This document shows, one piece after another, positions 1 to 64,000 of a DNA stretch of 64,000 bases; position 1 is the stretch's first letter, and every line of letters starts with the position of its first letter. Under the pieces are notes generated by a model. It worked only from the letters and a program-made list of their open reading frames with translations. It did no database searches and was not told the origin of the DNA. The position numbers and the translations under genes are program-made. The stretch is from the NCBI RefSeq assembly GCF_040250305.1, contig NZ_CP158190.1, positions 4,000,001 through 4,064,000 of the forward strand, in the 5' to 3' direction. Source of the stretch: Peribacillus frigoritolerans. Lineage in GTDB: Bacteria; Bacillota; Bacilli; Bacillales; DSM-1321.

Positions 1-227
1 AAAGCTTTCCCGTCTTTCACTTCCGTAAACTCTTTAATGTCTGCTCCTGCAGAGAAGAATCTTCCTTCACCATGAAGAAAGACAACCCGTACGGCTTCGT
101 CTTTCTCAATTTGATCGAAGGCCTGTGAAAGCTCTCCGATGATAGCCGAAGAAAGTGCATTTGCTGGTGCATGATCAATCGTTATAAAAGCCACATGATT
201 TTCGACAGAAAGCTTAAGATATTCCAT
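1..227 (-). CDS. fadB: Enoyl-CoA hydratase FadB, N-terminal part
   Basis: Partial gene running off the left edge; only the first 75 codons are inside. Crotonase-family enoyl-CoA hydratase, which hydrates trans-2-enoyl-CoA in fatty-acid beta-oxidation. The visible part starts MEYLKLSVENHVAFITIDHA and carries the crotonase oxyanion-hole segment FFSAGADIKEF near residues 56-66. The ATG at 227 follows a strong GGAGGG ribosome-binding site. It lies downstream of fadR in the order lcfA-fadR-fadB seen in B. subtilis, so it is probably transcribed from the lcfA or fadR promoter and repressed by FadR. Family assignment is firm; the symbol rests on synteny. Confidence 0.88.
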   Translation of the reverse strand, partial: MEYLKLSVENHVAFITIDHAPANALSSAIIGELSQAFDQIEKDEAVRVVFLHGEGRFFSAGADIKEFTEVKDGKA

Positions 228-306
228 ATCAATCCCTCCAGGCATGCTAGTCAAACTTTTTTGAAAATTCCATATGTATCACTTCCAGTTAAAGCTAGAA
301 GCAGAA

Positions 307-355
307 TTAACCGTTTCTTTCGAGGATGGCTAGCCATCCTCGAAAGAATCGTTAA
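307..355 (-). terminator. Long hairpin overlapping the fadR stop codon
   Basis: A perfect 34-bp palindrome at 315-348, with arms of 17 bases and no loop, is extended by imperfect pairing of TTAAC on both sides so that the fadR stop codon (352-354) sits in one arm. On the minus strand it is followed by ACGGTTAATTC rather than a U-run, so it is not a typical intrinsic terminator. It could be an attenuator, an mRNA-stabilising or processing hairpin between fadR and fadB, or a protein-binding site. Confidence 0.5.
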
Positions 356-939
356 CTTTTCAGGCCGCAGCCGCCAATCAGCAAGCGGTGAACGTCTGGT
401 GCAAGGTCAGGAAGCGAATACTTTTGCTCATTCATGACCCAAGTCGTCACAGTTTCATCAATCGTTCCAAAAATCATCTGCCTGGCAAGTAAATTATTTA
501 AATCAGGCAGGAATTCGCCGTTCTCTTTTCCTTCTATAATGATCTGATCGATTAAATTTAAATACCCTCTTAACACATCATTAATTCTAAGGCGCAATTC
601 TTTATTCGACTGTCTTAATTCCAACTGAGTGACAATTGCTAAATTCACGTCTTCTGAAAGGTTTTGAAAATGTTTTTGGATGAGCACATGTAGTTTTTCC
701 GATGCAGAGGTCTTTCCTTTTATCTCTTCTTCAATCTGTTCCACAAAATAGCCCATCTTTTCATGGAATAATGATATTAAGATATCTTCTTTATTTTTAA
801 AATAAAGATAGATGGTGCCATCCGCTACTCCTGCCTGCTTGGCGATTTTGGATACTTGGGCTTGATAGTAACCGTTTTGGGCAATTACAATAACGGCCGC
901 ATCAATAATTTGATTATACTTTGGTCTGTTGCTTTTCAC
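352..939 (-). CDS. fadR: TetR-family fatty-acid degradation repressor FadR
   Basis: Transcriptional repressor of the beta-oxidation regulon; in B. subtilis long-chain acyl-CoA releases it from DNA. The 195-residue protein has an N-terminal TetR helix-turn-helix (VSKIAKQAGVADGTIYLYF, about residues 29-47) and the conserved FadR C-terminus with QMIFGTIDETVTTWVMN. I chose the GTG at 939 because it follows AAAGGGG at good spacing and gives the B. subtilis-like start (KSNRPKYNQIIDAAV); the longer frame to 975 would read through the operator. It sits between lcfA and fadB, and a FadR box lies 21 bases upstream of the start, pointing to autoregulation. Confidence 0.92.
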   Translation of the reverse strand: MKSNRPKYNQIIDAAVIVIAQNGYYQAQVSKIAKQAGVADGTIYLYFKNKEDILISLFHEKMGYFVEQIEEEIKGKTSASEKLHVLIQKHFQNLSEDVNLAIVTQLELRQSNKELRLRINDVLRGYLNLIDQIIIEGKENGEFLPDLNNLLARQMIFGTIDETVTTWVMNEQKYSLPDLAPDVHRLLIGGCGLKS

Positions 940-960
940 TGGATGTCCCCTTTCAGAAAA

Positions 961-978
961 TGAATGAACCATCATTCA
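961..978. promoter_or_regulatory. FadR operator
   Basis: TGAATGAACCATCATTCA is a perfect 7-bp inverted repeat with a 4-base spacer and matches the B. subtilis FadR box consensus TGAATGAMTANTCATTCA at nearly every position. It lies between lcfA and fadR, so it would control fadR-fadB rather than the lcfA promoter at 2879. Confidence 0.85.
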
Positions 979-1093
979 TATTTCTATCATAAAATGACGA
1001 CCCTTTACTGTCAAGCAAAACTTCTAAGGGTCCTGACATTCCACTCTGTTCATTGTACAGTCCCCATCCATAGGTTGTCCAGTTGTTCTGCGA

Positions 1094-1120
1094 AACGGAG
1101 CCCTCTTCCGCTGCTCCGTT
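1094..1120 (-). other. Hairpin between lcfA and fadR
   Basis: Inverted repeat AACGGAG ... CTCCGTT with a 13-base loop, 17 bases beyond the lcfA stop codon. No U-run follows, so at most it is an inefficient terminator or 3'-end stabiliser within the operon. Confidence 0.35.
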
Positions 1121-1136
1121 AAAAGGGGGTGCCTGT

Positions 1137-2840
1137 TTAAGCTTCTTTTCTTTCCTCGGATATTTTTTTCTTTTCTTCCTCGATAAGGACTCTTCTCAGG
1201 ATTTTTCCTATCGTCGTTTTAGGAAGTTCATCCCTGAATTCATAGCTGCGCGGCACCTTATAGGAAGCCAGGTTCTTTCTGGCAAATTCATTCAATTCCT
1301 CTTCAGTGACCCTGGCATTTTTTTTCAGGACGACATAGGCCTTGACGGTCTCCCCGCGATAAGGGTCAGGGATGCCTGCCACAACTACTTCCTGTATGGC
1401 CTCATGCTCGTATAGCACCTCTTCCACCTCACGTGGATATATATTGAAACCTCCCGCAATGATTGTATCCTTTTTCCTCTCGACGACATAAAAGAACCCC
1501 TGCTCATCCATGTAACCCAGATCGCCTGTAAGCAGCCAGCCATTTTTAAAGGTTTTTTCCGTTTCATCCGGACGGTTCCAATAACCTTTCATTACCTGTG
1601 GTCCTTTTATGGCAATCTCGCCTATTTCATTCGGAGGAAGCTCTTCATAGGATTCCAGGGACAGAATCGCCGAGTCAGTGTCCGGCCACGGCAGTCCAAC
1701 GCTTCCTTTTACACGCGGCTGATCCCAAATGAAATTAGCATGTGTCACCGGTGAGGTTTCTGAAAGTCCATAGCCTTCAACAAGCTTCCCGCCGGTAATT
1801 TTCTCAAACTGCTCCTGGACCTCTAAGGGCAATGATGCAGAACCGCTTATACAGGCATTGATGGAAGAAAGATCATATTTAGCGATATCCGGATGGTTCA
1901 AGAGACCGATATACATCGTTGGCGCACCTGGAAACATGGTCGGTTTCTGTTTTTGGATGGTTTTAAGCGTCGCTTCGACATCAAACTTTGGCATGATGAT
2001 CATGGTGTTCCCTTCCATGACGGAAAGTACCAAGACTGTAGTCATGCCGTACACATGGAAGAAAGGCAGAATCGCAAGGATCCTTTCCTCACCGCGCTTA
2101 TTTTTATAAAGCCAAGCATTGCACATTTTCGTATTTGCCAGCAAGTTCTTATGGGTAAGCATTACCCCTTTGGGAAAGCCAGTTGTCCCGCCTGTATATT
2201 GCAAAAGGGCAAGGTCATTATCCACATCGATCGGCACAGTGACGACTTCTTCAGTGATGATCTTTCGTTTCATGATTTCGGAAAATAAATGATGATTCCC
2301 TTCATGCTCAACATTGATGACAATGCCGTATTGCTTTTTTTGAATAAAAGGATAGATTAGATTTTTCGGGAATGGCAAATATTCCTTGATAGCGGTTACA
2401 ATTATATGTTCTAAATCCGTTCTTGATGCCACTGCAGAAACACGGGGAAATAAAATATCCATCGCTAAAATTATCTTCGCTCCGGAATCTTTCATTTGAT
2501 ATTCTAATTCACGTTCCGTATAGGTTGGGTTCGTTTGAACGACGACTCCTCCGGCCATCAATATCCCAAAAAAGCTTATGACACCCTGAGGGCAGTTAGG
2601 AAGCATGACGGCAACGCGTTCACCTTTTTGAAGTCCGATACTTTTTAAATAGGCTGCAAACTTTAAAGCAGATTCATGCACTTCCCGGAAAGTTAGTTCT
2701 TTTCCCTGGAAATGAATCGATACTTTATCAGGGAATTCTTCGGCTGATTCCTTCAAAAAAGAATAAAGAGGTTTATCTTCGTACGACAAAACAGCGGGTA
2801 TCTGTTCCGGATAAATAGCTTGCCATGGCTTATTGCTCAT
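1137..2840 (-). CDS. lcfA: Long-chain fatty-acid--CoA ligase LcfA
   Basis: Activates long-chain fatty acids to acyl-CoA using ATP, the entry step of beta-oxidation. The 567-residue protein has the AMP-binding P-loop YTGGTTGFPKG (215-225), the LTGDLGYMDEQGFFYVVERKKD signature and the C-terminal catalytic lysine segment PKTTIGKILRR. The start chosen is the ATG at 2840 (MSNKPWQAIYPEQIP), which follows AGGAGG; the nine upstream residues of the longer frame have no ribosome-binding site. It is the first gene of the lcfA-fadR-fadB operon, with a sigma-A-type promoter just upstream. Confidence 0.93.
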   Translation of the reverse strand: MSNKPWQAIYPEQIPAVLSYEDKPLYSFLKESAEEFPDKVSIHFQGKELTFREVHESALKFAAYLKSIGLQKGERVAVMLPNCPQGVISFFGILMAGGVVVQTNPTYTERELEYQMKDSGAKIILAMDILFPRVSAVASRTDLEHIIVTAIKEYLPFPKNLIYPFIQKKQYGIVINVEHEGNHHLFSEIMKRKIITEEVVTVPIDVDNDLALLQYTGGTTGFPKGVMLTHKNLLANTKMCNAWLYKNKRGEERILAILPFFHVYGMTTVLVLSVMEGNTMIIMPKFDVEATLKTIQKQKPTMFPGAPTMYIGLLNHPDIAKYDLSSINACISGSASLPLEVQEQFEKITGGKLVEGYGLSETSPVTHANFIWDQPRVKGSVGLPWPDTDSAILSLESYEELPPNEIGEIAIKGPQVMKGYWNRPDETEKTFKNGWLLTGDLGYMDEQGFFYVVERKKDTIIAGGFNIYPREVEEVLYEHEAIQEVVVAGIPDPYRGETVKAYVVLKKNARVTEEELNEFARKNLASYKVPRSYEFRDELPKTTIGKILRRVLIEEEKKKISEERKEA

Positions 2841-2878
2841 TTGCCCCCTCCTTCTGAATATTCTCAATACTCTTTATC

Positions 2879-2907
2879 ATTATAATACAATCGGGATTTT
2901 CTTACAA
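2879..2907 (-). promoter_or_regulatory. Promoter of lcfA
   Basis: On the minus strand TTGTAA (2907-2902) and TATAAT (2884-2879) are separated by 17 bases, about 40 bases upstream of the lcfA start. A full FadR box is not present here. Confidence 0.6.
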
Positions 2908-3297
2908 TTGCCGAATTTCAGAGTATAAAAACCTTATGATGAGAAGCAGGCCAGTATATATGTCCTATGCCAACCACAGGGAATATTGGATGAAACACTT
3001 AAAAAGGGAAACAAAAAAAAGGAGTGGTTCCACTCCATACAGACTGTAGACAAATTAGAGTAGAACCAGTTTACCTTCAATTCTAGTAAAGGTTTCATCT
3101 CATATAAAGAATAAAAAAATCATGGAGTATAACTAAGTCTTGTTTTATAAATTATGGTAATCATTCCTTCAGTAAAATCGTGAAAGGGATTCGGAATGAG
3201 ACCATTCCTAATTGTCGACATATTGATTGAAATGCCAAACTGTAGACAAATTTGAAGAAAAGCCAGGTTTGCCTACTGTCTTTAAAAAGACAGTCCA
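2908..3297. other. Gene-free stretch left of the repeat
   Basis: No gene is supported. It holds the hairpin at 3021-3036 and two diverged copies of a hairpin module built on CTGTAGACAAA. One is near 3047. The other, near 3239-3280, pairs GTAGACAAA with TTTGCCTAC and leads directly into the G-rich repeat at 3298. A related module precedes the repeat copy at 16630. Confidence 0.4.
3012..3036 (-). terminator. Intrinsic terminator, minus strand, no assigned gene
   Basis: GGAGTGG tt CCACTCC (3021-3036) is followed on the minus strand by a run of eight T. Nothing annotated ends here: yshE and its small neighbour have their own terminator at 3671-3699. It would terminate a transcript crossing the small reading frame at 3437-3607. 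Confidence 0.65.
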
Positions 3298-3427
3298 GTT
3301 GATTGGAACGGAAGGTACGAGACTCCTGCGGGAAAAGCGCGTCCAGGGGAGACCCCACAGGCGCAAAGAGCGCCGAGGAGGCTCCCGGACCGCCCGCGGA
3401 AAGCGAGTGCCTGGAGTGGAAATCAAC
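3298..3427. repeat. Composite dispersed repeat, G-rich module A
   Basis: A 130-bp GC-rich element bounded by GTTGATT and AATCAAC. It contains ACTCCTGCGGGAAAAGCG and CCGCGGAAAGCGAG near its two ends, and internal hairpins such as GGGG-AGA-CCCC and GGCGC-AAAGA-GCGCC. A shorter, diverged copy in the opposite orientation lies at 49704-49803. Long open frames across it on both strands come from base composition. I recall similar sequence as a multi-copy intergenic element in Bacillaceae, but cannot search for it here. Confidence 0.7.
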
Positions 3428-3436
3428 GCTCAAATT

Positions 3437-3607
3437 TTACAAACCCTCAAGAAAAAGGTTCCAGTTGATTTCAGAAATCCGCTCCCTTTCCGCCGACTGT
3501 CTGCCAAGCATCATCAAAGCAAGCGTCTGAGGGGTCCCGGCTAGCCAGTTTTCGGCAGGAGTGTCGCAAATTTCTTCAATCTTTTGTATCAATTTGGAGT
3601 GAACCAT
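3437..3607 (-). CDS. Candidate small protein (56 aa), unknown function
   Basis: A 56-codon frame beginning MVHSKLIQKIEEICDTPAEN and ending NWNLFLEGL; not recognised as any known family. The ATG at 3607 follows a very strong AGGAGGAGGAAT ribosome-binding site. Codons 9-50 coincide with repeat module B (3464-3581), while the start and ribosome-binding site lie outside it. A second copy of module B at 16630-16747 carries the same sequence with compensating one-base indels and no start, as expected of a decayed copy. A minus-strand terminator lies downstream at 3021. It may be a real small gene or an open frame in a repeat; evidence for translation is only the ribosome-binding site. Confidence 0.4.
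   Translation of the reverse strand: MVHSKLIQKIEEICDTPAENWLAGTPQTLALMMLGRQSAERERISEINWNLFLEGL
3464..3581 (-). repeat. Composite dispersed repeat, module B, copy 1
   Basis: 118-bp element bounded by GTTGATT and TTCAATC. Read on the minus strand it shares with module A the ordered blocks ACTCCTGC-G-AAA, GACCCC-CAG-CGC, GCGGAAAG-GAG and GAAATCAAC, which suggests common origin. It lies 36 bp from module A in inverted orientation. Copy 2 is at 16630-16747. Confidence 0.65.
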
Positions 3608-3670
3608 ATTCCTCCTCCTCTGCCGTCAAGTCTATTCGACCAATGTTATTCTATCTTTTGTAAGAGTTCA

Positions 3671-3699
3671 AATAAAAGAAGCGGCACAATGGCCGCTTC
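3671..3699 (-). terminator. Terminator of the zapA-yshE transcript
   Basis: GAAGCGGC / GCCGCTTC (3678-3685 and 3692-3699) form an 8-bp stem with a 6-base loop, followed on the minus strand by TTTTATTTG. The stem overlaps the stop codon of the 27-aa frame at 3698-3781. Confidence 0.8.
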
Positions 3700-3781
3700 A
3701 GTTGAAGAATGTCATATAAATGATTCCAAACAGAAAAAAGATACCGCAACAAACAATTAATACTTTTGCAAGTTTCTCCAC
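3698..3781 (-). CDS. Candidate 27-aa membrane micropeptide
   Basis: A GTG-initiated frame, VEKLAKVLIVCCGIFFLFGI followed by IYMTFFN, preceded by GAGGGAG six bases upstream. It begins 25 bases after the yshE stop codon and ends inside the operon terminator, so it is the last frame of the operon. Residues 6-26 form a single hydrophobic helix after a short charged N-terminus. Function unknown. The tight fit between yshE and the terminator and the good ribosome-binding site argue that it is translated. Confidence 0.5.
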   Translation of the reverse strand: MEKLAKVLIVCCGIFFLFGIIYMTFFN

Positions 3782-3806
3782 AGCTTACTCCCTCTCATGA
3801 AGGGCA

Positions 3807-4214
3807 TTAAGAAATTCCGGCGCCGATGACAAAAGATAATGCGATTGATATGATCATCGATAGGAATCCAACTGCCCGATTATCTTTTTGTATTTCTTCA
3901 TCTATTTTAAATCCAGGAGTCATAAATTCAAAAATGAAATACCCGATCAACAGCAGGACAAATCCGTATACGCCCCAGCCAATCATGGTAAGAAGCGAAT
4001 TCTGATGGAGAATGGACTGTTGGAATACATAGGCAATCCCAAATATTTTACCACCTGTTGCCAATGCGACAGAAAGGTTTCCCTGTTTGATTTCTTCCCA
4101 GTTCTTGTACTTTGTGACAAGTTCAAAAATGGCTAAAAAAACAATCATGCACAAAATAACGACACTGTAACGAGCAGCTATATATACATATTCATTTTCC
4201 CACATGTTCTCCAT
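3807..4214 (-). CDS. yshE: DUF350-family membrane protein YshE
   Basis: A 135-residue integral membrane protein with four hydrophobic segments (about 10-30, 48-65, 75-97 and 112-132), typical in length and layout of the DUF350 family, whose function is not established. The ATG at 4214 has GGGAG upstream. It follows mutS2 by 65 bases, the same neighbourhood as B. subtilis yshE, and is probably cotranscribed from zapA onward. Confidence 0.8.
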   Translation of the reverse strand: MENMWENEYVYIAARYSVVILCMIVFLAIFELVTKYKNWEEIKQGNLSVALATGGKIFGIAYVFQQSILHQNSLLTMIGWGVYGFVLLLIGYFIFEFMTPGFKIDEEIQKDNRAVGFLSMIISIALSFVIGAGIS

Positions 4215-4279
4215 GGTCCAACTCCCGAATGGTAACTAGCCACCCGGCTTGGCTGAATAGCCGGAGTGACCGCTTTCCT

Positions 4280-6634
4280 TTATTTAAATTCCACCACCGT
4301 AACACCTGTTCCGCCTTCACCGGCTTCGCCGAAACGAATCCTTTTGACAGAGCGGTGATTTTTCAAGTATTCCTGGACCCCGGATCGAAGAGCGCCCGTT
4401 CCTTTACCATGAATGATGGAAACACTCGAATAACCGGCCAAAAGAGCATCATCAATGTACTTTTCCACTCTTGAAATTGCATTTTCATAGCGTTCTCCAC
4501 GGAGGTCAAGTTCCACGCTAACATGATAATCGCGGCCTTTGATCGTGGTAAGCGGCTTTGTTTCTTTTACTTTTGTGCTCTTGATGAATTCCAGGTCAGA
4601 CTCCTTCACCTTCATCTTCATGATGCCGATCTGAACCTGCCATTCATTATTTGAGACCTTCTCAATCAAGTGACCTTTTTGACCAAAGCTTACTACCTTA
4701 ACTTCATCTCCAGGTTTCAAGCTTTTATCCAGCGGCCTCGCAGCTTTATTTGTTGTTTTTTTCACTTTAGGCGCTGCTTCTTCAAGGCGTTTTTTGGCAT
4801 CGATCAGTTCATGCTCTTTAACATCGGCATGCTTTTCAAGTCGCAGTTTACGTAAGTCGGCAATGATTGCTTCCGCTTCCCTTTGTGCATTTTCAACGAT
4901 TGCCGCTGCCTCTTTGGCTGCCTTTTCAACCATCGCATCCCGTTCTTGATGGTACTCATCAATTTGCTTTTGAAGGTCTTTATGAAGAATTTCCGCCTGT
5001 TTCAGGTGATTCTTGGCTTCCAGTTCCTCTTCTTCGGCCTTCTTGCGGCTGTCTTCAAGGGACGCTATCATATTTTCAACTTTATTCGTATCCTCACCAA
5101 TATGGCTGCGGGCATTGCTTATCACGTTTTCTTCCAAACCAAGGCGCTTGGAAATTTCAAACGCATTACTCCGCCCTGGTACACCGATCAAAAGTTTATA
5201 GGTGGGACTCAAGGTTTCCACATTAAATTCGACGCTTGCATTAATGACGCCTTCCCGATCATATCCATACGCTTTTAATTCCGGGTAATGTGTCGTTGCA
5301 ATCACACGTGCTCCGCGCTTATACACTTCATCCAAAATGGAAATGGCCAAAGCTGCGCCTTCCTGTGGGTCAGTTCCCGCTCCAAGCTCATCGAATAAAA
5401 CAAGGCTGTCATAATCGACATGCTTAAGGATATCGACAATATTGACCATATGCGAAGAGAAAGTACTTAAGCTTTGTTCAATCGACTGTTCATCGCCAAT
5501 ATCGGCATAAACAGAGGAAAACACAGCCGTTTCGGAACCATCCAGCGCAGGGATCTGCAGACCGGACTGGGCCATTAACGTACAGAGACCAATCGTTTTC
5601 AGGGTAACCGTCTTACCACCTGTATTCGGACCGGTGATGACGATTGTCGTAAATTCATCACCAAGAAAAATATCATTGGCCACGACAACATCATTCGGAA
5701 TGAGCGGGTGTTTCGCTTTGAATAACTTTACGCGCCCCTCATTATTCAGAATCGGCTTGGATCCTTTTATCGCTTTTGCATACTTTGCCTTGGCGACAAG
5801 GAAATCGATTTGTGCTAGTACTTTGACATTATGAAGCAATTCAGGGGTGAACGCACCGACTTTTTCCGATAGTTCGACCAATATCCGTTCTATTTCCTGC
5901 GTTTCCTTCACTCGGGTTTCCTGCAGGACATTATTCAGCTGAACAATTGCTTGCGGTTCAATGAACAACGTCTGCCCAGATGATGATTGATCATGAATGA
6001 TCCCGCCATACACACTGCGGTATTCCTGTTTTACCGGGATGACGAATCGGTCATTCCGGATGGTGATGATGGCATCGGATAACATTGTTGATGCATTGGA
6101 AGAACGGATCATACTTTCCAGTTTTTCCCTGACACGGCTTTCGTTCGTCCGAATTTGGTTTCTTAGGGTACGAAGCTTGTCGCTGGCAGAATCCATCACT
6201 TCGCCATGTTCGCTTACTGCATACGTAATTTCCTGCTGCAAATCAATCAATGGATGAAGGGAATCGATATATTCGGCTAAAAGCGGAACATCAATTTCCT
6301 GCTCTGCGAGTTCTTCGAAGAAACGGCTTAGGATCCTGCCGGCACGAATCGTACTCGCAAGTTCCATCAGTTCCATCGGTGAGAGCATACCGCCAATCTG
6401 TGCCCTTTTTGCATGTGGACGGATATCGAAAATCCCGCCCAATGGCAAGTTACCTTTCAACCTTACGATTTTGGCAGCCTCATCTGTTTCTTCCTGCCAC
6501 CTCGAAACTTCTTCAAAATCCGTGGAAGGCATCAATTGCTCTGCCTTTTCCTTTCCTATGGATGAGGATGCGTGTGAGATTAATTGTTCTTTTATTTTAT
6601 GAAATTCCAATGTCTTTAAAGCTTTATTATGCAT
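4280..6634 (-). CDS. mutS2: Endonuclease MutS2
   Basis: MutS-related ATPase/nuclease linked in Firmicutes to recombination control and rescue of collided ribosomes. The 784-residue protein has Walker A GPNTGGKT (335-342), Walker B with DELGAGTDP (415-423), a long charged coiled coil (about 515-620), and a C-terminal Smr nuclease domain from about 702 with [11 protein letters not shown] and HGKGTGALR. It lacks the N-terminal mismatch-recognition domain of MutS, as expected. The ribosome-binding site GGAGGAGC precedes the ATG. It follows polX by 35 bases in the zapA operon. Confidence 0.95.
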
Positions 6635-6669
6635 GGAGTTAAAGCTCCTCCTTATTTATGGGCAAATAG

Positions 6670-8388
6670 TTAATCATTTCTCTTTAAAAACGCCAATAAG
6701 CCATCCGTATCCCTTGCATTAAGAACCGTGGATTCTTTAATCCAGCCCTTTTTGGCTGATGCGACCCCAACAGGCATATGTTCAAGCATGTCGATGCTGT
6801 GGGCATCCGTATTGATAACGATCGGAACGCCTGCTTCCTGAGCCTTGCGCAGATGCGGAGGTGCCAAATCCAATCGGTTCGGATTCGCATTCAATTCCAA
6901 GGCAGTATTCGTTTCACGGGCCAGTTCGATCAGCATTTCTATATCCACATCATATCCGGTGCGTCTGCCGATGATCCTTCCCGTTGGGTGGGCGATGATA
7001 TCTACATGCGGATTATTCAGAGCCGTTTTTAAGCGCTCCATGATCGTTTCCCGAGGCTGTGAAAAGCTTGAGTGAATCGATGCGATCACCAAATCCACCT
7101 CTGCAAGCAGCTCATCGTCATAATCAAGTGTCCCATCAGGAAGTATATCCATCTCTATCCCGGAAAGAACGGTAAAGTCAGTGTATTTTTCATTAAGTTC
7201 ATGGATGATCCGTTTTTGTTCACGTAAACGTTCAGCGGTCAAGCCGTTCGCCACTTTCAGATATTGCGAATGATCGGTGATGGCCATATATCGATACCCT
7301 TTTGCACGGCATGCTTCAATCATTTCTTCAATTGTATGAGCCCCATCACTCCATGTGGTATGCATATGCAGATCACCTTTAATGGCCTCTAAAGATATGA
7401 GAGGTTCATTAGCATCATAATGCTCCACTTCCGTTCCGTCTTCACGTATTTCTGGCGGAATGAAAGGAAGGCCAAAATGATTATAAAATTGTTCTTCCGT
7501 CTCAAACGTCAATACATCACCGGTTTCAGTCACTTCCACCCCATATTCGCTGATTTTCTCTCCACGATCTTTAGCAAGCTGGCGCATCCGCACATTGTGA
7601 TCCTTCGAACCTGTAAAATGATGGAGTGTCGTGATGAATTCCTTATCCTTAACGATTCGGAAATCGACAGAAATGTCATATTCATAATCAAGCACTACCG
7701 ATACTTTTGTATCACCGGCCGCAATCACCTGTTTTATCCCTTTTATTGCAAGCAATTGATTCTTAACCTCTTCGGGATGATCTGTCGAAATGATGAAATC
7801 GAGGTCCTTGATCGTTTCCCTCATACGCCTGATGCTTCCGGCCCTGGAAGATCGGATGATGTAATCCATGTTAGCAAGGGCCGTTTCAATATCAGCCGCA
7901 ATCGGCCTCATGAAGGCTAGGGGCAGTCGATCGGGCCTTGAACCCGCCTCGGCAATTGCAGACAGGATTTTCTCTTCCGTTTTTTTGCCGAAACCGGCAA
8001 GCGCCGCGACCCTGCCTTCTTCACAGGCGATTTTAAGATCATTCACATCATTGACATGCAGCTCTTTATGAAGCTTGGCAATTTTCTTCCCGCCCAAACC
8101 TTGAAGCTGCAGAAGCGGAATCAATCCTTTTGGCACCTGCTCCTGAAGCTCTTCAAGTACAGTCGATTTCCCCTCATTTATATACTCTTCGATGACCGAT
8201 GCCGTTCCTTTCCCGATCCCATTCAAAGCGGTAAAATCTTCGATCTCCGACAGGCTCCGGTCATCCGTTTCCAAGGCGCCTGCTGCCTTTCGGAAAGCTG
8301 AAACCTTGAACGGGTTCTCTCCTTTTAGTTCCATATATATTGCAATTTTTTCTAATAGTTTAATGATATCTTTTTTATTAATTGTCAT
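6670..8388 (-). CDS. polX: DNA polymerase/3'-5' exonuclease PolX
   Basis: Family X DNA polymerase with PHP exonuclease, active in gap-filling base-excision repair. The 572-residue protein has helix-hairpin-helix motifs near 53-62 and 95-103, polymerase acidic residues in KDLDF (D195, D197) with a third near D242, and a C-terminal PHP domain opening with GDLHMHTTWSDG (338-349). Length matches the Bacillus enzyme (about 570). It is third in zapA-yshB-polX-mutS2-yshE; the gap to yshB holds a large hairpin that may modulate read-through. Confidence 0.95.
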   Translation of the reverse strand: MTINKKDIIKLLEKIAIYMELKGENPFKVSAFRKAAGALETDDRSLSEIEDFTALNGIGKGTASVIEEYINEGKSTVLEELQEQVPKGLIPLLQLQGLGGKKIAKLHKELHVNDVNDLKIACEEGRVAALAGFGKKTEEKILSAIAEAGSRPDRLPLAFMRPIAADIETALANMDYIIRSSRAGSIRRMRETIKDLDFIISTDHPEEVKNQLLAIKGIKQVIAAGDTKVSVVLDYEYDISVDFRIVKDKEFITTLHHFTGSKDHNVRMRQLAKDRGEKISEYGVEVTETGDVLTFETEEQFYNHFGLPFIPPEIREDGTEVEHYDANEPLISLEAIKGDLHMHTTWSDGAHTIEEMIEACRAKGYRYMAITDHSQYLKVANGLTAERLREQKRIIHELNEKYTDFTVLSGIEMDILPDGTLDYDDELLAEVDLVIASIHSSFSQPRETIMERLKTALNNPHVDIIAHPTGRIIGRRTGYDVDIEMLIELARETNTALELNANPNRLDLAPPHLRKAQEAGVPIVINTDAHSIDMLEHMPVGVASAKKGWIKESTVLNARDTDGLLAFLKRND

Positions 8389-8462
8389 TTAATTCACCGC
8401 CGAAAAAATTAGTAGGGTGTCCCATATTCACTTTCTTAAAGATACCTTTCTTGGAGGTAAAG

Positions 8463-8585
8463 TACAAGCAGTCCGATTCTTAACTTCCTAATCAAATAGG
8501 GGGAAGTTACATGCTGCTACATAAAAAGGGGCCTCCCCCTTTCAAAGTATAGGAATCCAGAACTTTGAGAAAGGGAGGCAGGCCC
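8463..8585 (-). terminator. Large hairpin with U-run between yshB and polX
   Basis: Arms at 8528-8547 and 8563-8585 pair over roughly 20 bases (GGGGCCTCCC and CTTTCAAAG blocks) and are followed on the minus strand by TTTTTATG, giving a strong terminator-like structure. A second dyad, AACTTCC ... GGAAGTT, lies just downstream toward polX. Between two genes of a conserved operon this looks like an attenuator or partial terminator that lowers polX-mutS2 relative to zapA-yshB. No polX promoter is obvious in the remaining sequence. Confidence 0.6.
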
Positions 8586-8598
8586 ACTTATACTGACA

Positions 8599-9144
8599 TT
8601 AAGATTGTTTTAGATCATGAAACCAAAGTTCCTTCACTTGCTCGGAAAGGAACGGCGTATGTTTCACGATCGATTCTGCCAGAAATGAGCCCGTTAATGG
8701 TTTCTGGATGGAATCCATTGGCAGCATGGCAGCTATATATAATATAATAAACATGATAAGATAGACTTCGAGAAAGCCCAATATCCCTCCACCCCAGCGA
8801 TTCAGCTGCTTTAATATCGGAAGATGGGTAATGAAGTTGAGCATCGATCCTATCATTTGCCAAAGAATCTTGGCAGCAAAGAAAATGATTGCAAAGGCAA
8901 TTGCATTGTAATATGCCGTATCAAGCCCGACTGTATCGAAAAACATATTAAGGGTTGAGGAATCACCCATCGTTGGAAACGGAATCCACAATTTCAAATT
9001 GGGAGCAAGATCTCCGTAAAATACATAGGCGACGATGAAGGCTACTATGAACCCTGTCATATGAACCGTTTGTAAAATGAAGCCACGCTTTAAACCGATT
9101 AATAAACCGATTAAAAGAATGGCCAGAATTGCTAAATCAAGCAT
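8599..9144 (-). CDS. yshB: CvpA-family membrane protein YshB
   Basis: A 181-residue protein with four predicted membrane segments (about 3-20, 25-45, 78-100 and 115-140), matching the CvpA family whose E. coli member is needed for colicin V production; its role in bacilli is unclear. The ATG at 9144 follows AAGGACT. It starts five bases after the zapA stop codon, so the two are translationally close. Confidence 0.82.
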   Translation of the reverse strand: MLDLAILAILLIGLLIGLKRGFILQTVHMTGFIVAFIVAYVFYGDLAPNLKLWIPFPTMGDSSTLNMFFDTVGLDTAYYNAIAFAIIFFAAKILWQMIGSMLNFITHLPILKQLNRWGGGILGFLEVYLIMFIILYIAAMLPMDSIQKPLTGSFLAESIVKHTPFLSEQVKELWFHDLKQS

Positions 9145-9148
9145 GTAC

Positions 9149-9409
9149 TCAGTCCTTCTCTCTCTTTAATTCCAGTTGAAGCTGGTCTAGTTCATCTTTT
9201 AATTTAATATATTCGTGGATGGTATTCACGGCCGTTAGCACCGCTAGCTTACTTGTATCCAAGTATGGATTTTTCATCCTGATCTCTCTCATTTTTTCGT
9301 CAACCATCGAAGCGACCAGGCGCATATGACTTGCGCTTTCTGTGCCGACGATTGTATATGGTTGTCCGTATATATCAACTGTTGTTTTATTTCGTTTATC
9401 GTCTGACAA
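9149..9409 (-). CDS. zapA: Cell division protein ZapA
   Basis: FtsZ-associated protein that bundles FtsZ filaments at the division site. The 86-residue protein has the ZapA N-terminal segment ([15 protein letters not shown]) and a C-terminal coiled coil (about 62-86). The initiation codon is TTG at 9409, seven bases from a GGGGG ribosome-binding site; there is no ATG in the region. It is first in the operon, divergent from rnhC. A possible promoter upstream has TATGAT as its -10 but a weak -35. Confidence 0.93.
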
Positions 9410-9582
9410 AATGATGCCCCCAATCTAAACAATCCTAATTCTATCATATCACGAAGTTTTTCGTCATGAAAGAGAGTACATCGTCATTTCTCGCATAAAA
9501 ATTTCAATAATTTGTCAAACGAAAACGAATTTTAGGAAGAGGATTACCTAATAAACAAAATGAAGTTAGGAGCTTACCCATT

Positions 9583-10542
9583 ATGTCCCATGTTGTTTTA
9601 CTTATCAGTCCTGAACAAATAAAGGCGATGAAGTCCCACTATTCTTCATCCTTGGCCGCCAAGCTGCCGCCCGGGAGCATCTTTTCCGCCAAACCGCCGC
9701 TATGTACGGTGACAGCCTATAAATCTGGAAAGGTGCTTTTTCAGGGGAAAAATGCCGAACTAGAAGCGGTAAAATGGCAAAATAGCACCACTGCTGCTGC
9801 TCCAAAGAAAAAAACGGCATCCCCTGCATCAGTCAATGTCCATCGATATTCGCCGCCTGCAAATATCGGGACCATGTCTGTGATTGGATCCGATGAGGTC
9901 GGAACAGGAGACTATTTCGGCCCGATCACCGTCGTAGCCGTATATGCAAAAAAGGAGCAACTAGCCCTATTAAAGGAGCTTGGTGTCCAGGATTCTAAAA
10001 ATCTCAAAGATCCACAGATCATCGAAATTGCCAAACAGATTAAGGATGTAGTGCCATTCAGCCTGCTCACATGCGACAACCCGAAATATAATGCGCTCCA
10101 GGCAAAGGGAATGTCACAAGGAAAAATGAAGGCACTCCTCCATAACCAAGCAATCAAGAATCTCATGCAAAAAATCCACCCGGAACAAGCGGAAGCGGTC
10201 CTTATTGATCAATTTGCTCAACCAGAGGTATTTTTCAATTACCTTAAAGGGCAAGAACTATTTCAAGCTAATGCCACCTATCTATGCACAAAAGCGGAAG
10301 GCATACACCTTGGAGTAGCAGCCGCATCCATCCTGGCCCGATATGCATTCGTCAAACGCTTTGACTTGCTGAGTGAAAAAGCCGGATTCAAAATCCCTAA
10401 AGGAGCCGGATTTGCAGTCGATGAAGCGGCCGCAAGATTGATTCACGAAAAAGGAATCGATTCATTACACGAATTCACGAAAACCCATTTTGCCAACACA
10501 GAAAAAGCGAAGCGATTATATCAACAGAAATATCATAAATAG
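9583..10542 (+). CDS. rnhC: Ribonuclease HIII
   Basis: Cleaves RNA in RNA-DNA hybrids and acts at R-loops and lagging-strand primers. The 319-residue protein has the N-terminal TBP-like substrate-binding domain (1-80) characteristic of RNase HIII, and the catalytic domain with GSDEVGTGDYFGP (102-114; D104 and E105 catalytic) and further acidic residues in LIDQF. AGGAG precedes the ATG by ten bases. Divergent from zapA, convergent with pheT across the tandem array. Confidence 0.95.
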   Translation: MSHVVLLISPEQIKAMKSHYSSSLAAKLPPGSIFSAKPPLCTVTAYKSGKVLFQGKNAELEAVKWQNSTTAAAPKKKTASPASVNVHRYSPPANIGTMSVIGSDEVGTGDYFGPITVVAVYAKKEQLALLKELGVQDSKNLKDPQIIEIAKQIKDVVPFSLLTCDNPKYNALQAKGMSQGKMKALLHNQAIKNLMQKIHPEQAEAVLIDQFAQPEVFFNYLKGQELFQANATYLCTKAEGIHLGVAAASILARYAFVKRFDLLSEKAGFKIPKGAGFAVDEAAARLIHEKGIDSLHEFTKTHFANTEKAKRLYQQKYHK

Positions 10543-10545
10543 AAG

Positions 10546-10579
10546 AAAGCGGCTGATCTTTTGGAAAAGCCGCCTTTTT
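10546..10579 (+). terminator. rnhC terminator
   Basis: GCGGCT (10549-10554) pairs with AGCCGC (10568-10573), followed by CTTTTT. The first tandem-repeat unit starts in its U-tract. Confidence 0.85.
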
Positions 10580-11066
10580 CTCGTGAGGTTGCGCGGTTTA
10601 CTCGTGAATTCGTGACATTTACTCGTGAGTTTACGCCATTTACTCGTGAGTTCACGCTATTTACTCGTGAGTTTGCACCATTTACTCGTGAGTTTGCACC
10701 ATTTACTCGTGAATGCACCATTTACTCGTGAGTTTGCACCATTTACTCGTGAGTTTACGCCATTTACTCGTGAGTTTGCACCATTTACTCGTGAATTCAC
10801 GCTATTTACTCGTGAATTCTCGCGTTTTACTCGTGAATTTGCTATTTACTCGTGAGTTTACGCCATTTACTCGTGAGTTTGTACCGTTTACTCGTGAGTT
10901 TGCACCATTTACTCGTGAATTCACGCTATTTACTCGTGAATTCTTGCGGTTTTCTCGTGAATTTGCTATTTAGTCGTGAGTTTGCACCATTTACTCGTGA
11001 GTTTGCACCATTTACTCGTGAATTCACGCTATTTACTCGTGAGTTTGCACCGTTTTCTCGTGAAAT
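10576..11066. repeat. Tandem array of 24 units, 21 bp each
   Basis: Twenty-three complete units plus a partial twenty-fourth, directly adjacent with no spacers. Twenty complete units are 21 bp and three (7, 13 and 19) are 19 bp. The invariant part is TTTACTCGTGA (TTTT or TTTA plus CTCGTGA); the remainder is one of a few variants: GTTTGCACCA, GTTTACGCCA, AATTCACGCTA, or the short AATTTGCTA. Units 11, 17 and 22 contain the 12-bp palindrome CGTGAATTCACG. A block of four units (10-13) recurs as 16-19, 124 bp on, so the array grew by segmental duplication. It lies exactly between the convergent rnhC and pheT terminators. Open frames across it merely reflect the 7-codon period and are broken by the 19-bp units. 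Confidence 0.95.
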
Positions 11067-11109
11067 CCAAAAAGACAGCTCCCCAAGATTCAGGGAGCTG
11101 TCTTTTTGG
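11067..11109. terminator. Bidirectional terminator at the end of pheT
   Basis: A near-perfect inverted repeat, CCAAAAAGACAGCTCCC pairing with GGGAGCTGTCTTTTTGG around a short loop, giving U-tracts in both directions. It ends pheT on minus and closes the repeat array on plus. Confidence 0.9.
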
Positions 11110-11111
11110 TT

Positions 11112-13526
11112 TTATCCTCTTAGCTCTGCGCCGGCTTTTTCTTTAACGGCTTCAAGCACTTTATCATGTGCTTTTGTAATGTCCTCGTCCGTCAGTGTAC
11201 GTTCCGGGTCGAAGTATTTCAGTGAGTAGGCAATGGATTTCTTGCCTTCCTCCATTCTTTCACCTTCGTATAAGTCAAAGATGCTTACTTCTTTCAGCAG
11301 CTTGCCACCAGCTTCTTCAATAATATCTTGAATGTCCCCGGCTTTCGTAGCTTGATCCACAACAAGCGCTATATCGCGTGTGGTTGATGGATAGCGCGGA
11401 ATGGTTTGGTACGAAATCGGCGCGACTTCGGCTTCTGCCAATGCTTTTAAGGAAAGTTCGAAAATGTATGTTTCTTTAATATCCAAGTCTTTTTGGACAG
11501 TTGGGTGCACTTGGCCGATAAAGCCAATCACTTCACCATTCAATAGTATTTCCGCTGTCCGTCCTGGATGCATGTCGTTGATTTCCGCTTGGCGATAACT
11601 GATTTGATCAGCTAATCCAAGTGTGTCGAATAATGCTTCGATCACGCCTTTGGCTACAAAGAAATCCACTGGTTTCTTTTCACCTTGCCATAAATGTGAC
11701 TCCCATAGGCCTGTGATTGCTCCAGCAATATGTTCTTTTTCTTCAGGCAGTTCTTGTTCGTCACGCTTAAAGAATACCGAACCGATTTCATACAGTGCCA
11801 GTGAATCAATTTGGCGAGCATTGTTATATTTCACGACTTCCAGCAATTGAGGCACGATGCTTAAACGCAGCTGGCTCCGTTCTTCACTCATTGGCATTGC
11901 TAATCGTATGGATTCTCTTGCTTCCAATGCGAATTGTGACGCTTTTTCCTGGCTTGTCAGTGAATAGGTCACCGCTTGATAAAGGCCTGCGCCTTCAAGT
12001 GTACGGCGTGCCTTCCGCCGTTTAATTTGATAGTCAGTCAATTGGCCTGGGGTAGCAGAACCGATTGGCAGTGTAGCGGGAATGTTATCATATCCATATA
12101 AACGTGCAGCCTCTTCGACTAAATCAGCTTCAATCGTAATATCGCCACGGCGCGTCGGCACTGTGATCGTGAATGTTTCATTGTCAAGTTCCACTCCGAA
12201 TTGCAGACGTTTGAAGATTGACTCCACAACTGATACGGTCATGCTTGTGCCAAGAAGGGTGTTGATTTTTTCAAGAGTGATGTTAATGACCGCAGGTTCC
12301 ATTGTCAATTCGTCAACTTCTGCTGCTCCTTGTAAGACTGTTCCGCCTGCATATTGTGCAATCAATTGTGCTGCACGTTCTCCAGCTTCACGAACACGGG
12401 CCGGGTCGACGCCTTTTTCAAAGCGGGCACTGGCTTCACTACGTAATCCATGGTCCTTTGAAGCTTTGCGAACTACTGTACCTGCAAAATATGCACTTTC
12501 AATAATGATGTTCGTCGTATCATTTTTCACTTCGGAATCCGCTCCGCCCATCACACCAGCAATCGCAACAGGCTCGCTGCCATTTGTGATCACTAAATGG
12601 TCAGGTGTCAAAGTGCGTTCCGCTTCATCCAATGTTACGATTTTTTCAGCATCCTTCGCTCTGCGGATGACGATTTCCTTTGAACCAAAGCGGTCATAAT
12701 CAAAGGCATGGAGAGGTTGGCCGTATTCAAGTAAAATGTAGTTCGTGATATCCACCACATTATTATGAGGTCGGATACCTGCAGACATCAACCTAGTTTG
12801 CATCCAAAGCGGTGAGGGTCCAATCTTAACATCTTTGATGATTTTAGCAATGTATATCGGGTTATCTTCTTTCGCTTCCACTTTGACACTGATATAATCA
12901 GTTGCTTTTTCAGCAGCCTCTTCTTTCTCGACTACCGGCCATTTCACTTCCCGGCCTAGAATGGCTCCCACTTCGTATGCAACACCAAGCATACTCAATG
13001 CGTCGGAGCGGTTTGGAGTCAGCCCAAGTTCCAGCACTTCATCACTTAAACCAAGTTCCTCCAATGCATCTTTCCCTACTTCCACATCATTAGGGAAGAC
13101 GAAGATACCTGTCGCATAATCCTTGGAAACAAGCTTGGATTCGAAGCCCAATTCTTGAAGCGAGCAAATCATCCCGTGCGATTCCTCTCCGCGAAGTTTC
13201 GCTTTCTTGATTTTGAAATTACCTGGAAGGACTGCGCCAACAGTAGCGACTGCGACTTTTTGGCCTTTATCTACATTCGGTGCTCCACAAATGATCTGAA
13301 CGGGATTTTCGGCCCCGATATCAACTTGGCATTTATTCAATTTATCCGCATTTGGATGTTGTTCACGTTCTATGACATGCCCGATGACGACCCCTTTTAG
13401 CCCTTCACTTTTCTTTTCCACCCCTTCAACTTCAATGCCGCTTTTCGTGATTTTGTCAGCTAGCTCCGTCGCATTGATGCCTGAAAGGTCAACATAATCT
13501 TGTAACCATTTATATGAAACAAACAT
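11112..13526 (-). CDS. pheT: Phenylalanine--tRNA ligase beta subunit
   Basis: Large subunit of the heterotetrameric PheRS. The 804-residue protein has an N-terminal tRNA-binding OB fold (about 40-155), the B3/B4 editing domain (about 210-400), the B5 domain and the C-terminal ferredoxin-fold anticodon-binding domain ([13 protein letters not shown] near 711). Length is the family norm. AGGAGG precedes the ATG. It follows pheS by 28 bases and ends at the terminator facing the tandem array. Confidence 0.97.
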
Positions 13527-13554
13527 GGTAGGTCCTCCTTTTTAAAATAAAAAT

Positions 13555-14598
13555 TTATGCTTCGTGATGGTTGAATTGTTTTAAGAATCGAACATCATTC
13601 GTATAGAAATGACGGATATCGTCCACACCGTACTTCAACATGGCAATCCGTTCCACGCCGATTCCAAATGCGAATCCAGAGTATTTCTTGGAATCGAAGC
13701 CAGCCATTTCAAGGACGTTCGGATGAACGATCCCGCCGCCAAGCACTTCGATCCAGCCTGTTTGTTTACATACGCTGCAGCCTTTACCGCCGCAGATTTT
13801 ACAAGAAATATCCACTTCGACGGAAGGCTCCGTAAATGGGAAGAAACTTGGACGAAGACGGATTTCACGGTCTTGCCCGAATACTTTTTTCGCAAATACG
13901 TCTAGCGTTCCTTTCAGGTCGCTCATGCTGATGTTCTCATCGATGACCAAGCCTTCAATTTGCTGGAATTGGTGGGAGTGTGTCGCATCATCGTTATCAC
14001 GGCGATAAACTTTTCCTGGGCAAATGATTTTAACAGGACCTTGACCTTTATGTTTTTCCATCGTTCTGGCTTGAACAGGTGAAGTGTGCGTACGCATAAG
14101 GATTTCATCCGTGATGTAGAAGGAATCCTGCATATCACGTGCCGGATGGCTTTTTGGCAAGTTAAGTGCCTCGAAGTTGTAGTAGTCGCTTTCGACTTCA
14201 GGACCTTCCGCAACGGTATAACCCATCCCGATGAATAAGTCTTCGATTTCTTCCACGACACGTGTTAATGGGTGTAGATTCCCCTTGTTTACCGGACGTC
14301 CTGGAAGTGTGACGTCAATCGTTTCAGTTGCTAGCTTGGCATTGACTGCCGCAGTTTCAAGCGCTTTTTGTTTCTCCTCGATCTTTGTTGCGATTGCTTC
14401 CCGTACATCATTGGCTAGTGCCCCGATTTTCGGGCGTTCTTCGGCAGATAATTTACCCATGCCGCGCAATACCTCAGTGATTGGCCCTTTTTTCCCTAAA
14501 TAAGCAACACGGACTTCATTCAGTTCTTTTAATTCGGAAGCGGCGGCAACTTTTTGCAACGCTTCTTCCTGCAGTTCTAGTAAACGTTCCTGCATCAT
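13555..14598 (-). CDS. pheS: Phenylalanine--tRNA ligase alpha subunit
   Basis: Catalytic subunit of PheRS, a class II synthetase. The 347-residue protein has an N-terminal coiled coil and the class II core with [19 protein letters not shown], the [14 protein letters not shown] region and the C-terminal [17 protein letters not shown] motif 3. Two adjacent ATGs follow AGGAGG at five and eight bases; either could initiate. Controlled by a T-box leader directly upstream and cotranscribed with pheT. Confidence 0.97.
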
Positions 14599-14635
14599 GT
14601 CTTCCTCCTTTATTTTCCTTTTGTAAAAATGAACA

Positions 14636-14905
14636 CAAAAAAACCCCGATCCCTAAAGGGACGAGGTTTATGTATCGCGGTACCACCCTTATTAGTGCAC
14701 AAACAAAAAAGCTTCTGCACTCACTTCATTAAAAATAACGGCTCTTCACCGGAACATTTTTCGGACAATCTGTCTTCCCAATGCCAACTCGAAAGGTGAA
14801 TTCACTTAAGCAATGCCATAAAAATGCTTTCAGTCAAGGCATTTTCTCCCTGGATATGGTTAACTAAAGCTACTACTCTTTGTCATCGTTGTTTTCATTA
14901 TAAAA
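14636..14905 (-). promoter_or_regulatory. T-box leader of pheST
   Basis: A tRNA-sensing leader. The T-box sequence GGGTGGTACCGCG reads on minus at 14688-14676, followed by the terminator hairpin (14640-14668, loop AAA, then a run of T). Stem I contains AGGGAG and a candidate specifier UUC (14800-14798), a phenylalanine codon fitting the downstream genes. Uncharged tRNA-Phe would favour the antiterminator. Confidence 0.92.
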
Positions 14906-14914
14906 TTCTGTTTT

Positions 14915-14943
14915 ATTATATTATAATTCTTCGGCCGTTTCAA
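14915..14943 (-). promoter_or_regulatory. Promoter of the pheST T-box transcript
   Basis: TTGAAA (14943-14938) and TATAAT (14920-14915) on the minus strand, 17 bases apart. The -35 overlaps the last codons of ysgA. Confidence 0.7.
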
Positions 14944-15698
14944 ATCGATTTTCGTAAATGGTACATTAAAATCCCGGCAGCGATACCCACATTCAATGAT
15001 TCGCTTTTTCCGTAGATGGGAATATAGAGGTTTTTAGTCGTTTTCTCCAGTAATTCCTTCGATACTCCTTGGCCTTCATTACCGACCAGCAGGGCAAACC
15101 GGGAAGACTTTTCCACTTCCTCAAATGGCGATGCGCCTTCTAATGCCGTGCCATAAACCGGTGTGCCGCTTTGCTTCAGCTCATCGATGATTTCGGAAAG
15201 GTTCCCTTTAATGACAGGCATATGAAAGAGGCTTCCTTGCGTCGAACGGACCACTTTAGGATTATACAAATCAGCACACCCTTCGCCAAGTATCACCGCA
15301 TCGATTCCAGCTGCATCCGCTGTCCTGATCATCGTTCCAATATTACCCGGATCTTGAACGGCATCGATCAACAATAGCTTATCCGGATTGATGGACGCCA
15401 TGCTCGTTGATTTCTGCTCACAAACCGCAGCAATTCCCTGCGGGGCTTCGGTATCGCATATCGCCTTCATAATATCATTTTTCACATAAATGAGTTCTGT
15501 GCCTTCCACCTTAAAATGGGCAGGCATTTCAGTTTCTTCATTTATGATCACTTCCAAGACGATTTCTTCTTTTAAGGCTTCTTCAACTAGGTGAAAACCC
15601 TCGATTAAATATTTACCTGTTTTATCGCGTTCTTTTTTGGTCAAAAGTTTTTTCCATTGCTTAACTTGCGGGTTTTTTACGGATTCTATATATTTCAA
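14940..15698 (-). CDS. ysgA: SpoU-family 23S rRNA 2'-O-methyltransferase YsgA (RlmP)
   Basis: TrmH/SpoU-type RNA 2'-O-ribose methyltransferase; the B. subtilis orthologue has been described as RlmP, modifying 23S rRNA. The 252-residue protein has the N-terminal substrate-binding segment (LKYIESVKNPQVKQWKKL) and the C-terminal knotted SPOUT domain with DPGNIGTMIRTADAAG, LLVGNEGQGVS and IPIYGKSESLNVGIAAGIL. I chose the TTG at 15698, which follows AAAGGAG at nine bases and gives the family length; the 33 upstream codons of the longer frame have no ribosome-binding site. Confidence 0.9.
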   Translation of the reverse strand: MKYIESVKNPQVKQWKKLLTKKERDKTGKYLIEGFHLVEEALKEEIVLEVIINEETEMPAHFKVEGTELIYVKNDIMKAICDTEAPQGIAAVCEQKSTSMASINPDKLLLIDAVQDPGNIGTMIRTADAAGIDAVILGEGCADLYNPKVVRSTQGSLFHMPVIKGNLSEIIDELKQSGTPVYGTALEGASPFEEVEKSSRFALLVGNEGQGVSKELLEKTTKNLYIPIYGKSESLNVGIAAGILMYHLRKSI

Positions 15699-15820
15699 GG
15701 GTAAACGCTCCTTTAACTTCACACTGATTTTCCTATTATAACGCAATTCACATACATATTGCATGCGAGTTTGTGAAATGCTATTAATGTCAGTCATTAT
15801 GTGTTAGAGGAGGAATAATT

Positions 15821-16030
15821 ATGAATTTAAACTTACGTAATGCGATCATCCAAAATGTATCTGGAAATTCGCAAGAGCAGCTGGAAGACACGATTGTCGA
15901 TGCCATACAAAATGGCGAAGAAAAAATGCTTCCTGGATTGGGAGTATTATTCGAGGTCATCTGGCAAAATTCATCCGAGCAGGAAAAACAGGAAATGATT
16001 ACTGCCCTTGAATCAGGATTAAAAAAATAA
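15821..16030 (+). CDS. sspI: Small acid-soluble spore protein SspI
   Basis: A minor spore protein of 69 residues, made in the forespore in B. subtilis. The sequence ([20 protein letters not shown], then [13 protein letters not shown]) is plainly SspI. AGGAGG precedes the ATG. A sigma-G promoter is expected, but I could not place one convincingly. A bidirectional terminator follows at once. Confidence 0.96.
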
Positions 16031-16057
16031 CAGCCTTCAGAGGCTGTTATTTTTTTA
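16022..16057. terminator. Bidirectional terminator of sspI and the facing YflT gene
   Basis: AATAACAGCCT / AGGCTGTTATT with a 4-base loop and A/T runs on both sides. The stop codons of both convergent genes fall in the structure. Confidence 0.9.
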
Positions 16058-16430
16058 ATTTCGCTTCGCCAGCCTTAAGTTCTTCGATGGAGACTTCTTC
16101 ATCAAGCAGCAAGATGAATTTTTTAGAGCCCACTTCTTCAAGCATCGCTTTTGTCTCATCATAAGAGTAGCCATATTTCGTGAAAAAGCTGCGTAAATCT
16201 CCAGATCCTTCATCTGTGAAGTAGTGGAAGATTTTTAAAAAAAGAGTGTCCTCCTTATCCTGATTGGCGATGATCAATATATCCGTATGTTCATTTCCAA
16301 GCTGCACATGATTTTTTATATCAGCTGCCACTGTCATTTGGGTGCCAGATACGCCTTTTGCTTTTAAGTCTGAAATTGCAGCAAGTAGTTCCGGATTAGA
16401 GTCAAAAACACCATATACGTTTTTTTCCAT
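16047..16430 (-). CDS. YflT-domain general stress protein, single domain
   Basis: A 127-residue protein that is essentially one YflT/GsmA ('general stress protein 17M') domain: VYGVFDSNPELLAAISDLKA at the N-terminus, then a TVAAD strand, a helix with DEGSGDLRSFF and the C-terminal KFILLLDEE. Molecular function is not established. It is the smallest of three adjacent paralogues (with 16811-17623 and 17792-18721), each with its own promoter and terminator. A sigma-B-like promoter lies upstream at 16481-16505, and the start follows AAGGAGGGGG. Confidence 0.85.
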   Translation of the reverse strand: MEKNVYGVFDSNPELLAAISDLKAKGVSGTQMTVAADIKNHVQLGNEHTDILIIANQDKEDTLFLKIFHYFTDEGSGDLRSFFTKYGYSYDETKAMLEEVGSKKFILLLDEEVSIEELKAGEAKLKK

Positions 16431-16480
16431 GTTTCTCCCCCTCCTTGTTACTTTACTTAAAATAAAATTCCTTTGTCATT

Positions 16481-16505
16481 ATACCTTGCAGCTTTATCAA
16501 TAAAC
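16481..16505 (-). promoter_or_regulatory. Candidate sigma-B promoter of the first YflT gene
   Basis: On minus, GTTTAT (16505-16500), 13 bases, AGGTAT (16486-16481), against consensus GTTTAA-N12-15-GGGTAT: one mismatch in each box. An overlapping TATAAT could also serve sigma-A. Confidence 0.65.
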
Positions 16506-16556
16506 AAGCAAATAGTCTATGGAGACGAACAAGGGAACCCTCTGCCTAAAGGGTTT

Positions 16557-16747
16557 TTATAAAAATAACAGCCTGTAGCTAACTCTAAGAAAATCGAGTT
16601 TGCCTGCAGTTTTATTAAAAAACGCTGCAGTTGATTTCAGAATCCGCCCCCTTTCCGCCGACTGTCTGCCAAGCCACATCAAAGCAAGCGGCTGCGGTGG
16701 CTCGGCTAGCCAGTAATTCGTCAGGAGGGTCGCACATTTCTTCAATC
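16557..16747 (-). pseudogene. Repeat module B, copy 2, with decayed reading frame
   Basis: Positions 16630-16747 align with module B copy 1 (3464-3581) over the full 118 bp with scattered substitutions. Read on minus, a one-base insertion after the GACGAA codons and a one-base deletion near GGCGGATT shift the frame relative to the intact copy, and no start codon with ribosome-binding site precedes it. The 62-aa frame that can be read here mixes frames and is not a credible gene. A hairpin module (CTGTAG ... GCCTGCAG, about 16570-16607) flanks it, as at copy 1. Confidence 0.6.
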
Positions 16748-16769
16748 CAATAACGACTACAGTAAAAAA

Positions 16770-16800
16770 ACAAACAAAAACAGCCTTATGCAGGCTGTTC
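16770..16800 (-). terminator. Terminator of the second YflT gene
   Basis: AACAGCCT / AGGCTGTT (16779-16786, 16792-16799) followed on minus by TTTGTTTGTTTTTTT. Confidence 0.85.
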
Positions 16801-16810
16801 TTGTTGCGTA

Positions 16811-17623
16811 TTACAGATTGTCGGTATTGATTCGATTTTTGATGTATTCATCTTGTAAGCCTTCCTCTTGCTGTCCGCTGGCTGTCGGGCTCAGGGTCCG
16901 ATCCAGTGATCCTTGAGCATCAAGGGCTTTGTCAGTATCGGCAGAAAACGGGTCTGCATGAGGGTCGCTAGCCAGTGTCCCTTCCTGAATCCCTGGTTTT
17001 TGCTTCTTGAATTTTTCTGTGGAATTCCCCCAGATTTCCCTTTCTTGAGCTCGCTTCATATCCAGCTCTTCATTTTCATAGATATTGGCGGAATTTCCGT
17101 GAAGCTCTTCGCTTCTTCCTGGCTGTGCTTCCATTTCCCTTGTTTGATAGGCATTCGCGGTTGTTTCCGGAAAAAGGTTCGGGTCCGGATTGTTCACCAC
17201 CCCTGTTTTAAGCGGATTCTCTGCAGGTGCGCCCGTATCCTCGATGCGATTGGAAGTTATGTTCTCTCGTGCTGTTACGGTTTCCGATTCATCTATAAGA
17301 ATGAGGAATTTTCCGGCCTCCACTTCATTTATATAAGCGGTTGCTTCACTATCGGCAAGCCCTAACTCACCTAGACGGTTCCTTATATCTTCAGAACCCT
17401 CGTTCAGGAAAAAGTGTTTCATTTTATCAATGAAGGATTCCTCGTTAGAGTTAGTAACGACTTCGACATCCGGATCATGCTTTTCATTAACGAAATCCAA
17501 ATCTTCTTTCTTATCAGCCATTACCGTTATTTCCCCTTCATGAACCCCCTTTTCCTTGAGGGATTGTATAGCCTGGATCATTTCTCTTTCCGTATTAAAA
17601 ACACCATATAACGTTTTTCCCAT
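16811..17623 (-). CDS. YflT-domain stress protein with charged C-terminal tail
   Basis: 270 residues. The N-terminal 110 are a YflT domain (LYGVFNTEREMIQAIQSLKE, TVMADKKEDL, DEGSEDIRNRLGELGL, KFLILIDE). The rest is a low-complexity, hydrophilic tail rich in N, E, P and D (about 120-270) with no domain I recognise and no membrane segment. The ATG at 17623 follows GAGGAGG. It has an exact-consensus sigma-B promoter and its own terminator, so it is an independent stress gene next to two paralogues. Confidence 0.82.
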   Translation of the reverse strand: MGKTLYGVFNTEREMIQAIQSLKEKGVHEGEITVMADKKEDLDFVNEKHDPDVEVVTNSNEESFIDKMKHFFLNEGSEDIRNRLGELGLADSEATAYINEVEAGKFLILIDESETVTARENITSNRIEDTGAPAENPLKTGVVNNPDPNLFPETTANAYQTREMEAQPGRSEELHGNSANIYENEELDMKRAQEREIWGNSTEKFKKQKPGIQEGTLASDPHADPFSADTDKALDAQGSLDRTLSPTASGQQEEGLQDEYIKNRINTDNL

Positions 17624-17668
17624 GCATATTCCTCCTCATTTTTCCGATATTTCTTCTTATGTGTATTT

Positions 17669-17693
17669 ATACCCTGATGGGTGCCAATTAAAC
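17669..17693 (-). promoter_or_regulatory. Sigma-B promoter of the second YflT gene
   Basis: GTTTAA (17693-17688), 13 bases, GGGTAT (17674-17669) on minus: an exact match to the B. subtilis sigma-B consensus. Confidence 0.88.
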
Positions 17694-17753
17694 AAAAAGG
17701 TTTGCCTTCCCTAAGCTCGAACCTTTAATCAGCCTTTAAAAACCAAAAGGAAA

Positions 17754-17776
17754 CCTGCAGTTTTTAAAACTGCAGG
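17754..17776 (-). terminator. Terminator of the third YflT gene
   Basis: CCTGCAGTTTT paired with AAAACTGCAGG around one base, then TTTCCTTTT on minus, 16 bases after the stop codon. Confidence 0.75.
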
Positions 17777-17791
17777 CCATTTCCTTCACGC

Positions 17792-18721
17792 TTAGAAGCG
17801 GTCGGTTCTACGTTCAGTTGCCTTTTTCTCATTCACGATCGATTCATCTGTACTATCAAGCTGGATATCTTCCTTTTTAAGAGTATCCTGAACTTGTTCC
17901 GTTTCTTGTACAGCATGTTTCTTGATGACAATTTCATCGGTGACAACCGGTTTTTTCGAAACTTCCAGTTTTTCTTCAACAACCGGGATTCGTAATGTTT
18001 CCCCATCTTCAATGGTTCCGGTTTCCCGATTCGCTTCACGTCCTGAAACCGATCTATGCTCAACTGTCACTTCTTCGTGTTCAACAGGGACATTGATCGT
18101 TTTATGCTGTTCATTGACTTCTTTATTAATGACGACTTCTCCTGTCTGAACTCTTTCTTTGTCAATGTTCAGCTGTTCTTCCCGAAGTGTAAGTGTCCTT
18201 TCATCTTCTGGCAATTCACGGCCTTGTCCGTTGACTCCATAAACATCTTCTTTATTTAAAGCATCGGTTTTTTCCGTGCCATTATATAGTGGGTTGGTGG
18301 AGTTAGTATCAAGCCTTGTACCGGCAGTGTCCATTGTTCCGGTCGTGAATTTATCTCTTGCCGTTCCAAGATGGCCTTCACCTTCTTCAACCAGAACCAG
18401 GACTTTTCCATTTTCTACATCAAAGACATGTTCAGCCGCCTCACTATTCGAAAGGCCTGCATTCGCCAATCTTGTTGAAAGGTCTGCCGTATCTTCCGGC
18501 ATGAAGAAACGTGCCACCTTGTCCATAAACGATTCGTCGTTAGGAACATTCGTCATTGTATGAACATCCGTTTCGCGTTTGTGGTTCGTGAAATCCAATG
18601 TTTCTTCCTTATCCGCGACGACAGTAATATCGTCCCCTTCAAAACCCTTTGCCTTAAGTGCATTAATTGCTTGGATCACTTCTGCGTTTGATTCATATAC
18701 TCCATATACTGTTTTATTCAT
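17792..18721 (-). CDS. YflT plus DUF2382 stress protein
   Basis: 309 residues with two domains: an N-terminal YflT domain (1-112; VYGVYESNAEVIQAINALKA, TVVADKEETL, KVLVLVEEG) and a C-terminal DUF2382 (YsnF/AvaK-type) domain from about 180, beginning TLREEQLNIDKERVQTGEV, with repeated KEV/VPVEHEEVTVEHR and IPVVEEKLEVSKKPVV strands. DUF2382 is common in general-stress proteins; its biochemistry is unknown. AAGGAGGAATGTAAA precedes the ATG. It is controlled by a sigma-B-type promoter. Confidence 0.85.
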   Translation of the reverse strand: MNKTVYGVYESNAEVIQAINALKAKGFEGDDITVVADKEETLDFTNHKRETDVHTMTNVPNDESFMDKVARFFMPEDTADLSTRLANAGLSNSEAAEHVFDVENGKVLVLVEEGEGHLGTARDKFTTGTMDTAGTRLDTNSTNPLYNGTEKTDALNKEDVYGVNGQGRELPEDERTLTLREEQLNIDKERVQTGEVVINKEVNEQHKTINVPVEHEEVTVEHRSVSGREANRETGTIEDGETLRIPVVEEKLEVSKKPVVTDEIVIKKHAVQETEQVQDTLKKEDIQLDSTDESIVNEKKATERRTDRF

Positions 18722-18776
18722 TTTACATTCCTCCTTAGGTTTTGTTGTTTCGTTTAGTGGATGCTATATATAAACA

Positions 18777-18801
18777 CTACCCGCCATGGTCCTAAGTAAA
18801 C
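18777..18801 (-). promoter_or_regulatory. Sigma-B promoter of the third YflT gene
   Basis: GTTTAC (18801-18796), 13 bases, GGGTAG (18782-18777) on minus: one mismatch in each box and the same spacing as the promoter at 17669. Confidence 0.78.
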
Positions 18802-18965
18802 GAGGAATCAATATTTCTTTTTTGTTATAACATTTACAATTTGTTCTCAGCACAGAACGCCTTATCATCTAAAATCCAGGCTTTACAAAGGTTTCCTCAT
18901 TTATTAAAATGTAATGTTTAACCAAATAATCCCATTTATTTTCTACTTACATTCTTTTTCTTCTA

Positions 18966-20291
18966 TTATAAAGCCACAGCCTTTATTAGCAGGTCTGCAA
19001 TATGCACCGCTTTCGTACATTCCCCCAAGTTTTCCCTCTCGATCCCCAATTGCATTTGTAACAGACAGCCAGGGTTTGCCGTGACAACAATATCGGCCTG
19101 TGTCGATTTCGTGTGCTCCATTTTAGAGTCAAGAATATTCATGGACATCTCTGATTCAACAATATTATAAATCCCAGCAGAGCCGCAGCATCGATCGGCA
19201 TCTTTCATTTCCCTGAAATTGATTCCTTCTATCGATTGAAGGAGAATTCGCGGAGCCAAGGAGATGTTCATCACATTCCGTAAGTGACAGGAATCCTGAA
19301 AAGTTACGGATTGAGCTGGCAGCTTCAGGGGAACTTTTTCCTGAAAACGCAAATCAACAAGAATCTCGCTGATATCTTTCAACTTATTTTTAAAGGCGAT
19401 TGCACGGTCGTGCCATTCCGGTTCAGCCTGAAGCAGATGGTCATAATCTATGAGAAAAGCTCCACAGCCGCCGGCATTCGTAATAATATAATCAACTTCC
19501 TCCGCTTCAAAAGCTTCTATATTACGCTTGGCCAGTTGCTTTGCACCTTCTTTTTCACCACTGTGCCCATGCAGCGCCCCGCAACATGCCTGGGATTTCG
19601 GAATCACGATTTCACATCCGGCCAACTGAAGAAGCTTTAGTGTGGCCTTGTTCGTTTCCAAAAACATCGTATCCATCAAGCAGCCGGAAAAGAAAGCAAC
19701 CTTTTTGAGCGGCGTTCCGATTGCAGGCAGCTCGGTTGGCCTATTATTCATTTCTGATTTTTTCGGGACTTTCGGCAGCACTTTTTCCATGGTTGCCAAA
19801 TTATTCGGAAGCAGGTTGAGGACTCCCGTTTTACGGGCCATGTATTGCAGTCCTGATCTCTGATAGAAGCCAAGCAAACTCGTCATGGCCTGCATTCGCT
19901 CCTGGTGTGGGAATAACCCACTAAAAACGGCCTTGCGGATCGTTTTAACAGGGTAACTGTGTTTTTTATTCTGATGGATGATATCCCTTGCTTCTTCAAG
20001 AAGATGTCCATATTTGACACCTGAAGGACACACAGGCTCACAAGCCCTGCAGCCGAGGCAAAGACTCAACGAACGTTCTACATCCTCATCAGGCTCAATC
20101 ACACCATCCGCCACCGCTTTCATAAGTGCGATCCGGCCCCTTGGTGAATAGGATTCCTTCAGCCCCGATTCTATGTATGTCGGGCAATGGGGTAAGCAAA
20201 AGCCGCAGCGCATACAATTCAACAATTCATCTTCATTCATTTTTTCCGCGAATTGAATGGCAATGGTTTCCCTTTCCTGAACTGTCGTCAT
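18966..20291 (-). CDS. glcF: Glycolate oxidase iron-sulfur subunit GlcF
   Basis: Electron-transfer subunit of glycolate dehydrogenase, which oxidises glycolate to glyoxylate. The 441-residue protein has two [4Fe-4S] ferredoxin motifs (CMRCGFCLPHCP, 26-37; CLGCRACEPVCP, 78-89) and two CCG cysteine-rich domains (SQACCGALHGHSG; DRCCGSAGIYN). Its ATG overlaps the glcD stop as ATGA, implying translational coupling. Last gene of the regulator-glcD-glcF group; no clear terminator follows. Confidence 0.92.
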   Translation of the reverse strand: MTTVQERETIAIQFAEKMNEDELLNCMRCGFCLPHCPTYIESGLKESYSPRGRIALMKAVADGVIEPDEDVERSLSLCLGCRACEPVCPSGVKYGHLLEEARDIIHQNKKHSYPVKTIRKAVFSGLFPHQERMQAMTSLLGFYQRSGLQYMARKTGVLNLLPNNLATMEKVLPKVPKKSEMNNRPTELPAIGTPLKKVAFFSGCLMDTMFLETNKATLKLLQLAGCEIVIPKSQACCGALHGHSGEKEGAKQLAKRNIEAFEAEEVDYIITNAGGCGAFLIDYDHLLQAEPEWHDRAIAFKNKLKDISEILVDLRFQEKVPLKLPAQSVTFQDSCHLRNVMNISLAPRILLQSIEGINFREMKDADRCCGSAGIYNIVESEMSMNILDSKMEHTKSTQADIVVTANPGCLLQMQLGIERENLGECTKAVHIADLLIKAVAL

Positions 20292-21700
20292 GAAGTAACC
20301 ACCACCCTTTTCCTGGTTTCCTTGGCAAATACTTTACCGGGATTCATGATGTTATTGGGATCGAAAGCTTGTTTAATCGCCCTCATGGCCTCAATCCCTT
20401 CTTTCTTCAGCTTCCATTCAAGATACGGGGCCTTCATGGCTCCCACACCATGTTCACCGGTAATCGTCCCGCCAAGGTCGATAGCCGCGGCAAAAATGTC
20501 GGCAAAAGCGAGCTCCACCCTCTCCATTTCCTCATGATCACGAGCGTCGGTAATGCACGTTGGATGCAGATTCCCATCCCCAGCATGACCAAAAGTGCAA
20601 ATGTCCACGTTATGCTTGTCTGCAATTTCATTAATTGCTTTAACCATTTTGGCAATTTCCGAGCGGGGAACTGTGGCATCTTCCAAAATGGTCGTCGGCT
20701 TGAGGCGTGCCAGTGCGGAAAGGGCTGTCCGTCTTGCTGTTTTCAAGGCGACAGCGTCAGATTCCGTTTCGGCAATTTCCACTGAAACCGCCTTTTCCTC
20801 TAGACAGATATCGGCCATCCTTTTCATATCACGTTCCACCACTTCAGGCGGACCATCCTGTTCAATCAGCAGGACGGCTTCCACATTGGTGGGCAAACCG
20901 ATTTTCGCGAAGTCCTCAACAACGATCAAAGTCGGCCGATCCAGAAATTCCAATGTAACAGGAATGATTTTATTTGAAATGATCTTGGCCACTGACTGGG
21001 CTGCAGCATCCAGATCTTGATATAAGGCAAGCATCGTCTTTGTCGTTTCCGGCATGGGGATCAGCTTTAAGATCGCTTCCGTAACGATTCCCAAGGTCCC
21101 TTCCGATCCGACAAATAGTTTCGTTAAATCATATCCGGCTACGTCTTTGGCAAGTTTGCCCCCTGTTCGAATGATGTCCCCATTCGGCAGGACAACTTCA
21201 AGCCCGATGACATAATCACGGGTGACTCCGTACTTTAATCCTCGCAGTCCACCGGAGTTCTCATTAATGTTGCCGCCAATCGTGGAGATTTTCATTGAAC
21301 TTGGATCTGGCGGATAAAACAATCCCTTTTCTTCAACTGCTGAAATCAAGTCCAATGTGATGAGCCCAGGCTGTACGGTCGCCGTTAAGTTCTCCTCATC
21401 TATTTCAAGTAATGAATTCATTCGATTGAATAAAAGGACAAGCCCTCCCTCTGTAGGGCAGGTGCCTCCGCTCAAGTTCGTCCCAGACCCGCGTGGAACG
21501 ATTGGAACATTATATTCGTTACAAACTTTGACGATGGCTGCGACTTCAGCTGTGCTGCCCGGTTTAATGACAGCATCCGGCATCGCTTGAAAGCCTGGCG
21601 TTGCATCATATGAATAGACTAGACATTCCACTTTTGAGTCATCGTAATTCTCCTGACCGACGATGGTAAGAAGTAGCTGCTTAACCTGCTTTGTTAACAT
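20288..21700 (-). CDS. glcD: Glycolate oxidase FAD-binding subunit GlcD
   Basis: FAD-linked 2-hydroxyacid dehydrogenase subunit acting with GlcF. The 470-residue protein has the PCMH-type FAD-binding domain (VPRGSGTNLSGG near 73-84, GGNINENSGGLRGLKYG) and the C-terminal FAD-linked oxidase domain with FGHAGDGNLHP and GGTITGEHGVG. The start is the ATG at 21700 after AGGAGG, matching the 470-residue B. subtilis protein; a longer frame to 21790 has no ribosome-binding site. A 22-bp dyad lies 75 bases upstream. Confidence 0.93.
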   Translation of the reverse strand: MLTKQVKQLLLTIVGQENYDDSKVECLVYSYDATPGFQAMPDAVIKPGSTAEVAAIVKVCNEYNVPIVPRGSGTNLSGGTCPTEGGLVLLFNRMNSLLEIDEENLTATVQPGLITLDLISAVEEKGLFYPPDPSSMKISTIGGNINENSGGLRGLKYGVTRDYVIGLEVVLPNGDIIRTGGKLAKDVAGYDLTKLFVGSEGTLGIVTEAILKLIPMPETTKTMLALYQDLDAAAQSVAKIISNKIIPVTLEFLDRPTLIVVEDFAKIGLPTNVEAVLLIEQDGPPEVVERDMKRMADICLEEKAVSVEIAETESDAVALKTARRTALSALARLKPTTILEDATVPRSEIAKMVKAINEIADKHNVDICTFGHAGDGNLHPTCITDARDHEEMERVELAFADIFAAAIDLGGTITGEHGVGAMKAPYLEWKLKKEGIEAMRAIKQAFDPNNIMNPGKVFAKETRKRVVVTS

Positions 21701-21774
21701 GTACATCCTCCTCATAAACATAGGAAATTCGAGATTTTTTATATGATGTAAGTATAAGAAAAAAACACTCAACC

Positions 21775-21796
21775 TTCTATGTAAGAACATATAGAA
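21775..21796. promoter_or_regulatory. Dyad between the CdaR-type regulator and glcD
   Basis: TTCTATGT and ACATATAGAA form an imperfect 22-bp inverted repeat 75-96 bases upstream of the glcD start and 20 bases past the regulator stop codon. There is no U-run, so an operator for the adjacent regulator is more likely than a terminator; no independent evidence. Confidence 0.35.
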
Positions 21797-21815
21797 TTTA
21801 GTGCTTTCCAGAGAA

Positions 21816-22928
21816 TTATTTTGTATGTTTATCCAATACTCTTACTGCTAGATACATAGTGACTAAATCGGCTAGCTTCCTAGGGTTCAGTCGGGTCAAA
21901 TCCTCTATGCGCTTAAGCCTGTAATGAAGGGTATTGATATGGATATGCAGGGCTGCGGCTGTTTCCTTCAAAGATAGATCACATGCAAAATACATGGAAA
22001 GGGTTTTAAGCAGCTCCTCATTAGGAAGCAGCTCCTGAATCGTCCTGGATAAATACTCCTGTCTTGTTTCAGCGGTAACTTCATCAAGCAGTACCTCAAG
22101 CTTCAAGTCCTCGTCAAATATGATTCCCGATGAAGGAAACGCGATTTTCAAGGAACGTTCCGCTTTAAAAAACGCTGACCTGAAAGCGGATCCTGATGCA
22201 CGCGAACTAACTCCTGCACACACTTTATAACCCGAACTCTCCTCCAGCTTTTTTTGCAGTTTACTAAGTTTCTTATATTGCTGGTTTTTTGAACCGATGA
22301 AATCTGCTATTGAAAGAATGACGAATTGGTTCCTCCCCCAACGGACTGCGATGTCATTGAGATGCTGCTGTCTTATGTATATCTGAAGCGTTCTCCATAC
22401 ATGAGGTTCAATGATTTCCTCAGTCTTGAATTCACCATATGTGATGATCCGGTCTGCATGAACATCGACCCCAAGCAACTTGGCCTTCTGAAGGAAGTGT
22501 TCATTGAACGTCTGCAGCTGATGCCATTCAAATACGAAGAATTCCATCAGACGTGATTGGGATTCTGCTTGTTCGATATGATAGCTTTCCTGAATGAACA
22601 TCTCCGTCATCTTTTTTAATAGTTCCGCATAAGGGGAAACATGTTTGGGGTCACCTGTAATTCCAATGACACAAAAAGCTTCCTGGTTGAAGAAAATAGG
22701 CAGGTTTATACCTGCCTTCACTCCCTTCCAACTTCGTTCATCCTGTTTGTTGATGATCAATTTCTCACGATTGTTGAAAGCGTGGATGGCTCCTTCATGA
22801 TAAGATCCAATACGGCTTCTGTCGGTGCTGGCGATAATTGTGCCAGCATGATCAATAATGATGATTTCCTCTTCAATCAGTTTCCGAACCTCATGAACCA
22901 ATTTTCCTGCCACAGCTGCCAATTGCAT
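21816..22928 (-). CDS. CdaR/PucR-type sugar-diacid regulator, YsfB-like
   Basis: A 370-residue transcriptional regulator with an N-terminal diacid-recognition domain (about 5-130; IIIIDHAGTIIAST) and a C-terminal PucR-type helix-turn-helix (LKETAAALHIHINTLHYRLK, about 330-349). The ATG at 22928 follows AAGGAGGAAATATC; the longer frame to 23054 runs into lutP and is not used. It precedes glcD-glcF, the same neighbourhood as B. subtilis ysfB, so it probably activates the glycolate genes; the ligand is unproven. Confidence 0.85.
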   Translation of the reverse strand: MQLAAVAGKLVHEVRKLIEEEIIIIDHAGTIIASTDRSRIGSYHEGAIHAFNNREKLIINKQDERSWKGVKAGINLPIFFNQEAFCVIGITGDPKHVSPYAELLKKMTEMFIQESYHIEQAESQSRLMEFFVFEWHQLQTFNEHFLQKAKLLGVDVHADRIITYGEFKTEEIIEPHVWRTLQIYIRQQHLNDIAVRWGRNQFVILSIADFIGSKNQQYKKLSKLQKKLEESSGYKVCAGVSSRASGSAFRSAFFKAERSLKIAFPSSGIIFDEDLKLEVLLDEVTAETRQEYLSRTIQELLPNEELLKTLSMYFACDLSLKETAAALHIHINTLHYRLKRIEDLTRLNPRKLADLVTMYLAVRVLDKHTK

Positions 22929-22968
22929 GATATTTCCTCCTTTTTTGTATGGGCTTGATAAATATTTC

Positions 22969-22995
22969 GAGGCTCCCCTATGAAAGGAGAGCCTC
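22969..22995 (-). terminator. Hairpin after lutP
   Basis: GAGGCTC ... GAGCCTC with a short internal mismatch, starting eight bases beyond the lutP stop codon; only GAAATATTT follows on minus, so it is at best a moderate terminator. Confidence 0.55.
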
Positions 22996-23002
22996 ATTCT
23001 AC

Positions 23003-24691
23003 TTATGGAATCATCCAGGAAAGGACGCCATTTTGCAAGAAGGTAATTACACAAACAAGCAGCAATAAGAAAAGACTATGTTTGAGCGTGAATCTCAATA
23101 ATTCCGATTCCCTGCCCGCCAATCCCACGGCAGCACATGCAATCGCTATCGATTGTGGTGAAATCATCTTTCCAGTGACCCCTCCGGAAGAGTTCGCCGC
23201 CAGTGCCAGGACCGGTTCCATCCCCACCTTAAGAGCGGTCACTTTCTGCAGACTGCCAAATAAGAGGTTGGCTGATGTATCCGATCCGGTAATGAATACA
23301 CCCAGCCAGCCGAGAACCGGTGCGAAGAACGGAAATAAATCACCCGATTTTGCAAGGGTCATCCCTAATGTTGTCGACATGCCTGAAGAATTCGTTACAT
23401 AGGCAAAGGCCACCACGGTAGAAATCATCAAGATCGGTTTTGCCAACTCTTTCATCGCTTCAACAAAGGTGCCAAAGAAGTCTTTTGCTGACATGTGTGC
23501 GATGAACTTCGTTACGATGGCAGCCAGTAAAATGGCCGTCCCGGCTGCTCCGAGCAGTTCTATTTTATAGAAAGCCGCAATCGGCAATCCATTGCTTCCG
23601 ATTATTTCATTATGCAGACCTGGGACTTCGATTTGGAAGGTTAATAGCTTCCCGATTTCATTGATTGCGCCAAGCAGCACATTGTTGCCTTCATAATGTC
23701 CGGAGAGTGCCGGCTTTATTGGGTTCATCCCCCAAATTGTTATGAAAAGCGTTAACAGAAGGAATGGTGACCAAGCATGGAATATCTGCCATTTCGTATA
23801 TTTTGCTTCCGCTTCGGCTGTATATAAAGGTTCGACAGTGGCTGCCGTTTCCTCGGATGCAAAGCGAAAAATCGTTTTAGGTTTCCAGAATTTAAGGAAG
23901 ATCGCCAATGCAAACAGTGACACTAACGCCGAAAGGATGTCCGGTAATTCGGGCCCAAGAAAATTTGAACTTAAGTACTGTGTGACGGCAAAGGAAATTC
24001 CGGAAACCAGAATTGCCGGCAGGACTTCAAGCGACCTTTTCCACCCAGTCATTATCAAAATGAGATAAAGCGGAATGAAAGCCGAAAGGAATGGCAATTG
24101 GCGGCCGACCATTTTTGAAATCTCCATGGCGGCTATGCCAGTAGGGCCTTCCATGGCGATGATCGGTATTCCAACCGCCCCGAATGCTACCGGAGCGGTA
24201 TTCGCGATCAAACAAATCCCGGCTGCATATAGCGGGTTAAATCCGAGACCGACCAAAAGCGCGGCTGAAATGGCGACCGGTGCTCCAAATCCCGCGGCAC
24301 CTTCTAAAAAAGCACCGAAAGAAAATGCCACCAATAATGCCTGAAGACGGCGGTCTTCCGTAAGCGAAAGCACCGAAGAACGAATGATATTGAATTGTCC
24401 GCTTTTAACGGTCATTTTGTACAAAAATACGGAGGTGATGATTATCCATCCGATTGGGAGCAGTCCATATACAGCTCCCTGTGAAGCAGACATCACTGCT
24501 TTTCCTGCAGGCATTCCATATATCAATATAGCCACTGCAATAGCTACAATCAACGTGGTTATACCTGCAATGTAACCTTTCATACGTTTGATGGTAAGTG
24601 CCCAGAAAAAGTAAAGAATTGGAATGAGTGCGGCAAGAGATGATAAAACTAAATTATCGGTGATCGGCGTAAAGTTTTGTGTCCATGTCAT
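23003..24691 (-). CDS. lutP: L-lactate permease LutP
   Basis: Lactate:proton symporter of the LctP family. The 562-residue protein has about 12-14 hydrophobic segments and the family signatures FSFGAFLEGAAGFGAPVAIS (first third) and GSDTSANLLFG and GGVTGKMISPQSIAIA (C-terminal). The second of two overlapping ATGs, at 24691, is nine bases from GGAG and gives MTWTQNFTPITDN. Divergent from lutR with a LutR operator between them, so uptake and oxidation of lactate are coregulated. Confidence 0.92.
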   Translation of the reverse strand: MTWTQNFTPITDNLVLSSLAALIPILYFFWALTIKRMKGYIAGITTLIVAIAVAILIYGMPAGKAVMSASQGAVYGLLPIGWIIITSVFLYKMTVKSGQFNIIRSSVLSLTEDRRLQALLVAFSFGAFLEGAAGFGAPVAISAALLVGLGFNPLYAAGICLIANTAPVAFGAVGIPIIAMEGPTGIAAMEISKMVGRQLPFLSAFIPLYLILIMTGWKRSLEVLPAILVSGISFAVTQYLSSNFLGPELPDILSALVSLFALAIFLKFWKPKTIFRFASEETAATVEPLYTAEAEAKYTKWQIFHAWSPFLLLTLFITIWGMNPIKPALSGHYEGNNVLLGAINEIGKLLTFQIEVPGLHNEIIGSNGLPIAAFYKIELLGAAGTAILLAAIVTKFIAHMSAKDFFGTFVEAMKELAKPILMISTVVAFAYVTNSSGMSTTLGMTLAKSGDLFPFFAPVLGWLGVFITGSDTSANLLFGSLQKVTALKVGMEPVLALAANSSGGVTGKMISPQSIAIACAAVGLAGRESELLRFTLKHSLFLLLLVCVITFLQNGVLSWMIP

Positions 24692-24775
24692 TCATTTCGA
24701 CTCCATTTTCTATAGTTTTTTTAAAAATTCAGAAATCAACCGTTAATTGAAACCCCTTACATATCGAAATATTCA

Positions 24776-24792
24776 AAGTCATCAGATGACTT
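24776..24792. promoter_or_regulatory. LutR operator ahead of lutP
   Basis: AAGTCATCAGATGACTT is a perfect 8-1-8 palindrome of the GntR/FadR-subfamily type (core TCATCAGATGA). Its core is repeated exactly at 25811-25823 ahead of lutA. A second perfect palindrome, ATGAGTACTCAT, lies at 24794-24805. Confidence 0.8.
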
Positions 24793-24883
24793 GATGAGTA
24801 CTCATTAAAATTAAATGATTGAAAATATAAAATCAAGATTTTTTTTATTTTTTGTTGATTTTTTAACTCTTCTGGAAGTGTCA

Positions 24884-24905
24884 AAGATCATTTGTGTTAT
24901 ATAAT
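24884..24905 (+). promoter_or_regulatory. Possible promoter of lutR
   Basis: TATAAT at 24900-24905, about 40 bases upstream of the lutR start; the best -35 is GTGTCA, 16 bases away and weak. The whole lutP-lutR gap is strongly A/T rich. Confidence 0.4.
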
Positions 24906-24945
24906 ATTAACCAGAGAAACTCATAGAAAATAGAGGTGCTACTAC

Positions 24946-25677
24946 TTGGTATATAAAAAAATAAAGCCGAAAAAAATTTATGAAGAAGTCAGCGATGAAC
25001 TTTATGAAATGATTCGGTCAGGCAGCCTGAAACCAGGTGAACAATTGGATTCCATTCAGCAGCTTGCGGAAAATTTCCAAGTCGGGCGCCCGGCCATCCG
25101 TGAAGCATTAAGTGCATTAAGTTCAATGGGTCTTATTGAAATAAAACAAGGTGAAGGAACATTCGTTAAAACCTTCGACCCCGCCATCATGAACCACCCC
25201 TTGTCTGCCGCCCTTTTGATGGATCAAGACAATATCAAGCATTTACTGGAAGTTCGGAAAATACTTGAGTCCGGTACGGCAGAAGTGGCAGCGAAGAAGA
25301 GAACGGAAGAAAACCTTATCGAACTCAAGGACAGGCTTTTTGATATGGAAAAGGTATCAGATGATGAAGAACTAAGTGATAAAGCGGACATCGCCTTCCA
25401 TGTTGCCGTGGCAAACGCATCACAAAATGAGCTGCTGATTACATTGATGAACCATGTTTCAGAATTAATGACGGAAAAGATGCGTGATATCCGTCGGGTT
25501 GCGCTTTATTCCGAAGAGATGACACTCAAGCAGCTTTACCAGCAGCATGTCAGGATTTATGATGCAATCTTGGCACAGGATGAAGACGGAGCCCGCAGTG
25601 CCATGCTGTTTCACCTTCAAAGCGTCGAGGAATCGCTGGACCGGGTCATCCAAAAAAATCAGCAAAAGAATCATTGA
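24946..25677 (+). CDS. lutR: GntR-family lactate regulator LutR
   Basis: FadR-subfamily GntR repressor of lactate utilisation. The 243-residue protein has an N-terminal winged helix (QLAENFQVGRPAIREALSALSSMG) and a C-terminal FCD ligand domain with the metal-site pattern DIAFHVAVANAS and a later QQHVRIYDAI. The initiation codon is TTG, seven bases after GAGGTG. It sits between lutP and lutABC and is flanked by two identical palindromes, its likely operators. Confidence 0.92.
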   Translation: MVYKKIKPKKIYEEVSDELYEMIRSGSLKPGEQLDSIQQLAENFQVGRPAIREALSALSSMGLIEIKQGEGTFVKTFDPAIMNHPLSAALLMDQDNIKHLLEVRKILESGTAEVAAKKRTEENLIELKDRLFDMEKVSDDEELSDKADIAFHVAVANASQNELLITLMNHVSELMTEKMRDIRRVALYSEEMTLKQLYQQHVRIYDAILAQDEDGARSAMLFHLQSVEESLDRVIQKNQQKNH

Positions 25678-25704
25678 CATTCCTTTAAATTTCAAAAATA
25701 CCCT

Positions 25705-25750
25705 ATACAAAAAAGGATTAAATTGATATATTATTTTGAAAACGATTACT
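25705..25750 (+). promoter_or_regulatory. Candidate lutABC promoter and cre site
   Basis: TATACA-N17-TATATT (25705-25733) is a possible sigma-A promoter. TGAAAACGATTACT at 25737-25750 fits the cre consensus TGWAANCGNTNWCA except at the last base, so CcpA repression is plausible. Confidence 0.5.
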
Positions 25751-25810
25751 TCATTTAAAAAATCTTGGAATTGGTATCTTTTCTCAGCCATTTCCTTTTT
25801 CCATTTTCTA

Positions 25811-25823
25811 GTCATCAGATGAC
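25811..25823. promoter_or_regulatory. LutR operator ahead of lutA
   Basis: GTCATCAGATGAC, identical to the core of the operator at 24776-24792, lies 34 bases upstream of the lutA start, well downstream of the candidate promoter. Confidence 0.8.
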
Positions 25824-25856
25824 CTGTTAACCTATTTGAAAAAGGAGGAGTTCAGA

Positions 25857-26573
25857 TTGAAAGTTACTCTCTTTGCAACATGTTTAGTAGATTTGTTTCA
25901 ATCCAATGTCGGCAAAGCGACAGTGGAGCTACTCGAGAGATTAGGCTGTGAGATCGATTTCCCGGAGTCCCAGATATGCTGCGGACAGCCGGCATATAAT
26001 AGCGGGTATACGAAGGAATCGAAGGAAGCCATGAAAAAGATGATTAAAACGTTCGCGGATGCTGAATACATCGTAACCCCTTCCGGTTCCTGTGCAGCGA
26101 TGTTCAAGGAATATCCGGCCCTTTTCAAAGGCGATGCCGAATGGGAAAAGAAAGCTGCATCATTAGCGGCTAAAACATATGAATTGACCCAATTCATCGT
26201 GGATGTCTTAAAAGTGATCGACGTCGGGGCGACCCTTAAGGGAAAGGCCACTTATCATACTTCATGCCATATGACACGGCTGCTTAAGGTCAAGGAAGCA
26301 CCTGCCATTTTATTAAGCCATGTCAGGGGGCTGGAAATGACACCACTTCCGGATGCCCAAAACTGCTGCGGGTTCGGGGGAACCTTTTCGGTCAAGATGG
26401 GGGACATTTCCGGGCAAATGGTCGAGGAGAAAGTTTGCAATATTGAAGATACCGGGGCCGATTTTTTAATCGGAGGGGATGCAGGATGTTTGATGAATAT
26501 CGGCGGACGGATCCAAAGGAAGGGGCAACCGGTGAAAGTGCTTCATATTGCGGAAGTCCTGAATAGTATTTAA
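25857..26573 (+). CDS. lutA: Lactate utilization protein LutA
   Basis: Subunit of the LutABC lactate oxidation complex. The 238-residue protein has two CCG cysteine-rich domains ([11 protein letters not shown] near 38-48 and [12 protein letters not shown] near 165-176) of the heterodisulfide-reductase type. I chose the TTG at 25857, which follows AAAGGAGGAG and gives [11 protein letters not shown] at the N-terminus, the B. subtilis length; the longer frame has no ribosome-binding site. First gene of lutABC. Confidence 0.93.
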
Positions 26574-26597
26574 AGAAAGCGAGGAGGGGAAAATTTT

Positions 26598-28028
26598 ATG
26601 GCTATGAAAACCAGCTCTGCCAAGTTTAAAGACCGGGTGGATGAAGGAATACATAATGATTTTATGCGATTGGCCGTATCGAGTGCCCAAGAACGATTAC
26701 ACGGACGGCGGCTGACTGCCGTTGATGAATTGGGAAGCTGGGAGGATTGGCGTTCCCTTGGGGAAGAAATCCGGCAGCATGTGCTTAGTAACCTTGATTT
26801 CTATTTGCATCAGCTTGCAGAAAATGTTTCGAAAAGAGGCGGTCATGTCTTCTTCGCTCAAACGGCTGAAGAAGCAAGCGGATACATCAAGGATGTTATT
26901 GTAAAAAAGAATGCCAAAAAGGTCGTGAAATCCAAATCGATGGTCACGGAAGAGATCAATTTGAATGCCACTCTTGAAGCAGTTGGGCTCGATGTCGTTG
27001 AAACGGACCTTGGTGAATATATTTTACAAGTGGATGATCATGATCCCCCTTCCCATATCGTCGCACCTGCTCTCCATAAAAATAAGGAGCAGATTAGGGA
27101 TGTTTTTAAAGAAAAGCTTGCATATACGCAAACTGAAAAACCGGAAGAGCTTACCGCCCATGTGCGGGGCATTCTGCGGAAAGATTTCTTAAGCGCCGAT
27201 GTAGGCATTACCGGCTGTAATTTTGCGATTGCGGAAACGGGCTCGATCGGTTTGGTTACGAATGAAGGAAATGCCGATTTGGTCACTGCCCTCCCAAAAA
27301 CGCAAATCACCGTGATGGGAATGGAAAGGCTTGTACCTACATTCGATGAATTCGAGGTCCTTGTCAGCTTGTTGACAAGAAGCGCTGTCGGCCAAAGATT
27401 GACCAGTTACATCACCGCACTTACCGGTCCGCGTGATGAAGGCGATGTAGACGGCCCCGAGGAATTTCACCTTGTGATCGTGGATAATGGACGCTCCTCC
27501 ATTTTAGGAACTGAGTTTCAATCCGTTCTTCAATGCATTCGCTGTGCTGCCTGTATAAACGTCTGCCCGGTTTATCGCCAGGTTGGCGGTCATTCATATG
27601 GTTCAATATATCCGGGACCAATCGGTGCTGTGCTTTCACCCTTACTCGGAGGGTATGATGATTTCAAGGAGCTGCCGTATGCCTCCACTCTATGTGCAGC
27701 CTGTACAGATGCCTGTCCAGTAAAGATTCCTCTCCATGATTTACTGAGGAAGCATCGGGAAGTCATCGTTGAAAAGGAAAAAATGGCGCCGTTTTCAGAA
27801 AAGATGGCCATGAAGGCCTTCGGAATTGGTGCGGCATCGCCTATGCTTTATAAGTTCGGTTCCAAAATCGCCCCATCAGCGATGTCACCTTTTAAAACGG
27901 GGGATATCATCTCGAAAGGACCGGGACCACTCAAAACTTGGACAGAGAGCCGCGAGTTCCCTGCTCCAGGAAAGGAGAGCTTTCGGGACTGGTTCAAAAA
28001 TCGGGAAAAAGGAGGGAAACCATCATGA
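26598..28028 (+). CDS. lutB: Lactate utilization iron-sulfur protein LutB
   Basis: Ferredoxin-containing core subunit of LutABC. The 476-residue protein has an N-terminal LUD domain (about 70-300; [20 protein letters not shown]) and two [4Fe-4S] motifs ([12 protein letters not shown] near 314 and CAACTDACP near 363). GAGGAGGGG lies upstream. It starts 24 bases after lutA and overlaps the lutC start as ATGA. Confidence 0.94.
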
Positions 28029-28726
28029 ATGGAACCATCCATAATGAAGGGACATTTTTAAACAATATAGCCAACAACCTGGGAAGGGCTCCTATTACGG
28101 AAGGCATCTCCGTTCCGGAATGGAAGCACGCCCCCCAAAAAGAAGTTTTGAAACATGCGACACCAAATGATCTTGTCGCGGAATTGAAGGAGCAATGTAA
28201 ACGGGTGCATACTCAATTTCACGTTACCGACTCCAAACAAGTGATGCATTGTTTAAAACAGGTGATTGAGGAACTTGGAAACGGACCCTTGATCATCCCT
28301 AAGGACGATCGATTTTCCGACTATGGGTTAGAGGGTATCTTAAAGGAAAAAGATGTCCATATATGGAATCACCAAGCCGGGAATGAAAATATCGAAAAAG
28401 CAGAAAGTGCTAACATCGGAATCACATTCAGTGAGATGACACTAGCAGAATCAGCGACCGTCGTCTTGTTCAGCGACAAGGACCACGGCCGTTCCATCAG
28501 CTTCCTTCCTTCCTGCCATGTTTCCATCATTCCAAAAAGCACCATCGTTCCGCGAATGACCCAGGCTGCTGCGGTCATCCGTTCAAAAGTTACCCGGGGC
28601 GAAGTCGTTCCTTCCTGCATCAATTTCATAACAGGGCCGAGCAATTCGGCTGATATCGAAATGGACCTTGTCGTCGGCGTCCATGGACCCATCAAAGCGG
28701 TCTATATAATCGTCGAAGACAAGTAG
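28025..28726 (+). CDS. lutC: Lactate utilization protein LutC
   Basis: A 233-residue LUD-domain protein, third subunit of LutABC ([41 protein letters not shown] at the C-terminus). The ATG at 28025 follows AAAGGAGGGAAACC and overlaps the lutB stop; the longer frame from 27938 lies inside lutB and is not used. Confidence 0.93.
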
Positions 28727-28737
28727 AAATAAAAAAA

Positions 28738-28776
28738 AGAAAATGGAGAGGACCTAAATTAGGCCTCTCCATTTTT
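28738..28776. terminator. Bidirectional terminator between lutC and ysdC
   Basis: AAAATGGAGAGG and CCTCTCCATTTT pair around a 12-base loop, with A/T runs outside. It ends both convergent genes. Confidence 0.9.
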
Positions 28777-28789
28777 AACTTACACTATA

Positions 28790-29875
28790 TTATTCGTAAA
28801 TGATCCGATCAACCGCTTCGCGATCGAGGCGTTTAATCACTTCGACAATGAGCTTAACTGCATTCTCATAATCATCCCTGTGAAGCATTGCTGCGTGTGA
28901 ATGAATGTAGCGTGTGGCAATCGTGATCGCCAGTGCGGGCACGCCATTTGCCGTTAAATGGATGGAGCCGGCATCCGTCCCGCCGCCTGGAATCGATTCA
29001 TATTGATAAGGAATATTCATTTCATCAGCCGTGTCTGTGACGAAATCGCGTAATCCCTTATGTGCCACCATCGATGAATCATAGATGACGATTTGCGGGC
29101 CTTCCCCCATCTTACTCATCGCTTCTTTTTCGGAAACCCCCGGTGTATCACCAGCAATGCCGACATCGACGGCAAACCCGATATCCGGCTGAATTTTGAA
29201 TGTGGATGTTTTGGAGCCACGCAGGCCGACCTCTTCTTGCACTGCGCCAATTCCATATACTACATTAGGATGGTCGCTGTCTTTCAGCTGTTTAAGCACA
29301 TCAATGGCGATTGCACAGCCAATTCGATTGTCCCAGGCTTTGGCAAGCAGCATCTTTTCATTATTCATGACCGTGAATTCAAAATATGGCACAACCATAT
29401 CCCCTGGCTTGACGCCCCATTCCTTAACCTCTTCTTTACTGGATGCACCAATATCAATAAACATATCCTTAATATCAATCGGCTTCTTCCGCGCCTCCGC
29501 TGACAGGATATGTGGCGGCTTGGAACCGATAATGCCAGTTATATCACCTTTACCTGTAACGATCGTCACGCGCTGGGCCAGCATTACCTGTGACCACCAG
29601 CCCCCTACCGGCTGAAAACGCAAAAATCCTTTATCATCAATTTGGGTGATCATGAAACCGACTTCGTCCATATGCCCGGTAACGACGATTTTCGGTCCGT
29701 TTTCATCACCCGTTTTCTTGGCAATCAAACTTCCCAGGCCATCTGTCGATATTTCATCCGCAAATGGTGTTATGTATTCGGTCATCACTTTTCTTACTTC
29801 ACTTTCATTTCCTGCAATGCCTTTAGCATCCGTTAAGTCCCGCAGCATCCTTAACGTTTCATCCAATTGAGCCAT
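28790..29875 (-). CDS. ysdC: M42-family aminopeptidase YsdC
   Basis: Metal-dependent aminopeptidase (glutamyl aminopeptidase/cellulase M family), probably a cytosolic oligomer degrading peptides. The 361-residue protein has the expected ligands: [10 protein letters not shown] (His and Asp near 66-68), [10 protein letters not shown] (bridging Asp), QEEVGLRGS (catalytic Glu pair), [10 protein letters not shown] and the C-terminal RYIHSHAAM. Length is identical to B. subtilis YsdC. GGGAGG precedes the ATG. Confidence 0.92.
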
Positions 29876-29939
29876 TCTTTTACCTCCCTATAACTTACAT
29901 TACAAGAATAATTATACAGACAATCGATTACATAAACAA

Positions 29940-30434
29940 TCAGTAGCCTTGCTTTTGCCTTTCGTAATTCACTTCATTTTTGCTTACATATGCTTTTTCC
30001 ACATCCGCTGCCGAAAATCCAAGCAACTCTCCTAAATGTAAATACGCAGCAAAAACTTTTTGGAAAGATGACTCTGTCAACTGTGTGCGAAATTCACTGA
30101 TGTAGCCGTAAATAGCAGTAAATTGAATAGTCAAATCCTCCTGATGCATGTTGGGGGCAGATGGAACTTCCGGTACAAATCCCCGTTCGATCCCGAGTGA
30201 CAAAATGAAATGAATGCCATCCACGTATTCAGCCAAAATCGTTTCTTTATCAGAGGGTCCTTTAAGACTCCAGAATTTAAAACATCTCGTTTCATTGGCA
30301 AGCTCTCCAAGCTCCACTAAAAGAGCAAGTATCTTCCGTTCCACCAAGTCTTCAGCACCCAATTCATGCTTTGATTGTATATGCTCATCCAAAGCTGCCT
30401 GCATTTCCATTAATTTACCTATGTTCATTTTCAT
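29940..30434 (-). CDS. Dimeric dUTP diphosphatase (dUTPase_2 family)
   Basis: 164-residue all-alpha NTP pyrophosphohydrolase of the MazG-like dimeric dUTPase class, hydrolysing dUTP to dUMP. Metal-binding pairs are visible as ELGELANE and EYVDGIHF, with the family substrate motif CFKFWS between them. Start codons overlap: GTG at 30437 and ATG at 30434 both follow AAGGAAAG; I prefer the ATG on spacing. Divergent from ysdB. Confidence 0.85.
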   Translation of the reverse strand: MKMNIGKLMEMQAALDEHIQSKHELGAEDLVERKILALLVELGELANETRCFKFWSLKGPSDKETILAEYVDGIHFILSLGIERGFVPEVPSAPNMHQEDLTIQFTAIYGYISEFRTQLTESSFQKVFAAYLHLGELLGFSAADVEKAYVSKNEVNYERQKQGY

Positions 30435-30474
30435 CACTTCTTTCCTTGTCTTCCCCTAAATTATATCAAATAAA

Positions 30475-30500
30475 TGAAACTTATTAAAAACCCATACGTA
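30475..30500 (+). promoter_or_regulatory. Sigma-W promoter of ysdB
   Basis: TGAAAC (30475-30480), exactly 16 bases, CGTA (30497-30500): an exact sigma-W consensus. ysdB is an established sigma-W target in B. subtilis. Confidence 0.9.
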
Positions 30501-30536
30501 AATGAAAGGAATCACTCTGTTTAAGGAGGTAGCTCC

Positions 30537-30917
30537 ATGGTATTGATCATGCGGTTCATTCTTTTGGCTCTCATCATTTTCTTAATATATACAGTCATCA
30601 AATACCTATTTAATCCGAAAAGAAAATTAGAGCTGGCACATGAACAGAAAAAGTTCTTTCTGCTCGACGATACAGCCAATATACGAAAGAATTTTTTATT
30701 GACGTACAACGGGGTGATGTTTGAAGGGGAAAAGTATCTAGGGACGACGGAACGCTCCTTTGAGGTCATCTCCATCTTCATATGGCCCAAGAAAGTGGCC
30801 GGCCTAAAAGGCTTGAAGCGAAATGACTTCTTAAAAATCGAGGAAGCCATTAAAAAACAATATCCGGATGCCGTTATTGATTGGAAGAGCCCTGTTAAGG
30901 AATTTTTACAAAAATGA
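30537..30917 (+). CDS. ysdB: Sigma-W regulon protein YsdB
   Basis: 126 residues with one N-terminal membrane helix (about 4-24: IMRFILLALIIFLIYTVIKY) and a soluble, basic C-terminal part containing KKFFLLDD, NFLLTYNGVMFEGEKY and IFIWPKK, as in B. subtilis YsdB. Molecular function unknown; linked to the cell-envelope stress response by its promoter. GGAGG precedes the ATG. Confidence 0.9.
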   Translation: MVLIMRFILLALIIFLIYTVIKYLFNPKRKLELAHEQKKFFLLDDTANIRKNFLLTYNGVMFEGEKYLGTTERSFEVISIFIWPKKVAGLKGLKRNDFLKIEEAIKKQYPDAVIDWKSPVKEFLQK

Positions 30918-30936
30918 AAAAAAATCACGCGTAATG

Positions 30937-30969
30937 AAGAGCCTTGAGAAAAATGTACTCAAGGCTCTA
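30937..30969. terminator. Bidirectional terminator after ysdB
   Basis: GAGCCTTGAG (30939-30948) pairs perfectly with CTCAAGGCTC (30958-30967). It separates ysdB from the convergent VTT gene. Confidence 0.85.
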
Positions 30970-30971
30970 TA

Positions 30972-31541
30972 TTAATCATCTGAACGAAAAAATTCCTTCC
31001 AGGGAACGACCGTCTGCTTCTCTCTCAATAAATAGAGCAATAAGGTTAAGGATAATAAAATGATGACGATCAGGGTTGGACTGAAATCTGCAATATAGTG
31101 GCCAAAAACGGTATATACGAATGCTACAGGGAGATTGGTCATGAAGGATAGATAAAAATAATTTTTCAGCCCTTTATTGGATTCCAATAAGCAAAGCGAC
31201 AGCAAGTAAAAGTGAATGAATGGTATTAGCCTCAGTACTGCAATTTGCCGGCTGTTTAGCTTTCGGTTTCCAAACAGCTTATTCTTAAGCCGCAGCAGCC
31301 TATCCTTTGTCTTCGGAAATTTGCCTATCACGAAATAAAAGGCCATACTGGACAACGTCAAACCGATTACCGAATAGATGGTTCCAAAAGCTGCCCCGAA
31401 TAATACTCCGCCAGACATGCAAACCACAATGACGGGAATGAATAAAAATTGCCTTAATAAATGAAAAGTGATAAAAATCAACGGTGCAAACACGCTTCCT
31501 GATTGAACGTAGCTCATCACAAGTGTCAGTTTATCATTCAT
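30972..31541 (-). CDS. VTT-domain (TVP38/TMEM64) membrane protein
   Basis: 189-residue DedA-superfamily membrane protein with about five hydrophobic segments and the VTT-domain features (GVLFGAAFGTIYSVIGLTLS; LRLIPFIHFYLLSL). Related proteins are implicated in lipid scrambling and membrane homeostasis; the substrate here is unknown. The ATG at 31541 (MNDKLTLVMSYVQ) follows GGAGGGAG, so the 15 upstream codons are excluded. B. subtilis ytxB is a family member located nearby, but orthology is uncertain. Confidence 0.8.
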   Translation of the reverse strand: MNDKLTLVMSYVQSGSVFAPLIFITFHLLRQFLFIPVIVVCMSGGVLFGAAFGTIYSVIGLTLSSMAFYFVIGKFPKTKDRLLRLKNKLFGNRKLNSRQIAVLRLIPFIHFYLLSLCLLESNKGLKNYFYLSFMTNLPVAFVYTVFGHYIADFSPTLIVIILLSLTLLLYLLREKQTVVPWKEFFRSDD

Positions 31542-31601
31542 GCTCTCCCTCCAGCTACTCTTTGCTGCTTCTACAAGCATATACATTATACGGGCTACAT
31601 A

Positions 31602-31877
31602 TTACAATTGAATGAATATCTTAATCAATAAGCCTATCTGAAGAATCATCAATATAGGCAGGCCCCACTTAAAAGCGGCATGCTTCGTCTTATGGCGGAA
31701 TTGCTTCATCCCCAAAAAGGACCCAGTCCCTCCGCCTATGACCGCCCAAAACCAAAGTGTCTTTTCACTGATCCGGTACTCCCCATTACGCGCTTTCCTT
31801 TTGTCGATTCCCATTAAGGCAAACCCGATGATGTTTGTGATGATTATATAAGCAGCAATGAACCATACTCCTTGCAT
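31602..31877 (-). CDS. ysdA: DUF1294 membrane protein YsdA
   Basis: A 91-residue protein with two hydrophobic segments around a basic MGIDKRKARNGEYRISE motif, matching DUF1294. The ATG at 31877 is eight bases from AGGAGG; the one at 31883 is only two bases away and unlikely. It follows the rplT terminator, so expression may depend on read-through or an unseen promoter. Function unknown. Confidence 0.83.
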   Translation of the reverse strand: MQGVWFIAAYIIITNIIGFALMGIDKRKARNGEYRISEKTLWFWAVIGGGTGSFLGMKQFRHKTKHAAFKWGLPILMILQIGLLIKIFIQL

Positions 31878-31901
31878 CCTCATTCCCTCCTTTAAATATG
31901 T

Positions 31902-31933
31902 AAAAAGCCACCCTCTTGAAAAGAGAGTGGCTG
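31902..31933 (-). terminator. Terminator of infC-rpmI-rplT
   Basis: AGCCACCCTCTT / AAGAGAGTGGCT (one mismatch), followed on minus by TTTTTAC, 13 bases past the rplT stop. Confidence 0.88.
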
Positions 31934-31945
31934 TATCAGTCAGAC

Positions 31946-32305
31946 TTATTTGTCTAATTGTTGTTTAGCAGCAGTTGCTAATTGAGCAAAAGCTTGTTCG
32001 TCAGCAACAGCAAGATCAGCAAGCATTTTGCGGTTCACTTCGATACCAGCAAGCTTTAGACCATGCATTAAACGGCTGTAAGAAAGACCGTTGATGCGTG
32101 CTGCAGCGTTGATACGAGTGATCCAAAGTTTACGGAAATCACGTTTCTTTTGACGACGGTCACGGAAAGCATAGTTTCCTGACTTCATTACTTGTTGGTT
32201 AGCTACTTTGAAAAGAATATGTTTCGCGCCATAGTAACCTTTAGCTAATTTTATTACCTTTTTACGACGTTTGCGAGTAACAGTACCGCCTTTTACACGT
32301 GGCAT
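31946..32305 (-). CDS. rplT: 50S ribosomal protein L20
   Basis: 119 residues ([20 protein letters not shown]), an early-assembly 50S protein that binds 23S rRNA and represses its own operon through the infC leader. AGGAGG precedes the ATG. Third gene of infC-rpmI-rplT. Confidence 0.98.
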
Positions 32306-32340
32306 GTTATTTCCCTCCTATTTAACTCGATAAATCGAAC

Positions 32341-32541
32341 TTATTTAATGTTGTCTAGCATATGACGAATACGTTTGAAGTCACCTTTGCTTACAAGGCT
32401 AGCTTTGCGAAGCTTACGCTTTTGCTTAGTAGATTTGTTAGCAAATAAATGGCTTGTGTAAGCGTTAGAACGCTTAAGTTTGCCGGATCCAGTCTTTTTG
32501 AAACGTTTAGCAGATCCGCGGTGAGTTTTCATTTTAGGCAT
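32341..32541 (-). CDS. rpmI: 50S ribosomal protein L35
   Basis: 66 residues ([20 protein letters not shown]), highly basic, family length. GAGGAGG precedes the ATG. Between infC and rplT. Confidence 0.98.
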
Positions 32542-32575
32542 AAGGTATTCCTCCTCATTACAAATTACTTTACAA

Positions 32576-33091
32576 TTACTTTTCGTTTTTCGGTGCTAAG
32601 ATAATGAACATGCTGCGCCCGTCCATTTTTGGGTGTTGCTCGATTGTAGCCACTTCTTTACATGCTTCAGAAAAACGAACGAGTACACGTTGACCAATTT
32701 CCTTATGCGTAATGGCACGTCCTTTGAATCGGATAGAAGCTTTTACTTTATCGCCTTTTTCAAGGAATTTAATACCGTTGCGAAGCTTCGTATTGAAATC
32801 GTGTTCTTCAATCGTCGGGCTCAAACGAACCTCTTTCAGACTGATGACTTTTTGATTTTTACGTGCTTCCTTGTCTTTCTTTTGCTGCTCGAAGCGGTGT
32901 TTTCCGTAGTCCATGATCCGGGCTACCGGAGGCTTTGCATTTGCAGCAACTAAAACTAGATCAAGATTTACACGAGCGGCAATTTCCAATGCTTCGAATT
33001 TCGTTTTAATTCCAAGTTGTTCTCCGTTTTGGTCAATAAGACGAACTTCACGGGCTCGGATGCCCTCGTTTACCATCGCGTCTTTACTAAT
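32576..33091 (-). CDS. infC: Translation initiation factor IF-3
   Basis: 171 residues. Binds the 30S subunit, monitors the start codon and prevents premature subunit joining. It has an N-terminal domain ([20 protein letters not shown]) and a C-terminal domain with [19 protein letters not shown]. The reading frame extends five codons upstream of the first ATG to ATT at 33091, which lies six bases from GGAGGTGG. ATT initiation is the known autoregulatory feature of infC, so I use ATT; the ATG at 33076 has no ribosome-binding site. Confidence 0.95.
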
Positions 33092-33180
33092 AGTTAGCCA
33101 CCTCCAAAGATATTGGCGAATACGAATATTTGAATAAATTCGGTCACGCTCACAACTCGCTTACAGGATATAATCATAAT

Positions 33181-33320
33181 AAAAAAGTGTGGATGCATGC
33201 TGCACCCACACTGATAGACTCATTCAGAAAGATCCAAATAATCAAATCATGACCTGTTAACTGCATTGTTTGCGTCAACCAGGTGAGAAGCGGGTGCTTC
33301 TTCTTTTCATCAAACACGTA
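33181..33320 (-). promoter_or_regulatory. L20 leader of infC-rpmI-rplT
   Basis: The minus-strand leader contains the conserved L20-leader segment CCCGCTTCTCACCTGGTTGA, then TTAACAGGTCA, and ends in the terminator hairpin AGTGTGG...CCACACT (33187-33211) with a U-run. L20 binding promotes termination. Confidence 0.88.
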
Positions 33321-33336
33321 TTCAATTCACTTTAGA

Positions 33337-33366
33337 AATATATCATAAACACTGATGACTTGTCAA
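33337..33366 (-). promoter_or_regulatory. Promoter of infC operon
   Basis: TTGACA (33366-33361) and TATATT (33342-33337) on minus with 18 bases between, immediately upstream of the L20 leader. Confidence 0.75.
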
Positions 33367-33436
33367 ATGCTAATTTATTCGTTTTTCACAACAAAATTAA
33401 TATTATCAGACATTCAGTTATTTGACAATACGTTTT

Positions 33437-33931
33437 TTAAAGTAATTTGGACAAAAAATATTCATCATGATACTTCCCATCAAAAAACAGTGATTCCCGC
33501 TTTATTCCTTCCTTTTCAAAACCCATCTTTCGATATAAGGAAAGCGCAGGGGCGTTGTTTGCAATCACGGACAATTCCAGGCGCCGGATTTCGTTTGTCC
33601 GTGCATGCTCCTCCATTTTCTGAAATAGCTTCGTACCGATGCCTTTTCCCCTGTCCTGTTCATTGATGCCGATGACGATTTTGGCTGAATGCCTCGTTCG
33701 GCCCATTTGATTGCCCAATAAGATCAGGTAACCATTCAGTTCATGGCCGCTAGCAGCAACGAGGAAAACGGAAGGGGGATTTTTTTCGATTTGTTCCATT
33801 TGCTTCTCCATTTGTTTCGCTGTCGCTTTTCTTTCCCCAGGGTTGAACAGCATATACCCGGAATCTTCAACATGATTGAACAGAGCAGCCAAGTTACCCG
33901 CGTCTTTACTTGAAGCTCTTCTAATCTCCAT
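33437..33931 (-). CDS. GNAT-family N-acetyltransferase
   Basis: 164 residues forming one GNAT domain: acetyl-CoA pyrophosphate loop QDRGKGIGTKL (about 91-101), preceding strand AKIVIGIN, and C-terminal NNAPALSLYRKMGFEKEGI. The substrate cannot be told from sequence; the overall pattern resembles ribosomal-protein/amino-acid acetyltransferases. GGGGGAG precedes the ATG. Its neighbours give no functional clue. Confidence 0.82.
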   Translation of the reverse strand: MEIRRASSKDAGNLAALFNHVEDSGYMLFNPGERKATAKQMEKQMEQIEKNPPSVFLVAASGHELNGYLILLGNQMGRTRHSAKIVIGINEQDRGKGIGTKLFQKMEEHARTNEIRRLELSVIANNAPALSLYRKMGFEKEGIKRESLFFDGKYHDEYFLSKLL

Positions 33932-33983
33932 TTATCCCACTCCCCCTTTAGTTACAGTCCATAATGACCGAAGCCATCAAATG

Positions 33984-34154
33984 TTAAGAGTCTTCTTTCG
34001 CCTTTTTCTTTTTCTCAATGGCGTCCCAAGAAAATAGGGCTATCCAAAAAAACAGGACCGGGACGATGGCGTATTGTCGATAACCATCCAATAACAATAA
34101 GATGATGATGACAAGGAATGTCGGTCCGAATAGATAAGTAAATTTCTTTTTCAT
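33984..34154 (-). CDS. Small two-helix membrane protein, unknown function
   Basis: 56 residues (MKKKFTYLFGPTFLVIIILL, then a second hydrophobic stretch VPVLFFWIALF and a basic tail EKKKKAKED). The ATG at 34154 follows AAAGGAGGGGCAGC; the longer frame to 34190 lacks a ribosome-binding site. It lies between thrS and the GNAT gene. Not recognised. Confidence 0.65.
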   Translation of the reverse strand: MKKKFTYLFGPTFLVIIILLLLDGYRQYAIVPVLFFWIALFSWDAIEKKKKAKEDS

Positions 34155-34219
34155 GCTGCCCCTCCTTTTCATTGCTGTACATATTTTCACATGATGGTTT
34201 CATTTTATCATGCCATAAT

Positions 34220-34257
34220 TAAAAAGAGGGACACAACTATATGTGCCCCTCTTTTTG
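34220..34257 (-). terminator. thrS terminator
   Basis: AAAGAGGGACACA pairs with TGTGCCCCTCTTT around a short loop, with A/T runs on both sides, directly after the thrS stop codon. Confidence 0.88.
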
Positions 34258-34260
34258 CTG

Positions 34261-36192
34261 TTAACGGCTCACTTCCGCCTTAATCGCTGAAACGAAATCT
34301 TCAAAAGCGATCGTTTCGGATTTTTGTTCACCGTATTTACGTACATTCACGCTGCCTTCTTTGGCTTCATTGTCTCCAACGACCAGCATGTACGGGATTT
34401 TTTGCATTTGCGCTTCACGGATTTTGTAACCGATTTTCTCGTCACGTGTATCCAGGTCGACACGAATGCCTTGCGCTTTAAGTTTTTCCTGTACTTCTTT
34501 CGCATAATCCAAGTGCACTTCAGGTGAGACCGGAATCACTTGTGCTTGGATAGGTGCAAGCCAAGTCGGGAATGCCCCCTTGTATTCTTCGATCAAGTAA
34601 GCGACAAAACGTTCCATTGTGGAAACGACGCCGCGGTGGATAACAACCGGACGGTGCTGCTTGCCGTCCTCACCGACGTAATTAAGATCAAAACGTTCAG
34701 GAAGCAAGAAATCAAGCTGAACAGTGGAAAGCGTTTCATCTTTTCCTAAAGCAGTACGTACCTGAACATCGAGCTTAGGACCGTAGAATGCCGCTTCACC
34801 TTCCGCTTCAAAGTAATCCAGACCAAGTTCATCCATGGCGCCTTTTAACATGCTTTGCGCTTTTTCCCACATGTCATCATCATCGAAGTATTTTTCTGTA
34901 TCCTGCGGATCGCGATAAGACAGGCGGAATGAATAATCCTTGATATCGAAATCTTTATATACTTCCAGAACCAGGTTCACAACGCGCTTGAACTCTTCTT
35001 TGATTTGGTCGGGGCGGACGAAAATGTGCGCATCATTCAATGTCATCCCACGTACACGCTGAAGGCCGGAAAGGGCACCTGACATTTCATAGCGGTGCAT
35101 CAATCCTAGCTCGGCAATCCGGATTGGCAGTTCCCGGTAGCTGTGGATGCTGTTTTTATAGACCATCATGTGATGCGGGCAGTTCATCGGACGCAGGACA
35201 AGCTGTTCGTTTTCCATCTCCATGACTGGGAACATGCCATCCTGGTAATGATCCCAGTGTCCAGAAGTTTTATAAAGGTCCACGCTACCCATCACAGGTG
35301 TGTAGACATGGTCATAACCCAAACGTTCTTCCTTGTCCACGATATACCTTTCGATTGTCCGGCGGATGGTCGCTCCTTTTGGCAACCACATCGGCAGCCC
35401 TTGTCCCACTTTCTGTGAGCTCATGAACAAGTTCAATTCTTTACCGATTTTACGATGGTCACGCTCCTTGGCTTCTTCAAGGAAACGCAGGTGTTCGGCC
35501 AAATCTTCTTTTTTATAGAAAGCCGTACCGTAAATGCGTTGCAGCATTTTGTTTTTGCTATCGCCTCTCCAGTATGCTCCAGCGATGCTCAATAGCTTGA
35601 ATTCTTTGATTTTCCCAGTTGATGGAACATGGATTCCACGGCAAAGGTCAAAGAATTCCCCTTGCTTATAAAGTGTTACCTGCTGATCGGCAGGAATTGC
35701 ATCGATCAACTCCAATTTATACTCGTCGCCGATTTCTTTAAAACGGGAAATCGCTTCATCACGACTTACTTCGATGCGGGAAATTTCCAAGTTCTCGTTG
35801 ACGATTTTCTTCATTTCTTTTTCAATCAATGGAAGGTCTTCGGGAGTCAATGATTCCTCCATATCCATATCATAGTAAAAGCCGCCCTCGATGACTGGCC
35901 CTACGCCGAATTTAGCGTTTTTGTACAAACGTTTGATCGCTTGTGCCATCAAGTGCGCTGTACTGTGACGCAATACTTCAAGAGCATCCGCTGTGTCCTG
36001 AGTGACGATTTCGATTGAACCATCTTGTTCAATCGGGCGTTTCAAATCATATAATTCACCATTGAATTTTCCAGCAATGGATTTTTTCCTTAAACCAGGG
36101 CTGATGGATGCAGCGATGTCTTCAGTTGTTGTGCCTTTAGCAAACTCCTTAACCGCTCCGTCAGGAAAAGATATTTTCAGTAATTCTGACAT
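34261..36192 (-). CDS. thrS: Threonine--tRNA ligase
   Basis: 643 residues, full length for ThrRS. Domains: N-terminal TGS (1-64), editing domain with [10 protein letters not shown] and DLCRGIHVP, class II core with the zinc-site segment [10 protein letters not shown] and [19 protein letters not shown], and a C-terminal anticodon-binding domain from about 540. Controlled by an upstream T-box leader with its own promoter. Confidence 0.97.
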
Positions 36193-36251
36193 TGAGTTTC
36201 ACTCCTTCTTATTGTTCGAACAAATTACAGGTATTTGATTCCATTACAACA

Positions 36252-36527
36252 CAAAAAAGCCCGTCCCTGTATAAAACAGGGACGAGCTTAGTAATAAATA
36301 TCATTAACCCGCGGTTCCACCCTCGTTCCAGCTTGCTTTTCACGGCAAAATGGCACTTGTAACTTGGTAACGGCAGCTTCCCGTCAGCTCATATTCGCAG
36401 AATGCCTGCTTTCCGAGCCGAAGTTTAAAGGTGGTAAGTGTTCCATGCGAATAGGAAGCTTACAGCCTGTTGGCTCCCCTCTCTGATAATCGGCGACTAG
36501 AATACCCTTGTCCTCATCATAACTTTT
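36252..36527 (-). promoter_or_regulatory. T-box leader of thrS
   Basis: On minus the T-box sequence GGGTGGAACCGCGG (36322-36309) precedes a terminator hairpin (36253-36289; CCGTCCCTGT paired with ACAGGGACGAG) and U-run. A candidate threonine specifier ACC lies in CTTACCACC near 36430-36440. Confidence 0.92.
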
Positions 36528-36550
36528 AGTTTTTTAATAGTATGTAGGAA

Positions 36551-36579
36551 ATTATAATTTGTTATACGGTGAAAATCAA
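36551..36579 (-). promoter_or_regulatory. Promoter of the thrS T-box transcript
   Basis: TTGATT (36579-36574), 17 bases, TATAAT (36556-36551) on minus, just beyond the ytxC stop codon. Confidence 0.78.
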
Positions 36580-36581
36580 GG

Positions 36582-37442
36582 TTAATTTTCTTTTTTCCAC
36601 GAAAGATCATTCAAATGCATAGCAAATGACGAAAGTGGCAGGATAGTGGCCCGTTCTTCGAAAATCCTTGAAATGGTCTGGATCAGCCCCTCTTCCTTGT
36701 CATCGGTATAGATACACAAGTTTTCAGGAGCAATCGATAAAAGCGGGGCAAGTATCACCGTATCGAGAAATAGTGAACTTTTGGCAAGAAGCCTCCTGTC
36801 GATCATACTATTGATTTTTGGACGGTCGAGCTTGCTGAACTTCTGATCATAGAAATGAAAACCATCCCGATTGACCAGGTGAAGCTTTCTTAATTTCGAC
36901 TCCTGCCCATGAAGGCAATCACGGAGCGTAGCAATGAAATTTTGATAGTCCTGTTCCAGCTTATATTCATCAATCGCCTTGACGACATACTTTTCCAACG
37001 TGTGCTGAAATGATTTCAAACGGAAGGTCGTAAAAGAATCGAATGAAAAAGATACCTTTCCAGCCAAGATGCTTTGAAGTCCTTCCTCAATCAATCGTTT
37101 CTCCGTACTGAATGCTTCATCTTGACTCCTGGCTCTTTCCACCTCGATGATTGATGATGCAATTTCAATGATGGCTTCAATTTCTTCCCGTTCCCTATAA
37201 AAAAATTTACCGACTATTATTTGCTCCAGAACAGGAAGCGTCTTTTCTTCCAATAAAAAAGAATGAAATGCATCACGAAGCAGAATTAGCCATTTATCAC
37301 CTGAAGACTCCGTCATATCCACATACATGCCTTGTTGCGGAAGAAATCGAATATATGCTTGAAATTCTGCCCCCAGTGGATGGACAGAAACGAAATTCAG
37401 TAATTTCAATGCCTCTGAATCGTTTTGAAAAGAAATTTGCAC
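36582..37442 (-). CDS. ytxC: Sporulation protein YtxC
   Basis: A 286-residue protein matching the YtxC family of spore-formers by length, position beside dnaI and thrS, and features such as HPLGAEFQAYIRFLPQ near the start and SFDSFTTFRLKSF in the middle. It appears soluble. Initiation is at GTG 37442, six bases from GGGGGAT. Molecular role unknown. Confidence 0.82.
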   Translation of the reverse strand: MQISFQNDSEALKLLNFVSVHPLGAEFQAYIRFLPQQGMYVDMTESSGDKWLILLRDAFHSFLLEEKTLPVLEQIIVGKFFYREREEIEAIIEIASSIIEVERARSQDEAFSTEKRLIEEGLQSILAGKVSFSFDSFTTFRLKSFQHTLEKYVVKAIDEYKLEQDYQNFIATLRDCLHGQESKLRKLHLVNRDGFHFYDQKFSKLDRPKINSMIDRRLLAKSSLFLDTVILAPLLSIAPENLCIYTDDKEEGLIQTISRIFEERATILPLSSFAMHLNDLSWKKEN

Positions 37443-37527
37443 TACGACATCCCCCCTTCCCCCTTGCTTCTTTTTTCATGTATATGGGGATGGGGACGTG
37501 TTTAGAAGTAGGATGGGCCTTGTAAGA

Positions 37528-37564
37528 AGAAAAAAGTGACCTCCATTAAGAGACCACTTTTCTT
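37528..37564 (-). terminator. dnaI terminator
   Basis: AAGTGGTCTC and GAGGTCACTT pair imperfectly on minus and are followed by TTTTTTC, just past the dnaI stop. Confidence 0.65.
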
Positions 37565-38502
37565 CATCTTCTCCGATTCACGCCATCAAGCTTGACCGGC
37601 TCAGCTAAATATTGAATTCTTTCCAGTACCCTGGCCGCCTTCACTTCTTCCTTCTCACCACGCTGTGAAAAGGTCAGGTGGTTCTCCAGGCCATTCAAGT
37701 CAAAATTCGAAGTGAAAAACGTCGGCAGGTTTTCCAGCATCCTAAATTGCAAAATCGGACCAAAAACCTCATCGCGTCCCCAGCTCGTCATGGACTCCGC
37801 TCCAATATCATCAAGCATGAGGACAGGTGCCGTTTTCACCATTTCAATTTTTTCATTGACCGTATTATCACCTATCGATCCCTTAAGTTCCCTCAAGTAA
37901 TCAGGTACATAGACAATAAGGGAGGAAATTTGCCTTTTTGCAAGTTCATTGGCGATCGCACCTAATAAGTACGTTTTCCCAACACCGAATTTCCCATATA
38001 TATATAAGCCTTTTTGCCTTTTACCTGGCTCATATTCCATAATGAACGACATCGCTTTACTTAAAACAGACAAGCGTTTGTTTTCATTATCCGTTTGGGT
38101 AAAGTCTTCAATGCTCGCCTTTAAAATATCCTTCGGTACATACAGGCTGCGGATCAACTTTTCCCGTTTCCGCTTTTCATCCTCTGCCAATTTCCGCGGG
38201 CAGACTTCATAATGCAGGTTCAGGGCTTTCCCTTGAACCACCAATTTAGGATAATACCCTTGCATCATATTGATGCAGCCATCCAAGCTCGGACATTTAT
38301 CACACTTATTGCTTTGTGAAGTGAACTCATAAAGCTTCCCCAAGTTTTTATCAATCATTTCCTTCGTGACCGTCGAGCTGTTGGCATTCATAAATAACCG
38401 CACTTGTTCGTTTTCAAAAATCTCCTGTTTCAGCTTTTCATAACGCTGTTGAAATTGATTTGTATTGGCCAATTTATTAAGGGACCTATTAATCTTTTCC
38501 AT
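37564..38502 (-). CDS. dnaI: Primosomal protein DnaI
   Basis: AAA+ helicase loader that delivers DnaC to the replication origin or restart sites. The 312-residue protein has an N-terminal zinc-binding region with CDKCPSLDGC and the AAA+ core: Walker A YGKFGVGKTYLLGA (near 168-181), Walker B VLMLDDIGAE. It overlaps the dnaB end by 14 bases, indicating cotranslation with its partner. Confidence 0.95.
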   Translation of the reverse strand: MEKINRSLNKLANTNQFQQRYEKLKQEIFENEQVRLFMNANSSTVTKEMIDKNLGKLYEFTSQSNKCDKCPSLDGCINMMQGYYPKLVVQGKALNLHYEVCPRKLAEDEKRKREKLIRSLYVPKDILKASIEDFTQTDNENKRLSVLSKAMSFIMEYEPGKRQKGLYIYGKFGVGKTYLLGAIANELAKRQISSLIVYVPDYLRELKGSIGDNTVNEKIEMVKTAPVLMLDDIGAESMTSWGRDEVFGPILQFRMLENLPTFFTSNFDLNGLENHLTFSQRGEKEEVKAARVLERIQYLAEPVKLDGVNRRR

Positions 38503-39913
38503 CGTTCATTTCACCTCCTGCTTTCCACTGCTTCCATTTCTCCAGAAGCTCGCGTTTCTGGGCATCCAATTCAGGCTGATCTGCATTCTGCTCCTGCTGT
38601 GCTTCTTCTTTTTTCTCAAGCCACTCCGGAACCACTTCTTCCCGTATCGCCTTTTTCCGGCTGCCCTTCGCAGCATTCCTGCTTCCCTGAGCCCAGTCCT
38701 GATATTTCCTATGTTCATTTTTAGCCAGCTCCATCGCCTCGACCACCGTGGAGACCTTCAGTCGTGCCCAATGGCCTGCCAGCTTTTCGACATAGCCCTT
38801 CGTGAACTTCATATCCGTTTTGAGCATGACATATTCAATCAAGACATTGACGACACCCGGATTCAGCTTTTGATTGATCATCACGCCCTCAACGACTTTC
38901 AAATCACCGCTTGATGGCTCTGCACCGCCAGACAATTGCATCAGCCGCTCCCTTGGGGAAATCGTCTCCAAATGACGGATTAACTCTTGTTCCTGTGTTT
39001 TCGGTTCCTCTTTTTGTGTCCGTTCACGAATCGGCTGCACCCGATTGACAAGGGAAGGCATATCGGCCTGTCGTTCAATCTGATACCAGTCCCTTGCCGC
39101 CTTTCTGAGCACTTCCTCATCGATCTCATCATCCAATGAAACGGCATCCATTACTAGTTTTTGCATTTCAAGCGGATCGATGCCATATAAAAAAGCAAGT
39201 TTGGCAATCGTATTTTTTATTTTCGGAGTAAAGGCCTTTTTCGGTACGATCGAGGATTTCATCCCGGCAAATAAAAGGTCAAAATCAAATAAGTCATCAA
39301 ACCCCGATGGCTCGACGCCTTCAGTCCGATCGATGTATTGCTGTTCAGGCATCGGTTGCCATTCATTTTTCGCTTCATCCGTTACATATAAAGAATCCAA
39401 ATGATCTGATGAGAACACTTCCGCAAAAGATTTAGTCACACCTTCATATTGATCGGTTAAGATATGGTCATCACAAAAGAATCTCTTTAACCGGTTGAAT
39501 TGCGCTTTACCGATTTTTTTGTATAAGTAAATATTCAGCATTCCATCCGTGAAAAACTGCTGGGGGGAAAGCGGCGGGTTTAACTCATAGATGAATTCCT
39601 TCGTTTCATTTTTCGATTTCTTATATACATTCAACAAACCGATTCCCTCAAGTAAAAGCCGGGCTTCGTAAATATCAGCTAACTTAAGGCCGATGGTATT
39701 CATTAATTGATAATGTGAGGAGGTTTCCGACCATAACCTGTTCTCCTCCAACTCACTCCATAACGTCATATATAGGCTAATGCATATAGGTCCAATAAGA
39801 GGTTGATATAGTCGGGTAAGTATTTTCCGATCATAGTCATGAAGCAGCCCCGCAGATGAGACCAAATATGAATCAGCTGGGAGCAATTCTTGCCAATGCT
39901 TTGACATCTCCAT
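38489..39913 (-). CDS. dnaB: Replication initiation and membrane attachment protein DnaB
   Basis: Bacillus DnaB (not the helicase) remodels DNA and acts with DnaD and DnaI in helicase loading. The 474-residue protein has an N-terminal winged-helix region and a C-terminal DnaB/DnaD-type domain (about 310-400) with a charged tail rich in K, E and Q. Order nrdR-dnaB-dnaI is the standard Bacillus arrangement. Confidence 0.94.
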   Translation of the reverse strand: MEMSKHWQELLPADSYLVSSAGLLHDYDRKILTRLYQPLIGPICISLYMTLWSELEENRLWSETSSHYQLMNTIGLKLADIYEARLLLEGIGLLNVYKKSKNETKEFIYELNPPLSPQQFFTDGMLNIYLYKKIGKAQFNRLKRFFCDDHILTDQYEGVTKSFAEVFSSDHLDSLYVTDEAKNEWQPMPEQQYIDRTEGVEPSGFDDLFDFDLLFAGMKSSIVPKKAFTPKIKNTIAKLAFLYGIDPLEMQKLVMDAVSLDDEIDEEVLRKAARDWYQIERQADMPSLVNRVQPIRERTQKEEPKTQEQELIRHLETISPRERLMQLSGGAEPSSGDLKVVEGVMINQKLNPGVVNVLIEYVMLKTDMKFTKGYVEKLAGHWARLKVSTVVEAMELAKNEHRKYQDWAQGSRNAAKGSRKKAIREEVVPEWLEKKEEAQQEQNADQPELDAQKRELLEKWKQWKAGGEMNDGKD

Positions 39914-39935
39914 TCAAACCTTTCAAAAGATGTAG

Positions 39936-39967
39936 TGAAAAAAGAGCCAAAGTGAATCTTCAGCTCT
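39936..39967 (-). terminator. Partial terminator between nrdR and dnaB
   Basis: AGAGCTGAAG / CTTTGGCTCT form a 10-bp stem with two wobble pairs on minus, followed by TTTTTTC. It overlaps the nrdR stop and would only partly separate nrdR from dnaB. Confidence 0.6.
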
Positions 39968-40430
39968 ACTTTCTTTCTTTATTTATCAAATCTTTCAATT
40001 CATCGATAAAGACATTGATGTCTTTAAATTGTCGATAGACGGATGCGAACCTTACATAGGCAACCTCATCGACTTCTGCCAGCTTGTCCATCACCATCTC
40101 GCCGACACTGTCGCTTTTCACTTCCGATATGCCCTGGTTGCGTAGTTCTTTTTCTACATAACTGGTAATTTGCTCTAGTTCTTTCAAGGGAACCGGACGT
40201 TTTTCGCAAGCCCTGATTAAGCCACGCAGGATTTTATCACGACTGAACTCTTCCCGCGTCCCGCCCTTTTTCACTACAATAAGCGGTGTTTCCTCCACCT
40301 TTTCAAATGTCGTGAATCGAAAACCACATGCCTCACATTCACGGCGTCGTCGAATCGATTTACTTTCATCGACTGGCCTGGAATCGAGCACTCTTGTTCC
40401 GTTATATTGACATGATGGGCATTTCATCAT
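39966..40430 (-). CDS. nrdR: Transcriptional repressor NrdR
   Basis: ATP/dATP-sensing repressor of ribonucleotide reductase genes. The 154-residue protein has an N-terminal zinc ribbon (CPSCQYN ... CEACGFRF) and a central ATP-cone ([20 protein letters not shown]). A promoter lies about 75 bases upstream. Confidence 0.96.
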
Positions 40431-40501
40431 TATCAGCTCCGTATTTTATGTAGGACTCCCCTATCTAAATGTTCCCCAAGGAATTACTTCTCTATCTTAA
40501 T

Positions 40502-40529
40502 CTTATATTAAATGGAACGGCCAGTACAA
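40502..40529 (-). promoter_or_regulatory. Promoter of nrdR-dnaB-dnaI
   Basis: TTGTAC (40529-40524), 16 bases, TATAAG (40507-40502) on minus. Confidence 0.6.
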
Positions 40530-40614
40530 GTAAAAAGTGTAACTTCCGGCAGCAGGCACTTTTTGTTCTGCCGTTGAAGCACCGTTGTCAAAGTCTTTAT
40601 GCTGCAAGGGCATC

Positions 40615-40631
40615 CTCCCCTATAAGGGGAG
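40615..40631. other. Short palindrome between speD and nrdR
   Basis: CTCCCCT ata AGGGGAG, a perfect 7-bp inverted repeat in the 266-base gap between the speD and nrdR genes; no gene is seen there. Role unknown. Confidence 0.35.
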
Positions 40632-40650
40632 CAGACTGCCGATTGATTGC

Positions 40651-40681
40651 ATTAAAAAAGAGATGCACCCATGGCATCTCT
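40651..40681 (-). terminator. speD terminator
   Basis: AGAGATGCCATGGGTGCATCTCT hairpin (written in part: AGAGATGC / GCATCTCT), followed by TTTTTTA on minus. Confidence 0.88.
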
Positions 40682-40696
40682 GTGTATACGTGTTTT

Positions 40697-41095
40697 TTAT
40701 AGGGCACTTATATTGGCTTTTTTCATTTGTACAGGACCTAATCCACGTGGTAATTCTATGTTTTCACGTGTTTGCGCATTCAAAGCTTCTGCAATATAAT
40801 CTGCCGCAATATTCGGATCCAAGTTACCGCATGTATAGACATCAATGCTCGCATAGCCGTGTTCTGGAAAACTGTGAATCGTTAAGTGTGATTCAGAAAT
40901 GATGACAACCCCGCTGACTCCTTGTGGAGCAAATTTGTGAAAGGCAACTTCTCGTACCTCTGCACCTGATTTTAAAGCAGCATCAACAAAAATCTTTTCA
41001 ATTAAATCGATATTGTTCAGTTTTTCAAAGTCACAACCCCAAAGTTCAGAAATGACGTGTCTACCCATAGTTTCCATAGTGTAAGCTGTTTCCAT
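40697..41095 (-). CDS. speD: S-adenosylmethionine decarboxylase proenzyme
   Basis: Pyruvoyl enzyme that decarboxylates SAM for spermidine synthesis. The 132-residue proenzyme has the self-cleavage site [15 protein letters not shown] (the Ser of ESH becomes the pyruvoyl group) and the [10 protein letters not shown] strand. The ATG at 41095 is nine bases from AAGGGGGAA. An internal ATG gives the 126-residue form known from B. subtilis but has a poor ribosome-binding site. The leader can pair with the ribosome-binding site. Confidence 0.93.
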
Positions 41096-41101
41096 ATTAA
41101 G

Positions 41102-41155
41102 CTTCCCCCTTACCATGATTTAAAAATAAGTTCTGATAACTACCACGGGGGAAAG
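41102..41155 (-). promoter_or_regulatory. Leader hairpin masking the speD ribosome-binding site
   Basis: In the speD leader CUUUCCCCC (41155-41147) is complementary to the ribosome-binding site GGGGGAAG (41109-41102), giving 7 Watson-Crick pairs plus a wobble. A competing hairpin GTTAG/CTAAC (41176-41155) borders the anti-ribosome-binding-site arm. This suggests translational control; no known riboswitch class is recognised. Confidence 0.5.
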
Positions 41156-41226
41156 TTAGTCCAAAGAGGTCCTAACCCTTTAAGTAGCCATCATGCAAAC
41201 CGCTATTGAAGAAGTTCACGATTCAT

Positions 41227-41255
41227 AGTATATATGGTTTGAATTTTTTTTGCAA
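41227..41255 (-). promoter_or_regulatory. Promoter of speD
   Basis: TTGCAA (41255-41250), 17 bases, TATACT (41232-41227) on minus. It implies a leader of about 125 bases. Confidence 0.68.
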
Positions 41256-41384
41256 CTCCAAATTGAATTTTTGGAAAGATAAACTTTATATGTAATAGGG
41301 ATATTGCGATTGGAGCAAATTCTGTATTCTGGTTTATTCAGCGCCTTAAAGCAGCAAGGAATTGATTGATCACTGTATTAAAAA

Positions 41385-41415
41385 TAGCCCGCTAAAAAAT
41401 TTTAGCAGGCTCGGC
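41385..41415 (-). terminator. gapB terminator
   Basis: AGCC-GCTAAAA paired with TTTTAGC-GGCT (one internal mismatch), followed by ATTTTTA on minus. Confidence 0.82.
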
Positions 41416-41424
41416 TTTTTCTTT

Positions 41425-42462
41425 TTATTTTACTGATAATTCGACTTCTGAAGTTTTTTTCAACTCTGAGCCAACCAATTTCACTAGGTCCACTACCCGG
41501 TTGGAGTAACCCCACTCATTATCATACCATGCAAGGACTTTCACTTTCCTGTCCCCGATCATCATCGTCGTCAACCCATCGATGATTGCAGAGTGTGGAT
41601 TCGTTTTGAAATCACTGGAAACTAAAGGTTCCATCGTGAATTCCATGATTCCTTTGAGTTCATTTTCTGAAGCATCGATGAAGGCTTGGTTCACTTCATC
41701 AATCGTGACATCACAGTTTAAATCCACAACAAGATCGACTAAAGATACGTTAGGTGTCGGTACGCGTATCGCCATTCCATGAAGCTTGCCTTTTAATTGC
41801 GGCAAAACTAGTGAGATGGCTTTTGCAGCTCCTGTAGTCGTAGGAATCATGCTTTCCGCAGCGGCACGGGCACGTCTCAAGTCTTTGTGCGGGTTATCGA
41901 TATTATTTTGATCATTTGTATAAGAATGTATCGTTGTCATTAAACCGTTGTTTATGCCAAATTTTTCATCAAGCACTTTTGCAACCGGTCCAAGGCAGTT
42001 CGTTGTACAAGATGCATTGGATATGACGAAATGCTTGTCAATTTCCAGCACTTCCTGATTTACTCCCATTACAATGGTAACGTCTTCATTTTTACCCGGG
42101 GCTGATAAAATAACTCTTTTTGCTCCTGCGTCTAAATGAAGAGCCGCTTTAGAACGATCATTGAATTTACCAGTGGCTTCAATTACAATATCTATGTTCA
42201 TCTCTTTCCAAGGCAATAGCTTTGGATCGCGGTTATTTATTAGTTTTACTCGGCGGCCATTCACTACTAGTGAATCATCTTCAGCTATAATGATACCGTC
42301 GAATTTACCATGTATCGTATCATATTTTAGTAAGTGTGCTAAAGTTTCAGCTGGATAGCTTGCATTAATGGCAACAATGTCCAAACTCTCATCTAATATG
42401 GCTTTTCGGAAAACCATTCTTCCAATTCTCCCAAATCCGTTAATCGCTATTCTTGAATTCAT
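41425..42462 (-). CDS. gapB: Gluconeogenic glyceraldehyde-3-phosphate dehydrogenase GapB
   Basis: 345-residue GAPDH of the GapB branch, used in gluconeogenesis in bacilli. It has the NAD(P) motif INGFGRIGRMVFRKA (7-21), the catalytic cysteine in SNASCTTNCLGP (near 152) and the C-terminal ARYDNEWGYS-type segment (AWYDNEWGYSNR). Divergence from glycolytic GapA is seen in YPAETLAHLLKYDTIHGKF. Two CcpN-type boxes upstream agree with glycolytic repression. Followed by a strong terminator. Confidence 0.93.
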   Translation of the reverse strand: MNSRIAINGFGRIGRMVFRKAILDESLDIVAINASYPAETLAHLLKYDTIHGKFDGIIIAEDDSLVVNGRRVKLINNRDPKLLPWKEMNIDIVIEATGKFNDRSKAALHLDAGAKRVILSAPGKNEDVTIVMGVNQEVLEIDKHFVISNASCTTNCLGPVAKVLDEKFGINNGLMTTIHSYTNDQNNIDNPHKDLRRARAAAESMIPTTTGAAKAISLVLPQLKGKLHGMAIRVPTPNVSLVDLVVDLNCDVTIDEVNQAFIDASENELKGIMEFTMEPLVSSDFKTNPHSAIIDGLTTMMIGDRKVKVLAWYDNEWGYSNRVVDLVKLVGSELKKTSEVELSVK

Positions 42463-42486
42463 TGTTCGGACCCTCCAGAAAATATT

Positions 42487-42497
42487 AGTGTTATACT
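42487..42497. promoter_or_regulatory. CcpN box 2 of gapB
   Basis: AGTGTTATACT (plus strand) fits the CcpN consensus TRTGHYATAYW with one mismatch, inverted relative to the box at 42519. Confidence 0.6.
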
Positions 42498-42518
42498 TAT
42501 TACCTTTCGCATGTAATT

Positions 42519-42529
42519 AGTATAACATA
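42519..42529 (-). promoter_or_regulatory. CcpN box 1 overlapping the gapB promoter
   Basis: TATGTTATACT on minus fits TRTGHYATAYW exactly. Its TATACT is also the best -10 element ahead of gapB; the -35 is poor, as in B. subtilis gapB. Confidence 0.78.
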
Positions 42530-42582
42530 ATTCAAGGGAATTGTGCTAATAAAAATGCGGATTGTTCTTATTTTTTCAACAT

Positions 42583-42614
42583 AAAAAGAAGAAACCGGGC
42601 GGTTTCTTCTTTTT
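42583..42614. terminator. coaE terminator
   Basis: AAAAAGAAGAAACC pairs perfectly with GGTTTCTTCTTTTT around GGGC, just beyond the coaE stop. Confidence 0.9.
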
Positions 42615-42621
42615 ATCATGA

Positions 42622-43221
42622 TTATATGACATACCATTCGCTAAGTATGGACTTCACTTGCCGCTTCGTTTCATTAATGTCCCCATTATTATCGATGACG
42701 GCATCCGCTAAAGCCTTTTTATCAGCCAAGGGCATTTGCGAATTGATCCTGGCAAGTGCCTCCGTCTCCGAAAGACCATTCCTGTTCATTAATCGCTGCA
42801 ATTGAACTTGCTCATCCACATAGATCAAAAGCGTCTTATCCACCATGAATGTCAGCTTGCTTTCGAATAGGAGCGGAATATCCATGAACACCGTTTCTTC
42901 TCCTGATGATAGTGCCGCTTCCGTTTTCAGCCGCATCCAATTCCTGACGGCAGGATGAACGATGCCATTCAATAGCAATCTCTTTTCTTGATCATTAAAT
43001 ATAATCGACCCGAGCTTTACGCGATCTATATTCCCATCCGTCAATAAGATATCTTCACCAAATGCCTTCACAACTTGGTGATAGGCTTCTTCACCTGGCT
43101 CAACGACAGCACGGGAAGCCAGATCAGCATCGACAATCGTGAATCCGAGTTCCTGTAAATAGAGGCTGACGGTGCTTTTCCCACTGGCAATACCTCCGGT
43201 GATTCCGATGATTTGTCCCAT
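42622..43221 (-). CDS. coaE: Dephospho-CoA kinase
   Basis: Final step of CoA synthesis: phosphorylates the 3'-OH of dephospho-CoA. The 199-residue protein has the P-loop GITGGIASGKST (5-16), the DADLASR motif and the lid segment with LMNRNGLSETEALARI. Last gene of polA-mutM-ytaF-coaE; GGGGGAGC precedes the ATG. Confidence 0.96.
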   Translation of the reverse strand: MGQIIGITGGIASGKSTVSLYLQELGFTIVDADLASRAVVEPGEEAYHQVVKAFGEDILLTDGNIDRVKLGSIIFNDQEKRLLLNGIVHPAVRNWMRLKTEAALSSGEETVFMDIPLLFESKLTFMVDKTLLIYVDEQVQLQRLMNRNGLSETEALARINSQMPLADKKALADAVIDNNGDINETKRQVKSILSEWYVI

Positions 43222-43242
43222 AAGCTCCCCCTTTTAAACTTA

Positions 43243-43875
43243 TCATAACTTGAATAAACCGATGATAATCAATAGTACACCTGGAAGAAAGGTCAAATGC
43301 TGGACAACTTTATTATTTGAGAGCAATTTCCCGCTTTGAATTCCGCTCCAAATGAAAATCGAACTCATAACAGCGATGCACCCTGCGAGGATGATGGGTG
43401 AAATCCCGATCATAGCCGCTCCTACTCCGGCCCCGAACGCATCCAGCGAAAGTGCAAACCCCAGAACAAGCGCTTCAACACCTGTAATCGTACCTGATTT
43501 ATCAAAATCGGCATTCAATGGTTTTTGTAAAATATTAATCACTACCCCAAGTGATTTAATTTCAAAATTAAAGATGATCTTTTCATGATATCTATCATCT
43601 TTCAAATCTTTTTCAGGCTTAAAATACTGGTATACCATCCAGGCACCAAGAAAAATGAGGATGATGCCGCCTGTTTTTTCAGCCGCCCCGATAGATATGA
43701 GCTGACTGATGAATTGTCCGATGACCATCGCTATACCTAAACTCAATGCAGAACAAAATGAGATGACCGCTATTGACCTTAAGGGGATTTTCATCTTCCG
43801 CATACCGAATGTCAAACCTACGCCAAATCCGTCAATACTAACTGCAAAAGCGAGAAAAATAATTTGTAGCCACAT
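43243..43875 (-). CDS. ytaF: Sporulation membrane protein YtaF (MntP-like)
   Basis: A 210-residue protein with six hydrophobic segments in two similar halves (AVSIDGFGVGLTFGMRKM and ALSLDAFGAGVGAAMIG), the inverted repeat typical of the MntP/YtaF family. MntP proteins export Mn2+; the substrate of YtaF is not established. GGAAGGAG precedes the ATG, but both ribosome-binding site and start lie in a strong hairpin (43871-43938). It lies between mutM and coaE. Confidence 0.88.
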   Translation of the reverse strand: MWLQIIFLAFAVSIDGFGVGLTFGMRKMKIPLRSIAVISFCSALSLGIAMVIGQFISQLISIGAAEKTGGIILIFLGAWMVYQYFKPEKDLKDDRYHEKIIFNFEIKSLGVVINILQKPLNADFDKSGTITGVEALVLGFALSLDAFGAGVGAAMIGISPIILAGCIAVMSSIFIWSGIQSGKLLSNNKVVQHLTFLPGVLLIIIGLFKL

Positions 43876-43938
43876 CGGAATATTACTCCTTCCCTACACG
43901 TTGCTACCCTAGTATATGGAAGGAGCCCATCCGATGTG
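43871..43938 (-). promoter_or_regulatory. Two-tier hairpin enclosing the ytaF ribosome-binding site and start codon
   Basis: Outer arms CACATCGGA and TCCGATGTG (9 bp, perfect) and inner arms CTCCTTCC and GGAAGGAG (8 bp, perfect) pair across the 79-base mutM-ytaF gap. The inner arm contains the ribosome-binding site and the outer arm the ATG, so a transcript coming from mutM would present a closed start. A TATACT in the loop region could be the -10 of an internal promoter giving an RNA without the 5' arms. Confidence 0.6.
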
Positions 43939-43954
43939 TTTTTAAAAACATTAC

Positions 43955-44785
43955 CTATTTAAGCGGCTGGCATAACGGGCAAATATGTGTACCCCGTCCT
44001 GCAACAACCAGTTTCTCAAGGGGCGTGCCGCATGCTTTGCAGTTCTCGCCTTTTCGTCCATAAACATTCAGTTCCAACTGAAACATGCCGATTTGCCCTT
44101 GGGAATTAATGTATGAACGAATCGTACTTCCGCCTTTTTCCACAGCTTCCCCTAAAGTCGCAATGATTTCAGCATGCAACGTCTTGATTTCCTGCAATGA
44201 GAGTGAAGAAGCGATTCTCTCCGGATGGATACGGGAGCGGAATAACGACTCGTCCACATATATATTCCCAATCCCTACGACAACCGTTTGATCAAGGAGA
44301 ACGGGCTTGATTTTCCTGTTGGTTCTTGCCAGCTTCCTACTTAGCCCCTCGACAGTAAAATCTTCAGACAACGGTTCCGGCCCTAAATGCAACAGGGGCA
44401 GCCGATCAAGTTCTTCCCCTTTGGCAAATAGATGCATCGTTCCGAATTTCCGGACATCCCTGTACCGAAGTTCACTGCCATCAGTGAAAGTGAAGATCAC
44501 ATGGGTATGCTTATCATACGGCTCTTCTTTTGGATGCACGCCGTATTTCCCCTCCATTCTTAAATGCGAAACCATCGAATAATCATCCAAGGTGAAAATG
44601 AGGAACTTGCCCCGACGGCCTATTCCCCTTATCGTCTGTCCCCTTAAAGCATCCTGAAACTGTTCGACAGGTTCAGGTGCTTTAATGATCTTTGGCCAGA
44701 AGACGGACACTTCCTTGATCTCTTTTCCGAGTATGAGCTGCTCTAACGTTCTTCTGACTGTTTCCACTTCTGGAAGTTCTGGCAT
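43955..44785 (-). CDS. mutM: Formamidopyrimidine-DNA glycosylase MutM (Fpg)
   Basis: Bifunctional glycosylase/AP lyase removing 8-oxoguanine and Fapy lesions. The 276-residue protein begins MPELPEVETVRR (catalytic Pro2 and Glu3), has the GRRGKFLIF lysine region, the helix-two-turn-helix with GIGNIYVDESLF and a C-terminal zinc finger (CKACGTP ... HICPLC). The ATG at 44785 follows AGGTGATTGCA; a GTG three codons upstream must be excluded because Pro must be residue 2. Starts 19 bases after polA. Confidence 0.96.
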   Translation of the reverse strand: MPELPEVETVRRTLEQLILGKEIKEVSVFWPKIIKAPEPVEQFQDALRGQTIRGIGRRGKFLIFTLDDYSMVSHLRMEGKYGVHPKEEPYDKHTHVIFTFTDGSELRYRDVRKFGTMHLFAKGEELDRLPLLHLGPEPLSEDFTVEGLSRKLARTNRKIKPVLLDQTVVVGIGNIYVDESLFRSRIHPERIASSLSLQEIKTLHAEIIATLGEAVEKGGSTIRSYINSQGQIGMFQLELNVYGRKGENCKACGTPLEKLVVAGRGTHICPLCQPLK

Positions 44786-44804
44786 TGCAATCACCTATCT
44801 TATA

Positions 44805-47429
44805 TTATTTGGCATCAAACCATGTTGGCCCGAAAGCATAATCCACTTTAAGGGGCACGTTCAATTCAATGGCATTTTCCATTTCCTCCGGAACGATCAC
44901 TTTAAGGATTTCCAGTTCCTCAGGAGGGGTTTCAAAAATCAATTCATCATGCACCTGAAGAAGCATTCTCGTTTTAAGCCCTTCACTTTTCAGGCGCTTA
45001 TTCATGTTTATCATGGCAAGCTTGATGATATCCGCGGCGCTGCCCTGAATCGGCGTGTTCATTGCTGTCCGTTCGGCAAAGCTCCTTATGTTGAAATTCC
45101 TGCTTGTTATCTCAGGTATATAGCGCCTCCTTTGCATCAGAGTCGTGCTATACCCTTTTTGACGGGCCTCATGTATGCTTTCTTCCATATATTCCTGAAC
45201 ACCAGGAAAGCTTCTTAAATACTTCTCGATGAACTCTCCAGCTTCTTTTCTCGTAATGCCAAGACTTTGCGATAGTCCGTAATCACTTATACCATAAACG
45301 ATTCCGAAGTTGACCGCTTTGGCATGGCGCCTCATGTTCGAAGTGACTTCCTCTGCCGATACATGGAACACATCCATGGCTGTCTTTGTATGGATGTCCA
45401 TCCCGGCCTGGAATGCTTCCACCAATCCGCTGTCATTGGCGATATGCGCCAGAACGCGCAGCTCGATCTGGGAGTAGTCGGCAGCAAAAATGATCCAATT
45501 CTTTTCGGAAGGAATGAAGGCCTGCCTGATTTTCCTTCCTTCTTCCAGTCTGATCGGGATATTCTGCAGATTGGGATCTGTTGAGCTTAAACGGCCGGTC
45601 TGGGTCAATGCTTGGTTGAACCGGGTGTGCACCTTGTCCGTTTTACCATTGACCACCTTAAGCAACCCTTCAATATAAGTGGATTGCAACTTACCAAGCT
45701 GGCGATACAATAGTATCTCCTTAACGATATCATGCTTGCTCTCCAGTTTTTCCAACACATCGGCTGACGTCGAATAACCTGTTTTAGTTTTCTTCATGAC
45801 AGGAAGCTCCAACTTTTCAAACAGGATGGCCCCAAGCTGTTTAGGTGAATTGATATTGAACGCCTCTCCAGCCAAATCAAAAATTCGTGCCTCGATGTTT
45901 CTTAAGCGAATGGCTATTTCCTGTCCCATGTTTTTCAGTCGACCTATATCCACCTTGATTCCCTGCCATTCCATATTGGCCAGGATGATCGATAGTGGTA
46001 GCTCCAGTTCCGTAAATAGGTGAAATTGCTCGAACTCTTGCAGCTTATCAATCATCGGTTCTTTCAGGGACAGAATCGCCTTCGCTTTTCTGGCGATATG
46101 CTCCCTCAATTCCGCTTCCTCAGGTATTTTGCGTTTTGCACCTTTTCCATAAAAAACGTCATCCGTTTCAAGGCGGATAGCACCTTGAGTTTTCGTGATT
46201 TCTGCCACTTCGTCCACTGACTCTGCCGGATCCAGGATATAGGATGCCAAAAATACATCAAAATCGATGCCTTTTATTTCGACTCCTCGATGGCGAAGTG
46301 CCACAACCGTACGCTTCGCATCGAAAACCGTTTTCTTTTTTGTTTCATCCTCTGCCCAGGATTTAAAGGCACCGGAACTCAGAGCATCATCTCCATGGAA
46401 GTAAAAATGACCTTGTTCATTACTGATGGCGATCCCTATTATATCGGCACGATGATAATTATCTTCTAAAATTTCAACATACAAAGCACTTTCATCGGCA
46501 AACATCCCTTCTGTCATTTCAGCCGAGTGAACCTCAATCTTTTCCTGTTCAAGCGGCGCACTTTCCGTTACATCCAATTTATCGAGCAAAGTCGAAAAGC
46601 CAAGCTCCTTATAGAATGAGATGACTCGATCCTGATCCATGCCAGTATACTCGGTCTCGTTTACGGAAACTTCAAGCGGCGCTTCCCTCGTTATTGTAGC
46701 CAGCTCTTTGCTTAATAAGGCTAGGTCTTTATGTTCTTCTATTTTCTCTTTCAATTTCTGTCCGCTAACCTCTTCAATCGACTGCAGAAGGTTTTCAACC
46801 GTTTCAAATTGATGCAATAATTTAAGGGCAGTCTTTTCACCAACACCCGGAATACCGGGGATATTATCGGAGGCATCTCCCATCAGCCCTTTTAAATCTA
46901 TGATTTGCAAAGGGGATAGACCATATTTTTCATGTATATGCTTTGGAGTGTATTCCTCAATTTCAGTAATCCCCTTTTTCGTGATGGAAACCGTCGTACT
47001 AGGGGAGGATAATTGTGTTAAATCCTTATCACCGGAAATGACCTTCACTTCAAAACCATCTTTTTCCGCTTGTAAAGACAGCGTACCGATAATATCATCG
47101 GCTTCGTAGTTCTCCAGTTCATACCTTTTTATTTGAAAACAATCAAGCAGCTCGCGAATGAAAGGGAATTGCTCCGATAATTCTGGCGGCGTTTTTTGGC
47201 GCCCCCCCTTATATTCTTTAAATGATGCATGTCTGAATGTCGTTTTACCCGCATCGAATGCCACAAGTATGTGCGTTGGCTTTTCTTCTTCAAGAATGCG
47301 GTTGAGCATCATGGTGAATCCGTACACGGAATTCGTATGGACACCCTTATCATTATTCAAGAGCGGAAGCGCAAAAAACGCACGGTATGCAATGCTGTTT
47401 CCATCTATGAGTACTAGCTTTTTATCCAA
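44805..47429 (-). CDS. polA: DNA polymerase I
   Basis: 874 residues: 5'-3' exonuclease domain (1-290; DGNSIAYRAFFAL, GVGEKTALKLL), a 3'-5' exonuclease-like domain, and family A polymerase with motif A DYSQIELRVLAH, motif B RRHAKAVNFGIVYG and motif C VHDELI. The proofreading residues are missing: motif I reads ALYVEILEDN instead of containing DTE, as in B. subtilis Pol I, so it probably does not proofread. Heads polA-mutM-ytaF-coaE. Confidence 0.97.
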   Translation of the reverse strand: MDKKLVLIDGNSIAYRAFFALPLLNNDKGVHTNSVYGFTMMLNRILEEEKPTHILVAFDAGKTTFRHASFKEYKGGRQKTPPELSEQFPFIRELLDCFQIKRYELENYEADDIIGTLSLQAEKDGFEVKVISGDKDLTQLSSPSTTVSITKKGITEIEEYTPKHIHEKYGLSPLQIIDLKGLMGDASDNIPGIPGVGEKTALKLLHQFETVENLLQSIEEVSGQKLKEKIEEHKDLALLSKELATITREAPLEVSVNETEYTGMDQDRVISFYKELGFSTLLDKLDVTESAPLEQEKIEVHSAEMTEGMFADESALYVEILEDNYHRADIIGIAISNEQGHFYFHGDDALSSGAFKSWAEDETKKKTVFDAKRTVVALRHRGVEIKGIDFDVFLASYILDPAESVDEVAEITKTQGAIRLETDDVFYGKGAKRKIPEEAELREHIARKAKAILSLKEPMIDKLQEFEQFHLFTELELPLSIILANMEWQGIKVDIGRLKNMGQEIAIRLRNIEARIFDLAGEAFNINSPKQLGAILFEKLELPVMKKTKTGYSTSADVLEKLESKHDIVKEILLYRQLGKLQSTYIEGLLKVVNGKTDKVHTRFNQALTQTGRLSSTDPNLQNIPIRLEEGRKIRQAFIPSEKNWIIFAADYSQIELRVLAHIANDSGLVEAFQAGMDIHTKTAMDVFHVSAEEVTSNMRRHAKAVNFGIVYGISDYGLSQSLGITRKEAGEFIEKYLRSFPGVQEYMEESIHEARQKGYSTTLMQRRRYIPEITSRNFNIRSFAERTAMNTPIQGSAADIIKLAMINMNKRLKSEGLKTRMLLQVHDELIFETPPEELEILKVIVPEEMENAIELNVPLKVDYAFGPTWFDAK

Positions 47430-47484
47430 ATCCGTCTTCCTCCAGTCATACAGATTTATGTAGTTATAGCTTCTATATAAAACG

Positions 47485-47548
47485 CAAAAAGCCGTTCATT
47501 TTCCTTCTCTATTCTACCATGAGTAGAAGCGGAAAGAAAAATGACGGC
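47485..47548 (-). terminator. hflC terminator
   Basis: A long imperfect stem (GCCGT...ATTTTC...CTTCTAC paired with GTAGAA...GAAAAT...ACGGC) followed by TTTTTG on minus, between hflC and polA. Confidence 0.8.
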
Positions 47549-47555
47549 ATCAAGG

Positions 47556-48488
47556 TTATTTAGTATTTCCCATTAACAAGCTGGCATAAGGGGAATCCGA
47601 AGGAAGAACGATGACCGTTTGATCTCCGATCGTTTTTTTGTAGGATTCAAGAGTCCGGTATAGTTTATAAAATTCGGGGTCTTTGGAAAACGACTTATTA
47701 TAGATTTTCGCTGCTTCCCCTTCTCCTTCAGCCCTGATCACTTCTGCATCAGCCTCTGCAGTAGAGAGCAATTCTTTCACTTTCCGATCGGTATCCGCGA
47801 TGATACGATTTTTCTTCGCATCACCTTTTGATAGGTATTCTTGCGCTTTCGATTCCCGCTCGGAAATCATCCTCTTGAAGACGGATGCTTCGTTTTCGGC
47901 AGGCAGGTCAGTACGCTTAATCCGGACATCCGTCAGGCTGATGCCATAACTGTCCTTTTGCAGCAGATCGTTGACTTTTTCGGTTATGCGGTCGTTTAAA
48001 CTTCCCCTGGATGACTTCTCATCATTGATGATCTCATCATAATTCAGCTGGCCCAGCTCTGAACGAACTGCCGAATAGATGAACTCTTCCATTTTCGTTT
48101 CGGCATTCTCAAGTGTCCTTGCATTTGTAATCAATTTCTTCGGATCTTCTATTCTCCAAACGGCATAGTTGTCGATCAGCATCCGCTTTTTATCTTTCGT
48201 ATTGATTTCCGCTTCTGAAACATCGGAAGTCATTTGATACTTCGGCAAGGTCACGACACTCTGAATGAATGGCACCTTCGCCTTCAATCCCGGGGTCTTA
48301 TCGATCCTTACCACCTCACCGAATTGGCGGACGACCTTGTATTCTCCCTCTTTGACGATATAGACATTGGTGAAGATGATTAGCAGTAGCGCGATGATAA
48401 TAATCAGGAAAATGCCGAATCTCACATAGCCCCTCCAATGAAAATTCCCTTTTTTGAGTTCAGAGAAATCTATTATTTTTCCACTCAT
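47556..48488 (-). CDS. hflC: SPFH-domain membrane protein HflC
   Basis: 310 residues: an N-terminal membrane helix (about 22-44), an SPFH/band-7 domain (about 45-230; VYIVKEGEYKVVRQFGEVVR, RRTDLPAENEASVFKRM-like region) and a C-terminal coiled coil. HflC with HflK forms a membrane cage around FtsH protease in E. coli. Its ATG overlaps the hflK stop as ATGA. Not part of the B. subtilis backbone at this position. Confidence 0.9.
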   Translation of the reverse strand: MSGKIIDFSELKKGNFHWRGYVRFGIFLIIIIALLLIIFTNVYIVKEGEYKVVRQFGEVVRIDKTPGLKAKVPFIQSVVTLPKYQMTSDVSEAEINTKDKKRMLIDNYAVWRIEDPKKLITNARTLENAETKMEEFIYSAVRSELGQLNYDEIINDEKSSRGSLNDRITEKVNDLLQKDSYGISLTDVRIKRTDLPAENEASVFKRMISERESKAQEYLSKGDAKKNRIIADTDRKVKELLSTAEADAEVIRAEGEGEAAKIYNKSFSKDPEFYKLYRTLESYKKTIGDQTVIVLPSDSPYASLLMGNTK

Positions 48489-49528
48489 TGTTTAGAGCCC
48501 CCTTCCCCTGTCGCTTTTTCTTCCGATGCATTCCCTTTTTTCGTTTCTTCTTCAGGTATAGCGGCTTCATCAGGGGCAGGAGTTTTTTTCGTTTCCTCCT
48601 TTTCAAGTGAGCGAAGCGGCAAGTACTTCATTGTGTTTCCGTCATCATTCATAATATAAATCTCTGCATTCGGCAATACTTCCTCAAGGGTCTCAATAAT
48701 AAGGCGGTCCTTCGTAATCCCCTTATTGCCCTTATACTCACTGAGTAATTTTTCAAAGACCGCTACATCCCCGCGGGCAGCTTCCGTACGGGCAGCTTTA
48801 TCTCCATTAGCCTGTGAAATGAGGGCATCTTTTTCCCCTTCCGCTTCATTCATACGCTTATTTTCATATTTATCCGCTTCGTTGATTTTCGTATTCGCCG
48901 TTTCCCGGGCATCCGTTACATTGGTAAATGCTTTCCGCACTTCTTCATTAGGTAACTCCACGTCCTGGAGTTTAACCGCAGATATGGAAATTCCGACATC
49001 ATATTTCTCCATTAGCTGTGACAATAAATCGCGTACATCCGCTTCGATTTGCGCTTTACCAGATGTAAGGGCATCATCGATTTTCGTGCTGCCGATTATG
49101 CTCCGTAATGCAGCTGAAGTCGTATCGTATAATATTTTTTCTGGATCTTCTGCATTGTATAGATATTTTGGAGGGTCGGTGATTTTCCACTGAACCACTA
49201 GGTCGGCCAGCACAATATTTTCATCACCCGTAATCATTTTGGTCTCACTCGGGTAATCCGTCACCTCTCCATCCTCTTCCTTATATCCAAATTTAAGACT
49301 GAATGTTTCTTTGGATAATTTCTCGACCGATTGAATGGGCCAAGGCAGTTTAAAGTGAAGTCCTGGTTCCGTTATCGTCTCCTCCACTTTACCAAACGTC
49401 ATTATGACAGCTTGATCAGATTCATCAACCGTGTACCAGGTCGATATCGCAACTACACCTAAAATTAAAATAAGAAAGACAAGTCCTGTGATTGTATATA
49501 TCCTTTTTAAGCTAACGATATGTATCAC
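48485..49528 (-). CDS. hflK: SPFH-domain membrane protein HflK
   Basis: 347 residues: N-terminal helix (about 9-31), SPFH domain (STWYTVDESDQAVIMTFGKV onward), helical segment rich in A/E/K, and a low-complexity tail rich in K, E, P and A. Partner of HflC. The annotated start is GTG 49528, but GTG falls inside the AAGGGGTGA ribosome-binding sequence, so true initiation may be a few codons later at a non-standard codon. Upstream lies a sigma-W-type promoter, unusual for this gene pair. Confidence 0.85.
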   Translation of the reverse strand: MIHIVSLKRIYTITGLVFLILILGVVAISTWYTVDESDQAVIMTFGKVEETITEPGLHFKLPWPIQSVEKLSKETFSLKFGYKEEDGEVTDYPSETKMITGDENIVLADLVVQWKITDPPKYLYNAEDPEKILYDTTSAALRSIIGSTKIDDALTSGKAQIEADVRDLLSQLMEKYDVGISISAVKLQDVELPNEEVRKAFTNVTDARETANTKINEADKYENKRMNEAEGEKDALISQANGDKAARTEAARGDVAVFEKLLSEYKGNKGITKDRLIIETLEEVLPNAEIYIMNDDGNTMKYLPLRSLEKEETKKTPAPDEAAIPEEETKKGNASEEKATGEGGSKQ

Positions 49529-49553
49529 CCCTTCTTTGCAGTTATATCTTATT

Positions 49554-49579
49554 TACGCAAGAAAGGGCCTAAAGTTTCA
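49554..49579 (-). promoter_or_regulatory. Candidate sigma-W promoter of hflKC
   Basis: On minus TGAAAC (49579-49574), exactly 16 bases, CGTA (49557-49554), the same consensus and spacing as the ysdB promoter at 30475. Distance to the hflK start is about 26 bases. Confidence 0.72.
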
Positions 49580-49652
49580 TAAAAATCAAATATTTTCCCA
49601 GGAAAATAGGATAGAGGAATGGTTCCCGGGGAATATAGCCAAAATTAAAAGA

Positions 49653-49669
49653 CAGAGACTATGTCTCTG
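49653..49669. repeat. Palindrome copy 1 in the phoR-hflK gap
   Basis: CAGAGAC tat GTCTCTG, perfect 7-3-7. It is repeated, extended to 8-3-8, at 49844-49862, on the other side of the repeat module. Downstream reads CCTACAGTTTTTT, making it terminator-like on plus. Confidence 0.7.
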
Positions 49670-49703
49670 CCTACAGTTTTTTAGGGTTTTGTACAATTTG
49701 AAT

Positions 49704-49803
49704 GTTGATTGCAACGTAGGGCACTCGCGTTCCGTCCTTTGTACCTGTAGGTTCTCCTTGGACGGGCTATTCCTACAGGAGTTTCGCTCACCTGTTCCAA
49801 TCA
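49704..49803 (-). repeat. Diverged, shortened copy of composite repeat module A
   Basis: Read on minus it follows module A (3298-3427) in order: TGATTGGAACAGG, CGAAACTCCTGTAGGAATAG, GTCCAAGGAGAACC, ACAGGTACAAAG, GCGAGTGCC and final AATCAAC. About 30 bases of the central G/C-rich part are missing. Confidence 0.65.
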
Positions 49804-49843
49804 TCTTTGCTTTAAAATTTAGATTGAACTACTACAAAATCAA

Positions 49844-49862
49844 ACAGAGACTATGTCTCTGT
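49844..49862 (-). terminator. Palindrome copy 2, terminator-like, after phoR
   Basis: ACAGAGAC tat GTCTCTGT followed by TTGATTTTG on minus; it probably ends phoPR transcripts. Identical core to 49653-49669. A weaker hairpin, GGGGT ... ACCCC, lies between it and the phoR stop. Confidence 0.65.
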
Positions 49863-49963
49863 CAATGTTTAACTCCTTGGATGAGGGGTTGTACAACCAT
49901 TGTACCCCTGCATTATGAAGTCCGTTTTAAGGAATTGTAAAGGACATGTAAATAAGATACCCG

Positions 49964-51742
49964 CTACATTTTCCCTTTTAAGCTTTTATTTAAGGTGACT
50001 GTAAAAGTCGTCCCGGTTCCAGGTGTGCTTTCCACGTTGATTTTACCTTTATGGACTTCTATTATATGCTTGACTATTGCCAGTCCAATGCCCGTTCCTC
50101 CTGAATCTCGGCTCCTCGCCTTATCGATCCGGTAAAACCGTTCAAAGATCCTTGGCAGTTCTTTTTCTTCGATGCCGATCCCGCTGTCTTGAACTGTAAT
50201 ATCGACGGTCTGTTCATTTTCAATGATGTCAACGGTGACCCTGCCGCCATTTGGTGTATAGGTCAATGCGTTCGTAATCAAATTGATGAAAACCTGTTTG
50301 ATCCTGTCAGATTCCCCTTCAATGAATACTGGTTCCGGTGATGTTTTAATTTCAAGGGATACTTCTTTTTCCTTCAGCTTGCCTATAAGCATCTCTTGTA
50401 TTTCGCCAAGTACTTTCGTAATATCCACGACCCCTGCGTTTAAAACGAATTCCTGTTGCTCCATTTTGGATAAATTCAGAAGCTCCTGAATGAGTTCTTG
50501 CAGCCGGTCACTTTCTTTCAGGATAATCGATAAAAAGTGCTTTAGGGTCTTTTCGTCTTTTAAGGCGCCATCTAACAATGTTTCAGAAAAGCCTTTAATG
50601 GAGGTGATCGGAGTCCTCAATTCATGGGACACATTAGCCACGAAATCCTTCCGCATCTGCTCGAGCCTTTTCAATTCGGTGATATCATGGAAAATGAGGA
50701 GGATCCCCTTCCATTCATCATGATTCCCGATAATGGGCGCCCCGTAAATCTCAAAATGCTTTCGTTCTATGGCAAGCGGTATCTTCACCTGTCGTTTTAT
50801 CGTTTTTTCCGTTCGAAAGATCTCTTCGATGATGGCTATCACTTCCTGATCTTTAATGACCGAATAATATTCCTGAAACAAAAACGTAGCGGCGTTCACA
50901 TGGAAGCTTTTCTTGAATTCCCGGTTGATTAAGGTCGTATATCCTTTACTGTCTATCAGCAAGACCCCGCTACCGATATTTTCAACAAGTGCTTCCAAAC
51001 GATCCTGATTCATTTCCCTTGCTACCTCTGTTTCCTGAAGGTTCCTCGCCAATATGTTCAAGGAAGTTGTCAGCATTCCCGTTTCATCGGAATGCCGCCC
51101 GAATGTCCGGGTTCCATAATTCCCTTTTGCCAGTTCGATGGCTGCCATCGTCGCCTCTTCGATCGGACGGGTATAATATGAAGTGATTTTACTCGCAAGC
51201 ATGAGAATGATGATCAAGGCAACCCCTAAACAAATGATCAATATTTGCCACATTTGTTTATTCACTTGATGGATGGCCTCTATTTCATTGCTATGGACGA
51301 CAAAGCCTTCAATCTCGCCGTCCTTTTCAACCGTCTTCCAATAATAATGGAGGTCCGATTCCCCTTCGACCACTTCATACCCTTCCCCATGCTTAAGCCC
51401 TTTTTCCAAAGTTATTTTGCGAAGGACATTGGCATGGCTTTTAAGTATTTCATTGGATGATGTCGAATCGTATAATATTTCCCCACTCGTAGAGAGAATG
51501 GTTAAATTCGAATCTAAAAGGGGTGTCAATTTTGCCGTTTTCCCTTTTTCCAAAAAGGACTCGATTCCCCCATGCTCCTGAATATATGTAGAAATGAAAA
51601 ATGTTTCGTTCTGTATACGCTCATTGAACGTTTTAATATAATAACTTTTGAACAAGTGTCCTAATAAAAAGCCCACGGCCATCAGGACGACCATCACCAA
51701 TGTGATGAGGGTATATAAGAGCTTTTTACGATAGGTCGTCAT
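49964..51742 (-). CDS. phoR: Phosphate-sensing histidine kinase PhoR
   Basis: 592 residues: membrane helix (10-30), extracytoplasmic region (to about 150), second helix (about 167-187), HAMP, PAS (about 250-350), HisKA with FVANVSHELRTPITSIKG (phospho-accepting His) and HATPase_c with NLITNALTYTPNGG and GGTGIGLAIVKHI. Senses phosphate limitation via wall teichoic acid intermediates in B. subtilis and phosphorylates PhoP. Overlaps the phoP stop by 4 bases. Confidence 0.95.
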   Translation of the reverse strand: MTTYRKKLLYTLITLVMVVLMAVGFLLGHLFKSYYIKTFNERIQNETFFISTYIQEHGGIESFLEKGKTAKLTPLLDSNLTILSTSGEILYDSTSSNEILKSHANVLRKITLEKGLKHGEGYEVVEGESDLHYYWKTVEKDGEIEGFVVHSNEIEAIHQVNKQMWQILIICLGVALIIILMLASKITSYYTRPIEEATMAAIELAKGNYGTRTFGRHSDETGMLTTSLNILARNLQETEVAREMNQDRLEALVENIGSGVLLIDSKGYTTLINREFKKSFHVNAATFLFQEYYSVIKDQEVIAIIEEIFRTEKTIKRQVKIPLAIERKHFEIYGAPIIGNHDEWKGILLIFHDITELKRLEQMRKDFVANVSHELRTPITSIKGFSETLLDGALKDEKTLKHFLSIILKESDRLQELIQELLNLSKMEQQEFVLNAGVVDITKVLGEIQEMLIGKLKEKEVSLEIKTSPEPVFIEGESDRIKQVFINLITNALTYTPNGGRVTVDIIENEQTVDITVQDSGIGIEEKELPRIFERFYRIDKARSRDSGGTGIGLAIVKHIIEVHKGKINVESTPGTGTTFTVTLNKSLKGKM

Positions 51743-52458
51743 TCTTTTTTAGGCTCCTCAAGCTTATACCCCAAGCCCCTTATCGTTTTAATATAGAGAG
51801 GTTTTTTTGTATCTTTCTCTATTTTTTCACGAAGATGGCTAATATGGACATCGACGATCCGTGAGTCTCCCGCGAAATCATAATTCCATACCGCACTGAG
51901 CAGTTGATCTCTGGTCAGCACTCTTCCTTTATTCTTCGCCAAGTATAAAAGTAATTCAAATTCCTTTGGAGTCAATTCTAATTGCTGTTCATCAAAGAAT
52001 GCTTCGTATCGTTCCGGGAACACTTTCAATTCCCCTAATTTCAAGAGACCATCTTCCTGATCCTGACTTGACTCACTTCCGTTCGATTGCAACTGCGATC
52101 TTCTTAAAATGGCTTTAATCCGTGCCACTACCTCCCTGGGGCTAAATGGCTTGGTCAAGTAATCATCCGCCCCTAGTTCCAGTCCCAGCACCTTGTCAAA
52201 TTCATCGTCCTTAGCTGTCAGCATCAAGATCGGTATATTGATTTTTTGCTGGCGAAGCTGCTTGCATACTTCAAGCCCGTCCATTTTAGGCAGCATCAAA
52301 TCCAATACCACTAAATCGGGGCGTATATCCACGGCAGCCTCCAGCCCTTGTTCTCCATCCAAAGCTGTGATAACCGTATAGCCTGATTGTTCTAAATTGT
52401 ACTGAAGTAAGGTAACTATTGATTGCTCATCATCCACTACGAGAATTTTCTTTGACAT
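51739..52458 (-). CDS. phoP: Phosphate response regulator PhoP
   Basis: OmpR-type response regulator, 239 residues: receiver domain with acidic DDE pocket, phospho-acceptor in VVLDLMLPKMDG (near Asp53) and Lys in TKPF; C-terminal winged helix (ELTPKEFELLLYLAKNKGRV, then VDVHISHLREKI). Activates phosphate-starvation genes. AGGAGG precedes the ATG. First gene of phoPR. Confidence 0.96.
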   Translation of the reverse strand: MSKKILVVDDEQSIVTLLQYNLEQSGYTVITALDGEQGLEAAVDIRPDLVVLDLMLPKMDGLEVCKQLRQQKINIPILMLTAKDDEFDKVLGLELGADDYLTKPFSPREVVARIKAILRRSQLQSNGSESSQDQEDGLLKLGELKVFPERYEAFFDEQQLELTPKEFELLLYLAKNKGRVLTRDQLLSAVWNYDFAGDSRIVDVHISHLREKIEKDTKKPLYIKTIRGLGYKLEEPKKE

Positions 52459-52488
52459 TAGATCCTCCTGAATTATGTATTACCCAAA

Positions 52489-52506
52489 AGACCAATTCCT
52501 TGGTCT
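52489..52506 (-). other. Small hairpin in the phoP leader
   Basis: AGACCAA ggaa TTGGTCT, then TTTTGGG on minus, about 30 bases upstream of the phoP start. Could be a weak attenuator. TATAAT-like -10 elements lie upstream near 52520-52540, but without a clear -35. Confidence 0.4.
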
Positions 52507-52627
52507 ACTCATCCAATTCCATTATAAAGAATATTATATGAAAATTACACATAAAAAAAACGGAAATAAAGTAATTCCTATCTTCAGCAGGGAGATTATA
52601 AGTTCCAGGGTTCTTTTGAAGCGGATT

Positions 52628-52685
52628 AAAAAACTGCCCGGAGTCGGAAAAAGGCCTTGGCCTTTTCTTCCAATATCCGGGCAGT
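52628..52685 (-). terminator. mdh terminator
   Basis: ACTGCCCGGA / TCCGGGCAGT with an inner AAAAGGCC/GGCCTTTT stem, followed by TTTTTTAA on minus. Ends the citZ-icd-mdh operon. Confidence 0.88.
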
Positions 52686-52699
52686 CTGTACATGATCTC

Positions 52700-53635
52700 T
52701 TATTGAAGGACTTGCATAACAGCTTTAACTGATTCGACTGATTTTGAAAGTGCAGCCTTTTCATCTTCAGTTAAATCAAGTTCGATGATTTGTTCAATAC
52801 CGTTTGCACCAAGTACAGTCGGCACTCCAAGGTAAATACCTTCAAAGCCGTATTCACCTTCAAGATAAGCGATGGATGGAAGAACGCGACGTTGATCTTT
52901 AAGGATCGCTTCAGCCATTTCCACTAGAGATGCAGCTGGTGCATAATATGCGCTTCCGTTTCCAAGAAGGTTTACGATTTCTCCTCCGCCAGTGCGGGTA
53001 CGAGCTACTATTGCTTCTAAACGATCTTGAGGGATCAATGTTTCCAAAGGAATTCCGCCTGCATAAGAGTAACGCACTAGAGGGACCATATCGTCTCCAT
53101 GTCCGCCAAGTACGAAACCAGTTACATCTTTAACGGATAAGTTTAATTCTTGAGCTACGAAAGTGCGGAAACGAGCTGTATCTAGTACACCTGATTGTCC
53201 GATAACACGTTCTTTAGGGAAACCAGATTCTTTGTATACAGTGTAAGTCATTGCATCTACAGGGTTAGTCAAAACGATGATTGTTGTATTAGGGGAATAT
53301 TTAACTACTTCTTTAGTTACTGATTTCATGACTTTTTGGTTAGTTTGAACTAAGTCGTCACGGCTCATGCCGGGCTTACGGGCAATTCCGGCAGTGATGA
53401 TCACTACGTCGGAATCAGCAGTTTCTGCATAGTCGGATGTACCGATGATATTAGCATCGAAACCTAGAACAGGTCCCGCTTCCGCCATATCAAGGGCTTT
53501 ACCTTTTGTAGGGTTTTCAGCTTGCGGAATATCAACCAAAACGATATCACCAAGTTCTTTTTGAGCTGCAAGGAATGCAGCTGTAGCGCCAGTGAATCCA
53601 GCACCTACCACTGTGATTTTTTTACGTTTAGACAT
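52700..53635 (-). CDS. mdh: Malate dehydrogenase
   Basis: 311-residue LDH-like malate dehydrogenase, converting malate to oxaloacetate with NAD+. Rossmann motif [14 protein letters not shown] (10-23), DIPQ after beta-2, [16 protein letters not shown] with substrate-binding arginines, and catalytic His in GGHGDDMVP. Third gene of citZ-icd-mdh. Confidence 0.97.
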
Positions 53636-53709
53636 GTTATTTCCTCCTTAAAATATATAAATACTTTTGGAATACTTTTAACATTCTCTTGAAAATATAT
53701 ATAAGCCTC

Positions 53710-53742
53710 CTGGAAAAGCAGCCCGTTCAGGCACTTTTCCAG
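53710..53742 (-). other. Hairpin between icd and mdh
   Basis: CTGGAAAAG / CTTTTCCAG with a 15-base loop, not followed by a U-run on minus. Likely an mRNA-stability or processing element within the operon. Confidence 0.5.
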
Positions 53743-53757
53743 AAAGCATATAATGAA

Positions 53758-55029
53758 TTATTTAAGGTTTTTGATAAGCTCGTCTGCGAACTCAGAACAT
53801 TTAACTTCTGTTGCACCTTCCATTAGGCGGGCAAAGTCGTATGTAACAACTTTAGAAGCGATTGTTTGTTCCACTGATTTTGTGATGCTGTTTGCAGCTT
53901 CGTTCCAGCCAAGGTGCTCAAGTAAAAGAACGCCTGAAAGAAGAACTGAAGATGGGTTAACTTTATCAAGACCAGCATATTTAGGAGCCGTTCCGTGAGT
54001 TGCTTCGAAGATGGCATGTCCAGTTTCGTAGTTGATGTTTGCTCCTGGAGCGATACCGATTCCGCCAACTTGTGCAGCTAATGCATCAGAAATGTAATCT
54101 CCGTTCAAGTTCATTGTTGCAACAACATCAAACTCTTTAGGACGAGTCAGGATCTGTTGTAAGAAGATATCAGCAATGGAATCCTTAACGATGATTTTGC
54201 CTTCAGCTTCAGCAGCAGATTGAGCTTTGTTAGCAGCTTCTGTGCCTTCAGCATCTTTAATTTTGTCATATTGGTTCCATGTGAACACTTTATCGGCGAA
54301 TTCTTGTTCTGCAACTTCATAACCCCAAGTTTTGAATGCACCTTCAGTGAATTTCATGATGTTACCTTTATGAACAAGCGTTAATGACTTACGGCCTTCT
54401 TTGATCGCATAGTTAAGTGCAGAGCGAACAAGACGTTTTGTTCCTTCTTCTGAAATCGGTTTGATACCGATACCTGAAGTTTCAGGGAAACGGATGTTTG
54501 TAACGCCGAATTCATTTTGCAGGAAGTCGATTAATTTCTTAGCTTCGTCAGAACCTTTTGCATATTCAATACCAGCATAGATGTCTTCAGTGTTTTCACG
54601 GAAGATGACCATGTCAGTGTCTTCTGGACGTTTAACAGGTGAAGGTACACCATCAAAGTAACGTACTGGACGAAGACATACGAATAAGTCCAAAACTTGA
54701 CGCAATGCAACGTTCAATGAGCGGATACCGCCGCCGATTGGAGTTGTAAGAGGTCCTTTAATAGCGATTAGGTATTCGTTAATGACATCAAGAGTTTCTT
54801 GTGGAAGCCATTCGCCCGTTTGGTCAAATGCTTTTTGTCCAGCTAAAACTTCTTTCCATTCGATTTTCTTTTCGCCATTGTAAGCTTTTTCAACTGCTGC
54901 GTCTAAAACGCGGGATGCTGCAGCCCAGATATCAGGACCGATTCCGTCTCCCTCAATATAAGGAACGATTGGGTTGTTTGGTACGTTAAGAGCACCGTTA
55001 GTAACTGTGATTTTTTGGCTTTGTGTCAT
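53758..55029 (-). CDS. icd: Isocitrate dehydrogenase (NADP)
   Basis: 423 residues, the B. subtilis length. Oxidative decarboxylation of isocitrate. Substrate loop [20 protein letters not shown] (conserved Ser and Arg), [10 protein letters not shown] at the N-terminus and the dimer metal-site aspartates in [11 protein letters not shown]. The start is the ATG at 55029 after GGAGGTAAG; the 21 upstream codons are excluded. Competes with AceA for isocitrate. Confidence 0.97.
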
Positions 55030-55054
55030 GTCTCTTACCTCCGATTCAAATTCA

Positions 55055-55102
55055 AAGGTTAGATGGCCTGCCATTAAATGAGGCAGAACCACTAACCTTT
55101 TT
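55055..55102 (-). other. Hairpin between citZ and icd
   Basis: GGTTAG...CTGCC paired with GGCAG...CTAACC on minus, with an A/T tail (TTTGAATTTG). A candidate processing site or attenuator in the operon. Confidence 0.5.
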
Positions 55103-55169
55103 TACTCACATCTATTAATTTACTACAAATTCGATGAAATAAAAAATGATTTTTCGAAAAAACTTTTAA

Positions 55170-56285
55170 TTAGCGGTTTTCAATCGGTACATATTTTTGC
55201 ATACCTGGTCCAACATACTCTGCACGCGGGCGGATAAGGCGGTTGTTTGAATATTGCTCAAGGATATGAGCGATCCAGCCTGAAGCACGGCTTACAGCAA
55301 AGATTGGTGTAAATAGGTCATGCTCGATACCTAAACTATGGTATACGGAAGCAGAATAGAAATCCACGTTCGGCGGAAGATTTTTTTGACCGGTTACGAT
55401 TTCATGAATTTTGATGGACATATCATAATATTGCGGTTGTCCAGTAAGTTCAGTCAGTTTTTGTGACATTTCTTTAAGGTGTTTAGCACGAGGATCACCT
55501 TTACGGTATACACGGTGGCCAAAGCCCATGATTTTTTCTTTATTGGCTAATTTTTCGTTGATATATGGCTCAACGTTATCAACTGAACCTATTTCTGTAA
55601 GCATTTTCATGACTTGTTCGTTAGCTCCGCCGTGAAGTGGGCCTTTTAAAGCGCCGATGGCAGCAGTTACACCAGAATAGATATCAGCTAATGTTGCCAC
55701 ACAAACGCGTGCAGTGAATGTAGAAGCGTTTAATTCATGGTCAGCATGAAGAACCAATGCTTTGTTGAATGCTTCTTCTTCGATTGCCGTTGGTTCGTTA
55801 CCGCTTAACATATATAAGAAGTTAGCAGCAAAGCTTAAATCTGTACGTGGAGCAACAGCTTCTTTCCCTTGACGGACGCGAGCGAAAGTTGTTACCAATG
55901 TAGGGATTTTTGCTTGGATGCGGATTGCTTTACGATAGTTAGCTTCTTCACTCATTACATCTGCTTCTTCATCATAAAGACCAAGAAGAGATACTGCAGT
56001 GCGAAGAGCTCCCATTGGATGTACTTTATCAATTGGGTATGTTTTAAAGTGATTTACCACTTCAGCTGGAATTTCAGCATTTTCAGCAAGTTGTTTAGTT
56101 AATTCTTCTAGTTGGCTTTTGTTCGGAAGAGCTCCGTGCCATAAAAGATAGATTACTTCCTCGAATGTTGCGTTTGAAGCCAAATCATCGATGTCATAAC
56201 CTACATACGTTAATGTGTCATCGATAATGGAGCTTACTGATGAAGTTGTTGCTACCACACCTTCAAGACCTTTTGTTGCTGTCAT
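55170..56285 (-). CDS. citZ: Citrate synthase
   Basis: 371 residues. Condenses acetyl-CoA and oxaloacetate. Catalytic residues in HADHELNASTF, LKGPLHGGANE and GFGHRVYRKGDPR are present. First gene of citZ-icd-mdh; a candidate cre site lies 128 bases upstream of the start codon. The initiating ATG at 56285 follows AAGGAGAGATTTAGT. Confidence 0.96.
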   Translation of the reverse strand: MTATKGLEGVVATTSSVSSIIDDTLTYVGYDIDDLASNATFEEVIYLLWHGALPNKSQLEELTKQLAENAEIPAEVVNHFKTYPIDKVHPMGALRTAVSLLGLYDEEADVMSEEANYRKAIRIQAKIPTLVTTFARVRQGKEAVAPRTDLSFAANFLYMLSGNEPTAIEEEAFNKALVLHADHELNASTFTARVCVATLADIYSGVTAAIGALKGPLHGGANEQVMKMLTEIGSVDNVEPYINEKLANKEKIMGFGHRVYRKGDPRAKHLKEMSQKLTELTGQPQYYDMSIKIHEIVTGQKNLPPNVDFYSASVYHSLGIEHDLFTPIFAVSRASGWIAHILEQYSNNRLIRPRAEYVGPGMQKYVPIENR

Positions 56286-56341
56286 ACTAAATCTCTCCTT
56301 TTCCTAGATATTCCCCTATGCCCTTGCTATTAGCGTATAAA

Positions 56342-56426
56342 TGTAGCGCTTCCAAGAAATTAGCTTTTGTAAACAACCATCTATTTTTTAGCAGAAGACA
56401 TACATCTTGTATTGGAAGCGTTCACA
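56342..56426. promoter_or_regulatory. Candidate CcpA site and inverted partner ahead of citZ
   Basis: TGGAAGCGTTCACA (56413-56426) fits the cre consensus TGWAANCGNTNWCA with one mismatch. An inverted, similar element, TGTAGCGCTTCCAA, lies at 56342-56355. Together they form a 70-bp-spaced inverted pair. citZ is CcpA-repressed in B. subtilis. I could not place the promoter boxes confidently. Confidence 0.55.
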
Positions 56427-56823
56427 GAATATGACTCCAACAATATAAAATGTACGATAATCTTTAATACGAAATTCTAAAAATAATGCTTGTAGCTATT
56501 CCTAGTGAGCGCTTGCTCAATAACTACATCTTTTTTTTAAGATTCCTCAAAAATATCAATGATATTCGGAATCCCAATTTTAATAAATCAGAGCAGTTAC
56601 ATGATTATTATAAACAATAAACACTTTTTTGGGAATGAAAAGCACTTAAAATGTGAAAAAATTATTATTTTATTAGAAAAATTAGCTACATATTCTCTTG
56701 CTTATTTTAATGCGATTCATAACGGTTTTTTGAAAATTCGCCCCAAAGCAGAATAAACGAAACATTAAATAGAAAATCTATATTCCCAGGACTGACTGAC
56801 TTTTCTACCCTTAGCCACTCGCT
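56427..56823. other. Gene-free stretch between citZ and ytwI
   Basis: Very A/T rich. It holds TGAGCGCTTGCTCA (56506-56519), an inverted repeat resembling a TetR-type operator, and AATATCATTGATATT (about 56552-56566), a perfect palindrome around one base. No credible gene or RNA is seen; the 65-codon plus-strand frame near 56559-56756 has no ribosome-binding site. Confidence 0.4.
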
Positions 56824-57285
56824 TCATTTAAAGAAATTGAAGACCTGCATGCATAAATAAGCAATTCCCGCCCCGATTAACGGACCGACAGCCACACCTT
56901 TGAATAATGCGACCGCAAGAATCGTCCCAAAAACAAGAGCCGTGGTAATGTGCGGATCATGTGACAGGAGCGTAATCCCATTCTTTGCTATGAGCGCAAC
57001 GGCTATTCCAGATGCAAGCGCAATCCAGGCATAAGGAGATTTTATCGCATCTCCTAGTTCCTTGAAACCTATCGCCCCGTTTGCTATTGGTATGAGTACG
57101 GAAATCGTGATGATCGTAACGCCCAGGTTTATTCCTTTCGCTTCCAGGTATGGAAACACTTTGGCATCAAGGCCAATCAGTTTCATGATTAAAAGAAAAC
57201 CCGCAGCCATGATCAGTGAGGTATTTTTCCCAAACCAACCGATTGCAGCAAGCAGAATTAAAAATACGACAGGACCGTTGATCAT
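56824..57285 (-). CDS. ytwI: DUF441 membrane protein YtwI
   Basis: 153 residues with four to five hydrophobic segments, matching DUF441/YeaL in length and in the GLDAKVFPYLEAKGINLGVT region. Function unknown. Divergent from ytvI, as in B. subtilis. AAGGTGAAGGGATA precedes the ATG. Confidence 0.85.
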   Translation of the reverse strand: MINGPVVFLILLAAIGWFGKNTSLIMAAGFLLIMKLIGLDAKVFPYLEAKGINLGVTIITISVLIPIANGAIGFKELGDAIKSPYAWIALASGIAVALIAKNGITLLSHDPHITTALVFGTILAVALFKGVAVGPLIGAGIAYLCMQVFNFFK

Positions 57286-57477
57286 TATCCCTTCACCTTC
57301 TTCCTTTCTTTTTTGTTATTTTAACATAACAAACTCCCTTGTTTCCTAGGAGAAAAATGATTTATGGAACGATGCATCGGCGAAAAAAGTTAAGCCGAAA
57401 GATGAAAGAATCTTTCCTTTCTTTTCCATCATCGTTACAATTATAATACAAACTTTATGATTGAAGGAGGATATGAC

Positions 57478-58602
57478 TTGAATCCGGTATATATGTATCG
57501 TTTCATTCGCTCTTTACTGGTCGTTGGAGGGGTAATTTTAGGCGGGATTGCCGTGTTTTATTTATCTAAATATACATATCCATTCATCATTGCCATGATA
57601 ATCGCTTTCTTGATGAATCCCCTGGTCACTTTTTTCGAAAGGAAAGGGAGGCTGCCCCGAGGGTTGGCTGTATTCGTTTCCCTGTTACTCATTTTCCTTT
57701 TATTTGCAGGTCTTATCACCTTACTGGTTGCCGAGATCATTTCAGGAACCAATTACCTTGCCGGAGTCATCCCGAAACACATTGAAACCATCGTGGATTA
57801 TATAGAAACATACATCGCGACCACCGTCATCCCTTTATATAATCAAATAGCTGCCATGTTCAATAATTTGGATATCGAACAGCAAGATACAGTCCTCAAG
57901 AATATCCAAAATATCGGTGAGTCCATCACTACCGGAGTAAGCGGCTTCATTCAAGCTTTCTTGAAGAACATCCCCACAATCATCGGATGGTTTCCAACTA
58001 CAGCAACAGCACTCCTTTTTACACTGCTGGGCACTTTCTTCATCAGCAAAGATTGGGATACCTTTGGCCGAATGACCGGAAAAGTGTTGCCTGATAAGAT
58101 TTTTGCGGATGCAAAGCGTTTATTCAAGGATTTAAAAAGGGCTTTGTTCGGATTTATCCGGGCACAATTCACTCTTGTTTCATTGACGACTGTCACGATT
58201 TTAATCGGATTTCTCATTTTAGGGGTGAATTATTCAATTACCATTGCCCTGATATGCGGGCTGGTCGATATCATCCCCTATTTAGGGACAGGTACGATTT
58301 TCATTCCATGGATCATCTTTGAATTCATCGCCGGCAATACAAGTCTCGCAATCGGTTTGTCCGTCCTTTACATAATCGTCGTTGTCCAACGTCAGCTAAT
58401 AGAACCAAAAGTACTTTCTTCCAGTATTGGTTTGGATCCGCTTGCCACTCTCATCGCCTTATTCATCGGCTTCAAATTGATCGGTTTCCTAGGTCTGATT
58501 GCAGGACCTGTAGTGCTTGTCATATTCAATACACTTCAGCGTGCAAATGTCTTCAAGGCCATATGGACTTTCATCATCGGGGATACAAAGAAAACCACTT
58601 AA
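57478..58602 (+). CDS. ytvI: Sporulation integral membrane protein YtvI
   Basis: 374-residue AI-2E/PerM-family protein with eight hydrophobic segments and a conserved central part (LKRALFGFIRAQFTLVSLTT and PYLGTGTIFIPW). The family includes transporters; a role in sporulation is annotated for B. subtilis YtvI, but the substrate is unknown. The TTG at 57478 is seven bases from GGAGG and gives NPVYMYRFIRSL; the longer ATG frame starts inside the ribosome-binding region. A TATAAT lies 25-40 bases upstream. Confidence 0.85.
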   Translation: MNPVYMYRFIRSLLVVGGVILGGIAVFYLSKYTYPFIIAMIIAFLMNPLVTFFERKGRLPRGLAVFVSLLLIFLLFAGLITLLVAEIISGTNYLAGVIPKHIETIVDYIETYIATTVIPLYNQIAAMFNNLDIEQQDTVLKNIQNIGESITTGVSGFIQAFLKNIPTIIGWFPTTATALLFTLLGTFFISKDWDTFGRMTGKVLPDKIFADAKRLFKDLKRALFGFIRAQFTLVSLTTVTILIGFLILGVNYSITIALICGLVDIIPYLGTGTIFIPWIIFEFIAGNTSLAIGLSVLYIIVVVQRQLIEPKVLSSSIGLDPLATLIALFIGFKLIGFLGLIAGPVVLVIFNTLQRANVFKAIWTFIIGDTKKTT

Positions 58603-58644
58603 GTTGATCAAGAATATCCTTAGCATTCACCGATTTCCATTTTA

Positions 58645-58672
58645 AAATCCGCCTTGGGTACAAGGCGGATCT
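58645..58672. terminator. Bidirectional terminator between ytvI and aceA
   Basis: ATCCGCCTTG (58647-58656) pairs with CAAGGCGGAT (58661-58670); TTTTAAAAT follows on minus and TTTGGTTTT on plus. Confidence 0.82.
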
Positions 58673-58689
58673 TTGGTTTTAAGCTAAAA

Positions 58690-59976
58690 TTATTTTGACG
58701 TCTCGAATTGTTCTGTTTCAGTGGAACCTGCAAGTGCTGTTGTGGATGATGTTCCACCAGAAACGACTTGTGCCACTTCATCAAAGTAACCAGTTCCCAC
58801 TTCACGCTGATGACGTGTTGCTGTATAGCCGTCGGGCTCACTAGCGAACTCCGCTTGTTGAAGTTCTGAGTATGCAGCCATGCCGCGTTCTTTATAACCA
58901 AGAGCAAGGTTGAACATGCTATGATTCAATGAGTGGAAGCCTGCAAGTGTAACGAATTGGAATTTATAACCTAATTTACCCAATTCCACTTGATAATTGG
59001 CAATCTCTTCATCACTTAATTTCGCTTTCCAGTTAAATGATGGGGAACAATTGTAAGCAAGCAGTTTGCCCGGGAACTCTGCATGGATCGCTTCGGCAAA
59101 GCGGCGAGCATCCGCTAGATTAGGTTCAGAAGTCTCACACCAGATAAGGTCGGCATATGGAGCATAAGCAAGACCTCTTGCAATTGCTTGGTCAAGACCT
59201 GCGTTCGTGCGGTAGAATCCTTCTGGAGTCCTTTCACCCGTGATGAATGGTGCATCGACCGGATCAATATCATCGGTGATCAAATCTGCAGCATCAGCAT
59301 CCGTACGGGCAATCAAGATAGTCGGTGTACCCATTACGTCGGCTGCCAATCGGGCGGAAACTAAATTCCGTACTGCCGTTTGGGTTGGAAGAAGGACTTT
59401 ACCGCCTAGGTGACCACATTTTTTCTCGGAAGAAAGCTGGTCTTCAAAGTGAACGCCTGCCGCTCCAGCTTCAATCATGCCTTTCATTAATTCGAAGACG
59501 TTAAGGGAACCGCCAAAGCCAGCTTCAGCATCTGCCACGATTGGAGCGAACCAATCGATATCATCTTTTCCTTCAGCAAAGCTGATTTGGTCTGCACGCT
59601 GAAGTGTTTGATTAATGCGTTTAACCACTTGCGGTACGGAGTTGGCTGGATATAAACTTTGGTCAGGGTACATTTGCCCTGCGATGTTAGCATCTGCCGC
59701 CACTTGCCAGCCGCTTAAGTAGATTGCTTTTAAACCAGCTTTCACCTGCTGCATGGCCTGGTTACCAGTCAATGCTCCTAATGCATTGATGAAATCCTCT
59801 GTATTTAATAGATTCCATAGTTTTTCAGAACCACGACGTGCCAATGTTTGTTCAATATCGATGGAACCCCTTAGTTTAATAACTTCTTCGGCCGTATAAG
59901 GACGCTTGATTCCAGTCCACCGTGAGTCATTTTCCCAGCTTAGTTGTAATTTTTGCGCTCTCTCATTCTTCATCAT
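58690..59976 (-). CDS. aceA: Isocitrate lyase
   Basis: 428 residues. Cleaves isocitrate to succinate and glyoxylate, first step of the glyoxylate shunt. The catalytic cysteine motif KKCGH is at the centre ([13 protein letters not shown]), with [15 protein letters not shown] and the C-terminal [15 protein letters not shown]. Either of two adjacent ATGs after AGGAGG could initiate. Cotranscribed behind aceB. Absent from B. subtilis, so an insertion relative to that backbone. Confidence 0.96.
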
Positions 59977-60012
59977 TATTTCCTCCTAATTTATATCGTA
60001 TTTTTTTGAATA

Positions 60013-61605
60013 TTAAGATAATTTTTCGTATGCCGCGTTTGTTAAGAAATCTGCAAAGTCATCCGCTTCAATCAATTGTTCAAATAGTTTAGTAGACTCT
60101 TCAAACTTTCCTGATATGAAAGTTTCTTCCCCTACTTCCGATTTAATGACCGCCAATTCTTCTTCTTTGATTTGATGGAATAATTCCTCGGTTATTTTCC
60201 TGCCATCTTCGAGAATGCCTTTTGGATGACGGATCCATTGCCAGACTTGAGCCCTTGAAATTTCAGCGGTTGCAGCATCTTCCATTAAGTTATTGATGGG
60301 TGCCGCACCCCTGCCGCTTAGCCAAGAAGCGATATATTGGATGCCTACGTTAATATTCGTCCTTAATCCTGCCTCTGTGATCGTTCCTTCCGGTACAGCA
60401 AGCAGCTCTTGAGCTGTTACATGGACATCTTCCCGTTTTCGGAAAATTTGATTGGGTTTTGGGACGAGCAGGTCAAAAACCTCTTTTGCCGTGCTTACCA
60501 TACCTGGGTGGGCAACCCATGTTCCATCATGACCGTCTCTTGCTTCGCGTTCTTTATCTGCCCTTACTTTCGCAAAAGCCTCATCGTTCTTAACCGGATC
60601 ATTTTTAACAGGAATTTGCGCGGCCATCCCGCCAATTGCAGGAGCATTACGAGTGTGACATGTTTTGATTGCCAGCAGGGAATACGCCCTCATATTCGGG
60701 ACGGTCATCGTGACCTGCTGCCGATCTGGGAAGATAACATCATCCGAGTGACGGAATTTTTTCAGGAAACTAAAGATATAATCCCAGCGGCCACAGTTCA
60801 GGCCTGCCGAATGTTCTTTCAGCTCGTACAGAATTTCATCCATTTCGAATGCAGCAAGAATCGTTTCTATCAAGACCGTTGCCTTGATGGTTCCTTGCGG
60901 AATTCTCAAATCGTTCTGTGCATATACGAATATTTCATTCCATAATCTTGCTTCGAGATGGCTTTCCAATTTTGGTAAGTAAAAGTATGGACCGCTTTGT
61001 TTTTCAATCAATGCTTTTGCGTTGTGGTAAAAGTACAGTCCAAAGTCAAAAATGCTGGCTGATATAGGCTGTCCATCCAAAAGGACATGTTTTTCCTCTA
61101 AATGCCAGCCGCGCGGCCTTACCTTTAGGACAGCTGTTCTTTCATTTAATTCATACACTTTGCCATTTGGATTTTTAAATGAAATGGTTCCGCGGATTGC
61201 ATCGCGCAGATTCAATTGACCATCAATGCAATTCTCCCAAGTGGGCGAATTGGCATCTTCAAAGTCCGCCATGAATACATTGGCACCTGAGTTCATGGCA
61301 TTAATGATCATTTTACGATCGACAGGTCCAGTGATTTCAACCCTGCGGTCCTGCAAATCATTCGGGAGGGGCGCAATTGTCCAATCACTTTCACGAATAT
61401 GCATCGTTTCTTCAAGGAAATCAGGAAGCTTGCCTTGATTCAGTTCTTCCTGAACGCTTTTCCGACGTTCCAGAAGTTCTGCCCTTCTTCCACTGAAATG
61501 CCGTTCAATTCTTTCGATGAATTGAAGAGCATCCGTTGTAAGTATTTGTTCATATCCTGGCTTAATGCTGCCTGTAATTTGTAAGCCTTTTGCTTCCGTA
61601 ATCAT
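60013..61605 (-). CDS. aceB: Malate synthase A
   Basis: 530 residues. Condenses glyoxylate with acetyl-CoA to malate. Signature [20 protein letters not shown], the catalytic-barrel segments and C-terminal [19 protein letters not shown] with conserved residues. The ATG at 61605 ([12 protein letters not shown]) follows GGAGAGG; the eight upstream codons are excluded. It heads aceBA, with its own promoter and an overlapping inverted repeat. Its substrate may also come from GlcDF. Confidence 0.95.
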
Positions 61606-61638
61606 GTTGCCTCTCCACATCCTTTCCAACTCTCCTAT

Positions 61639-61680
61639 GTTATAATACAGTTGTTTTATTTCCTGTTTGTATTATATAAC
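61639..61680. promoter_or_regulatory. Inverted repeat over the aceBA transcription start
   Basis: GTTATAATACA (61639-61649) and TGTATTATATAAC (61668-61680) form an inverted repeat with a 2-base insertion in one arm and an 18-base centre. The second arm contains the -10 of the aceB promoter, so a bound repressor would block it. No cognate regulator is encoded nearby. Confidence 0.5.
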
Positions 61681-61700
61681 ACGTTGTATAAATTTGTCAC
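61671..61700 (-). promoter_or_regulatory. Promoter of aceBA
   Basis: GTGACA (61700-61695), 18 bases, TATAAT (61676-61671) on minus. Confidence 0.65.
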
Positions 61701-61885
61701 CAGTTTTTTCTAAAAAATCTAAAAAAAGATTTTTCAGCATGTAAAAGCCTGATTTACCAATGTTTCCAAGGGGTTAATAATTTTTAAATCCTGTTATTAT
61801 ACACCTTTCATTCTCATGGAAATTATCATTTATTGGTGAAACAGAGAAAATCCATTTACATTGAAACTCCCATTTTAATGAAAAG

Positions 61886-61978
61886 CAAAAAAGCACCCTA
61901 TAAAAATTTGGATGCTTTTATTGACCTTTTTTCCAGACCAAAAAGGCTGCCTAAAAGCTTGAGCCTTTAGACAGCCTT
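61886..61978 (-). terminator. Tandem terminators after fxsA
   Basis: Hairpin 1, AAGGCTG-CTAAAG...CTTTTAG-CAGCCTT (61940-61978), is followed by TTTTTGG on minus. Hairpin 2, AAGCATCC...GGGTGCTT (61887-61918), is followed by TTTTTTGC. Between them and aceB (61701-61885) nothing coding is seen. Confidence 0.8.
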
Positions 61979-61981
61979 ATA

Positions 61982-62374
61982 TTATTTATGCCGAATGATG
62001 GTAACTTTCCCTTTATTCATCCTGTTCATGATAAACCGGATAACAATCGGTTTGAGGAGATTCCGGGTTGGCGGAAACACAAGGATCAATCCCATGATAT
62101 CCGAGATGAGCCCAGGGGACAGCAACAGTGCAGCTCCGATAAAGATACAGATTCCATCAATGATTTCATTTCCTGGCATCATTCCGTAACGAATCTGTTC
62201 CTGTGCCTTTTTCCATGTTTCCATCCCTTGCCGTTTGGCCAAATAGGCTCCGATCAAGCCTGTGGCTACAATCAGGAACAGCGTTGGCCAAAAACCAATG
62301 AGATTGCCTGACAGCAAAAGGACAATAATTTCAACGACCGGCATCGCAATGATAAACATTAAAAAATATTTCAT
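61982..62374 (-). CDS. fxsA: FxsA family membrane protein
   Basis: 130 residues with four hydrophobic segments (GNLIGFWPTLFLIVATGLIGA and FIGAALLLSPGLISDIMGLI typical of FxsA). E. coli FxsA overproduction suppresses F exclusion of phage T7. The ATG at 62374 follows AGGAGG. It lies downstream of pyk in the same orientation, as in B. subtilis. Confidence 0.88.
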   Translation of the reverse strand: MKYFLMFIIAMPVVEIIVLLLSGNLIGFWPTLFLIVATGLIGAYLAKRQGMETWKKAQEQIRYGMMPGNEIIDGICIFIGAALLLSPGLISDIMGLILVFPPTRNLLKPIVIRFIMNRMNKGKVTIIRHK

Positions 62375-62456
62375 CCTACATTCCTCCTGCACAGCCCATT
62401 TCTGGTGCGGTACATCCATCTTACCTCATTGGCACGGAATCAGCCAAAATTTCGTT

Positions 62457-64000
62457 TTACAAAACGTTGGCATGTCCATCATAAATGACTCCACGACCTG
62501 CATCGACTGTTATTCTTTGACCATCCGTGAAAACCTTGGTCGCGTCCTCAGCCCCAACGATGACCGGTATGCCCAATGTGACTCCTACAACAGCTGCATG
62601 GCTTGTCAAACCGCCTTCTTCCGTAATCAATGCCGCACACTTTTCAATCGCCGGCATCATTTCGCGGTCCGAACCGATCGTAACCAATACAGAGCCTTCC
62701 GTCACTTTTTCCAAAGCTTCCTTGGCATTCTTGGCTATAACCACTTCACCTTTAGCTGATTTCCTGCCGATTCCTTGAGCCTTCAAAAGAACCTCTCCTA
62801 ACACATGAATTTTCATCAAGTTAGTCGTACCTGTTTCACCTACAGGAACACCGGCTGTAATAACGACTAAATCCCCATGGGAAACTAAGCCAGAATGCAA
62901 GCTTTCATCTATTGCGGTTTGAAGCATTTCATCGGTAGTCGTCGCTTTTGGACCAATCTGCGGATAGACTCCCCAAGCCAATGCAAGCCGTCTTGAAACA
63001 TGATCATTGGAAGTAACCGCAATGATCGGTGCTTTAGGGCGGTATTTGGAAATCATCCTTGCCGTATGGCCGCTTTCCGTAGGGGTGATGATTGCCCCGG
63101 CATTAAGATTAAGCGCGGTATGGGCAACGGATTGACCAATAGCATCAGTGACATTATGACGGTTCACTTTGCTTCTGACTGATAATATATCCCGATAATC
63201 AAGGGCAGTTTCAGCACGTGAAGCTATGTTATGCATCGTTTGCACCGCTTCGACAGGATAAGTTCCAGCAGCTGTTTCGCCAGAAAGCATGATTGCATCC
63301 GTTCCATCAAATATGGCATTGGCCACGTCACTTGCTTCTGCTCGGGTCGGCCTTGGGTTACGCTGCATCGAATCGAGCATTTGTGTAGCCGTTATGACTG
63401 GTTTTCCGGCATTATTACATTTTTTGATCATTTGTTTTTGGACTAATGGAACTTCTTCTGCAGGAATTTCCACTCCCAAGTCTCCACGTGCTACCATCAA
63501 GCCATCGGAAACTTCCAAAATTTCATCAAGACGGTCTACGCCCTCTTGATTTTCGATTTTAGGGATGATTTGAATATGTTCCGCTCCATTTTGCTGCAAT
63601 AATTCACTTATTTCAAGCACGTCGGAAGCCCTGCGAACAAATGAGGCAGCAATGAAGTCGATACCCTGTTCGATTCCAAAAAGGATATCCTGTTCATCTT
63701 TCTCCGTTATGCCCGGCAGGTTAACCGAAACCCCAGGAACATTCACGCCTTTTTTGTTCTTAAGTGTACCGCTATTCAAGATCTTGGTATGGATTTCTTT
63801 TCTTACCTCATCTACCTTCAACACCTCAAGACCGATCAATCCATCATCCAAAAGGATTTTAGATCCTGGGTGGACATCATGCATAAGCCCTCCATAGGTA
63901 ATGGAGAATTTTTCAGGTGTTCCCAGGACTTCATTCATGGAAATAATGACTTCATTGCCGGCTACAAGCTCCATAGAATCATTTTCCATATTATTTGTCC
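62457..64000 (-). CDS. pyk: Pyruvate kinase, C-terminal part
   Basis: Converts PEP and ADP to pyruvate and ATP. The frame stays open to the right edge (codons read [12 protein letters not shown] upstream of the first ATG at 63989), so the N-terminus, roughly 70 residues, lies outside. Visible: barrel segments with [28 protein letters not shown] and SGETAAG, the C-terminal domain, and an extra PEP-utiliser-like domain ([16 protein letters not shown]) typical of Bacillus enzymes. fxsA follows. Confidence 0.96.

Follow-up and report, generated by a model that had tools for sequence, protein, structure and literature searches.

The intergenic region between rnhC and pheT of Peribacillus frigoritolerans is filled by a tandem array that belongs to the known class of 20-21-nt Bacillus repeats, and a polarity relative to gene ends, sites shared between species, core dialects and a 10.5-bp phasing are added here to the description of this class. 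A tentative reading, to which we give somewhat less than an even chance, is that the array provides oriented, phased sites for a putative lineage-specific DNA-bending protein at the ends of transcription units. Protein binding, DNA bending and a boundary effect are the parts of this reading that we infer.

Structure of the array between rnhC and pheT

The window, i.e. the whole stretch of 64,000 nucleotides that was analysed, corresponds to G000:C1:4000001-4064000 of a single-contig genome of 5,596,670 bp (G000). Its relevant features are listed in Table 1.

Table 1. Coordinates of the array and its flanking features in the window
Feature	Position	Strand	Description
rnhC	9583..10542	+	ORF, presumably ribonuclease HIII; on the 5' side of the core, convergent
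rnhC intrinsic terminator	10549..10579	+	arms 10549-10554 / 10568-10573; T-run 10575-10579 merges into unit 1
24-unit array	10576..~11066	+	14-bp core TTTACTCGTGANTT and 7-bp spacer; TRF, core scan
pheT intrinsic terminator	11069..11107	-	arms 11069-11083 / 11093-11107, perfect 15-bp inverted repeat
pheT	11112..13526	-	ORF, which we take to be phenylalanine--tRNA ligase beta subunit; anchor gene, 3' end toward the array; orthologous flank in other species

The tandem array of 24 units between convergent terminators described in an earlier note on this DNA was confirmed, with units called as cores with at most two mismatches. The period of 21 bp holds for 21 units, while units 7, 13 and 19 comprise 19 bp; TRF reported 23.8 copies of 21 bp as well as periods of 103 and 124 bp. 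Calling the motif CTCGTGA invariant was a slight overstatement, as it is present in 23 of the 24 units and unit 20 reads GTCGTGA. The palindromic units (CGTGAATTCACG in units 11, 17 and 22) and the higher-order duplication (units 10-13 and 16-19, 96.3 % identity) are present as described, and so are the flanking terminators, with the pheT terminator abutting the last unit and the space between both terminators fully occupied by the array. Based on A- and T-runs on both of its sides, the pheT terminator is possibly bidirectional. The core points to the 3' end of pheT. The 7-bp spacers recur between units, where unique spacers would be expected for a CRISPR array. Elsewhere in the window, three adjacent and apparently paralogous ORFs of 127, 270 and 309 AA (16047-18721, minus strand) are alike at their start (..VYGVF/Y..) and are perhaps general-stress proteins.

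Distribution within the genome

The core TTTACTCGTGANTT was found 202 times in G000 (119 forward, 83 reverse) and zero times when the pattern was read backwards, so the repeat count is far above chance. All but one of these cores (201/202) belong to arrays with three or more units. A BLAST search with the rnhC-pheT array returned 37 places in the genome, and a core scan of those stretches yielded 36 arrays, mostly at sites that other species share. Therefore, the unit is not restricted to this locus; it was such a restriction that the earlier note had linked to a neutral minisatellite. No array is located at G000:C1:2467076-3722957, a terminus-side region of roughly 1.25 Mb that includes the sign change of the GC skew. 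Under uniform placement, the chance of such a gap is about 1e-4; gene conservation may be its cause. In plasmids, phages and viral contigs, which were searched for the GTGA dialect, neither a GTGA array nor a GTGA pair was matched.

The spacing of neighbouring cores in G000 is 21 bp in 244 of 292 cases and 20 bp in 14, and 46 spacings amount to 19, 20, 22 or 23 bp. As 21 bp correspond to seven codons and the core can be read as FTREF, a coding repeat was considered, in which the variable positions 12 (A/G) and 15 (T/C) would be third codon positions with synonymous changes. However, the third positions 3, 6 and 9 are at least 95 % invariant, the 46 deviating spacings break the frame, and other dialects would encode different residues. 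Due to the invariant third positions and the frame-breaking spacings, this explanation was rejected and is given next to no probability.

Shared sites and turnover of unit number

A homolog of rnhC was found in all 36 genomes of the genus; in one of them (G025:C2:605341-606295, completeness 87 %) the gene is broken into three parts that overlap and differ in frame, for which sequencing errors are perhaps responsible. From these genomes, 30 rnhC-pheT loci were fetched and 27 were readable. Three or more cores, identically placed and oriented, are present in 16 of them, while seven more distant members contain none. Where any cores were found at this locus, unit number ranges from 1 to 38, with 24 units in G000 and 6 in the second genome of its species. 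The 120 named loci contain 131 arrays, of which 14 are unmatched and 117 correspond to one of the 36 sites in G000; the match rests on both flanks for 75 of them, on the anchor flank alone for 18 and on the opposite flank alone for 24. Thus, array sites are common across species while unit number varies freely. GTGA pairs occur in 17 of 199 relatives, all from the same genus, and the named records with the same arrays include, among the matches listed, Peribacillus simplex, frigoritolerans, muralis, butanolivorans and relatives.

The array was found by BLAST at 38 places in G001, at least 36 in G199, at least 41 in G017, 27 in G023 and only 7 in G021, a low count to which the assembly of 130 contigs may contribute. 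The rnhC-pheT gap of G021 is complete and holds a single core. As close relatives with few or short arrays, G021 and G023 are natural cases for finding what maintains the arrays. Many sites seem dispensable, given the near-loss of arrays in G021.

This turnover is what the strongest rival explanation would predict. According to it, the units are a neutral or selfish minisatellite that spread long ago to the least harmful gaps behind genes and has since changed by slippage and recombination. The free variation of unit number at one site, even within one species, the higher-order duplications, the near-loss in G021 and anchor genes without a functional theme all fit this explanation, which is nevertheless considered unlikely. 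By itself, it leaves unexplained the fixed direction of the arrays, the change of the core at matching sites that keep their specific spacers, and the GC-rich spacer that completes the 10.5-bp period, all described below.

Orientation relative to genes and replication

For the analysis of polarity, a gap between co-directional genes was termed tandem-antisense if the core is directed at the upstream gene's 3' end. Genes were predicted for all genome sets with a single script of our own based on codon score and ORF length; a caller based on the codon score only gave 17 antisense, 3 sense, 14 convergent and 1 divergent array in G000 compared to the values reported in Table 2. The G000 set comprises 35 arrays, i.e. 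the 36 without 4298121, which lacks an exact core. Arrays closer than 700 bp to a locus edge were left out, which applies to 34 of 131 in the named set.

Table 2. Arrays by orientation relative to the neighbouring genes
Genome	Antisense	Sense	Convergent	Divergent
G000	19	1	15	0
G014	17	1	13	1
G018	8	0	4	0
G102	5	0	2	0
G179	5	0	2	0
G276	2	0	2	0
G133	1	1	0	0
Sum (n=99, five core patterns)	57	3	38	1

In co-directional gaps, the ratio of antisense to sense arrays is 57:3 (p = 6e-14). Compared with the 576 array-free gaps of the same seven genomes (333 tandem, 80 convergent and 163 divergent), divergent gaps are avoided (1/99 arrays vs 163/576, p = 5e-12) and convergent gaps are enriched (38/99 vs 80/576, p = 7e-8), with the limitation that the loci are partly dependent, since G179 and G276 belong to one genus and G014, G018 and G000 have sites in common. 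For G000 alone, the respective values are p = 4e-5 for polarity, 4e-5 for divergent and 3e-4 for convergent gaps. In the redundant named set (n=97), the bias is looser, with 50 antisense, 7 sense, 33 convergent and 7 divergent arrays.

The location between convergent genes that had been proposed for the array therefore describes 15 of the 35 arrays in G000, more than expected from its array-free gaps of at least 100 bp (49 convergent, 178 tandem and 86 divergent of 313). Of the arrays in co-directional gaps, 19 have their core directed at the 3' end of a gene, and one is placed in the opposite way. The common factor of the arrays is a gene 3' end on the 3' side of the core.

Exceptions recur at one site, namely 1957684 of G000 with L097, L139 and L147, and 4298121 with L140 and L179. 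Because the same site recurs in several genomes, they are probably real. The array that recurs in L097, L139 and L147 (L189 9685-9981) lies in sense direction between co-directional genes.

The minisatellite explanation could still accommodate the polarity if selection acted against one direction, for example against spurious signals in front of a gene. An orientation by the replication fork, as for a replication-linked element, was also considered. Minus arrays of G000 are mostly located at 0.2-2.4 Mb and plus arrays mostly at 3.7-5.5 Mb, 17 of the 19 tandem-antisense anchors run with replication, and the exception 1957684 obeys the replication rule while breaking the gene rule. In convergent gaps, however, where the gene rule allows either direction, eight arrays are oriented with replication and seven against it, which indicates that genes and not replication set the direction. 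Of the three tandem gaps in which the two rules disagree, two follow the gene and only 1957684 follows replication. For these reasons, replichore polarity was rejected as the main rule, and a replication-linked element is very improbable.

Anchor genes and terminators

The anchor genes in G000 include, besides pheT, aspS, thrS, glpK, ytkD and genes for the glutamate synthase small subunit, superoxide dismutase, a PotD-like protein, an amino-acid permease, a gamma carbonic anhydrase and a GerXC-type protein; these names are the best NCBIfam matches, several of them under the curated cut-off. Anchors in other genomes include ezrA, rlmN, spoIIE, cwlD and thrS. No regulon theme was found among 30 anchors in G000, seven of which have no family match, nor, with a stricter limit, among 19 anchors and one other gene elsewhere (9/20 without a match). 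The anchors look like ordinary ends of transcription units, and without a common theme among them, the suggestion that the array titrates a regulator is unsupported. An array follows thrS both in G000 (4398803, L202) and, with another core, in G179 (L264) from another family of Bacillales, which is either an ancient site or a repeated choice. For the arrays 1066853, 3885115 and 4933911, the distance between the stop codon of the anchor and the TAA in unit 1 is exactly 21 bp.

Of 34 arrays, 20 are separated from the gene by a terminator, a share close to that of the control gaps (146/223 tandem, 76/122 convergent). All eight arrays within 30 bp of the stop codon lack an intervening terminator. 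Since 20 of 34 arrays already have a terminator in between, a role of the array as a terminator substitute was rejected; a link to the loss of Rho was rejected as well, because Rho was found in all 43 genomes searched. The presence of arrays both before and after terminators favours a role at the DNA level.

This also bears on the possibility of an RNA-level element, be it a repeat of the 3' UTR or a locus from which small or antisense RNA is made, with the core strand running antisense into the anchor. Such an element would fit the position at gene ends, a modest folding bias (mean z of -1.93 for the core strand and -1.04 for the gene-sense strand, 30 arrays) and a complementarity between spacer and core that in the GTGA sets somewhat exceeds the value for shuffled spacers (z of 3.3 and 6.3). 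Small RNAs have also been proposed in PMC8161180. On the other hand, the intervening terminators place many arrays outside the mRNA, and no Rfam family was matched at 9400-14800. The complementarity was kept when spacers were swapped between dialects, which argues against dialect-specific pairing, and a dialect-specific RNA stem is not supported. Altogether, an RNA-level element is quite improbable.

Core dialects and spacers

G014 and G018 contain zero GTGA pairs genome-wide, and 117 and 191 pairs were found with a relaxed core, which reads TTTACTCGCCAATT or TTTACTCGCGARTT in nearly all of the matches listed. For 18 of the 48 arrays examined in both genomes, both flanks are orthologous to an array in G000, covering 11 sites, and all 18 keep their direction. 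At these sites, G014 and G018 have 120 GCSA and 2 GTGA cores, and G000 has 81 GTGA and 2 GCSA cores. The regions of G014 and G018 were taken from the matches of the relaxed pattern, and an array had to contain one exact GCSA core or more to be detected. Thus, one dialect of the 14-bp core, CTCGTGA or CTCGCSA, prevails throughout a genome, and the dialect of G014 and G018 is another than that of G000 at each of the 11 orthologous sites.

Differently spelled versions of the frame TTTACT-xxxx-A-x-TT-N7 are present in other families of Bacillales: TTTACTGTCCAATT in G102 (12 pairs), TTTACTGTCCACTT in G179, G276, G297 and G317 (14, 10, 4 and 4 pairs), and TTTACTGGCAACTT and TTTACTATCAACTT in G133 (7 pairs). 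Any match to the frame was obtained in 21 of 299 genomes, compared to 11 genomes with at most three matches each for the reversed control. As this control gives up to three matches per genome, the 12 genomes with only one or two may be due to chance. In the distant genus members G010, G030, G009, G012 and G022, counts of single cores (134-197 per genome) are below the reversed-pattern control. A triple-unit pattern was found in 0 of 228 genomes outside Bacillales; inside the order, the same strict search detected G000 only (1/22).

Spacers behave differently from cores. Over 115 comparisons between mutually dependent species, the mean nearest spacer distance is 1.82 at the same site in another species and 3.37 at different sites, with 0 of 1000 permutations as low, while the values for cores show little difference (0.67 and 0.93). 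Judged by these distances, the spacers are inherited by site. The uniformity of the core is partly built in, because units were detected with at most two mismatches. Still, a uniform core per genome that has changed at matching sites while the spacers were kept makes exchange between arrays hard to invoke. The pattern of dialects would rather point to a recogniser acting in trans.

Helical phasing

The alternation of AT- and GC-rich DNA in 30 arrays has a power of 4.05 at 10.5 bp (background 0.31) and 0.19 at 21 bp (background 0.24). The sequence repeats every 21 bp, yet its composition shows no such period. AT blocks occupy unit positions 1-4 and 11-15 and GC-rich blocks positions 5-10 and 16-20, the latter with 72 % G+C vs 40 % in genome DNA. 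When the spacers were randomised, the 10.5-bp power was lower than that of the natural array in 28 of 29 cases, and when the positions within the unit were permuted, in all 29. A version based on roll angles agrees for 27 and 29 of the 29 arrays, respectively. In other genomes, the 10.5-bp power, given without background, is 4.91 for G014/G018, 2.20 for G102 and 1.17 for G179/G276, where the signal is weak and the power at 21 bp is 1.06. The earlier note had suggested a repeated protein-binding site on one face of the helix. The uniform core, the dialects and the 10.5-bp alternation speak for this indirectly, whereas binding itself is the inferred part.

The phasing could also serve a landing site for gyrase or another topoisomerase, where positive supercoils in front of RNA polymerase would be removed, by analogy with BIME-2 and strong gyrase sites. 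Gyrase prefers wrapped, phased DNA, and the location at gene 3' ends, the avoidance of divergent gaps, the excess in convergent gaps and the alternation itself are all consistent with such a site. However, gyrase is conserved, and a conserved enzyme alone leaves the core differences between sister species at the same sites unexplained; such a site also gives no evident role to the direction of the core. Therefore, this possibility is rated as improbable, slightly below an RNA-level element.

Comparison with known repeats

Bacillus repeats of 20-21 and 52 nt with constant size and variable sequence have been described, with the simplex group being rich in 21-nt repeats; nucleoid proteins or small RNAs were proposed for them, and they were called enigmatic in 2021 (Subirana and Messeguer, PMC8161180, available parts of the text). 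The arrays described here agree with that account in unit size, in combining several families per genome with a short common sequence (here a 14-bp core with site-specific spacers), in being non-coding and in being a trait of Peribacillus simplex and its relatives, as judged from the matches listed. In its strain comparison of 52-nt repeats, sites were only partly conserved, unlike the shared 21-bp sites. No statement on polarity at gene ends, shared 21-nt sites or core dialects was found in the available parts of this source or in the literature searched; priority is not certain.

Several other systems are similar in part. Sal-box arrays are bound by TTF-I behind rRNA genes in eukaryotes. They are likewise tandem, oriented sites directly behind a transcription unit and serve as a working analogy, with no homology claimed; they have a known protein and serve one gene family, whereas the protein of the 21-bp arrays is putative. 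BIME and REP elements are intergenic repeats at operon ends and, together with strong gyrase sites, resemble the arrays in this position and in helical phasing. REPs are palindromes, whereas the 21-bp unit is asymmetric, and a stem-loop with compensating changes was not found, as the complementarity in the GTGA sets exceeds that of shuffled spacers only slightly and is not dialect-specific. The DNA uptake sequences of Neisseria and Haemophilus are genome-wide words with species dialects, and in Haemophilus the word contains AT tracts at helical spacing. They are scattered as single copies, whereas nearly all cores here are in arrays.

Conclusion

In the preferred reading, a putative protein would bend or wrap the DNA that follows the 3' end of a transcription unit. 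The 21-bp unit would span two helical turns, with TTTACT-xxxx-A-x-TT as the recognised sequence and a spacer that need only maintain the AT/GC alternation. A row of bound protein could then form a polar boundary beside the gene end, at which RNA polymerase is stopped or insulated or local supercoiling is handled. Polarity, the convergent excess, shared sites, dialects, site-specific spacers, phasing and the confinement of cores to arrays count for such binding sites. The restriction to 36 gene ends without a common function, the sense and divergent exceptions, the near-loss in G021, the weak 10.5-bp signal in G179/G276 and the partly built-in conservation of the core count against them.

A broader version is rather doubtful. 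It assumes a fast-evolving DNA-wrapping protein in Bacillales whose oriented arrays would act as polar transcriptional or topological boundaries, with protein and sites changing specificity together between species, as a counterpart of TTF-I and the Sal box in its way of working. The binding protein, if it exists, would represent a novel type of boundary or termination factor with a specificity that can be traced through evolution. The rules of polarity, shared sites, dialects and phasing make the function of these repeats experimentally approachable.
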